This document shows, piece by piece, positions 1-43,017 of a stretch of 43,017 nucleotides of DNA (positions within the stretch are counted from its first letter, which is position 1; the number at the start of each line of letters is the position of its first letter). The stretch is from NCBI GenBank assembly GCA_014377305.1, contig JACMPW010000011.1:1-43017 (forward strand). The letters are read 5' to 3'. This DNA is from Candidatus Altimarinota bacterium. Lineage in GTDB: Bacteria; Patescibacteriota; Gracilibacteria; BD1-5; UBA2023. The notes below the pieces were generated by a model. That model saw only the letters and a program-made list of their open reading frames with translations, was not told the origin of the DNA and made no database searches. The position numbers and the translations under genes were made by a program.

Positions 1-756
1 CATACGAGCCCAAGTCATATGAACTACTTGTTTCAGTGATATACATCCATAGGCGAGATATACCGATATTCGAGAACTCGCCTCTTGTCACTCTATCGGA
101 CGACTCATACCACCCATATATTTCCGACCTCGGGATACGAGGAATGATGCGAGAGTTTTTTGTCATTCTTTTTCTCATCACCTCTGGATATGAGGATTTC
201 CTATATTTTTTTGCCAACTGTCTGAGATGAGCTGAGTCTCGCCATACTGCTGTCACTGCGGAACTATGAGAATCGGTTCCATCATACGACTCTGCCAGAT
301 ACGAGTCCAGTCATCACGAGATAAGAGTCGTCTCACTACACCGTTGGTCGGATACTCAGTCCATGTGATCCCTTTGGCCTTGAGGTACTTGCCCATCATG
401 ATATCTCGCTCATAGGTGATGGCATTGCCAGTCTCTTCATGAGAAAATACTGAATCCACGGCATAGGAATCGAGGATATATTTCATCACATCTGATATAT
501 TGCGTTCGAATATGATCAGTGGCACCCCGATACTACGGAGTGACTCACGGAGATCTATGAGAGACTCTTCTATAAATTGCCTGTGAAAATCTGAAAAGTC
601 AGGAGCACTCGTCACACGAGGCTCAAAACTATAGAAAGCAATCACTGGGATATTTTTATTTTTTCATATATCGCGAGCATCAGATAAAGGGCGATGATCA
701 CTTATACGGAGATCTCGCTTGTACCAGACGAGGATGATTTTTTCTTTTTGCGACAT
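1..756 (-). CDS. Deoxyribodipyrimidine photolyase / cryptochrome family, 3' end beyond window
   Basis: Flavoprotein that would repair UV-induced pyrimidine dimers with blue light. The N-terminus, starting at ATG 756, reads MSQKEKIILVWYKRDLRISD, the classic Rossmann start of photolyases. Around residues 95-110 comes a SHEETGN-type motif. The start of the FAD-binding domain follows, with a GGE...A..L..FL.SRGRKY segment and SSRISVYLAYGCIS near residues 225-240. The gene runs off the left edge after about 252 codons, so the Trp electron-transfer chain cannot be inspected. Several TGA codons, including those at positions 253-255 and 175-180, must be read as Gly; otherwise only a 130-residue fragment would appear. 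It follows the small membrane gene by 2 bases, so the two are probably co-transcribed. Family is clear; the exact subclass (CPD photolyase versus cryptochrome) is not. Confidence 0.9.
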
Positions 757-758
757 GA

Positions 759-1067
759 TTATTTTTTGACCCTAAATCGTATCCATTCATAGAGCATATG
801 TAGTCTCAGCATGAAAAATGCCCTCACTGAATAACGTCGGATAACTCTAAGTCAAAATACGAGTACTCCCGATGCAAGGATCATGAGCCATCCTGCTGGG
901 ATAGGTGTGAGGAGTCCTACAATCCCAAAAAGAAATAAGAATACAGCAAAAAATATCCTCAATCCAAGTGGGAGAAGCATAATACGCTGATACCAAGGAT
1001 GGATACGAATTCGATAAAATATCTCTCGAAATTTTTCTTTATATGTTTTGTTTCTGATATAGTCCAT
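759..1067 (-). CDS. Small two-helix membrane protein, PGPGW-like
   Basis: A 102-residue protein with a basic amphipathic N-terminus (about residues 1-30), two hydrophobic segments near residues 33-53 and 57-75, and a basic C-terminal tail. Between the helices lies LLTPIPAGW, which resembles the P-G-P-G-W motif of the PGPGW putative transmembrane family. One in-frame TGA at 852-854 (Gly) would otherwise cut it to 71 residues. Its stop codon lies 2 bases before the photolyase start, so the two are likely translated from one message. Function is unknown. The family link rests on a short motif only. Confidence 0.7.
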
Positions 1068-1082
1068 AACTATGATAATATC

Positions 1083-1111
1083 AAAAATCCCTTGAAGAAC
1101 AAGGGATTTTT
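1083..1111 (-). terminator. Terminator after cyclophilin gene
   Basis: Inverted repeat AAAAATCCCTT / AAGGGATTTTT with a short loop, ending in T-rich sequence on the minus strand, directly after the cyclophilin stop codon. It also separates that gene from the small membrane gene that follows. Confidence 0.7.
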
Positions 1112-1115
1112 GATA

Positions 1116-1598
1116 TTATTTTGAGATTACTGTCGCTTTGATTATCTTCACCTCATCGAGTGGTCGATCGTTGCGATCCGTCTTGCTCGACTCGATCGCG
1201 TCGACTATATCCATACCAGAGACTACATGCCCGAATATCGTATGCTTGCGGTCGAGGAATGATGCATTCGCTGCTGTCACGATGAAGAACTGTGAACCGT
1301 TCGTATTCTTCCCTGCATTCGCCATAGAGATAACTCATTTTTTGTGAGTGAGAGACGCGTCGAGGAACTCATCCTCGAATGCTCGCATCCAGATACTCTT
1401 GCCACCTGAGCCAGTTCCAGTCGGATCTCCACCCTGGATCATGAACTCTCGAATCACACGATGAAAAATAATACCATCATAGTATCACTGCTCGGTGAGT
1501 CCGACGAAATTCTCGACTGCTTTGGGTGCAGCAGCTGGGAAGAGCTCGAGAGTGATGTCTCCGAGGGTGGTGGAGAAGAGGATTTGAGGATTAGACAT
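1116..1598 (-). CDS. Peptidyl-prolyl cis-trans isomerase, cyclophilin type
   Basis: Cytoplasmic cyclophilin of 160 residues catalysing Xaa-Pro isomerisation during protein folding. The frame starts at ATG 1598 with [20 protein letters not shown]. It contains the signature [19 protein letters not shown] (catalytic Arg, then QGGD), [15 protein letters not shown] near the middle and [12 protein letters not shown] towards the end, so all core active-site elements are present. Two TGA codons are read as Gly, one in the loop EQ-G-YYDG and one in [12 protein letters not shown], where cyclophilins have a conserved Gly. Length matches minimal bacterial cyclophilins without a signal peptide. It stands downstream of ybaB on the same strand. 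Confidence 0.95.
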
Positions 1599-1824
1599 AG
1601 TTGAAAACTTAGATTTTAGGATTTAGGTTGCTGGATTGATTCGCACCCCAAGGGTACTTCCAACGCTTCGCAAAGGGGCGTCCTCCCAATGATAGAGAGA
1701 AGAAAAATATTCAAAAACAAGAAATTCGAGGAAGGAAAATTTTCTCGAAGTGAACTTACTGATATGTAAGTGAGCAAGATAAAATTTTCCTGACAAAGAA
1801 GTTCGAAGTTTTTCAAAATTTTTA
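1599..1824. other. Noncoding gap between ybaB and cyclophilin genes, with imperfect hairpins
   Basis: About 225 bases without a convincing gene. It contains imperfect inverted repeats: GGAAAATTTTC near 1735-1745, whose AAAATTTTCC is echoed near 1782-1792, and CACTTCGAG / GAAGTTCGAAG elements around 1745-1815. It may form an extended RNA fold in the ybaB 3' region. No homology recognised. Confidence 0.3.
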
Positions 1825-2124
1825 CTACATACCAGGTAAGTTGAGACCCATAGAGGCCATTACACCCTTCATACGATCTGCGGCGATCTCTTGTGCCTTT
1901 TTCATACCTTTGTTGATCGCATCGCTGATTGCTTTTTCGAGTTTTTTCTGATCTTGCATGATAGTTATATCCTCTATCACTGTTGAGACGACCTTGAGTT
2001 GACCATCTATCGTGACAACGACTCCATTGACCTCAGCCTCGATATGTGTGTTTGAGAGCTCTTCTTGGATCTTCTGAGCTTGTTGTTGGAGCTTCATCAT
2101 GTCTTGTGCTTGTTTGAAATCCAT
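1825..2124 (-). CDS. YbaB/EbfC family nucleoid-associated protein
   Basis: A 99-residue DNA-binding protein of the YbaB/EbfC family, forming homodimers that coat DNA. The N-terminal helix (MDFKQAQDMMKLQQQAQKIQ) matches the family start, followed by EVNGVVVTIDGQLKV, the central beta element, and a C-terminal helix ending in ADRMKGVMASMGLNLPGM. Full length, no TGA codon, ATG start. In many bacteria the gene sits beside dnaX-recR; here it faces the rhodopsin gene across a 205-base gap and shares no operon with recombination genes. Confidence 0.93.
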   Translation of the reverse strand: MDFKQAQDMMKLQQQAQKIQEELSNTHIEAEVNGVVVTIDGQLKVVSTVIEDITIMQDQKKLEKAISDAINKGMKKAQEIAADRMKGVMASMGLNLPGM

Positions 2125-2269
2125 AATGGAAAAATAAGTAAATATAATATAAAATCGAAGAAATGATAGTAAAATTTACAGGAAAAGCAAACATTTATTC
2201 GAAAGTTAATACTATAATGTAAATCCAAATAATCGTCAATACAAAATCACACCATACATCAGTCATAGA

Positions 2270-2298
2270 CTTGCAAACTCTCGCAATAGATATACTAT
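2270..2298 (+). promoter_or_regulatory. Predicted promoter of the rhodopsin gene
   Basis: CTTGCA at 2270-2275 and TACTAT at 2293-2298 with a 17-base spacer (overlapping TATACT at 2291 is the alternative -10). Same CTTGC-type -35 as other promoters in the window. It places the transcript start about 25 bases before ATG 2330. Confidence 0.5.
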
Positions 2299-2329
2299 AT
2301 TGTTGTTCTTATTTCTTTTCTTTTCTACT

Positions 2330-3076
2330 ATGGATATCATTAGTATCAGTCAATTTGATATAGTGTACAATGCATTCTCATTTGCTATCGCAGGTATGGG
2401 CGCAGCGACTCTATTTCTTTGGCTCGAACGATCTCAGGTAGCACCACAGTATCGCACTGCTCTCACGATTTCAGGACTCGTCACAGCGATTGCGACATAT
2501 CACTATATTCGTATATTCAACAGTTGGGATGGGGCATATGAGGTAGTCGGCAATACTATATCAGTGACGGGACAAGCATTCAACCATGCATATCGCTATG
2601 TAGATTGGCTCCTCACTGTACCGCTTTTACTCATCGAGCTCATACTCGTGATGGGACTTTCACGCAAGGAGACATATTCCAAGTCACTCTGGTTCGGAGT
2701 TATGGCCGCTCTCATGGTCATCCTCGGATATCCAGGAGAGACTGCAACTGATATATCGACGAAACTCGTATGGTGGACTCTCGGGATGATACCTTTTGTC
2801 TATCTCGTCTACCAGCTCTTCGTCGGACTCAGTGCCTCTATTCAGAGTCAACCAGCTGAGATCAAGAGCCTCATAGTCACAGCAAGATGAATCATCGTTG
2901 CTACATGGTGTTTTTATCCTATAGTCTACATACTCCCTCTCCTCGGGTTCGAGGGATCGAGTGCTATGGTAGGAGTACAGGTCGGGTATACTATTGCCGA
3001 TCTCCTCGCGAAGGCGGTGTTCGGTATCTATATCTACTTCATCGTAGTACGCAAATCTGAGTCAGTCAAGGGATAA
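2330..3076 (+). CDS. Type-1 (microbial) rhodopsin, predicted light-driven outward proton pump
   Basis: Seven-helix retinal protein of 248 residues; predicted to pump protons across the cytoplasmic membrane in light. Helix C reads RYVDWLLTVPLLLIEL, giving Asp92 (Schiff-base counterion/proton acceptor), Thr96 and Glu103 (proton donor), the DTE set of proteorhodopsin-type pumps. Leu100 sits where proteorhodopsin has the green-tuning Leu. His58 in TYHYIRIFNSW matches the His that pairs with the counterion. Helix F has WCFYP (Trp193, Tyr196, Pro197). Helix G has IADLLAKAVFG with Asp224 and the retinal-binding Lys228. HYIRIFNSW and VQVGYTIAD resemble xanthorhodopsin/actinorhodopsin-type proteins. 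At the position of the Gly that admits a carotenoid antenna in xanthorhodopsin I read Trp149, so no antenna is expected. One TGA (2888-2890) codes Gly187; under the standard code helices F and G would be lost. ATG 2330 is preferred to the TTG at 2300. Confidence 0.95.
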
Positions 3077-3090
3077 TCCATAATCCATCA

Positions 3091-3120
3091 AAAAACCCGA
3101 GTCACATGACTCGGGTTTTT
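3091..3120. terminator. Bidirectional terminator between rhodopsin and TspO-like genes
   Basis: Perfect inverted repeat AAAAACCCGAGTCA / TGACTCGGGTTTTT with a minimal loop and T-tracts on both strands. It can end both convergent transcripts. Confidence 0.9.
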
Positions 3121-3137
3121 TGATGGGGTGATCTATC

Positions 3138-3881
3138 TTACCAGAACTTGAGAGCACTGAGTGCTGTCTTTTTATTTCTCAAAGACTGGAGAATATAGAA
3201 TCCGATAGTGACTACATATATGATAACAACTCATCTCATCTCCATCGTAGGATGTGCTATATACACGCCGAGCAACGTCCAGAGGAATACTCCTGATATG
3301 ATATATGTTCGATATCAACACTGGAGCTCAGAGATGATCAGGAGGATAGCACCAAGTGCGAATATCGCATAGTAGAGATCCGTCGGACCCCCGAGAGACC
3401 ATCCCATATATCGTATCCAGACGGTGATATTGAGTGCTGTCGCCATGATGATCCAGGCGAGCGTGATCTCGATACTCGACCTGACCACGACGTGTGCCGT
3501 CCTCGTACGGGTGAACACATATGCGAGGAGGCCGAGGATCGCGAGCATCACTACGAGTGCGATACTGATATAGAGATTGCCCCATGGGAGGAGCCAGACG
3601 GCTGTGAGAGCAACTGCGATAGAAAATAGAACAAGCGACTGAGTATCGATTTTGGATTTTCACTGAGCAAAAAATGCTACATATACTCAAGCGATAACCC
3701 ATGAGAGATAGATCAGTGACCATATGGCAAAAGTGACTCCCACAGGGGTAACCGAAGTCGCGAACATCGCGGAGATATCTGCCTGAGTCATACCACCGAT
3801 GAGATACGGAGAACCTGGTATACTCACGAGAGTCGTGAGTCCGATCGTGATCAGAGCCGTGATGAGGAGGAGATATCGCAT
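3138..3881 (-). CDS. TspO/MBR-like integral membrane protein
   Basis: A 247-residue protein with about seven hydrophobic segments. The segment TPVGVTFAIWSLIYLSWVIAG (about residues 54-74) resembles the T-P-x-G-x-x-F-x-I-W-x-x-I-Y-x motif of TspO/MBR tryptophan-rich sensory proteins, and WIIMATALNITVWIRYMGW later in the chain fits the same fold. TspO proteins bind tetrapyrroles and respond to light and oxygen in several bacteria. This one is longer than the usual five-helix form of about 160 residues. TGA codons (3687-3689, 3660-3662, 3315-3317, 3231-3233) are read as Gly. It is the last gene of the run that starts with miaB, 68 bases after DUF1295, and ends tail-to-tail with rhodopsin. Family assignment is moderate. 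Confidence 0.6.
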
Positions 3882-3949
3882 ATTGAGAAGGTTATAGGAT
3901 ATAATACTATTGTAGAGCTTTTTGCAAGAATACAACTCTCGATCATTCT

Positions 3950-4747
3950 CTAGTTCCGAGTCCACCATGGTATGAAGACACTTGTTTTCTTTTTATACTC
4001 TTCCCAGTTCGCCCTACCTGCATATCTCGCCTCTTGGAGTGGTATACCCGAGACGAAGAGGAGGAGGATAGTTATGACAGTGAATGATACGAGTCCATAG
4101 TACGAATATGGCAGAGCGATCAAGCTGATCCCGAGCCAGAACATACTCTCTCCGAAATAGTTCGGATGCCGAGAGTATCTATAGAGTCAGGTGGTGAATA
4201 TCTCACCAGGCTTCTTCGTCTGTGCGAACTCGGCAAGTTGCCGATCTGCAATAGTCTCGAATATGAGTCCTGCAAGTGCGATGACAATTCATAGTATCAA
4301 AACTGACAATCATCTACCAACATCAAACTCTCATCCAATAAGAAACCAATTAGGTGTTCTGATATACTCTAGATTCACCACCAATATAGCAGTTGCGACT
4401 ACGATCATCAGGATCATCTGGAGCATATACACCTGGAGAAAAGACCGAATGACGAAATACCATCCGTTCCCCCACTCTTCCCGCCACTTGGCATACCGTG
4501 CATCTTCTTTGTGGTCTTTGAACTTGCGGAGTCCGATATGTGAGACGATACGAGCTCACCAGAGCAGGACAAGTACTGTAATTGCTATCTGGTGAAGTCA
4601 CATACCTGAACCGAGGAACGATATGAATGCGATGAGTACAAAACCAAAACCCCAGAATACATCGACGATGGAGTTGTCTCGTATTCGCAGAGAATAGAGA
4701 AAGAGGAGGATATATGAGATGAGGAGAGTGAGGAGGATGGAGGTCAT
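3950..4747 (-). CDS. DUF1295 membrane protein (steroid 5-alpha-reductase-like / isoprenylcysteine methyltransferase-like fold)
   Basis: Polytopic membrane protein of 265 residues. Near the N-terminus DNSIVDVFWGFGFVLIA matches the family start. The diagnostic motif TGLYRYSRHPNYFGE lies at residues 186-200, and the C-terminus has LLFVSGIPLQE.RYAGR..WEEYKKKTS.FIPW, all typical of DUF1295. Substrate is unknown; relatives are reductases or methyltransferases acting on lipid-like molecules. Several TGA codons are read as Gly, including the one in TTGLYRYS. The start ATG 4747 lies 2 bases after the upstream DUF5677 stop. It is followed by the TspO-like gene. In other bacteria DUF1295 genes occur near photolyase-type genes, so its presence beside photolyase and rhodopsin is notable. 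Confidence 0.88.
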
Positions 4748-4749
4748 AA

Positions 4750-5631
4750 TTAATAAATTTTAATTTCATTCAGTTCATTATGCTTGTTATAGAAATATTC
4801 TATATACACTTTTTCTTTTTCAAAAAAAGTATGTAAATCAACATTTAACATAAAATATCCAAACTTATTTAGAACATCAAAGATAAATATAATATTATTG
4901 TATAACTGAACTGGATCAAATTCAGCATCATCCAATATGGGTTCGTATGAATCCGTTTCTCTTGTAAGGTATGCTGTATATCTAAGTCATATCCAGTCTC
5001 AATGAACAACATGTGATTGCATTGTATATCAGAAGGCATACATGGAACCATTATCACCATTTTCTTTAAATAATTTTTTTATATCTGGATATTGTTTTGC
5101 CAATTCTCGTATTTCTGACTCATTGAGTCACGATTCTCATATTCGCAAGTTCCTTTGAGTAATTAGTCTTGTTTCAACTTCATATAGTTCTCTATCCTGA
5201 GATATGGCAGTTTTATGAACTAATTCATCTAAATCTAAATCCTTTTTTATAGCATTAGCTATGAATTTTTTGCTACCTTCTTCTGCGTGATGATCAATTA
5301 TCCAAAGCATATTTAAACAACTTTCTAATATTGCCCTATCAAGCATTATAATGACTTCATTATGTTTATACTCAGTCATTAAAGGAAGTTGTGCATACAT
5401 AGTCTTTCTTATCCTATTAAGGAGTCCTATCAAGACTCCCCAATCAAAAATGGAAGAAGAATTATTGATTCAAGGACTATCAGATTTTATGGACACAAAA
5501 ACTGTAATAATCTGTAATACAAAAATATAATACTCAAAAAATATTTTTCTAAAATCTTTAGAATCTATACATTTTTGAATTTCTTCTGGCGTAAACCTAC
5601 GAGGATTCTCAAATGTTTGAAATATATCCAT
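4750..5631 (-). CDS. DUF5677-like protein of unknown function
   Basis: A 293-residue protein read from ATG 5631 (MDIFQTFENPRRFTPEE). It has a largely helical N-terminal half, with NEVIIMLDRAILESCLNMLWI near residues 90-110, then LNESEIRELAKQYPDIKKL, and a YAFGYTMQSHVVHGDW segment, in a layout that resembles DUF5677. TGA codons (for example 5137-5139 and 5128-5130) are read as Gly. The coding sequence is much richer in A and T than its neighbours (frequent TTA, AAT, ATA and TTT codons), which suggests later arrival by transfer. It is packed between miaB (4-base gap) and DUF1295 (2-base gap). No function can be given. Confidence 0.7.
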
Positions 5632-5635
5632 AGTT

Positions 5636-7105
5636 TTAAATTAGATTCCCTTTTAGCACCCATTTATCCCCTTCCGTGATCCGTACCTTAACGATATCTC
5701 AGATTTTTACTGCAGATTTTTTTTGTATGAAAACCTCTTTGAAGTTCCGAGTTCGTCCCACCCATGTCTCATCTTTTCACTCTCAGGATATCAGGATCTC
5801 CTCTTCTCGTCCTACCATGAGGAGGTTGCGAGACTGGGCGGTCTCACGGAGGATATCATTGAGTATTGTCCATCGTCTCGCCTTTTCTCCTGGAGAGATA
5901 TCGTCCTCGAACCGATTGGTTGCTGTCGTCCCGACCCTAGCCGAGTAGCGAGCGATGAAAGCAACATCGAACTGACACTCTCGCATAGCGGTCGCCGTCG
6001 CCTGGAACTCCTCCTCCGTCTCCCCTGGGAATCCGACGATGATATCCGTAGAAATCGAGAAGAGTGGATCACGCGAGCGGAGATAGTCGACCTGCGACTT
6101 GAAGTCGGCGTATGTGTGCTTGCGGTTCATCTTTTGCAGCATCGTATCACTCCCAGACTGGAGTGCGAAGTGGAGATGCGGAGTCATATGCGGCAGGTCA
6201 AAGTGAGCCGAGAGGATATCGAGGGTCATATCATGCGGATTGGAGCTCGTGAAGCGGATACGATCGAGTCCATCGATTTCGCTGATTTTATTGAGGAGTT
6301 CGCGGAATGGAGTCTCTATATTTTTGTCAGTCCAGGTGAGTTCTTCTACATTCCAGAGCTTCTTCTTCGTCTCTTTGCCATAGCTATTCACATTTTGCCC
6401 GAGAAGTGTCACTTCGCGAGTTCCACTTTGCACTACTTCTCGGATCTCAGCGACAATAGTGTCGGGATCACGAGAGATCTCACGACCCCGAGTATAGGGT
6501 ACGATGCAGAACGAGCAATAGTTGTCACACCCCGTCTGGATGATCACATTGGCACTGGCGGGATTCTCTTGGAGTTGGCGGACGGCGAGGTACTCGTTGA
6601 ACTTCGCATCGTTGCCGATATCTTCACTCGTTATGAGAGAGAGGATTTTTGTCAAAAACGAAACCTCCTCAATACGGAATACAAAGTCGATCGACTGCGA
6701 GCGGAGAAAGAGTTCATCATCATAGTTCGCGAGTGCGTCAGATGAATCAAGGAGAGCGATCTTCTCGGCATTTTTTCGCTTATATTCCTCACTCATATTC
6801 CCCTCTTCATCTCTCAGATATAGCTTCGCGAGTCCAGACTTCCGCACCATACACCCTGTGAAACCGAACAGTGGTTTTTTGCCAGTTGCATTGGTCTTGT
6901 GATATCTCTCGATCTCATGGATGAATCAGAATACTCGATCCTCACCCTTTTGGCGGACACTACAAGTATTGCAGATGACGATATCTGCTTGTATAGGGTC
7001 GAGCATTTTTCGCAATCCTGCAGAACGGAGGATCATATCGATCTTCTCACTGTCTGCATAGTTCATCTGACAGCCAAATGTTTTGATATAGTAGGTTTTG
7101 AGCAT
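5636..7105 (-). CDS. miaB: tRNA-2-methylthio-N6-dimethylallyladenosine synthase
   Basis: Radical-SAM methylthiotransferase of 489 residues that adds the 2-methylthio group to i6A37 of tRNAs. The N-terminal UPF0004 domain has its three cluster cysteines in KTFGCQMN, CNTCSV and FTGCMVRK. The radical SAM site is CDNYCSFC (CxxxCxxC) with PYTRGRE after it, then TLLGQNVNSYG, and DIIVGFPGETEEEF. The C-terminal TRAM part ends GDIVKVRITEGDKWVLKG. The chain is somewhat longer than usual, with an extra stretch (DEEGNMSEEYKRKNAEKI) after the third Cys. ATG 7105 starts right at the conserved MLKTYYIKTFGCQMN; upstream in-frame sequence is not conserved. TGA codons at 5783-5785 and others are Gly. It leads the minus-strand run miaB-DUF5677-DUF1295-TspO. 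Confidence 0.95.
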
Positions 7106-7343
7106 AAAAAGTTTTGCACCGAGGTGTATCCCAGATTGTAGCGAGAAAGCTCCTTTTTGCAAATGATGCTCTGCATACAGTATGTGAACAAAGGGTGAAG
7201 AAAACTCACACAAGCGAATTGAAAAATAGACATAGAGTCATATAATATGTACATCACATAACTGAGTGAAATCCTCATAACCGCAAGTAGAAGCCAACTA
7301 GCCGGAGTACAGATTGTATACATATACTAACCACCCACAATAT

Positions 7344-8576
7344 ATGGTATCAGGAGAACAGTTCGTAGCCATAGATATCGGTAGCAACCGTATCAAAGTC
7401 GTCATCTGAGAATGGAATGAACGCAAAGAACTCCGTATCCTCGGAGTTGGAGTTGCTGACTCTCAGGGAATCCGCAAGGGCAATATCCTCGATATGGAGG
7501 CATTCAAGATGAATCTTGATAGTGCACTCGGTGAGGCTGAGAAGATGACTGGAGAACAATTCTCTCATGTCTGTCTCGGGCTCTCTGGTATCCACATCGA
7601 TATCGCAGGTCGCGGAGCGATCGTCCCAGTTGCAGGGATCGAGGTCACCGAGGAGGATGTCAATCGAGCACTCGATATGTGCCAAAATGGGCTCGATACG
7701 ATGAATCGTACAGTTCTCAAAGTGGTACCTGAGAGCTTTGGCCTTGATCTCGAATCAGGAATCAAAAACCCAGTCGGAATGAGCGGTAAAAAACTCGAAG
7801 TGAGATCACATATCGTCTCTATCGGATCCAATGTACTCGCCAATATCAAAAAGTGAGTCCTCGATGTCGGTGTCGAGATCATGGATATCTATCCGAATAT
7901 CCTCGCTGTCGGTGAAGCAACCCTCACTAAGCGTCAGAAGGAGCTCGGAGTCGTCGTCGTCGATATGGGATCGAGCTCGACCAATGTGGCTATATATGAG
8001 GAAGGAGCTCTCATCTATGCTGGAGTCCTCCCGATCGGTGGTGAACATGTCACCTCAGATCTCGCACTCGGACTGCGTATCTCTATAGATACGGCCGAGC
8101 AACTAAAGCTGAACTACGGAGATCTCACGATCCGTGAGGGCAAATCCACTGATGAGGAGATCGATCTCTCGAAGATCTCGAACTCAGAGTCGATGAGTAT
8201 CTCTCGCAAGTTTATGAACGAGATCATCCAGGCTCGATATGAGGAAATATTCCATCATATCGTGATGGAGCTCAAGAAGGTAGGTCGTGATGGTATGCTC
8301 CCAGAGGGGATCGTCATCACGGGTGGAGCTGCCAAGATGCGAGGACTCGTGGATCTCGCTCGCACCTATATGCGACTCCCCGCGAGTATCGGAGTCCCAG
8401 ATCAGGTCGAGGGCGTCAGCGGTACATCTATCTCAGATCCGATCTACTCGAGTGTCGTGGGCAATCTCCTATTGATACAAAAGTATGGAACCGCAAAGAG
8501 ACCATTCAAGGTCAACTTTTCCCTCGGGAATGTATTCGGCTCACTGAAGAATATCTTCAAAAAGATGATTCCATAA
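7344..8576 (+). CDS. ftsA: Cell division protein FtsA
   Basis: Actin-like ATPase of 410 residues that tethers FtsZ to the membrane. The start MVSGEQFVAIDIGSNRIKVVIG is the phosphate-1 motif; VVVVDMGSSSTNVAIYEEG (about residue 200) is phosphate-2; and GIVITGGAAKMRGL is the adenosine motif. An SHS2 (1C) insertion follows the first motif, as in all FtsA. The C-terminus ends in a basic amphipathic segment (SLGNVFGSLKNIFKKMIP) suitable as the membrane-targeting helix. Two TGA codons encode Gly: one in VVI-G-EW at 7408-7410 and one at 7854-7856. It is 63 bases upstream of ftsZ, the usual order. Confidence 0.96.
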
Positions 8577-8639
8577 ATTCTCTGTTTCCTTTTTCCAAAA
8601 TTCCCAAGTCGTCTGTTCTAAATCTCTAATATCTCTCCC

Positions 8640-9875
8640 ATGACTGTTCCAAACGCTGCTGAAGATCGTCTCAAAAAACTCCTCCGAACGAATGTCACCC
8701 CTCAGACTGCTGTCGCTCAGCCATCGCATGTCGAGGTCAATGTCGGATATATCTCTCCGATCGCCAATATCAAGGTCGTCGGTATCGGTGGTGGTGGTAA
8801 TAATGCCGTCAATCGTATGATCGACTCAGGGATCGAGGGGATCGAGTTCATTGCGATCAATACAGATGCTCAGGCACTCTTTACGAGCAAAGCTCAGACT
8901 CGTATCAATATCGGACGAGCAACAACTCGTGGACTCGGTGCAGGAGCCAATCCTGAAATCGGTAAAAAGGCCGCTGAGGAATCAAGTGAAGAGATCAAGC
9001 AGGCACTCTCTGGTGCTGATATGGTATTCATCACTTGTGGTCTCGGAGGTGGTACTGGTACAGGGGCCGCTCCAGTCGTCGCTGAGATCGCTCGCGGACT
9101 CGGTGCACTCGTAGTTGGTGTTGTGACCAAGCCATTTGCATTCGAGGGACAACGCCGTACAGGTCAGGCATTCGATGGATTCGAAAATCTCAAGTCAAAA
9201 GTCGATACCCTCATTACCATCCCGAACGATAAAATCCTCTCGATCATCGATAAAAAGACCCCCCTCCTCGAGGCATTCCACATCGCTGATGAGATACTCA
9301 AACAAGGAGTACAGGGTGTATCAGAGCTCATCACACATCCAGGTCTGATAAATGTAGACTTCGCAGATGTCAGATCAGTCATGGCAGATGCAGGATCAGC
9401 TCTCATGGGAGTTGGATATGGAAGTGGCGAGAGTCGAGCAATCGATGCAGCACGAGCAGCTATCGAGTCACCTCTCCTCGAGCTCTCGATCAACGGTGCC
9501 AAGGGTCTCCTCCTCTCGATCACGGGTGGATCTGATCTCTCGATGTTCGAGGTGGATGAGGCATCTCGTCTCATCAAGGAGCTCTGTGATCCAGATGCCA
9601 ATATCATATTCGGTACCTCTATCGATGAGCGATATACTGGCGAGATCAAGATCACCGTGATCGCTACAGGGTTCAACGAAGAGACCAATGCTCAGATCGC
9701 GTCCATGAGCCGTGGAGGATTCGGACAGAGTCGAGTATTCGGATCTGCACCAACACCTCAGCCGACTATGCGTCCGATGAATCAAGGAGCATTTGGTGGA
9801 CAGACGACTACAGCTCCAGAGCCACAGAATGACTATGATGTCCCTGCGTTTCTCCGCAACAAGATGGGGAAATAA
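8640..9875 (+). CDS. ftsZ: Cell division GTPase FtsZ
   Basis: Tubulin-like GTPase of 411 residues that forms the division ring. It shows [16 protein letters not shown] (GTP binding), the tubulin signature [12 protein letters not shown], the T7-loop region [11 protein letters not shown], and the conserved C-terminal peptide [11 protein letters not shown], which binds FtsA. The N-terminus has a 38-residue extension before the core, and the linker is short and rich in Pro, Gln and Gly. No TGA codon occurs in it. ATG 8640 is the natural start. It is followed by a strong terminator, so ftsA-ftsZ forms its own unit. Confidence 0.98.
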
Positions 9876-9889
9876 TCGAGAACCCATGA

Positions 9890-9924
9890 AAAAACTCCCC
9901 CCGAGTACTCGAGGGGAGTTTTTT
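9890..9924 (+). terminator. Terminator after ftsZ
   Basis: AACTCCCC...GGGGAGTT stem with a small internal CGA/TCG extension, flanked by A- and T-tracts, 15 bases after the ftsZ stop. Confidence 0.9.
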
Positions 9925-9997
9925 AAAAACAAAAGATAAAAATTGAATTCTCTATTTTTTTTCGTACGATAGAGTCTATTACTATCATTATATTCAT

Positions 9998-12301
9998 ATG
10001 ATCTTCGTTGCACTCGATCTCGAGACCACTGGACTCTCCCCTGAGACCGATACTATCATCGAGATTGCAGCCATCCGATTTGAGATTGATCGAGTTGGAG
10101 ATACTTTTGTTATGAGAGATAGCATCGAACATAGCCAGCTGATACACCCAGGACGAGTACTCACACAAGAGATCACGATGATCACAGGGATTACCTCTGC
10201 GATGCTGGAGGGCAAACAGAACTGGAACAGTGTACGAGATCGAGTGAGAGAGTTCATAGGAGATGCCGTGATCGTCGGGCACAATGTACTCTTCGATATT
10301 GCGATGTTCGCAACTCATGGGATCGATCTTCGAGCCAATAGAGTGATTGATACTTTTGAGCTCTCAGAGATATTCTCACAGGATATCGAGAGTCTGAATC
10401 TGGGATTCCTAGCCAATAGATATGAGCTCATAGACCCGAGTGAAGAGGAACACAGGGCACTCACAGATACCAAGGTGTCGATCCGACTCCTCCTCCGCTA
10501 TCTCGGAGAAGTGAGCAAGATCGAGTGAACGAAGCGACAAATCTGGGATATACTCAGTGATCGTGATGAGAGCCATACACTCACTATCCTTTCGCAGATC
10601 TGTCATGGAAAAAGACATACTAAAGCCGATATCGGTGCATTATTTTCGGATCTATTGGTAGTAGCCTCACCATCATCTACAATATCGAATAGTCCAACTA
10701 TCCAACTATCCAACTATCCAACAACTCTCATCGAAACTCACGGCGATCCAACAGAAGAGATCCAGATCATCCATGATACATTTCGCACTCATTCTCATGT
10801 TACACTCGTTGCTCCGGGATACAAGGTAGCAAGTTGGATGTCAGGACTATTGTCCAAAAATGATATCGAGAATATAGTAGCAATCATACCGGACAAGTGG
10901 TGCAGTGTCGAGTATATGCGAGAGCTCATGCTGAGTGATCGACGCCTCGGACGCAAAGAGATGATCTTGACACTCAAGATAGCATATTGGCTGACGGGTA
11001 CGACGACTGGACTCCTTGATGAGATCAAGTTCTACGGAGAAGAACGCCATATTCTCAATATCTACAGATGTAGAGAAGATGAAACACCTATTTGGAGATC
11101 AGTATATGAAGCAAAAATCCAAACAATTCCAGTATTCATCGTGGATGCATATCACTTTGCGAAGCAGATACCTGGGAGACATACGATCATCAAAGATATC
11201 CCACTCCTTGAAGATATAGTGAGACGTTCTCAGAGCCAAGAGATATCGTTTGAGATACTCTATGATGCCCTAGCATCACTTGTTGGAGGAGAGTTACTCA
11301 CGCATGTATGAGATATGGTATCTATCATTCGTGAGATCTATGAATCTAGCGTAGAGCGTCCGACTGGACCTCTCACATCACCTCCTGGGTGACATGGAGA
11401 GACCTATTTCGTCACACAAGCTATGCTCTGGCATCGCGGACACAAGTGGCTCATCCATGCATCGCGGACACTCGAGGAGAGATGGAAGCAATGGAAATAT
11501 GAGAACCAAATACAACATCCTCGCAATATAGTTCTCAATATAGAGTACATAGATAGATGTGTATACCTCTTTCTGAACTACCACAATATCTGAGATACCA
11601 ATACGAATATAGCACTCTCTATACATGAGGAAAAAACTCGTATCACTTTTATTCTTCGAAGTGTGGTAGATATAATGGAGCCTATACTGAATGGGGCTAC
11701 AGCATATGGAATCAATATATCCAGGAGAGAGACTCTTTCATTTTTGATGAGAGAATATGGGCTTTGTAGTAGAAAACTCCCAATAGCAAATCTCCAACTC
11801 CCTGCCTCTAGACTCATACATATTACCTACCATCCTGGAACTATCCAACCCGGAACAGTGATCATCACGACGAGCCTCAAGCATGCACGAGACCTCGGAT
11901 CAGAACTCCGAAAAATCCATGGCAAACATATCAATATTCTCATACAATGACTCTCAGGAGGTAAGGGAAAAATGCTATCAACATTTTCTCATCATATTAC
12001 ACAGACAATCATAGTTGGCATCATAGATACTTGGCGGGATGAGTATAGTCTCTGGTCAGTAGCAAAAAATATTATCATAGCAAAGCTTCCGTTCGATCCT
12101 CCTACAGATCCATATTTTCTCGCTCGTACTGTCGGTATGTCGAACAACTTCTGCAAGTATAGTGAGCCCATTGTGGCCATACGTCTCTCTACCCTCATCG
12201 ATCGGATACTATCGAGTGGCTATACTGGAACCATAGGATCAACAGATCCGAGACTCTCGGGTACCGAGTGGGGCAAAAGAATAGGATTAGAATTATTATA
12301 A
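9998..12301 (+). CDS. DinG-family protein: DnaQ-like 3'-5' exonuclease fused to a degenerate helicase domain
   Basis: A 767-residue protein. Residues 1-175 form a DEDDh exonuclease: ExoI FVALDLETTGL, ExoII VGHNVLFDIAMF, ExoIII EHRALTDTKVS. The rest aligns by pattern with the DinG helicase, ending in NIIIAKLPFDPPTDPYF and SGYTGTIGSTDPRLSGTEWGKRI, close to the usual KLPF.PP.DP and DPR motifs. The Walker A position reads VAPGYKVASWMSGLL with no GK[ST], and the DEAH position reads TIIKDIPLLEDIV, so ATP hydrolysis is unlikely. Gram-positive DinG proteins combine the same domains. An 8-bp tandem repeat lies in the linker near residue 232. Five or more in-frame TGA codons are read as Gly (for example 10526, 11309 and 11948). 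Likely role: trimming 3' ends in repair. Confidence 0.85.
10693..10723 (+). repeat. 8-bp tandem repeat in the exonuclease-helicase linker
   Basis: Unit TCCAACTA three times followed by TCCAACA. The unit length is not a multiple of three, so loss or gain of a unit shifts the reading frame exactly between the exonuclease and helicase-like domains. Confidence 0.9.
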
Positions 12302-12398
12302 AAACAAGGAATACAAGTTTCGCAAGTGATTTTGTATCATAGCATTTGCGAAAAGAGGATGAATCTGTTATTCTCATACTATCATAAGTATATTCTCT
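12302..12398 (+). other. Short gap with inverted repeat before pilus operon
   Basis: TTTCGCAA at 12318-12325 and TTTGCGAAA near 12344-12353 can pair around a loop of about 20 bases. There is no good T-tract, so it is a weak terminator candidate for the DinG-like gene. TACTAT near 12378 could be a -10 for the next gene. Confidence 0.35.
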
Positions 12399-13268
12399 AT
12401 GGCAGATACTCCTCCTCAGGTACCAGAATCTAGTTTTCTTACTGGCACACCGATAGCACTCCCATCAAGTGTAAAGGAAAAAACTGAAGAAACTCTTTAT
12501 AATGACTTTTTTCAAGAAAATAGTACCGGCGAGATGAGTCTCGGGGGTAAAAAAGAACGCTCGTCACTCGAAATACTCGTCAGTATATTACAATATCTCA
12601 CGATATGTATCGTAGTTATTGGAATATTATTTTGACTCCACGTTTATATCAGATCGAGTAGTGGAGGATTTTTGGAAAACTATCCATTCCTCTGTCCATA
12701 TCTCCACTATGATATCAATGCACCGAGTGATGAAAAAGCATGTAAAAGTGTGGTAACTATCGGTCGAGAATATGTCGAAAGGCAGAGTATTTTAGAAGAA
12801 AATATCATAAAATGACTCACTGAGTATATTCCTATCAAGGTATCTGCAAGTATCCTCGATGCCTCTCCAGAGAAAAAATTCATTATCGATACCTACGATA
12901 GTAAACCACATGTCAATGAGGTACTCGAAGCTTTCGGTCGAGTGAAGCTCGCATCCCAATCAGTGATTGGCAATATCGAGTGTAGTGGACTCACCGTCAC
13001 CAACGGTAATAGCCTCTCAATACAATGTACGATATATGGATGAGGTATTGGTGATGCTGATAGCAATGGGCAGATTGGATCTGCTCGTATTCAGGCGATG
13101 CGTTTTATCGAGAACCTTGCAGATACCAGTAAGAGCTCACTCATACTCGAGAATCAGCCAACATCACTTGGTATAGAAAAAATAAAAAATGATACTACGG
13201 TTGGATTTTTAACCCGAACAACTCTCCCGATACAGGTACGCTATGTTCCTCTCATACAAAAAATTTAA
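12399..13268 (+). CDS. Single-pass membrane protein of the type IV pilus operon, unrecognised
   Basis: A 289-residue protein with a Pro/Ser/Glu-rich cytoplasmic N-terminus (about 60 residues), one membrane segment at about residues 60-80 (LEILVSILQYLTICIVVIGILFG) and an extracellular domain with a few Cys. It stands first in a run with a PilO-like gene, pilB and pilC, spaced 9 bases from the next gene. By position it may play the part of an alignment-complex or minor assembly protein, but I cannot match it to a family. TGA codons are read as Gly, beginning at the end of the membrane segment. Confidence 0.75.
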
Positions 13269-13277
13269 TCTCATATT

Positions 13278-14369
13278 ATGGCTATCAAAAATCAACGCGA
13301 ACAGCTCATGCATACCATGGTAGGACAAATCACTATTATGGCTATGGTAATAATCATTACCTGGATCTATGTAATTCCAGAATATACTACACTCGCTCAG
13401 TCTATCGTTGATACAAATGCTGTAGTAGAGAAGTACAATATAACTGCAAAAGATGGTATCTCATATCCCGATCTCTCATCGATACTACAGGCAACCAAAT
13501 GAAAAGAGGAGCTGCTCGCAATCATCCAATCTGCTCCGAGAGAAACTCAAGATGTCATACTCAAAGTAGGATCTGAACCATATATGTTCTGGCTTGATGG
13601 AGCTATTGGAGCGAGTTCTACAGACAAAAAAAAGCTCGCAATCAAAAAAGCCAGACTCAATAGCATACTCCCTACTCTCAATCCAGTGAGTAATAATCTC
13701 GCAGAAGAAACGGTGAGCATGCGACGCTATATATCATTTGTTGAAGAAAATATAATCAAGCAATTTGGTATAGAATCTAATGTAGCACTCGGAATACAGA
13801 ATATAAAATACGGAAAAAGGGGAAGCTCGATGCCTGAATCACTCGGATCATTCGATACGGAAATGGCATTCGTATCAACAAATATAGGTATATCAAAACT
13901 GATTGACTACGTCAATACTCTTGGTCACTATGAAATTCTCCTCGATACAGGGGTCACATCAACAGGATCTACCGGTATTATGTCCAATCCCCTTGCAATG
14001 ATAGATTCCCTGTCTCTCCAGACGACTCTCGATCTGAGTAAGCCAAACGAAGAGAATGCTGGTCGTATGGTTATCAGGTTCTATATACGAGGATCATCGT
14101 CCGTAGATGTAGCCTATCTCAGTGAAACTATCAAATCTAGAAAAGAGGCACTCAAAAAAAAGATCGATGCTGCTATACTCAAATGTAGTACAGATATCAC
14201 ATGTTCTGGTAAAAAAAATCTCGATCTATTGGATAGAAAGTATAATGAATTCGTACGGGCTACTTCACAGAGTGTGAATCGGACAGGTACAGAAATGATA
14301 TATATCCTATCAGCAGACCTCAACTCTGTCATAGCTCTTGAAAAAGAAATGATGAGCTTAACAAAATAA
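13278..14369 (+). CDS. PilO-like inner-membrane alignment protein (tentative)
   Basis: A 363-residue protein with a short basic N-terminus, one hydrophobic segment (GQITIMAMVIIITWIYVIPEY, about residues 16-36), then a helical stretch and an alpha/beta domain. That is the layout of PilO/PilN proteins, which align the assembly motor with the pilus channel. There is no diagnostic motif. Neighbours decide the reading: 9 bases after the previous membrane protein and 2 bases before pilB. The C-terminal part (residues 270-363) is coiled-coil-like and rich in Lys, with two Cys. One TGA at 13500-13502 encodes Gly. Confidence 0.55.
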
Positions 14370-14371
14370 AT

Positions 14372-15631
14372 ATGCCAAATATCGTAGATACACTCAAAGA
14401 AGCTATATACAAAGGAGAGAATATCTCCCAAATCTGTGATCTTATCATCATGGGAGCGGTCGAATCAGGGAGCTCAGATATCCATATAGAGCCACTGACC
14501 AATATCGTTCGCCTCAGATATCGTCTCGATGGTATGCTAGAAGAGATTCTCGAGTATCAGACATTTCTCCATCAACAGGTAGTAGCAAGGTTCAAAATCA
14601 TGTCAAATCTCAAGATCGATGAGGCTCGTATCCCACAAGATGGACGTCTTTCGACGGTAATCGATAATAAGTCACTCGATCTCCGCGTCTCAACTCTACC
14701 AACCGTTCATGGTGAGAAGATAGTGATGCGTATTGTAGATAAAAGTAAGAAAATACCGGATATATTCGGACTCGGTATCGAATGACATAATAAAACCCTT
14801 CTGGAAAAAGCGATCGCTCTCCCAAATGGAATCATCCTCACCTCAGGACCGACTGGTTCTGGTAAGTCAACAACCCTCTACTCATGTCTATCTAAACTGA
14901 ATTCTCCTGATGTCAATATCATGACCCTCGAAGATCCAGTAGAAATGCAGATCGATGGACTCAATCAGTCACAAGTTTTTCCGGATATTGGGTATACATT
15001 TGCCTACGGACTCCGTACTGCCCTACGTCAAGATCCAGATATCATCATGGTGGGAGAAATCCGAGATCATGAAACAATCAATATCGCGATCGAGGCAGCC
15101 CTCACGGGACATCTGGTAGTATCGACGATCCATACGAATTCAGCTGCCGAGACGATAACACGTATTCTCAATATGGGAATCCCTCCATTTCTCCTCCCAG
15201 CATCAGTAAATGCTATCATCGCTCAGCGACTCATACGTCGACTCTGTCCACACTGCAAAAAACCTGTACTCATGCAGAATCTCGAACCAAAAATGAAAGC
15301 TAATGTAGAAAAAGCGATCAAGCGAACTGCAAAAGATGAACTCATATCTCGTATCCCTACAGCTATATTGCAGGCTCCTACATTTTATGAACCTGTTGGA
15401 TGTGGTGAATGTAAAAACATCGGATACAAATGACGAGTTGGTATATATGAGATCCTTGAGATCACAAATAATGTCAAGAAAATGATTATCGATGGTGCAA
15501 GTGCCACAATGATCAACGAAACAGCCATATTTGATGGGATGATATCTCTGGAACAAGATGGTATCATCAAGGCTCTCAATGGTACAACTTCACTCGCAGA
15601 AGTATACGCAGCAGCCAAGGAAAATGCATAA
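14372..15631 (+). CDS. pilB: Type IV pilus assembly ATPase, PilB/GspE type
   Basis: Hexameric secretion ATPase of 419 residues that powers pilus extension. Motifs in order: SSDIHIEP and RYRLDG (N2 domain), Walker [21 protein letters not shown] (Asp box), Walker B with [16 protein letters not shown], His box [13 protein letters not shown], and the zinc-type tetracysteine CPHC...CGEC that marks PilB/GspE rather than PilT. It lacks the N-terminal GspE_N domain found in the usual 550-residue proteins. TGA codons encode Gly at two sites (14783-14785 and 15431-15433). It is 16 bases upstream of pilC. No PilT retraction ATPase is in the window. Confidence 0.92.
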
Positions 15632-15647
15632 CTAACCAATCCAGAAT

Positions 15648-16799
15648 ATGGCAACACCAATCCAGAACCAAGACATCGTCATTCTCGACATCGAAGACGG
15701 ACAAAAAGAAGCAGAAATAGAATCAACACTGACCTATATTAAAAATTTTTTTATTAGTCAAGGTTCTATTACTCTCAGACAGAAGGTAGTATTTTTTCGT
15801 ATTCTCGCTACGATGGTAAATGCGAGTCTCACGATCCTGAAGAGTCTTTCTGCCCTGAAGAAACAAGAGAAAGATCTAAAAATGATCAAATTCTATGATT
15901 TCATGATCACCCGTATTCAGAGTGGTACAACCATGCATGAGGCACTCGACGCGTATTATGGATGTTTCTCAAACGCTGAGGTATCTATCATCGAAGCTGG
16001 TGAACGAACTGGAAAGCTCAATACAGCCCTCCTCCAGATAGCAGAACAAACAGAGAAAATCGACTCTATTACTCGTAAGATCAAGGGGGCTATGACCTAT
16101 CCTATGATCATGATCATAGGTATGGTCGGATGTGTTGCCATATTGATGGTGAAGGTTATTCCGACATTGACTGGATTTTTTTGAGATCCCAAAAAACTTC
16201 CTGATGCAACCAGACTTATTATTACTGTGAGTGATTTTTTTATTCACTACTATTTTTTCATGATTGTCATTGTAGTTGGTGGATTCATAGGACTCAATGT
16301 ATGGAAAAAAACTAAATCTGGAAGATATAAATTCGATGGTATCCTTCTCAGGATGCCGATCTATGGACCTCTCGTAAAAAAAGTTATTCTCTCACGTTTT
16401 GCTCGCGTATTCTCGAACTTGCTTGCAAGTGGTGTAGCTGTAGTCGAGGCAATCCGTATCGTATCGAGTGCCGTAGGCAATGAGGTATATCGACAACGAC
16501 TCCTCCTCCTGAGACAGGATGTCAAAAATGGACAAAAAATCGCTGAATCTCTCGAAGATGATCCACTCTTCCCCGACCTCCTCATCTCGATGATCCGTGT
16601 TGGTGAAGAAACAGCCCAAATCGGTACAACAGTTATCAAAATTGCAGATTTCTATGATGAAGAAGTCGACATCGCAATTGCTGGTATCCAAAAACTTATC
16701 GAACCAGTAATCCTAGTAGTTATGGCGGTAGTAATCTGATTTCTCGCGATCGGTATATTCCAGCCGATTATGAACCTCGCAGGTACGATGGGGAGCTAA
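15648..16799 (+). CDS. pilC: Type IV pilus inner-membrane platform protein PilC/GspF
   Basis: Polytopic platform protein of 383 residues. It has two T2SSF domains: residues about 40-165, with FFRILATMVNASLTILKSL and EAGERTGKLNTALLQIAE, and about 220-350, with LSRFARVFSNLLASGVAVVEAI and RVGEETAQIGTTVIKIADFYDEEVD. Three membrane segments separate and follow them. TGA codons at 16182-16184 (TGFF-G-DPKK) and 16737-16739 encode Gly. It ends the pilus operon, 12 bases before a strong terminator. Confidence 0.92.
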
Positions 16800-16810
16800 T
16801 ATCCTATACG

Positions 16811-16845
16811 AAAAAATCCACTTCTCAAAATGAAGTGGATTTTTT
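16811..16845 (+). terminator. Terminator of the pilus operon
   Basis: AAAAAATCCACTTC / GAAGTGGATTTTTT stem-loop. The T-tract runs straight into the CTTGC -35 of the next promoter. Confidence 0.92.
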
Positions 16846-16873
16846 CTTGCTTTTTGAGATTTTTCGCTATACT
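16846..16873 (+). promoter_or_regulatory. Predicted promoter of bL25 gene
   Basis: CTTGCT (16846-16851) and TATACT (16868-16873), spacer 16, directly abutting the preceding terminator T-tract. Confidence 0.65.
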
Positions 16874-16905
16874 ATTCGAGCTTTATCTTTATTATTTTTC
16901 TATTT

Positions 16906-17514
16906 ATGTTCTCTCTCGAAGCAAAGATCCGTACAGAAGTAGCGAAGATCGCCCGTGTAGACGGTGTGATTCCAGCAGTTGTCTACGGCAAGGATACCCC
17001 TTCGGCTATGTTGACAGTGGGTGTATCAGAATTTATCAAGGTCTACCGCGAATCCGGTAAGAACCATGTCATCACTCTCAATGTAGGCAAGGATAAGTAC
17101 AATGTACTCATCCAAGAGGCTCAACGTCATCCTGTTACTGGTGCATTTCGTCATCTCGACTTTCTCGTCGTAGATATGAAAGCTCCTGTCCACGTCCAAA
17201 TAGCGATCAAGCTCATTGGTACATCTCCAGCACTCCTCGAGGGTGGTCAGATGCACCAATCTATGGAGTCCCTTGATGTGAAGTGTCTCCCAGCTGATAT
17301 CGTCGATGCTTTCGAACTCGATACAACATCACTCGTGATGGGGCATTCGCTCCATGTCAGTGATATCGTGATCAATACCAAAAAATATACTGTCCTCTCA
17401 CACGCTGAAGAGGCGATCGTCTCTATTCATGCTCCGAAAAAAGTCAAAGAAGAAGATGAAACAGCATCTGTTGCTGATGTTGCAGTAGCAACAGCGAAAC
17501 CAACTGCTGAATAA
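16906..17514 (+). CDS. rplY: Large ribosomal subunit protein bL25, CTC form
   Basis: 5S rRNA-binding ribosomal protein of 202 residues. The N-terminal L25 domain (residues 1-90) has IPAVVYGKD and NVLIQEAQRHPVTGAFRHLDF; the second beta domain (about 95-185) identifies the long TL5/CTC form. The C-terminus is an acidic then Ala/Val-rich tail. No TGA codon. It has its own promoter and terminator, so is monocistronic. Confidence 0.95.
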   Translation: MFSLEAKIRTEVAKIARVDGVIPAVVYGKDTPSAMLTVGVSEFIKVYRESGKNHVITLNVGKDKYNVLIQEAQRHPVTGAFRHLDFLVVDMKAPVHVQIAIKLIGTSPALLEGGQMHQSMESLDVKCLPADIVDAFELDTTSLVMGHSLHVSDIVINTKKYTVLSHAEEAIVSIHAPKKVKEEDETASVADVAVATAKPTAE

Positions 17515-17524
17515 TCACTTGTAT

Positions 17525-17561
17525 AAAAATGCTCTCTCAGATATTTGAGAGAGCATTTTTT
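17525..17561 (+). terminator. Terminator after bL25 gene
   Basis: AAAAATGCTCTCTCA / TGAGAGAGCATTTTT stem-loop with T-tract; the next -35 begins at its end. Confidence 0.92.
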
Positions 17562-17589
17562 CTTGCTTTTTATGAGAAATCCATACTAT
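17562..17589 (+). promoter_or_regulatory. Predicted promoter of thioredoxin-like gene
   Basis: CTTGCT at 17562-17567 and TACTAT at 17584-17589, spacer 16. Confidence 0.5.
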
Positions 17590-17635
17590 TCTCATATCTA
17601 TTCTATTTTCAGAAAAATATACTAAATCCTCATAT

Positions 17636-18040
17636 ATGCTAATCAAAATTGTCGGATCAGGAACTCAACTCACAGATCTCGAAACCCTCGTAAACAAAGC
17701 TCTCGCTGAACTCGCACTCGATGATGCCGTCACCGTATCTACAACTGATGATACTGCCTACAAGCTCGAACTCGGTATCACTGAGAATCCGGCTCTCGCT
17801 ATCGAAGAGGAGTCAATCGACTTCCGTGATATGATATTCCAGGGTGAGGTACCAGCATATGACGAGATCAAGAGTATGTTTATATCGATACTCGGAGATG
17901 AAGAGGATCATGGAGGGGGAGGGTGTGGGAGTGGTGGATGTGGAACCTGTGATACAGGATGTGGTAGTGAAGAAGAGACTCACGATCATGGAACCCAGGA
18001 TGAGTGAGAGTCTTGTGGAACTGGTTGTGGTTGCCACTAA
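17636..18040 (+). CDS. Thioredoxin-fold protein without CxxC, with Cys-rich C-terminal tail
   Basis: A 134-residue protein. Residues 1-85 (MLIKIVGSGTQLTDLETLVNKALAEL..., TENPALAIEE.., GEVPAYDEI) follow the pattern of the small redox-disulfide/thioredoxin_3 proteins (K.LGSGC.NC..LE..V..AL). The two active-site cysteines are missing: the sequence is GTQLTDL. Instead, residues about 95-134 form a tail of GC, CGSGGCGTC, CGCH and HDH elements with nine Cys and several His, which suggests a metal-binding or redox tail. A TGA (18005-18007) inside the tail encodes Gly; reading it as stop would remove the last CGTGCGCH. It might be a metal carrier or a cluster-assembly helper; this is inference. Confidence 0.72.
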
Positions 18041-18086
18041 TACAATATCTTCGTCAAGGCTATATTGTTGCATAAAATAGAGAAAA

Positions 18087-18581
18087 ATGCTATCCTGAAT
18101 GGGTAGTATTTTTTATCTATCACAAATGACTCTCGCTCAATCACCATCAGAGATCTCTGAAGATCAGAAAGAAGTTATACTAACTAATGAAGCTCAAGCA
18201 AGAGTCAATGCTGTAGGAGATTCTGCAATTTCCCTATTGGATACGAATCCAGATGCAAAATCAGTTATTGCCAATCTCTTCGGTGAAATGATCGCAAATA
18301 ATCTCCGTGATCCCGAAAATGTAACAAAGATCCAAGATGGACTCTATGATGCTCGTGATCAACGACTTTCTCATGCAACTCTAGGTGAAAGACTATCTAT
18401 ACTTGAATCATTCTCAAAGTTCATGACGCAATTCACACAGTGAATCGCTCAGATGAATCGAGATGTTGGACTCAGTAATGAGGCAAATGCACTCAAGAGC
18501 TGATCTGATATAAAGATCTCTCAAGTACAATCGACATATGCTCAGATCCTTGCAAATAATCATCCAACCCAAACCGCCTAA
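18087..18581 (+). CDS. Hypothetical helical protein
   Basis: Unrecognised protein of 164 residues from ATG 18087 (in-frame TGA as fourth codon, Gly) or 160 from ATG 18099. The short hydrophobic start (GSIFYLSQMTLAQS) is followed by a soluble, mostly helical chain rich in Asp, Asn and Gln. Two further TGA codons encode Gly (18441-18443, 18504-18506). No family known to me. The stop TAA lies in the loop of the terminator hairpin. It is convergent with ligA. Confidence 0.65.
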
Positions 18582-18597
18582 TTGGCGGTTTTCTTTT
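18571..18597 (+). terminator. Terminator enclosing the stop codon of the hypothetical gene
   Basis: AAACCGCC / GGCGGTTT stem with loop TAATT, the TAA being the gene's stop, followed by a T-rich run. It overlaps the last bases of ligA on the other strand. Confidence 0.88.
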
Positions 18598-20719
18598 ACC
18601 CAATCAAGCTCTGAAAATCAGAAATAGACAATATCTGCACACCATACTCCTCTGCTTTTATTCGCTTGGATCCTGCGTTGTCACCGGTGATCAGATAGTC
18701 GAGTCGAGCTGATACTGATGTCCGTACTTCCCCACCATTTTTCTCTACGAGCTCGTGTATCTCATCTCGAGAGAGTGTATCGAATGATCCCGTGACACAA
18801 AAACTCTTTCAGACAATTTGTGTTTCGGATGTGTTTACGCCTAGTGACGTTTCAAGTTTCAACTCTCTATACAATCGTTCTACCACTTCCCTATTTTCTT
18901 TCATATATTCGACAAAACTCCGAGCTGTCTCAGGTCCGATATCTTTGACTTGCAATAAATCCTCCTCAGTAATCGCAAAAAGAATATCAGGAAAAGTAAT
19001 TGCTTGTTTCGCTGATAGCTGATAGCTGATAGCTGATAGCTGCTTCCCTGTTTTTTTCCCGACATTCGCTATTCCGAGTCCGACGAGCATACGATCCAAT
19101 GTTGTATGTCTCGCTTTCTCGAGTGAGTCGATCAGATTTTGTACGGATTTTTGCTTGTATCACTCCAGTCTCAATATCTCAGTAGAATATTGGCCGAGCT
19201 GGAATACTGATGCAGGATCTGTGATCCATCATTGTTCGAGAAAGTCCTCAATCTGGCGAGGTCCGAGTCCATCGATATTCATCGCTTGGCGTCCGACGAA
19301 CATCTCGAGTTGTCCCTGTATTTTGGCTGGACAGTGAGTATTGGAGCAGAAAATCGCAATCTTGCCCTCATCTTGTTCGAGTACAGTTGAGCATATAGGA
19401 CAAACTGTTGGGACTTCAACCTCTTTTTCACTCCCATCCCTCACATCTATGATCACTGATACGATCTCAGGAATCACCTCACCTGCCCGCATGATGAATA
19501 CACTATCTCAGATCCTGACTCACTTGCGAGTGAGCTCATCATAGTTATGGAGGGTTGCTCGCCTGACTACCACTCATCCGACATCCACTGGTTCTAGATT
19601 GGCTACTGGTGTCACTGTCCCGGTACGGCCGACCGAGTTCTCTATAGAGAGCACCCGAGTTCTGACTTGCTTGGCAGGGAACTTGTACGCGATCGCATAT
19701 CGTGGATGATGCTCTGTCCGACCGAGGTCATCCCAGAGAGTCATATTATCGAGCTTGAGCACCATACCATCGATGTCAAAATCAAAATATTCTCACCCTT
19801 TCTTTGTTTCTCGATCGATCAGATCACACAGAGTATTGATTCCAGTAATATGTTTGAACTCAAAATCCACTCGCTCAAATCCCCAAATCGAAATAAGATC
19901 CATGAGTTCATGATAACTTTGAATTTTATGTCCTCAATGGGTATAAAAAAATTGTGAATTTTGAACTTGTTGTTCTATTTGAGGAACACTATACGCAAAA
20001 AACTGAAGGTATCGACTGCGAGTCACGAGTGGATCGAGCTGTCGGAGTGATCCTGACGCACAGTTACGGGGATTAGCGAAGAGTTTTTCATTATTTTCTT
20101 GTCGATCTCCATTTACCTGAGCAAATACTGTTCGACTCATCATCACTTCTCAACGTATTTCAAGACGTTCTACTTTTTGCAATAGAGCAATCTCTTTTGG
20201 GATATTCTTGATCTCAAGTGCCCCGATCGTCACATCCTCGCCCTCTATTCCACTTCCACGGGTGATGGCTTGTACTAATTTTCCATATTCATATACAAGA
20301 GCGAGTCAGAGTCCATCATACTTTGGCTGAATATAGTAGTTGAGTTCTTTTGGTGCACTTTCCTTAAGGACATTCCGCATTCGTTGCTCAAAATCACGAA
20401 CCTCATCTACTGAATAAGTATTATCAAGTGATATCATCGGATAGAGATGTTTTACTTTTTGGAATTGTTCTGATGCGAGGATCGCGAGCCTCGCCGTCGG
20501 TGAATTTTCATCGAGCATACCATAGTCAGATTCTGCACGAGCGAGTGCATGGAATAACTTATCATACTCAGTATCACTTATGATCGGCGACTCTATAATA
20601 TGATAGAGTCTATTATGCTCACAGATAACCTCACGGAGCTTGAGGATATCGTCTTTTCGTATATTGTTCAGTCGGAGGAGAAAGTCCGTCGAGATTGAGA
20701 GGAGTTGACTGGATTGCAT
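18596..20719 (-). CDS. ligA: NAD-dependent DNA ligase
   Basis: NAD+-dependent ligase of 707 residues that seals nicks in replication and repair. The N-terminal Ia domain has [18 protein letters not shown]. The adenylation Lys is in [16 protein letters not shown], then [20 protein letters not shown] (OB fold), the four-Cys zinc finger CPIC...CSNTHC, the HhH region ([25 protein letters not shown]) and a C-terminal BRCT domain ([15 protein letters not shown]). A short insert [11 protein letters not shown] in the HhH region is encoded by a 7-bp tandem repeat. Several TGA codons are Gly, including those beside the active-site Lys and before the BRCT. Convergent with the hypothetical gene to its left. 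Confidence 0.96.
19011..19042 (-). repeat. 7-bp tandem repeat inside ligA
   Basis: GCTGATA repeated four times plus GCTG (plus-strand reading). It encodes part of the insert in the HhH domain. A unit of seven bases shifts the frame if the copy number changes, which would remove part of the HhH domain and the BRCT. Confidence 0.9.
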
Positions 20720-20754
20720 GAGGGAAGTATAGGGAAAATTTTATAGAAATCAAA

Positions 20755-20783
20755 ATTGCTTTTTTCTCACTTTCTCCTATAAT
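20755..20783 (+). promoter_or_regulatory. Predicted promoter of trigger factor gene
   Basis: ATTGCT (20755-20760) and TATAAT (20778-20783) with a 17-base spacer, about 60 bases before ATG 20844. Confidence 0.65.
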
Positions 20784-20843
20784 ACTCCCGTTTATTTCGG
20801 GATTTTATTTTCCTATATTCCATATTTATAACCCAACAATACT

Positions 20844-22172
20844 ATGCAATCCGTCGTCACCCGCAAAAATAGCTATACACTCTCGATCAATATCCGCGAA
20901 TCAGGAGTCGAACTAGAAAAGGCTCGTCAGCACATCATCGAAGATATCAGAGTCAATGGCAAGGTCAAGGGATTCAAGCAGGGATCGAGTATCCCTGAGG
21001 CTGTCATCGTCCGCGAGTACGGCGAGGAGGTCATCCGTGAGCGAGCACTCGACCGCGTGATGAACCATATCTATCCGAAGATACTCAAAAAAGAAAACAT
21101 CGTCCCAGTAGCAGCCGGTAATATCACCGAGGTCAAGAGTACTGATCCGATCGAGCTCACTCTCGAGGTCGAGGTGTTCCCTGAGATCGAGGTAGATGAG
21201 GCAAAACTCAACAAAATCCGAGTCAAGCGAACTCCAGTGAAAGTCACTGACAAAGATATCGATACTGAGATCACAGCAATCAAGGCAAGATTTACACATT
21301 TCCATGAGGCAGGATCACATAGTGAGGATGGAGCTGATACGAGCTATGAGAAAATCGAGTCAGGAGATCGTGTCACGGTCACCGCTCAGGGATATGACAA
21401 AAAATGAGGTGAAGCCATCAAAGAAACCTATGTTCCGGGCTATCCACTCGTGATCGGATCAGCTTCATTTATTCCAGGATTCGAGGAGGAACTCGTCGGA
21501 TCCAAGGTCGGAGATGAGACAGGATTCGAGATCACATTCCCAGCTGAATATCATAGCGAAGAATTCAAGAGTCGAAAGGTATACTTTGTTGCAAATATCG
21601 AAAAAGTGGAGAAACCCCATACTCCAGAATTTACTCCAGAATTCATCAAGGATCTCCGTGGAGTCGAGACGGATATGGCGGGATTCCGAGATATTCTCCG
21701 CACTGAGATCACGAACAAAAAAGAAGCAGAAACTCGCCAAGTCGATGAGAATACACTCATGGAGCAGATGCTCGCTGTGGCAACATTCGAGGTCGGACCT
21801 ACTCTTCTCTCTCAAGAAATAGATCAGATATATCGTGAGCACGCATCCAATCTCGAACAACAGGGTCTCGATATCAAGGGATATCTCGAGCATGTGAAAA
21901 AGTCTGAAACCGAGTACAAAGAAACCGTTGTAGCACCTGAGGCAAGTCGCAGAATCAAGGCTGAGCTCCTCCTCCGCAAGATCAAAGAAATCAAGGGTAC
22001 AGATGCAACTGAGGATGAGGTCAAAGCTGAGGTCGACAAGGTCATAGCTCAATATAGCAGTACGGAAGTATCAGAAAGACTCAAGGCAAAACTCGTCCCT
22101 GGAGATACCTACTATGAGGATATCAAGAATCGTGTCATCTATCGCAAGGTAGTAGATACATTCTGGGCATAG
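20844..22172 (+). CDS. tig: Trigger factor (ribosome-associated chaperone, PPIase)
   Basis: A 442-residue chaperone at the ribosome exit tunnel. The N-terminal domain carries VKGFKQGSSIP in place of the GFRxGKxP ribosome-docking signature. The FKBP-type domain (about residues 165-250) has GDRVTVTAQG, VIGSASFIPGFEEELVG and ITFPAEYHSEEFKSRKVYF. The C-terminal helical arm completes the standard length. One TGA (21405-21407, YDKK-G-GEA) encodes Gly. It is monocistronic, followed by a hairpin. Confidence 0.94.
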
Positions 22173-22179
22173 TTTATAA

Positions 22180-22210
22180 TAATCCCTTACTTGAAAAAAG
22201 TAAGGGATTA
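22180..22210 (+). terminator. Hairpin after trigger factor gene
   Basis: TAATCCCTTA / TAAGGGATTA stem with an A-rich loop and only a weak T-rich tail; probable terminator. Confidence 0.65.
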
Positions 22211-22260
22211 TTACTTATATAATATCGTCAATTACTTCACGTAATTTTCAGTTGATGAGA

Positions 22261-22289
22261 TTTGAAAAGTAGGGTTTTTTCTGTATAAT
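22261..22289 (+). promoter_or_regulatory. Predicted promoter of secA
   Basis: TTTGAA (22261-22266) and TATAAT (22284-22289), spacer 17, about 70 bases before ATG 22359. Confidence 0.5.
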
Positions 22290-22358
22290 CCAGCAGCTTT
22301 TCACGAAGCCAGCCAGATCTATATACTATAGATTTCTAGATTCTAAATTTTAAGTCCC

Positions 22359-25115
22359 ATGTTTTCTTTTATCACTGCACTATTCGCAAACAGCTCTGAA
22401 AAGCGAATCAGATCATATCGTCGCGAACTCGATATGGTTAAAACAATTGAAGCAGAGTACTCCACAACAATAACCACCGTCGAGCAAATTCAAGCTAAGA
22501 CACATGAGTTCCAGTCTCGATTTTCTGGACTCGATATCTCAGATGCAATTGACCTACAAACTATTCGTCAAAGACTCGAAGAAACCAAGTATGAGGCATT
22601 TGCCCTCCATCGTAGAGCCTGTGAGATCATCTATAGTCAAGAGTTCGATCTCGGGAGTGGTCATAAAATCACCTGGAATATGATCCCTTACGATGTCCAG
22701 ATTATCGGTGCAATGACGCTCCATGATGGAAATATATCTGAGATGCGGACTGGTGAAGGTAAAACTCTGGTCGCGACTATCGCTGCCTACCTCAATGCTC
22801 TCGTAGGAACTTGAGTCCATATAGTCACAGTGAATGACTATCTCGCTCGTCGTGATGCGAGTGAGATGGGAATCATATATAACACTCTCGGTCTCTCGGT
22901 CTGAGTAGTATCTCATGGGCAGGGATTTGAAGACAAACGAGCGGCCTACGATTCAGACGTAGTTTATGCAACAAATAATGAGCTCGGATTCGACTATCTA
23001 CGTGATAATATGGCATCAAGTGTCGCTCTGCGAGCAATGGGCATACGGTGGTTTGCTATTATCGACGAGGTAGACTCAATACTCGTCGATGAGGCTCGTA
23101 CTCCGCTCATCATCTCTGCTCCTGACGCAGAGGCGACTAACCAATATGCGAGATTCGCTGCCATGGCTCGATCTCTCGTGAGTGAGACACACTACAAGAT
23201 CGATGAAAAACAAAAGACTGCAACTCTCACCGAGAATGGTATAGCAAAAATTGAGGAATATATCGGTGTCGATAACATCTATGTGAGTCAGTACTTCAAC
23301 GATCTCCATCATATCGAGAATGCGTTGAAAGCAAGTGCCGTATACAAGCGAGATGTTGATTATCTCATCCGCAACGATGAGGTGATGATTATTGATGAAC
23401 ATACAGGTCGTGTGCTCTCAGGTCGTCGTTATAGTGATGGATTGCATCAAGCTATCGAGGCCAAGGAGTGAGTCACTGTGCAACAAGAGTCTCGTACTCT
23501 TGCATCGATCACTTTCCAGAACTATTTCAGATTATACAAAAAACTCTCAGGAATGACAGGAACTGCGAAAACCGAAGAAGAAGAATTTTATAAAATATAT
23601 TCTCTCGAAGTTATACAGATCCCGACAAATAAGCCAATCAAGCGTATCGATCGCTGAGATCTCCTATTTCGCAGTGAGAAAGGTAAGTTTGACTATATTG
23701 TCCGCCTCATAGAGTCACTCCACGAGAAAGGACAACCGATCCTCGTGGGTACAGTATCCGTCGCGAAGAGCGAATATCTCTCTGATCTCCTCACAACTCG
23801 AGGTATCCCACACAATGTGTTAAATGCGAAGCAAGACTCAAGAGAAGCCGAGGTCATAGCGGCAGCAGGATCATATGGAGCAATCACGATCGCAACAAAT
23901 ATGGCAGGTCGTGGTACTGATATCAAGATCGATGATCGAGTTCGTACTCTCACAGGAATAGTTGGGCTCGATGGAGCTGCAGGATCACAGGAGTATCCTC
24001 TCGGCGGACTTTTTGTCATCGGCACTGAAAAACACGAAACAAGACGGATCGATAATCAGCTTCGTGGACGATCTGGTCGACAAGGTGATCCTGGCCTCTC
24101 ACAGTTTATGATATCTCCTCAGGATGACATCATGCGTATTTTTGGTGGTAATCGACTCTTCTCGATTCTCTCGAGTTTTGAGTCTCATCCTGAGCACGAC
24201 CCGCTGATCGAGAGCAAGGCTCTGATGAGAAATATCACCACAATACAAAAACAGGTTGAAGGTCGTAATTTCGATATACGCAAACATATCCTCGAGTATG
24301 ATGATGTACTCAACCAACACCGCCTCGCCATCTATGCTCGTCGCAATCGTATCCTCGAATGAGCCGATATCCATAGTGAGGTCGTCGATATGATCGAGAG
24401 TGAGTCAGAGCGTCTCGTCGGCCTAGTAGATACCTCAGCTACACTATCTGCCATGGATAGTGATATCCTGACTGCCATAGCGAGTGAAGTCAACTCATTC
24501 AGTGAATCGAGTATTGCTCGTGTTGAGGACTACTCGACAGCAACAGATACTGCATCCCTAATAGAAACAACTCAAACACTCCTCGCAGGCAAGATCGAAA
24601 CACTTCGTAACAGTGGAACAGAGGAACAATTTGCTGAGTTCGAGCGTCGTCTCACACTCGCAGGTATTGATGAACTCTGGATGCAACACATCGATCGTAT
24701 GGCACATCTACGTGAGGAGGTAGCGTTCGAGGGATATGCACAGAAGAATCCTCTTGTAGTCTACAAAGAAAGAGCCTACGACCATTTTGTCGCGATGATA
24801 CATACGATCGAACATCGTGTTGTCAAGTGACTCCTCACTGCCAAGGCACAAGAATCCATCGATACCGTCAATCTCGAGGAATCACTCCTGACAAGCTATC
24901 TCGAAACAGCAGAAGCAACTCATGCGGAGAGTACTGGTATAGCAGATGAAGGTCGCGTAGCAATATCTATGTTCCATCGAGATCATAGAGGAACAACCAA
25001 ATCTATCAAAACAGATGATATGTCCATACGAGATATGAGCTTACCGGTTGTTGGGCGAAACGATCCATGTCCATGTGGGAGTGAAAAAAAATATAAACAA
25101 TGTCACGGGAAATAA
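22359..25115 (+). CDS. secA: Preprotein translocase ATPase SecA
   Basis: Motor of Sec-dependent export, 918 residues. Order: Walker [38 protein letters not shown], Walker [77 protein letters not shown], the scaffold and two-helix-finger region, then the zinc SEC-C motif [16 protein letters not shown] at the very end. TGA codons encode Gly at several sites (for example 22812-22814, 22902-22904 and 23469-23471), so under the standard code it falls into about five pieces. It stands 30 bases upstream of the signal peptidase gene, a functional match for secretion. Confidence 0.97.
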
Positions 25116-25145
25116 AGTCACCATCCTATACTAACATACCATCTC

Positions 25146-25955
25146 ATGTCTCAAGCAGAAACACCATTCATAGAAACAGATCTTAGAGAGATTAACTCTA
25201 CATTCTCGGAATTCATCATTTTTTTGAGAGACTTTGTCTTGATTTTGATAGTTGTATTTTTCATTCGAACTTTCGTTATAACGCCATTTCAGATCAATGG
25301 AGCCTCTATGGAGGCAAGCTACCATGATAAAGAATTTATCCTCGTAGACAAGTTCTCATATCTCGATTTTGCTCAAGATATGAGTGATCCAGCAGATAGT
25401 CCGATATGGGCATATATAACATCAATATGGCAAAAAATACCGATCCATATCGGTGATCCCGTACGGGGAGATGTCGTTGTGATCAAGCCTCATGTAGATA
25501 AAACTCGCGAACATTATATCAAGCGAGTCATCGGTATGCCAGGAGATATTATCAGATTTGAGAGCGGATCGGTATCACTCCAAGTTGCTGGTGGCACAGG
25601 ATTTGTTACCATACATGAACCCTATCTCTCCGCATCCAATAGTGGTCATACCTATCTCCCTGATTACATCGAAGGGAATCAATTCCTCATACCTGCTGAT
25701 ACTTATTGGGTCATGTGAGATAATAGACAAAATTCGGCAGATAGTAGACAATGCTTCCAAAATTGTTTCTGAGTTGGGACGAATGCACACTTTATCAAAA
25801 GATCAAATGTTATAGGTCGTATACTTATCGACTTTGGATACTTCAATATATTCAGCGAAGGATGACTACTTAGTAATGGTAAATTCGGGTGGACTCACGC
25901 CCCAAGATTTCTCTCACATGCTCGTCAGGCAACATACCCAGAACTCGATAAATAG
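25146..25955 (+). CDS. lepB: Signal peptidase I
   Basis: Membrane-bound serine protease of 269 residues that cleaves signal peptides after Sec export. One N-terminal membrane segment (FLRDFVLILIVVFFIRTFVI, about residues 26-45), then the catalytic Ser54 in INGASMEAS and Lys126 in YIKRVIGMPGD, and the GDNRQNSADSR box. The Gly of GDNR is encoded by TGA (25716-25718), so a standard-code reading stops just before this box. The chain continues to a TAG at 25953. It is co-directional with secA and overlaps nothing; truB begins one base after its stop. Confidence 0.95.
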
Positions 25956-25956
25956 T

Positions 25957-26805
25957 ATGTTCTTTCTTATCAATAAACCGATTGGCTTCACGAGTTTTGA
26001 TGTTATACGCAAGCTCAGGGGGATGACAGGGATAAAGAAAATGTGACATACTGGTACTCTCGATCCTCTCGCGACTGGGGCACTCCTCATAGCCACAGAT
26101 AATAGTACCAAGCTGATATCGAGACTCGAAATGGAATCAAAAACATATCTCTTTACTGTAAATATCAGTATAGTGAGCCCCTCGCTCGATATGGAGTGAG
26201 GCGTAGAGAATATCAGTATAGCAAGTATGAAAAATCATACTAATGCTGAATTAAAAAAATTCTTAGAAAATCAGAAGACTCAAATACCCCCAAAATATTC
26301 TGCTATACATATAGATGGTAAGCGGGCATATGATCTCATACGCAAGTGACGAGAGTTCGATATACCAGAGCGTCCTATATCTGTATCAGAGGTGGAGGTG
26401 ATCGATATATCTTTACCGAAAGTGACTATCAGGCTCACCATATCAGCAGGAGGCTATATTAGATCTTTTGCTCCTATTATTGCAGGATTTTTCGGTGTTT
26501 CTGGTGGTGGATGTATCACGGCACTCCATCGTGAACGGATCAGCAATATCGATCTCACGAGATCCATGGGATTCTCGGATCTCGATATGAATAATACTAT
26601 CCCCTACTCGGATCTCCTCTCACATATTCCGATATATCATCTCGATACAATATACCAAAAGTCACTGATCGACGGTATCATTGTCGATGTCGGTACACGA
26701 GAAGAACGACAATCTGATAGAGAGATACTCATCTCTTGTGGAGATATCACCTCTCTCGGGAAGTGGACACTATGAGGTATAGAGGTGATCCGCAACTATG
26801 TCTAG
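25957..26805 (+). CDS. truB: tRNA pseudouridine(55) synthase
   Basis: Makes pseudouridine 55 in the T-loop of tRNAs; 282 residues. MFFLINKPIGFTSFDVIRKL is the family start; the catalytic Asp36 lies in GHTGTLDPLATGALLIA. Then KTYLFTV, TQIPPKYSAIHIDGKRAYDLIRKG and RLTISAGGYIRSFAP follow in normal order. TGA codons (Gly) include the one in KKM-G-HTGTLD, directly before the catalytic motif. It begins one base after the lepB stop, so it is translationally coupled with it. Confidence 0.94.
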
Positions 26806-26835
26806 CAAAAATCACGTAAAACTCGCAATCAGCTC

Positions 26836-26864
26836 CTTGCTTTTTCGATATTTATAGGTATCCT
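26836..26864 (+). promoter_or_regulatory. Predicted promoter before the secreted protein gene
   Basis: CTTGCT (26836-26841) and TATCCT (26859-26864), spacer 17, ten bases before ATG 26874. Confidence 0.5.
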
Positions 26865-26873
26865 CCCCTCGTT

Positions 26874-27338
26874 ATGCTTTTTATACGAATTCTCGTCATA
26901 CTTGTTTCGATCACATTCGCTATTTCAGCGAATACATCTTTTGCCGCATCATGATATCTTGTCTGATCTGGAACTACGAGTATAAAGGTAAAGAATATAG
27001 AAAAAGATCAAAAAGAGGATGAAGGAAGTGGAGATACGAATACTGAAGATAAAAAAATAGAAGATAAAAAAACTGAAAAGAATGCTCAAAAAATCATACT
27101 CGAAGTATATAAAATCCAAGGAAATAAAATACTCAAAGATATGGACGCGAGTATAGAAAAAGTGAATCCAGATCCAAAAGTACGTATAGAAGTATACTCA
27201 AGCATACAAAAAACTCTTGAGTTCCGCAAACAAAAACTCGAAAAATCAGAACTCAGTGATGAAGGCAAGGATATCCTCACCGGATATATAGAATATATGA
27301 TTTTTGCTATCGAAAAAAAGAAAAAAAATCTCGAGTAA
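26874..27338 (+). CDS. Secreted helical protein with signal peptide
   Basis: A 154-residue protein starting MLFIRILVILVSITFAISAN, a clear Sec signal peptide with a likely cut after the FAA near residue 25. It continues with a Glu/Lys/Asp-rich linker and helical segments. No family recognised. TGA codons directly after the signal (AAS-G-YLVGSG) encode Gly, so the signal peptide is separated from the rest under the standard code. The stop TAA is in the loop of the terminator. Confidence 0.75.
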
Positions 27339-27354
27339 TATCGAGATTTTTTTT
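27324..27354 (+). terminator. Terminator enclosing the stop codon of the secreted protein gene
   Basis: AAAAATCTCGA / TCGAGATTTTT stem with the TAA stop in the loop and a long T-tract. Confidence 0.9.
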
Positions 27355-27369
27355 GGCTTCGGTATTTCT

Positions 27370-27398
27370 CTTGCCTTTTTAATATCATCAGATATACT
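27370..27398 (+). promoter_or_regulatory. Predicted promoter of AI-2E family gene
   Basis: CTTGCC (27370-27375) and TATACT (27393-27398), spacer 17; ATG 27427 is 29 bases further. Confidence 0.65.
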
Positions 27399-27426
27399 TT
27401 TATCATAATTTCTACTGATTTCTCAT

Positions 27427-28569
27427 ATGACAAACGAACTCATCCTATGGACTAAGAAGATTCTCATAGTAATAGCTATACTCGCTATCTGATATATCCT
27501 CTACATGATGGAATCACTCATCGTAGTAATCCTGATATCAGGATTTATGACCATGCTCATCACACCACTCATAGACCTGATGGAGCGACGATGAGTCCAT
27601 GCGAGCTTCACTATACTATGAGTATATATCTCTATCATCATAATAGGATCTATTGTTGCTGGCACCATCGTCCCTATTATCATCAACTATGTGAGCGATA
27701 CAGTGACTACTGTCATCATCTGGACCAAGACAGCACAGTCGACCTATGCAACACAGGGAATACACGGATTTGGACTCAGTCCATATATAGAGAAGGCTAT
27801 CACATTCCTCTTCAATGAAAAAAATATTGACCAAACACTCTCGTTCATCAGAGACAATGCGGGCAATATCCAATCTGTTATTACAACACAACTCTCATCG
27901 ATCACGAGTGGAGGATTTCAGGTACTCTCGAGTGTAGGAGGAGTTTTTTTTAACTGGATACTTATCGCGATTATGACATTCTCGATGGCACTCGAACGCC
28001 AACGTATCGGACAATTTATTCTCGATATCGTGCCAGATACAATAGAGATTTATCTCATGATTCATTATAGAGAGATACAGTTCACACTCAACGCATGGAT
28101 ACGAGCCATGCTTATACTTTCATGTAGTATTTTTACGATTATCTATCTCTCGCTCACAATTCTAGAACTCATATTTGGTTTCGATACGGGTCGTACGTTT
28201 ACCCTTGCACTTATCAGTGGGGTGATGGAGTTCATACCATATATTGGACCTATCATAGCACTCATCCCAGCATTTATCATCGGTATCGGTATATCATGGC
28301 AGGTCGCACTCGCTATAGCGATCCTCTATCTCATCATACAACAGATAGAGAACAACCTACTCGTTCCCTATGTGATGAGCCGTTCACTGGATCTTTCACC
28401 ATTTCTCGTATTCGTCGTGATGATTGCTGGAGCTACACTCTGAGGTATTCTCGGTATCATCCTTGCAGTTCCTGTTGCAGCAATTGGACGTGTTATGTAT
28501 ATGAGTTATCGCCACAATAGACTTGGATCATCCAGTATTAAAACACAATCAAAATCTCCAAAAATATAA
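27427..28569 (+). CDS. AI-2E family (PerM/YdiK-like) membrane transporter
   Basis: Polytopic membrane protein of 380 residues. Two N-terminal membrane helices, then MLITPLIDLMERRGVHA (family-typical), a central helical exported domain, and a C-terminal block of membrane helices with GVMEFIPYIGPIIALIPAFIIG and QQIENNLLVPYVMSRSLDLSPFLVFVVMIAGATLGGILGIILAVP (quoted in two parts: QQIENNLLVPYVMSRSLDLS, then the rest), the hallmark of the AI-2E exporter superfamily. Substrate is unknown; family members include exporters and Na+/H+ antiporters. TGA codons encode Gly (27489, 27591, 28440 region). Confidence 0.88.
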
Positions 28570-28575
28570 AATCTT

Positions 28576-28603
28576 TTGACAAAGATATCAGAAAGTATAC
28601 TAT
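28576..28603 (+). promoter_or_regulatory. Predicted promoter of the aromatic attenuator operon
   Basis: TTGACA (28576-28581) and TACTAT (28598-28603), spacer 16. The expected transcript start is near 28610, fourteen bases ahead of the leader-peptide ATG. Confidence 0.6.
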
Positions 28604-28623
28604 TAAAACAGTTCTACCAATCT

Positions 28624-28698
28624 ATGCAAACAATATTCAACTCTACATTCTTCTATTTCTACTATTTTCAGTTCATACTGGATGGTAGATCTATATAG
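28624..28698 (+). CDS. Phe/Tyr-rich attenuator leader peptide
   Basis: A 24-codon reading frame from ATG 28624 to TAG 28696. It starts MQTIFNST, then FFYFYYFQF, then ILDGRSI: six Phe and three Tyr codons among its first 17, seven of them consecutive (codons 9-15, positions 28648-28668). This is the design of attenuator leaders such as that of pheA: ribosomes stall there when charged tRNA-Phe or tRNA-Tyr is scarce. The end of the peptide frame (28669-28682) is exactly the RNA segment that can pair with the downstream terminator. It lies between a TTGACA promoter and a terminator, with the aro genes following. It is a regulatory reading frame rather than a functional protein. Confidence 0.8.
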   Translation: MQTIFNSTFFYFYYFQFILDGRSI

Positions 28699-28753
28699 TC
28701 TGTTGAGCAGAATATATATACCTCTCCTCCAGTATGAACTGGGGGAGTTTTTT
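28669..28753 (+). promoter_or_regulatory. Transcription attenuator: mutually exclusive antiterminator and terminator
   Basis: Terminator: CTCCTCCAGT (28724-28733), loop ATGA, ACTGGGGGAG (28738-28747), ten pairs with one G-U, then TTTTTT from 28748. Antiterminator: CAGTTCATACTGGA (28669-28682), inside the leader peptide frame, is fully complementary over 14 bases to TCCAGTATGAACTG (28728-28741), which is most of the terminator stem and loop. A ribosome stalled on the early Phe/Tyr codons leaves the first segment free to pair and prevents termination; a ribosome that proceeds covers it, so the terminator forms. The terminator ends 19 bases before the ATG of the first structural gene. Confidence 0.75.
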
Positions 28754-28772
28754 ATTTTATCATTTTTTATAT

Positions 28773-29198
28773 ATGCTAGTGCCATCACTCACTCCACTCA
28801 ACCGATCTTCATGAAGAACACAAGATAGATCCACCCAAGTCAACGGAGCAATCAGTAATCTCTTATCAAGGTGAGCCCATCCAATCAAGAGTCTCATATC
28901 TCTATCCACTGCCAAAGACCCCGAAACATGGTCTCAGTCTATCATCGAGGCCTTATTATGAAATCTGATATATGACGGATCGAGTCATGGTCAGTTCTGA
29001 ACTCCTGATAACGACATCATAAAGGCAATATGTCATACTCATAATTCAAGATGGGTATGGACCCGAATCCTCTGAATCAAGCTAGATCTACTCATCATAA
29101 ATGCTCCAGGAAAAATATCAGATACACAATTACGACGAATACAGGATATTCAAAAAACTCTCGAAAAAGAATTCACGAAACCAACTTCGTTATCATAA
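28773..29198 (+). CDS. Unrecognised protein, first structural gene of the attenuated operon
   Basis: A 141-residue protein visible only if TGA is Gly (five in-frame TGA codons). It reads MLVPSLTPLNRSSGRTQDRS at the start and ends in a basic helix (QLRRIQDIQKTLEKEFTKPT). The middle has TAKDPETWSQSIIEALLGNLIYDG and SRWVWTRILGIKLDLLIINA. I recognise no family. Its position between a Phe/Tyr attenuator and shikimate kinase suggests a role in aromatic amino-acid or chorismate metabolism. Five bases separate it from the kinase start. An accidental open frame is possible, but codon choice resembles its neighbours and no TAA or TAG occurs over 141 codons. Confidence 0.6.
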
Positions 29199-29203
29199 GC
29201 ATT

Positions 29204-29770
29204 ATGTTTTTCCTCTACTGACCTCCCTGAAGCTGAAAAAGCACAATAGGAAAAAAATTAGCTCAATATCAGTGTGTACATCATATCGACACAGATTCTT
29301 TGATAGAATCCAAACATTGAAAAATATGAGATATTATATCTAGATATGGCATCAATTATTTCAGAGAGATAGAGACTCAGACTCTCATAGATATAGCAAC
29401 CTCTCAGTCTATAAAGAATACTATCATTTCTCTTGGGTGAGGAACTCTCCTACGAAGAGAAAATCTATGAATTATACAGACGATACGATGAAAAGTAATC
29501 ACTCTCATATGAGATACAGATACTCTCTACCAGCATATCATTTCTGATAGAGACAATAATCGTCCACTTGTTATAGATAGGACAAACTTTGGAAAATTAA
29601 TGTTGGAACGTCAAAATCACTATGAAAACTTTGATACCACCGTACATGTGCATGGTAAAGATATCAATACAATCGTGGATGAAATTCTGATACTCATAGC
29701 TATACCATCACCTGTGCCTCGATCTCCATGAGTATCCGTTCGATCACTTGTCGATCATTCCACGCTATAG
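29204..29770 (+). CDS. aroK: Shikimate kinase
   Basis: ATP-dependent kinase that phosphorylates shikimate in the pathway to chorismate; 188 residues. P-loop GPPGSGKSTIGKKLAQ at residues 6-21, IDTDSLIE (the shikimate-binding DTD), YFREIETQTL (FRxxE motif), ISLGGGTLLRRENL (the GGG shikimate-binding loop), and DNNRPLV (the RPL lid). The three P-loop glycines at residues 6, 9 and 11 are all encoded by TGA (29219, 29228, 29234), which hides the gene under the standard code. The last 23 codons run antisense to the 3' end of murE (71 shared bases). The upstream attenuator implies control by Phe/Tyr supply. Gluconate kinase was considered, but the DTD, FRExE and GGG motifs decide. Confidence 0.9.
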
Positions 29771-31031
29771 CTCCTGCTTGTGTCACTTGAACTGTCTCAG
29801 CTCACTTGCCTGCTATGATGAGTACATCACCTGGTCTGAGCATGATGAGAGCAGTACGGATTGCATCTCCTCGGGATGGTATGATCCAGAATCCTTCACC
29901 CTCTCTGCGAGTGATCCCCTCGCTCACGTCACGGATGATACGGAGGGAGTCCTCTGTATAGGTATCATCGTCAGTGAGAATCACCACATCTGAGAGCTCA
30001 TCGACGACCTTACCCATCTTGGGTCGCTTGGTCCGATCTCGGTCACCTGTAGCACCGAATACTGTGATGAGTCTCTGAGTCGTAGAGAGTTCACAGAGCG
30101 TAGAGAGCACACTCCGAAGTGAGTCTTCTGTATGAGCGTAGTCAACATAGATCTTAGCTCCGCGAGTATTGGATACTTCTTCGAGACGACCTGGTACACA
30201 AGCAAATTCTACGATAAGAGCTTGGATAGTGGGAATATCGATCTTCTGTGACATGAGGATAGCAACAGCGCAGAGGATATTCGATATATTGAAGTTGCCA
30301 GGCAAGCGAGATGAGAGATGGAAAGTATTCGATGGGATACGAACATCAAATTCAGTCGTCATCTCAGTATTGACTATATTTTCCGCTCGTATCTGAGCCG
30401 ATGGAGAGAATCCTACAGTATAGAGATTGTCCACCACGATATCACGCGTGAGAAATCTATCAGAGTACTCACTGTCGATATTGACGACTCCGACTTTTCG
30501 AATTCCCTTTTTGATACCGTTCTTATAGAGATTACGAAAAAGTTGTAACTTGGTATCAATATAATTATCCATCGTCTTATGCAGATCGAGATGATCCTGG
30601 GCAATATTCGTCAATACTGCAGCATCATAGCGGAGTCCATGTACACGATGATAGTAGAGAGCATGGGATGAAGTCTCGATAACAGCGTACTCACAGCCAG
30701 CTCTCTTGGCTCTCGAGAGAAAATCCCACATATAAAAAGGAGATGGTGAGGTCATCTTCGTATTGTTCTCCTCTATCTTACCATCGATCATCATATTCAC
30801 AGTCGAAAACATAGCGACCCGCTTCCCTGCTTTCTGGAGGCCACGAGCGATCAGATTGGTCGTGGTAGTTTTTCACTTGGTTCCTGTCACTCCGATCACG
30901 AGCATATCACGGGCAGGATTGCCTGAGAGCCAAAAAGCAATCACTCCACGAGCATAGTGATACGTGATACGAAGTGGTGAGTCGAGCGAGATGAGACTGC
31001 GTAAAAGTACAAGCATAAATCAAAAATCCAT
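29700..31031 (-). CDS. murE: UDP-N-acetylmuramyl-peptide synthetase, MurE type
   Basis: Cytoplasmic Mur ligase that adds the third amino acid to the peptidoglycan precursor; 443 residues from ATG 31031 (438 from ATG 31016). ATP loop IGVTGTKGKTTTTNLIA, with Gly53 encoded by TGA; then ETSSHALYYHRVHGLRYD, AVLTNIAQDHLDLH, LPGNFNISN, GRLEEVSN, KIYVDYAHTEDSLRSVL and VFGATGDRDRTKRPKMG. It is shorter at the N-terminus than E. coli MurE, keeping only a remnant of the UDP-binding first domain. At the position of the DNPR motif that selects meso-diaminopimelate it has DDDTYTED, so the third residue may differ. The 3' end overlaps aroK tail-to-tail. Reading the last TGA (29802-29804) as Gly adds 33 residues. 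Confidence 0.93.
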
Positions 31032-31136
31032 ATAATAATATAGCTTGAATTTTATAAGAAAATGGTTATTATTCAACTCAAAATACCGTTTCTCTCTTGC
31101 CAATCAGACAATCACTATCCTACTAATCTAGCACCT

Positions 31137-31637
31137 ATGTCAAAACTAAAAATCGAAACGGGAGATGATAATGAGATCCTTCGAAGTGCTTCTGACACTA
31201 TCAAACCAACAGAACTCAAGCAATATAGAGCACTCGCAGAGAGCATGATCAAGCATATCAAGAATCCAGATAATGGTGGTGTCGGTCTGGCAGCCCCTCA
31301 AGTCTGAGTAAATAAGAGGCTCATCGTCATATCACTGATGCGAACCTATGATGATGAGATGTATCGTACGATCGCTATGGTGAATCCTGAGATCATCGAA
31401 CACGCAGCAGAAAAGGTAAAATGAGAAGAAGGCTGTCTCTCGGTACCAGGCGAAACTGGTGATGTCGAGAGATGGGTATGGGTGAAGGTATCATTCATCG
31501 ATCCTGAGGGTCGTAAGTATGCGCTCCGTCTCGAGTCTCTCGCTGCTCGGATCGTACAGCATGAGATCGATCATCTCGATGGAATATTGTTCACTGATAT
31601 AGCAGAAAATATTCAACTCATCAACGATGCAGATTAG
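31137..31637 (+). CDS. def: Peptide deformylase
   Basis: Metallo-hydrolase that removes the formyl group from new proteins; 166 residues from ATG 31137. Motif 1 GGVGLAAPQVGV has its last Gly (residue 57) encoded by TGA at 31305-31307; motif 2 EGCLSVPG carries the metal-ligand Cys; motif 3 QHEIDHLDG carries the two His and the catalytic Glu. An upstream in-frame ATG at 31062 would add 25 residues that look unlike the family. It is divergent from murE with a gap of about 100 bases. Confidence 0.95.
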
Positions 31638-31710
31638 GGATAATATAACTTTCTTAGTGAATTAATTCTCCTTAGGGCATCTTTCGATCGAGTGTTCTTA
31701 GGAGAATCAA

Positions 31711-32172
31711 CTAGTACTTCCCTCCTTTTTCTACATTCGTGAGGAGCATCCGCTTATCCCCTGCATATCGCATATTCTCGAGAGCTTGAATCAGCTTCTC
31801 AAACATCTGAAATTGATTCACTGTATCAAAAATAAACGCATTCCCCTCGAATTTCATAGGGTCAAATTCAACAAATAATGGTGAGGCAGAGACTGGAACT
31901 ACTGGGACAACTCTATACTGAGCCAGATCTATAAGAGGAATAGTATCATCGAGTATATCAGTGATCCAGATATCAGCACCAGCGAGGCTCATGGTATCAA
32001 TACTTGTTATGAGAGTCACTCCGATTGCATCACATGCAGATTGCATAAATAGACCAATTGTCTTATCTTGAATATAGGAAAGTACAATAGATCGAGTCCC
32101 CTTTGGTAATCAGAGGTGACGTAGGAGATTAGCTCGGGACTCTTCCTTTTGATTTTTAGGATTAGTAGGCAT
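31711..32172 (-). CDS. Hypothetical protein, resembles a glycosyltransferase C-terminal half
   Basis: A 153-residue protein (MPTNPKNQKEESRANLLRHL...). Pattern elements such as AGADIWITDILDDTIPLIDLA (a nucleotide-sugar-binding-like turn), KFEGNAFIFDTVNQFQMFEKLIQALENM and the final RMLLTNVEK recall the donor-binding half of GT-B glycosyltransferases (GNAF.F......F..L..AL). It lacks a whole acceptor domain, so it may be a regulatory remnant or a small specialised protein. One TGA (32112-32114, RHL-G-LPKG) encodes Gly. It is convergent with def; an imperfect ATTCTCCT / AGGAGAAT inverted repeat lies at 31664-31707 between them. Confidence 0.65.
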
Positions 32173-32317
32173 ATTTATTTTTGTCTCAGAGGTATTACAG
32201 ATACTCTAGCATACTCTCAGATAAAAAGCTAAAAAACAATATTGACTATTTATTGTAAATTATTTTTAATATAAAAATAGATTGGATTTTTTGGATTTTT
32301 TGGATATAACTGGGTGC

Positions 32318-33346
32318 ATGAATACTTTTTGGTCAGATCTCGCTTCTCATGGACCTATTGCTGCTCTCGCTCCTATGGATGGCTACTGTGATAGTCCGTA
32401 TCGCCAGATCGTAAAAAAAATTGCCCCAAACACAGTAGTATTTTCAGAATTTTATTCGGCCGATGGGCTTGTACACTCAAAGGAGCTCCAGAGACGAGCC
32501 CTCACACATGATACGAGCGAATATCCACTTATCATCCAGATATTCGGCAAGGATCCTGCTATGTTCGCCGAAGCTGCGAAAATCATAGAATGATATGGCA
32601 TCACAGGGATAGATATCAATATGTGATGTCCTGCAAAAAAAGTTGTCAAAAGTGGACATGGATCATCTCTAATGATCAATCGTGATACTGCATTCCAGAT
32701 CGTTGAGCAGATGAGCAAAGCAGTAAAGATACCAATATCCGTGAAAACGCGACTCGGCTGGGAAAATCCAGATCTCTTAGTTGACTTCGTGAAATGACTA
32801 GAAAATGCGGGAGCGAGCCTCATATCTGTACATGGTCGTACCTATAAGCAAGCATTCACAGGTCGAGCTGATTTTGCAGGCATATACGAGCTCAAACAGC
32901 ACATCAACATACCAGTGATATGCAACGGTGATATCACAAGTTATGAAGATGGCGTAATGAAGATGATACATCCTACTGGACTCAAAAATTTGGATGGATT
33001 TATGATAGGAAGATCAAGTTTCGGTAATCCTTGGTGTTTTCTTCCTGGCAACTACGAGCCCACTCTCGATGAGATACTCGTGACAATGAGAGGCCATGGA
33101 GAGTTACTCTGGAAAGTAAAATGACGCCATGGTATGATGGAAGCTCGCAAGCATCTCGTACAATACCTCCATGGATTCCCAGGAGTCAAACAATACCGTA
33201 CATCACTCGTACATGTCGAATCAGCAGATGATATATATACTGTTATCGATGACATTCGAAGAGACCATGCATCTCTCTTAGAAGAAAAAATCTCTGGAAA
33301 TAGTCCTGAGAGCCTTCTCGCAGTATGGGATTGTACTGTTGACTAA
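32318..33346 (+). CDS. dus: tRNA-dihydrouridine synthase
   Basis: FMN enzyme of 342 residues that reduces uridines in the tRNA D-loop. It shows LAPMDGYCDSPYRQIV, QIFGKDPAMF, then DINMGCPAKKVVKSGHGSSLM with the catalytic Cys, SVKTRLGW, SVHGRTYKQAFTGRADF, VICNGDI and GFMIGRSSFGNPW, all in normal order. Several TGA codons encode Gly, one of them in INM-G-CPAKK beside the catalytic Cys. Its TAA stop shares four bases (CTAA) with the stop of the pilin-like gene on the other strand. The subclass (DusA/B/C) is not settled. Confidence 0.94.
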
Positions 33347-33933
33347 TCCTCGATAGCCTTGCGTATTTCTACAATACCCGAAACACGATCTATGATCACT
33401 GATTGTTCAAAATCACCATACCCAAGAGTGACTTTCAACAGACGAATAGGATATGGTGATGCTGGGATAGAGGAGAGGGAGACATCTGAGTTCGAACTGA
33501 TAGTGATGGATGCATTCGTAGCGCCACTGATATCCCAGTTGAGTGCCCCAGGGACCATCACGCCAGATGATGCTGCTATATTGGTAATCTTATAGAGGGG
33601 GTCTCTATCAAAAAATGGGGTCACGAGTCGAGTCTCAGTACCAGTACTCGTAGTATTATAGATATAATTCGTAACAACTCCCGTAGAGGTGATATCAATA
33701 CTCCTCTGAGTAGTAACAACGAGTATTGCCCCCGATGCTACTCATCGTCCAATGATCATATTATTGCGTGCTGTACGTATCTGGTCATATACCGTATTGA
33801 CGAGTCGCTCTGTACGAGTTTGATTGATACGAGGATCTCGTGTCATATAGCTCGTCATCACAAAAAATAATCCAATCAGTACAAGTACAATTATTATTTC
33901 GAATAATGTGAACCCTTTTTTAGTATAAATCAT
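33343..33933 (-). CDS. Type IV pilin-like protein (prepilin N-terminus)
   Basis: A 196-residue secreted subunit. MIYTKKGFTLFEIIIVLVLIGLF is a class III prepilin signal: short basic leader, cleavage between Gly7 and Phe8, Glu at +5 (FTLFE), then the hydrophobic assembly helix. The C-terminal part is Ser/Thr/Ile-rich beta structure (SGAILVVTTQRSIDITSTG, DREPLYKI-type turns). One TGA (33742-33744) encodes Gly. It lies far from pilB/pilC (about 17 kb) and directly downstream of the polysaccharide genes, 40 bases after the glycosyltransferase stop. It could be a minor or major pilin or a pseudopilin. Confidence 0.82.
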
Positions 33934-33973
33934 GGAAAAATGATACGATTTTGCGAACAAGAGTCAATCGTTA

Positions 33974-35083
33974 TTACTTGACAGGCTTGGAGTTTTGGCT
34001 TGTATGAGGAAATACTATAATTGTTTGAGTAGTATAACATCTGAAGTATGACTCCATCCAAACAGAAGGGATAATATGTGTTATCTTATCCGAATTGAGA
34101 CAATACCAAATAGAAGAAATAGAAAACCATTTAGATATCAGTGCAAGAACTGTAAAAATATGTATAGAGCCATGAGATATCCAATCTCCAATTGATGGAG
34201 TGAGAGGAATATCTCACTCACTATAGATCCGAGATGGGTATGGTGTTATCAGTCCGAGATCGTGATGAGTTATGTATTTGCGTCAATGGTAATGAGATAT
34301 GGCTCTCACTCCATATGGTCATATATATCTCAGTACTCCTTGCATCCAGATGAGATCTGGTTTATACTGTTTTATTTTTTTATCTAGCAAAATTCCTCTC
34401 CAGAATGCAAATGGACTCAGGCACATAAGCCATATACGCATCATCCGGGTCGCATGTCATGCATATCCATATATATCTACCTCTTTGCCTATACTTCTCA
34501 ATGCAAGAGTGATATCCGATAGATATTGCTCTGCTCAACCGACAATACTCGTATAATCAGATATCAAGAGTATACGATCGATACCATCTGTGAGCACCGA
34601 GAGCTGCTCTATCCATATATCATAACTCAACGATGATACATCCTGAAGTGGGAATACTCAAGTATCGAGGATATGAAAAAATGAATCTACAGGATTTTCA
34701 CGATCGAGTATCAGCGATGGGTGAATAAACCTGCTGAGTCCACCACGAGCAAATCAACATACTGGTACTCATCTCTCGAGAGTATCGAGTGCTACAAGCC
34801 CGAATGTTTCGAGAAATAACGACGGCATGAGCACAAGATCTGTCATATCGAGTACTACATCGATTTTCTGCCGATCGACATGACCATATATATTTATATC
34901 TGACTTTTCATACTTTTCTAACTCTCTGAATTGTTCCATATATATGCCATCTCCACAGATATGCCATACGATATTATATCCTCTTTCTCGTCCTTTTTTG
35001 ATACAATCTATAACCAGACAAATTCCCTTCTCTGGAACGAGTCGTCCAATATAGGTGATGTGGATAGCATTATTTTTTGACAT
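33974..35083 (-). CDS. GT-B glycosyltransferase with domains in reversed order (C-domain first)
   Basis: A 369-residue protein in one continuous code-25 frame. Residues 1-150 look like the donor-binding C-terminal domain of GT4 enzymes: ITYIGRLVPEKG, ICGDGIYMEQF, NIYGHVDRQ, LVLMPSLFLETFGLVALD, ERGVPVCGFARGGL. Residues about 172-369 look like an N-terminal acceptor domain: DRILLISDYTSIVGGAEQYL (with the GGAE of GT4 N-domains), LRSIGKEVDIYGY, YKPDLIWMQGV, HHDLGLITPYP and finally HIIPSVWMESYF. Normal GT4 enzymes have the opposite order, so this appears to be a circular permutation. More than a dozen TGA codons encode Gly or the frame would not exist. ATG 35083 overlaps the end of the Wzy-like gene by 14 bases. 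Predicted role: adding a sugar to surface glycan. Confidence 0.78.
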
Positions 35084-36401
35084 TATAATTGGAATGAGCG
35101 ACGATGAGTCCTACGAGAAGAAATAGTGAAAGTGATATAACACTCGACTCAAATGTATGGAGAAACAAATTCATAATTCCAACTCCAGCAAAGAGTCCAC
35201 CAAGAATAGGATGAATACGTATCAGTGATATAAAGAGAGAGAGCATAATAAGGAGGAAAAGTATCCCTCATATATATCCTCACTCTATAAACTGCTGAAT
35301 ATACCAACTCTCTGGGATATAATATCTATCGAGTTCTGCTGTCTTAGTACTATCTGTACCGGAGAGACGATTGACATATCGATATGCTGGTCCTGCACTC
35401 CCGAGTCACTGACCAAGTGGATGCTCTATGGTACGATGTATGCCATTCAGCATACGCTCTGAGTGTCAGGCTGTCGATCAGGCTCTTCCTACGATAGCCA
35501 TAGCTCTCCCAGAGTAGAGTACTGCTATAGAGCCGAGAATCAGAGTCAGCATGATAAATACAGATATGAGTTGCATTCGATATAGTCGCCAAAGAGATCA
35601 GAGACTGAGAACTAGTACGACTGTATAGGCAAATATGAGTCCTATGATTGCACTACGAGAATAAGTATAGAATACCATACCAAATAATCCCATAAGTACT
35701 ATACCAATAGCAAAATACCACTTCGGACGAAACCTAAAAAAGTATGCGAATATACCACTAAATATAATCAGAAATGCTCACATTGTATTGGGTCAATCGA
35801 GGAGTCATTGGAATCTCCGGACATTGGCTCCATCTATCCCATGAAATATAGGTGGTGCTCCACCAAAGTCCCAAGCTGATGGATTACCAGAATAACCAAA
35901 ATAGAGAAGGAGATCTTCATGAAGTGGCCACTTGAGGAGCCCACTGATAAAGAGCATAGATCCAGATGAGAAGAGAAAAATACGCAGATAGTATGAAAGT
36001 GGCTGTGCAAGCAACCTATATCAGTGGTATGCTATGAGATATGTCAGGAGGAATGCAAAATCATATCGTCCACCAAATATAAGTCCACGGATACCAGTTG
36101 TAGAGAGTGTCACAATAGATAGAACGACTATATATACGAATATTAGATAATCAAGACGAGTCAGTATAATAGTATATTTTTTATCAGTAAGATAACTACG
36201 AATATACGTATATATGAGTGAAAGCCCTGCGATCAGAAGGATGATCTCCTTGATAAATGAAGTTCCAGGTAAGCCAAGACGATAAGTGAAAAATACTGAT
36301 ACAAAAGAAGAAAATGGGATGAATACCAATAGAAATCGAATCGAGAGATCAAAAATAGAAATCCGAGAGAGAGAATGAGAGATACGAGATATGAGAGTCA
36401 T
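35070..36401 (-). CDS. O-antigen ligase / Wzy-like polymerase family membrane protein
   Basis: A 443-residue polytopic protein with about ten membrane segments. The Wzy_C-type region includes FYTYSRSAIIGLIFAYTVVLV and, after an extracellular loop, HPLGQGLGSAGPAYRY and ESWYIQQFIEGGYIGGILFLL, the pattern seen in WaaL/Wzy proteins (G.GLG...........E.G..G). It would polymerise or ligate a surface polysaccharide or glycoprotein glycan at the outer face of the membrane. Many TGA codons encode Gly, including those in GQGLGS and in EGGYIGG. It overlaps the start of the permuted glycosyltransferase, so the two are coupled. Confidence 0.82.
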
Positions 36402-36418
36402 AGAAAATGGAAAAAAGT

Positions 36419-36447
36419 CTTGCGAATAATAATGATATATATAGAAT
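36419..36447 (+). promoter_or_regulatory. Predicted promoter of ferredoxin gene
   Basis: CTTGCG (36419-36424) and TAGAAT (36442-36447), spacer 17; the transcript would begin near 36454, which favours ATG 36475 over the in-frame ATG 36448. Confidence 0.5.
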
Positions 36448-36474
36448 ATGCAAGCAATAACCTATTATATTCCT

Positions 36475-36750
36475 ATGCTATCGGATAATCAAGTCTCCAG
36501 TCTCAAATGAATTCTACGAAAACCCCATGTTAACTCCACTTGTATAGGATGTAGTGCTTGTACAGCAATCTCTGGAGATGTATTTGTATTCGACGATGAC
36601 GGACTCTCTTGCGTCCAGTCACTGACAAACTATGAGAACCGTGATGTCGATGACTCTATCGCTGCTTGTCCGGTCAACGCAATCAGCTGGCAAGAGACCA
36701 ATAGCGATGGCTCATACAAAGACGGCATAGTTGAACATATCGATGTATAA
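36475..36750 (+). CDS. Single-cluster 4Fe-4S ferredoxin
   Basis: A 91-residue electron carrier. HVNSTCIGCSACTAISGDVF gives CxxCxxC, and SIAACPVNAISW supplies the fourth Cys followed by Pro, the mark of monocluster ferredoxins. The rest is acidic, as usual. The frame contains one TGA (36508-36510, SSLK-G-ILRK), which hid its N-terminus. It stands alone on the plus strand between polysaccharide and division genes. The partner enzyme is not obvious; the radical SAM enzyme MiaB of this window would need an electron donor. Confidence 0.88.
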
Positions 36751-36810
36751 AAATCTCCCAATCTCCAAAAATAATTCTAACAAAAAAATTAGAAGTTTTT
36801 GAGGAATTTT

Positions 36811-38028
36811 TTAATACGTGACTCTTCTTTTAGCTTGTAGTATCTCGGATAGATTCTGTGGCTTGTACTCCATATGTCGAGATATAGAAAGGAGTATTCA
36901 TACGCCGATCATGAGAGCAAATAGCGATGATCATCCATAGCTGACGAATGGGAGTGTTACACCAGTGAGTGGTACAATATTGAGATTGACTCAGATGTTG
37001 ATCGACGCTTGAACCAGTATCCATATGGTGATACCAAGAGCGAGATAGCGAGCAAATGGATCCTTCACTGATCTCGCAATGAGAAATCAGCGATGAGTGA
37101 TCATCAGATACATCCCAATCAATATGATTGCACCGAGAAATCCAAGCTCTTCAACGATCACTGAAAAAATAAAGTCTCATTGTACTTCAGGGAGATATCC
37201 GAACTTCTGGATAGACTTACCGAAACCGAGTCAGAAAAATCCACCAGATCCAATCGCAATGAGTCCTTGTTTCATCTGATAATCCTTGTCATCCCGATTA
37301 TTTGTCTCAACTATCGAGTGGCTACTACGGAAAAAGTTATCAATACGCTGCGAAATATATCCCACTCCAGTACTCGGTGCTACCTTGCCAATACCATAAA
37401 CCACGGTTGCCCCGATGAACGCTATGACTATAGCAGCTATGATGTATCTCAGATTCCCTCATCCAACAAAGTAGAGAGCAATAGTCACAGGTGCTAGGAT
37501 CAGTATAGACCCAAAATCAGGCTGAAATATCAGGAGGATAAAAACGAGTCCAACATATACAAAGTATGGAATAAATCCCATGTAAGTATCAGCGATCATG
37601 GCTCGCCTTTTTTTCAGGAAGTATGCGAGCATGATGAGGAGTCCTATCTTCATGAACTCAACTGGTTGGAGCGACGGGAGTCATGGGAGATCGATCCATC
37701 ACTTGGCACCATTATACTCAGTACCGATGATGAATACCATAGAAAGAAATACGAGACTCAGAATAAATATATGACGAGCATATTTTTCGAAAAAGTGATA
37801 GGGGATTTTGGAACAGATAACCATGATAAGTATACCCATACCAACGTTGAACATAGTACGTAGTAGGTAGAAATAGTTCTGTGTTTCGCCGAGATTCCCC
37901 AGTGTAACCATACGAGATGTAACCTTGAACGATGAATATACACTCACAGAGCTGATCATCACCATCCCGAATATGACGAGAGCAAGTATGAGGAAAACGA
38001 GAGTGGTATCGATACTTTTTTTCTGCAT
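36811..38028 (-). CDS. ftsW: SEDS-family peptidoglycan polymerase, FtsW/SpoVE-like
   Basis: Membrane glycosyltransferase of 405 residues that polymerises lipid II. Ten or so membrane segments; LPGLPSLQPVEFMKIGLLIML, LIFQPDFGSILIL (the catalytic Asp region), [32 protein letters not shown] (FtsW-type loop; quoted in part) and VPLTGVTLPFVSYGGSSL. The YLPE...DFIFSVI..E and PLTGVTLPF motifs favour FtsW/SpoVE over RodA, but both are close. TGA codons encode Gly at 37699-37701, 37459-37461 and in VSYG-G-SSL. It is downstream of the LPXTG-protein terminator, and no cognate PBP2/3 gene is seen. Confidence 0.9.
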
Positions 38029-38045
38029 TGAGGTAAAAATAATGT

Positions 38046-38070
38046 CAAAAAAACCGAGAATATTCTCGGT
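38046..38070 (-). terminator. Terminator after LPXTG protein gene
   Basis: Perfect palindrome ACCGAGAATATTCTCGGT (38053-38070) followed on the minus strand by a T-tract. A second small hairpin AGAGAGC/GCTCTCT (38081-38097) surrounds the gene's TAG stop. Confidence 0.85.
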
Positions 38071-38086
38071 TGTTAAGTGAAGAGAG

Positions 38087-38746
38087 CTATGCTCTCTTGC
38101 GAACGAAAAGGAGTGCGAATGCTGATATGGCAGCAAGGATAATGAGGAGAGTAGTCGGTGTTCCTGTTGCTGGGAGTGCCTCTGTATCAGATGGTTTGGT
38201 CATAGATCCAGATGCTGATCCTGATTGTGTTGTAGTAGGTTTCGTCATAGATCCAGATGCTGCGATCACAGCGTTTGGATTGGACGGAGCATTGAGTGAT
38301 GCCCCCTTGAGAGTGACTGGAACTGAGAATTCTCGGATAGAGTCGATACCAGCCTTGATCGTCATCTCAGTAGTCGAGAGAGCTGATGTGATCGTGAGGA
38401 CATATGATGCACCTGCCGTGAGAGCCGTAGATGTCTTGATCATAGCAAGACGAGGAGTAGTTGATCCTGTGATAGATGCGATACGTACACTCTCGTTGGT
38501 TGCCTGATCGATGATACGGACTCGGAGTGAGTCGATCTGGATAGCCTGGTTGAACTCGAGACCTACTGTCATAGCATCAGTGACTGATACTGTCGAGAGG
38601 AGGAGTGGAATCTCAGCTGACTGAGTTGTCACTGCTGGAGCAGTAGTAGTTGTACCGGTTGTAGTCGTGCCAGTTGTTGCTGCAGATACTGTCGAAACAA
38701 ATACGAGAGAGACTGCTACGAGAGCGATGAGAGGAGATCGTGTCAT
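38087..38746 (-). CDS. LPXTG-type cell-surface protein
   Basis: A 219-residue secreted protein. It has a signal peptide (MTRSPLIALVAVSLVFVSTVSA, cut near residue 22), a Thr/Gly/Ala-rich linker (TTGTTTTGTTTTAPAVTTQ), a beta-rich domain of about 100 residues and a repeated SGSMTKP segment. The C-terminus is a classic sorting signal: LPATG, a hydrophobic helix (TLLIILAAISAFALLFV) and RKRA. This predicts anchoring by a sortase, which is not in the window. Start ATG 38746 is chosen because upstream in-frame sequence has no signal character and contains the promoter. No TGA codon. Probably involved in contact with host cells or surfaces. Confidence 0.88.
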   Translation of the reverse strand: MTRSPLIALVAVSLVFVSTVSAATTGTTTTGTTTTAPAVTTQSAEIPLLLSTVSVTDAMTVGLEFNQAIQIDSLRVRIIDQATNESVRIASITGSTTPRLAMIKTSTALTAGASYVLTITSALSTTEMTIKAGIDSIREFSVPVTLKGASLNAPSNPNAVIAASGSMTKPTTTQSGSASGSMTKPSDTEALPATGTPTTLLIILAAISAFALLFVRKRA

Positions 38747-38780
38747 AGATACAAAAGTATAGAAAATAAAAACTAGAATC

Positions 38781-38809
38781 AGTGTAGCAAAAAGGATAAG
38801 AAAGGCAAG
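38781..38809 (-). promoter_or_regulatory. Predicted promoter of LPXTG protein gene
   Basis: On the minus strand, CTTGCC (38809-38804) and TACACT (38786-38781), spacer 17; 35 bases ahead of ATG 38746. Confidence 0.6.
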
Positions 38810-38842
38810 AGAAAGGCGGTACTCTGGATGATATTTTGTATT

Positions 38843-38882
38843 TACAGAATTAATATAGTATGTGATATACAATATTAATTCT
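38843..38882. repeat. A+T-rich inverted repeat after trpS
   Basis: CAGAATTAATAT and ATATTAATTCTG form a perfect 12-bp inverted repeat about 14 bases apart, 25-65 bases downstream of the trpS stop. It has no T-tract; it could be a 3'-end RNA hairpin or an operator. Confidence 0.5.
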
Positions 38883-38907
38883 GAAATCAGAATATATAAT
38901 CTCATCT

Positions 38908-40038
38908 TTAGTTCACTCCCACCACCTCCTTCACTACCCCCATCTTCTCCTCCAGTCTCGCATTCATGATATGAGCTCACTCTGCGAGCTTAGCCTCGAC
39001 GAATGCAGGGTTTTGTAGGAGTTTTTCTCTCGCTTCACGATATGGACGGAGATACTCAGTGAGGACTGAGAGAAGCTCAGTTTTGGCATGACCATAACCG
39101 AATCCGATATTCTCTGACTCATATTTGACCCTGAGTGCAACAGTCTGTTCTGGTGTAGCGAATACACGATAGAGGTTATATATGTTACATTCGTCAGGAT
39201 TTTTTTTCTTCTCATCGACTCACTCAGAACCTGAGACAATCGACATGACTCGCTTTTTCAGGATTTTTTCATCATCGAATATCCCGATGAAGTTGTCATA
39301 GCTCTTGCTCATCTTGCGACCGTCGATACCAGGGAGGGCCGCAACCGCCTCATCGATGATCGCCTCAGGTTCGCGGAAGACCTCTTGTCCGTAGGTCTTG
39401 TTGAATGCTCTCACGATATCTCGTGTCATCTCCAGATGCTGGATCTGATCCTTGCCCACTGGTACCGCCTCGCAGTCATATCCGATGATATCTGCCGCCA
39501 TGAGTATCGGGTAGTTAAATACTCACATGTTGAGATTCTCACTAAAATCCTCCGCAAGTTTTTGTATAATGATAGTTCTTTCATGTATACTCTTATCTAT
39601 AGATTCAAGTACCTCCTTGGTTAGAAAGTTTGATTCTGAAAATGCGTCATGTTTTCATTTCAAGTAATTCAAATCAGCAATAGCCTGTTCTCGTTTTTGT
39701 TGAAAATCCTTAAATGAATGCGCTCTATTCATGAGTGAGTATGGTGTCACATTCGTGAGGATCCACATGAGCTCGGTGATCCCTCGGATATCCGACTGAC
39801 GGAATATCGTGATCGGAGTATCGACTCCATAGATCGCGAGGTACTCGATAGCGACCTCCAGAGTCTGTTCTCTGAGAGTTTTTCCGTCCTTTACGCTCGT
39901 GAGTGAGTGGAGATCCGCGATGAATATAGCAGCATCGTTGCCCACCGCCGTCCGCCCAAAAGGGAGAACAGCACCCATGAGGTTGCCGAGATGCATAGAT
40001 GAGCCGGTGGATTTGACACCGGTGATGATTTTTTTCAT
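38908..40038 (-). CDS. trpS: Tryptophan--tRNA ligase
   Basis: Class I aminoacyl-tRNA synthetase of 376 residues. [20 protein letters not shown] gives the HxGN form of the HIGH signature; IFRQSDI and [23 protein letters not shown]-type text (in two stretches) form the tryptophan pocket; [18 protein letters not shown] contains KMSKS. The C-terminal helices are complete ([17 protein letters not shown]). TGA codons encode Gly (39655-39657, 39220-39222 and one near the C-terminus). A TATAAT promoter precedes it. The window's other Trp-linked element (leader 41113-41172) lies one gene upstream. Confidence 0.95.
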
Positions 40039-40142
40039 AATTCAAGTGGAGTGAGAGAATAAGACAAAACAAAGTGGAGTTTTGATTCACGAACGGAATG
40101 CAGAATTAAGAGACCGAAAGGATCATAGGTATGTTTATGGGG

Positions 40143-40171
40143 ATTATATGGGAAAAATGAAATTTTCCAAG
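40143..40171 (-). promoter_or_regulatory. Predicted promoter of trpS
   Basis: Minus-strand CTTGGA (40171-40166) and TATAAT (40148-40143), spacer 17, about 105 bases before the trpS start. Confidence 0.55.
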
Positions 40172-40175
40172 AAAA

Positions 40176-41033
40176 CTATGGTCTATATGAGGCTCCGATA
40201 TAGAGATTGGTATCTACGAGTCTCTTTCCGAGTACTCAGATTTGATAGAGAGTATTCATCGGAGAGCATGCCTCGACATTGAGATAGATACTATTCTCCT
40301 CAGTGCGAGCCACATAGGCGGACTCAGCGAGATAGTCTCGACATATCCCATAGGCTCATCCCGGTCCGAACGATTGTGATAGTATAGCATATTGATTGCG
40401 GAATTGAGCAAAGTCGATCCCATAGCTCTGAAATAATCTATCTATCATATCCTGAGTCGGTGGCTCATCTCTCGAGATCTGTGTGATGGGGACTCATACC
40501 TCGGTAAATGTCTGAATAGTTCACTCTGGATCGATCTGTCGCTCTATAGCCTTTGCAAATATCTGTCGCATAGACTCGATATCTCGAGCGAATCATGTCA
40601 TATCATATCCAGGATCTGTGATAGATACTCACCGATCTGCGAGGAGAAATATAGGACGGAGTGGAGGATATTTTTTGAGAATAGAGAATATGATGGCATA
40701 ACTCTGAAATTTTTTCTGTGCACGCATCGGGATATCTGAGAAACTCTCAAAATCACCAGAAATCCCTCATTTCTCATCATAGAGTGGACAGAGAAAGGCT
40801 TTGACTAATATAGGATCATTGGTTGATCTTGCGAGCTTGAGGATATCGATGAATTTTTTATTGGTAGCTACTCCTATATTTGAGATTGGATTTGCCTTAT
40901 TTCATATAACTCACTGGAAGTCTATACGGATGCTATCGATAATAGTACTCAGAGTTTTCTCAGTACGGATGAGTAGAATTGCTGGAATTTTTTGTTCGAT
41001 ATCTCGATCGATACGGATGATACGATTTGTCAT
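40176..41033 (-). CDS. Hypothetical protein visible only under code 25
   Basis: A 285-residue soluble protein from ATG 41033 (MTNRIIRIDRDIEQKIPAIL). Under the standard code it is shattered by about ten TGA codons. Segments include SNIGVATNKKFIDILKLA, YPPLRPIFLLADRGVSIT, DEPPTQDMIDRLFQSYGIDF, LSQSFGPGGAYGICRDYLAE, and a C-terminus NVEACSPMNTLYQIGVLGK. I recognise no family. No TAA or TAG occurs over 285 codons and codon use matches neighbours, so it is very likely real. It is preceded by a terminator-like hairpin 17 bases before its ATG and by a Trp-containing short frame; trpS follows 137 bases downstream. Confidence 0.75.
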
Positions 41034-41049
41034 AGGTATAAAAATATAG

Positions 41050-41080
41050 TAAAATAAAATCCGCCTATAGTGGCGGATGG
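41050..41080 (-). terminator. Hairpin with T-tract directly before the hypothetical gene (possible attenuator)
   Basis: ATCCGCC / GGCGGAT stem (41078-41072 with 41065-41059 on the minus strand), then a T-rich tail reading into the following gene. It ends 17 bases before ATG 41033. The 5' arm CCGCCA can alternatively pair with TGGCGG at 41121-41116, the last two codons of the upstream short frame. Confidence 0.55.
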
Positions 41081-41112
41081 AGCTGATTTTGTGAAAATAT
41101 CACAGAAAAATA

Positions 41113-41172
41113 CTACCGCCAATGTGCGAGATAGTGATGCCAGATATTGATCCAGAGTTGTGATCGTTTCAT
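41113..41172 (-). CDS. Candidate Trp-containing leader peptide
   Basis: A 19-codon frame, MKRSQLWINIWHHYLAHWR, ending in TAG. Three Trp and three His codons in 19 is unusual. The last codons TGG CGG can pair with the 5' arm of the hairpin 36 bases downstream. The layout (short frame, terminator, gene start) copies the Phe/Tyr attenuator at 28.6 kb, but the pairing is only six bases and no clear promoter precedes it. Confidence 0.35.
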   Translation of the reverse strand: MKRSQLWINIWHHYLAHWR

Positions 41173-41185
41173 AGTATTTTTTGAG

Positions 41186-41226
41186 TTAAAAAAATCCCCC
41201 GTAAGTAGTAATACTCACGGGGGATT
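41186..41226. terminator. Strong stem-loop between PHP gene region and hypothetical gene
   Basis: AAATCCCCCGT / ACGGGGGATTT-type stem with a 13-base loop and T/A tracts on both sides (a T-run of seven on the minus strand). Confidence 0.85.
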
Positions 41227-41318
41227 TGGTTGGAGATTTTTTTTACTATCTACACAACAATACCACAGCGTGAGGCCATAGTATGGTACCAAGATGCAGA
41301 TATGATTGTATTGAACAT
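41186..41318 (-). ncRNA. Candidate short transcript (small RNA or leader)
   Basis: On the minus strand a promoter (TTTGCA 41353-41348, TATAAG 41330-41325, spacer 17) would start RNA near 41318; the strong terminator at 41186-41226 would end it about 130 bases later. Within it, ATACTATGG and CTGTGGTAT can form a hairpin with a CCTCACG loop. It also holds a 22-codon frame starting at 41318 (MFNTIISASWYHTM...). No known RNA family recognised. Confidence 0.3.
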
Positions 41319-41324
41319 ATATCT

Positions 41325-41353
41325 CTTATATAGATAATCACAATTATTGCAAA
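41325..41353 (-). promoter_or_regulatory. Predicted promoter of the candidate short transcript
   Basis: Minus-strand TTTGCA (41353-41348) and TATAAG (41330-41325) with a 17-base spacer. Confidence 0.45.
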
Positions 41354-41372
41354 TGATTTTGATCCTGACGAT

Positions 41373-42371
41373 ATCTATCTATCCGATAAATCCCATCAAT
41401 CTATCTCGTATCGGACGACATATCTCTGGAGTGAGGTAGTTATTTTGTACTCAGAGGAGTCCATGTTTTGCGTCGGTTTTTGATTTGCCATGATTATCGC
41501 TGCCATAGGTGATGAGTCCGTTTCTTTTTTGTACTATAGTGTGTATCGCAGTAGCCTGTTCTAGAGTTGCCATCGCGTTGATCTCGTAGTTGCGTATCCC
41601 GATATCATCGAGTACTGGGAGTATATCTGAGTGAAAATAATCCCATCTCATATTCGCATCTACATTGACCCCTGCCATCTTGTATACGGGATGGAACGAG
41701 AAATTCGAATGAGCTACTGAGAGGATGATATCTTCTTTCTCTGCTATATGGATCAACTCTGAGAGCTCCGGTTCATATGGCTCGATCTCTACTACTCCAA
41801 GGTGTTTGTACTTGCCAGATTCTTTGAGACACTCATCGAGAAAATGTATTCCATCTATAATAGATGATTGTGTATGTGTTTTGAGCACTCTCAGTGTCTC
41901 ATCTTTTCGAGTTTTATCAAAGAGATACTGAGTAATATGAGCATTGGAGAGGACGATCGGACGATATCATGCCGCAATCGCCCAACTCATAAAAGAATCA
42001 GCATCAATCGGAAATCCATAGGAAGCAAGGAGGATGACTTGTTGCCGTACTTTTTCTGTTTTACCTACCAATACACGGTCTATCCAATACTTGATATTTG
42101 CCGAGAGTGTAGGCGTATAGCAAGTGATATGCAGAGATGAGTCGAGCTCGTTGCTATGAGCAGATATCTCCGTTGCCCAGATAGCGTTGACTCCTGCATC
42201 TCGAGCTGGGAGGACGAATCCAGGAGAGTAGCAATCATGATTAGTCATCGCCCAGACACTCTGATGTTTTGGATCATTTTTCTCTATGAGAGCTTGGATC
42301 TGTTCTATGATCTGAGGATTACTATACTTGCCATCAGAGTCAGTGGAGTGGTAGTGGAAATCTCAGAGCAT
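41373..42371 (-). CDS. PHP-domain phosphoesterase
   Basis: A 332-residue metal-dependent phosphoesterase. The start MLGDFHYHSTDSDGKYSN has the HxH metal pair and STDSDG of PHP proteins; WAMTNHDCYS matches the T.HD motif; EISAHS, HLGVVEIEPYE, VAHSNF and ITYGSDNHG supply the remaining metal ligands. Relatives degrade small RNAs or 3',5'-bisphosphonucleotides (RNase AM/TrpH type) or act as histidinol phosphatases; substrate is not decided by sequence. TGA codons encode Gly (42363, 41967, 41451 region). ATG 42371 is chosen because it begins right at the metal motif. It is close downstream of a 2H phosphodiesterase (38-base gap), a plausible RNA/nucleotide-end processing pair. Confidence 0.87.
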
Positions 42372-42409
42372 AGAGAGGAAGTGAGGAGATATATCACTAT
42401 ATGATATAT

Positions 42410-42934
42410 CTATTTCAAAGCAAGTCGTTCTTGTAACTCTGGTTGGATACGAGAGTCTACACTATAGAGAGTGAATCCATCTTGAGCGGGATCATCCCAT
42501 ATTCACTCAATATGCGATTGTATCATATTCTCGATAGTATCTGAGTGTGGAGCAAATTTTTCTGCCTCGAGAATCCGCATGATCGTGATATGTGGGACGA
42601 ATGGAAACTGATTATCTATGATATTTTCACTATGAAATTGCTCACTTGCCTGCTTATTTTTTTGGTCGAAGTATGTGAAATTGTCAGGTACAATATAGAG
42701 AATATATGGAAGACCACCACGATAAAAATATTTGCAAGATCTCAGATGTATATTTCTTTTTTTTGCTGTTGTCCATGAATCCAATAGCTCGAGACAATAT
42801 TTTTTCTCACTATCTGTGAGTATTGAATCGAGATAGTAGATCGTGATATGGGGTGATTCTCGAGACTGGAATTCTAGGCATATTAGAAAATAGTGTGTGG
42901 CTAAAATAATGAGTATTTGGCATAATAGAGCCAA
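42410..42934 (-). CDS. 2H phosphodiesterase (LigT / 2'-5' RNA ligase-like), 5' end doubtful
   Basis: About 174 residues with the two His-x-Thr motifs of the 2H superfamily: SPHITIYYLDS and FVPHITIMRI. Members cleave cyclic 2',3'-phosphates at RNA ends or open 2'-5' bonds. One TGA (42503-42505, SHIE-G-IWDD) encodes Gly and restores the C-terminal 30 residues. No ATG or GTG lies in frame before the first HIT motif; the only usual alternative is TTG at 42934, inside an inverted repeat. The natural start may have been lost to an insertion (see right edge). Confidence 0.78.
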
Positions 42935-42941
42935 ATACTCC
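42911..42941. repeat. Inverted repeat at the right edge
   Basis: GAGTATTTGGC and GCCAAATACTC form a perfect 11-bp inverted repeat with a short loop, followed on the plus strand by CTTATTTTTT. It could be a terminator for plus-strand transcription or the subterminal hairpin of a mobile element. Confidence 0.75.
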
Positions 42942-42956
42942 TTATTTTTTAGAGAG

Positions 42957-43017
42957 ATGAATAAAAGTTATAGAAAACGATGTAAAAAATGCTCTGGTTA
43001 TCAGATCAAAAGAGATG
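42957..43017 (+). CDS. Start of a possible zinc-ribbon protein (transposase?), cut by window edge
   Basis: ATG 42957 opens a frame of 20 codons to the edge: MNKSYRKRCKKCSGYQIKRD. A basic start followed by CxxC and a basic tail resembles the N-terminal zinc ribbon of several transposases (C..C.S..I.K.G). The hairpin 16 bases upstream fits an element boundary. It is too short for certainty. Confidence 0.35.
   Translation, partial: MNKSYRKRCKKCSGYQIKRD

Follow-up and report, generated by a model that had tools for sequence, protein, structure and literature searches.

The pheA and pheST leaders of Escherichia coli combine a short, Phe-rich leader peptide with a terminator and a competing antiterminator. 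In a 2010 survey, leader-peptide attenuation was known only from the Proteobacteria and Actinobacteria, to which the Firmicutes were then added, with His leader peptides that are perhaps of independent origin (PMC2965389). Candidate-phyla bacteria of the kind studied here are described as devoid of amino-acid synthesis and host-dependent for many amino acids, and their regulation is hardly known (PMC11665869, PMC8406219); our literature search yielded no description of leader-peptide attenuation from Gracilibacteria or from the candidate phyla radiation. Here we describe a locus that we interpret, with a probability of about 0.88, as a ribosome-mediated transcription attenuator of the pheA/trp type upstream of two genes, ORF1 and aroK, for which we infer termination, stalling and induction. 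The mechanism is classical; the surprise is its presence in a candidate-phyla lineage that reads UGA as glycine, and in front of an orphan enzyme in a pathway-less genome.

The window analysed is one whole contig (C7), 43,017 nucleotides long, of a Candidatus Altimarinota bacterium genome (G000; 918 kb, 93% complete) in which TGA is read as glycine. The evidence for this recoding consists of open frames and of TGA codons at conserved glycine positions; ARAGORN found no tRNA with anticodon UCA among the 30 tRNA genes of the genome, though TGA stands for Gly. The promoter, leader, ORF1 and aroK form a cassette on the plus strand, with an AI-2E-family transporter gene (27427-28569) as its upstream neighbour and a convergent murE-like gene, named from its own sequence, on the other side (29700-31115). 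The sigma-70-type promoter (28576-28603) has TTGACA at 28576-28581 and TACTAT at 28598-28603, separated by a 16-nt spacer. The leader peptide ORF of 24 codons (28624-28698; ATG at 28624, stop TAG at 28696-28698) reads MQTIFNSTFFYFYYFQFILDGRSI* and includes seven consecutive Phe/Tyr codons, TTC TTC TAT TTC TAC TAT TTT (28648-28668); these are region 1, the predicted stall sites. Region 2, the 5' strand of the antiterminator (28669-28703), is assigned from folding and compensatory changes; its first 14 bases, directly 3' of the Phe/Tyr run (CAGTTCATACTGGA, 28669-28682), are the exact reverse complement of TCCAGTATGAACTG (28728-28741), that is, of the terminator 5' arm and loop. Region 3, the 3' strand of the antiterminator (28712-28741), contains this arm. 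The intrinsic terminator itself (28724-28757), which is kept in orthologues, has a stem at 28724-28747 (10 bp, 6 GC) and a T tract from 28748; between the end of the tract at 28753 and the start of ORF1 at 28773 there are 19 bases.

This layout had been proposed in an earlier note on the same DNA, and on re-check its coordinates for promoter, leader, complementary segment and terminator were every one correct; we likewise confirm the seven consecutive Phe/Tyr codons in a 24-codon leader, and the terminator 19 bases before a gene that is followed by a shikimate kinase (a PF01202 match). The note had also held that the arrangement is invisible when TGA is taken as stop. This applies to the genes, which need UGA=Gly (ORF1 has five in-frame TGA codons, aroK ten), but not to the leader, which has none, is thus visible under either genetic code, and can be seen under table 11. 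At gathering level, no Rfam family (riboswitch, T-box or leader) was found in the window.

The description of the locus as a shikimate kinase operon, also from the note, is right for aroK but not for its first gene, ORF1 (28773-29198, plus strand; 141 aa, predicted all-helical), which is no recognisable aro gene. ORF1 has no Pfam, NCBIfam or PDB-sequence match and no relatives in viral contigs. Its only homologues are in G002 and G019. Among 353 genomes of the class, these two and G000 alone encode it, in each case behind a Phe/Tyr leader. AlphaFold models from the three sequences reached pLDDT values of only 62 and 71, and Foldseek returned nothing significant for them in the PDB or among viral models. 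VIA-align gave Z values of at most 8.2 and 7.0, which carry little weight for helical bundles. The aroK-like gene (29204-29770, plus strand) encodes a shikimate kinase of 188 aa with 10 in-frame TGA=Gly codons; three of these lie in the P-loop. It matches PF01202 at 1.4e-27 (97.2 bits against a cut-off of 22.1), and its best solved-structure match is shikimate kinase I, 1kag (6.7e-12). The proteins of G000 and G002 are 40% identical and both retain the P-loop, DTD, FRxxE, GGG and RPL motifs intact, from which it follows that the protein has been under selection. The 3' end of aroK overlaps the convergent murE-like gene by ~70 bases (29700-29770); there is no such overlap in G002.

We propose that RNA polymerase would start at the 28576-28603 promoter, with a ribosome trailing through the leader. 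If charged Phe-tRNA or Tyr-tRNA were scarce, the ribosome would stall within 28648-28668 and leave 28669-28703 free to pair with 28712-28741 once this had emerged; with the antiterminator formed, there would be no terminator, and ORF1 and aroK would be transcribed. If charged tRNA were plentiful, the ribosome would move over 28669-28690 and block the pairing; the terminator at 28724-28753 would then form and transcription would end. Control of the operon by aromatic amino-acid supply through ribosome stalling was already suggested in the earlier note, and the conservation of the locus, its covariation and the targets of the leader in relatives, all read from sequence, argue for it.

The antiterminator is a long hairpin of ~22 pairs; it and the terminator are mutually exclusive, the terminator 5' arm being common to both. 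We folded the RNA at the stage at which the terminator 3' arm is about to be transcribed, placing a ribosome footprint codon by codon; the predictions assume equilibrium and a crude footprint, without timing. For G000, the computed antiterminator probability is 0.97-0.98 with the ribosome on any of the first six Phe/Tyr codons; it drops to 0.22 on the seventh and to 0.06 one codon further. Of the 13 Phe/Tyr leaders folded, 12 show a fall of the antiterminator past the run (G000, G002, G007, G012, G013, G017, G019, G022, G048, G051 and G066, and weakly G039), the exception being G064, with no clean fall after its run; the fall is robust to footprint size in the nine leaders tested, G064 apart. 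With no ribosome at all, the antiterminator is predicted at 0.96 at the decision point in G000, which requires the leader to be translated efficiently. A ribosome halted at the stop codon partly restores the antiterminator (0.39 in G000, 0.99 in G012, 0.84 in G022); shut-off thus depends on timing, which lies outside these folds.

A leader for other amino acids was seen in G026 (L219, from 7676, plus strand): it is Leu/Val-rich (MKTISSSLLVLVVLPNLEGLGA*), with a TTGACA promoter and a terminator at the contig end. It looks like a branched-chain attenuator, the contig ending before any downstream gene. Its modelled antiterminator falls in the same way once the Leu/Val run ends, which makes this leader a natural control for the logic.

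In the same-genus genome G002 (contig of Candidatus Gracilibacteria isolate HEM.3), the transporter gene, TTGACA promoter, leader (MQKIHSSTFFYFCFFFQTSLKGRFM*), terminator, ORF1, aroK and murE follow in identical order. In G003, one contig ends with the promoter and a partial leader (MSYVNSTFFFYF), and another begins with what is apparently the remainder of the attenuator. At the corresponding locus of G007, the leader MKIISSTFFYFYFFQS*, located by a motif search, precedes a prephenate dehydratase gene (6.8e-28) with a weak ACT-domain match. In G001 and G004 the cassette is absent and the transporter gene abuts murE. TTGACA is at the same position in G002 (L016) and G003 (L117), and most orthologous attenuators of the genus and family carry this promoter.

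The earlier note had looked to such orthologous loci for retention of the Phe/Tyr codons and for covariation in the alternative pairing, and both were found. The run persists (FFYFYYF, FFYFCFFF, FFYFYFF, FFYFYFF and FFYFSFFF) as other leader residues drift, with the reading frame held through 3-nt indels. The alternative pairing is kept through compensatory changes: from G000 to G002, A-U replaces G-C at 28681/28729, with leader and terminator arm changing jointly, and C-G replaces U-A at 28676/28734. On G000, G002 and G007, 92% of the antiterminator cells are paired, versus 39-61% when the pairing is slid, and 4 of the 22 pairs are compensatory. On ten sequences this rises to 14 of 22, a count that none of 500 shuffles reaches, in an alignment fitted to the model; the seven sequences outside model building give 10 of 22, a count that 20 of 500 shuffles also reach, in an alignment that leans to the model.

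A covariance model (R1) built from three loci and scanned over the 27 genomes of the family added members in G017, G012, G013, G022 and G015 and, less surely, in G016. Behind the leader stands DAHP synthase in G013, G022 and G016 (assigned in G016 by sequence similarity only), and a hypothetical ORF, chorismate mutase and DAHP synthase in G015. In G019, a Phe-rich leader (MFKKFAFSFYFISP*) and terminator precede an ORF1 homologue, and aroK is absent there. In a sister family, leaders of this type precede aro operons in G039 (aroA/aroC/CM/pheA/tyrA), G051, G064 (tyrA-like/aroKD/aroE/DAHPS/aroB) and G066; the sister-family and G019 leaders were recognised by scan or by eye, R1 scoring only that of G048 among them (E 0.0023). 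Altogether there are 17 Phe/Tyr leaders in 16 genomes. Most prephenate dehydratase genes of relatives were not found to have a Phe/Tyr leader directly before them. The aromatic-pathway genes behind the relatives' leaders tie the attenuator to Phe/Tyr supply independently of the codons.

Several further features of these loci were observed. G016 (L218, minus strand, ~5591-5310) has two tandem Phe/Tyr leaders with terminators, MLTIIQKQYFFYFFFQTFEGLFCGV and MITLNKKLYFFFYYFYFRTRGKFFYCLC, before DAHP synthase. In G048 (L106, minus strand, 9114-8520), a Phe leader (MNRLSSTFFFFFFSFLVRR*) and terminator precede a hypothetical ORF of ~150 aa. Further downstream there is an ORF that resembles indole-3-glycerol-phosphate synthase, and the opposite strand carries an aroK-aroD fusion close by. 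A hypothetical protein of ~445 aa, similar in G051 and G039 (L101, L104), follows pheA or tyrA in their aro operons.

The earlier note had also proposed a search of the genome for the remaining aro and phe/tyr genes; it returned no other aro enzyme in G000 and leaves the kinase an orphan. Chorismate synthase (PF01264) is absent from G000 and from all 27 family genomes, prephenate dehydratase (PF00800) was not found in G000, and the only member of the EPSP-synthase family (PF00275) there is MurA; AroB, AroD, AroE, DAHP synthase, TyrA and chorismate mutase of relatives gave no tblastn match in G000. PF01264 and PF00800 are missing from G002 as well, which makes a gap in a single assembly an improbable cause. 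With no pathway around the kinase, the usual feedback, in which a shortage of Phe leads to more Phe being made, cannot close in G000. In the family, prephenate dehydratase occurs in 11 of 27 genomes without chorismate synthase, terminal Phe enzymes that lack a source of chorismate; in G001 (L184:5139-5951) it is fused to chorismate mutase (CM_2 2.4e-16, PDT 3.6e-40).

The attenuator may be real and yet a leftover of a decaying ancestral aromatic operon, its switch governing remnants of little or no use (an orphan AroK, an orphan prephenate dehydratase, unrelated small ORFs). This is compatible with the attenuator mechanism, and we regard it as possible, if on the unlikely side. The absence of chorismate synthase from the whole family would fit, as would the varied cargo of the locus: a hypothetical ORF with chorismate mutase and DAHP synthase in G015, prephenate dehydratase in G007, ORF1 and aroK in G000 and G002, unrelated orphan ORFs of 150, 104 and 58 aa in G003, G012 and G017, and nothing in G001 and G004. 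The overlap of aroK with the murE-like gene in G000, unlike in G002, points the same way. Against this, the kinase motifs have stayed intact in the two diverged proteins, and a relic switch would be expected to lose its pairing, yet the pairing covaries.

Cargo varies between neighbours at this locus while the attenuator persists. We speculate, more tentatively still, that the conserved Phe/Tyr attenuator is a fixed socket with exchangeable cargo in bacteria unable to make chorismate, orphan genes being turned on at aromatic shortage. If so, the switch would sense host supply, for example for the processing of host aromatic intermediates, and not the cell's own biosynthesis.

The leader-terminator DNA is 68% identical between G000 and G002, as compared with 40% for ORF1 and 45% for aroK. 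Stronger conservation of the RNA than of the genes that follow it, together with cargo that changes among neighbours, could also mean that the attenuator transcript or the leader peptide is itself the conserved product and acts in trans, the downstream gene being incidental; the S. meliloti trp leader peptide (PMC7298713) offers a precedent for action in trans. We consider this improbable, as mutually exclusive terminator and antiterminator structures with a gene at short distance are what cis control needs, and the cargo in most relatives is aromatic biosynthesis.

It is slightly less probable again that the leader senses slow translation in general, caused by a drug or by shortage of any amino acid, and not Phe/Tyr specifically. 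In the G000 folds, a stall on any codon between the start and the sixth Phe/Tyr codon, both included, favours the antiterminator, as in drug-sensing leaders; the Phe/Tyr run, however, is retained in 17 leaders as other codons drift, the relatives' targets are aromatic genes, and the switch point lies at the end of the Phe/Tyr run, or in G026 at the end of the Leu/Val run.

The leader-terminator RNA folds with z = -4.67 (0 of 200 shuffles equally stable), and when the terminator is kept and the leader shuffled, none of 200 shuffles attains the antiterminator probability of the real leader, and 2 of 200 attain its stall-dependent difference. Short ATG ORFs followed by a strong terminator number only 25 in the whole genome, this leader alone among them being Phe/Tyr-rich, and there is no second Phe/Tyr leader of the kind in the 918 kb. 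Although the intergenic region is AT-rich and Phe and Tyr codons are T-rich, a chance pyrimidine-rich stretch that reads as Phe/Tyr beside the upstream gene's terminator is refuted by the conservation of this unique, covarying leader.

With the attenuator reading, a starvation sensor becomes readable from sequence alone; in nearly all leaders folded, the switch is computed to occur where the Phe/Tyr run ends. Amino-acid sensing in host-dependent bacteria thereby becomes testable by a simple reporter in a laboratory host. It also raises the question of why pathway-less genomes retain such a switch before a lone shikimate kinase or prephenate dehydratase.

Compared with known systems, the kinase matches the AroK/AroL family (PF01202) and differs in lacking the rest of the pathway. 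The attenuator shares its logic with the trp, his and ilv attenuators of Proteobacteria and Actinobacteria (a stall, region 2 left free, 2:3 pairing, no terminator; PMC1183508, PMC1262725), from which it differs in amino acid, phylum and the UGA=Gly code. The His leaders of Firmicutes (PMC2965389) are likewise attenuation outside Proteobacteria and Actinobacteria, with another amino acid and other genes, and not in candidate-phyla bacteria. Rfam's Phe_leader (RF01859) aligns to 28627-28755 over its full model length at 22.8 bits (E 0.093), below its gathering score of 55, and the G000 leader is therefore not a member. The likeness to the Phe attenuators of the E. coli type lies in the Phe-rich leader, the terminator, the antiterminator and, in relatives, the Phe-related target; the G000 leader differs from them in its mixed Phe and Tyr codons, in an antiterminator 5' strand inside the leader ORF, in its phylum, and in its target, an orphan kinase.
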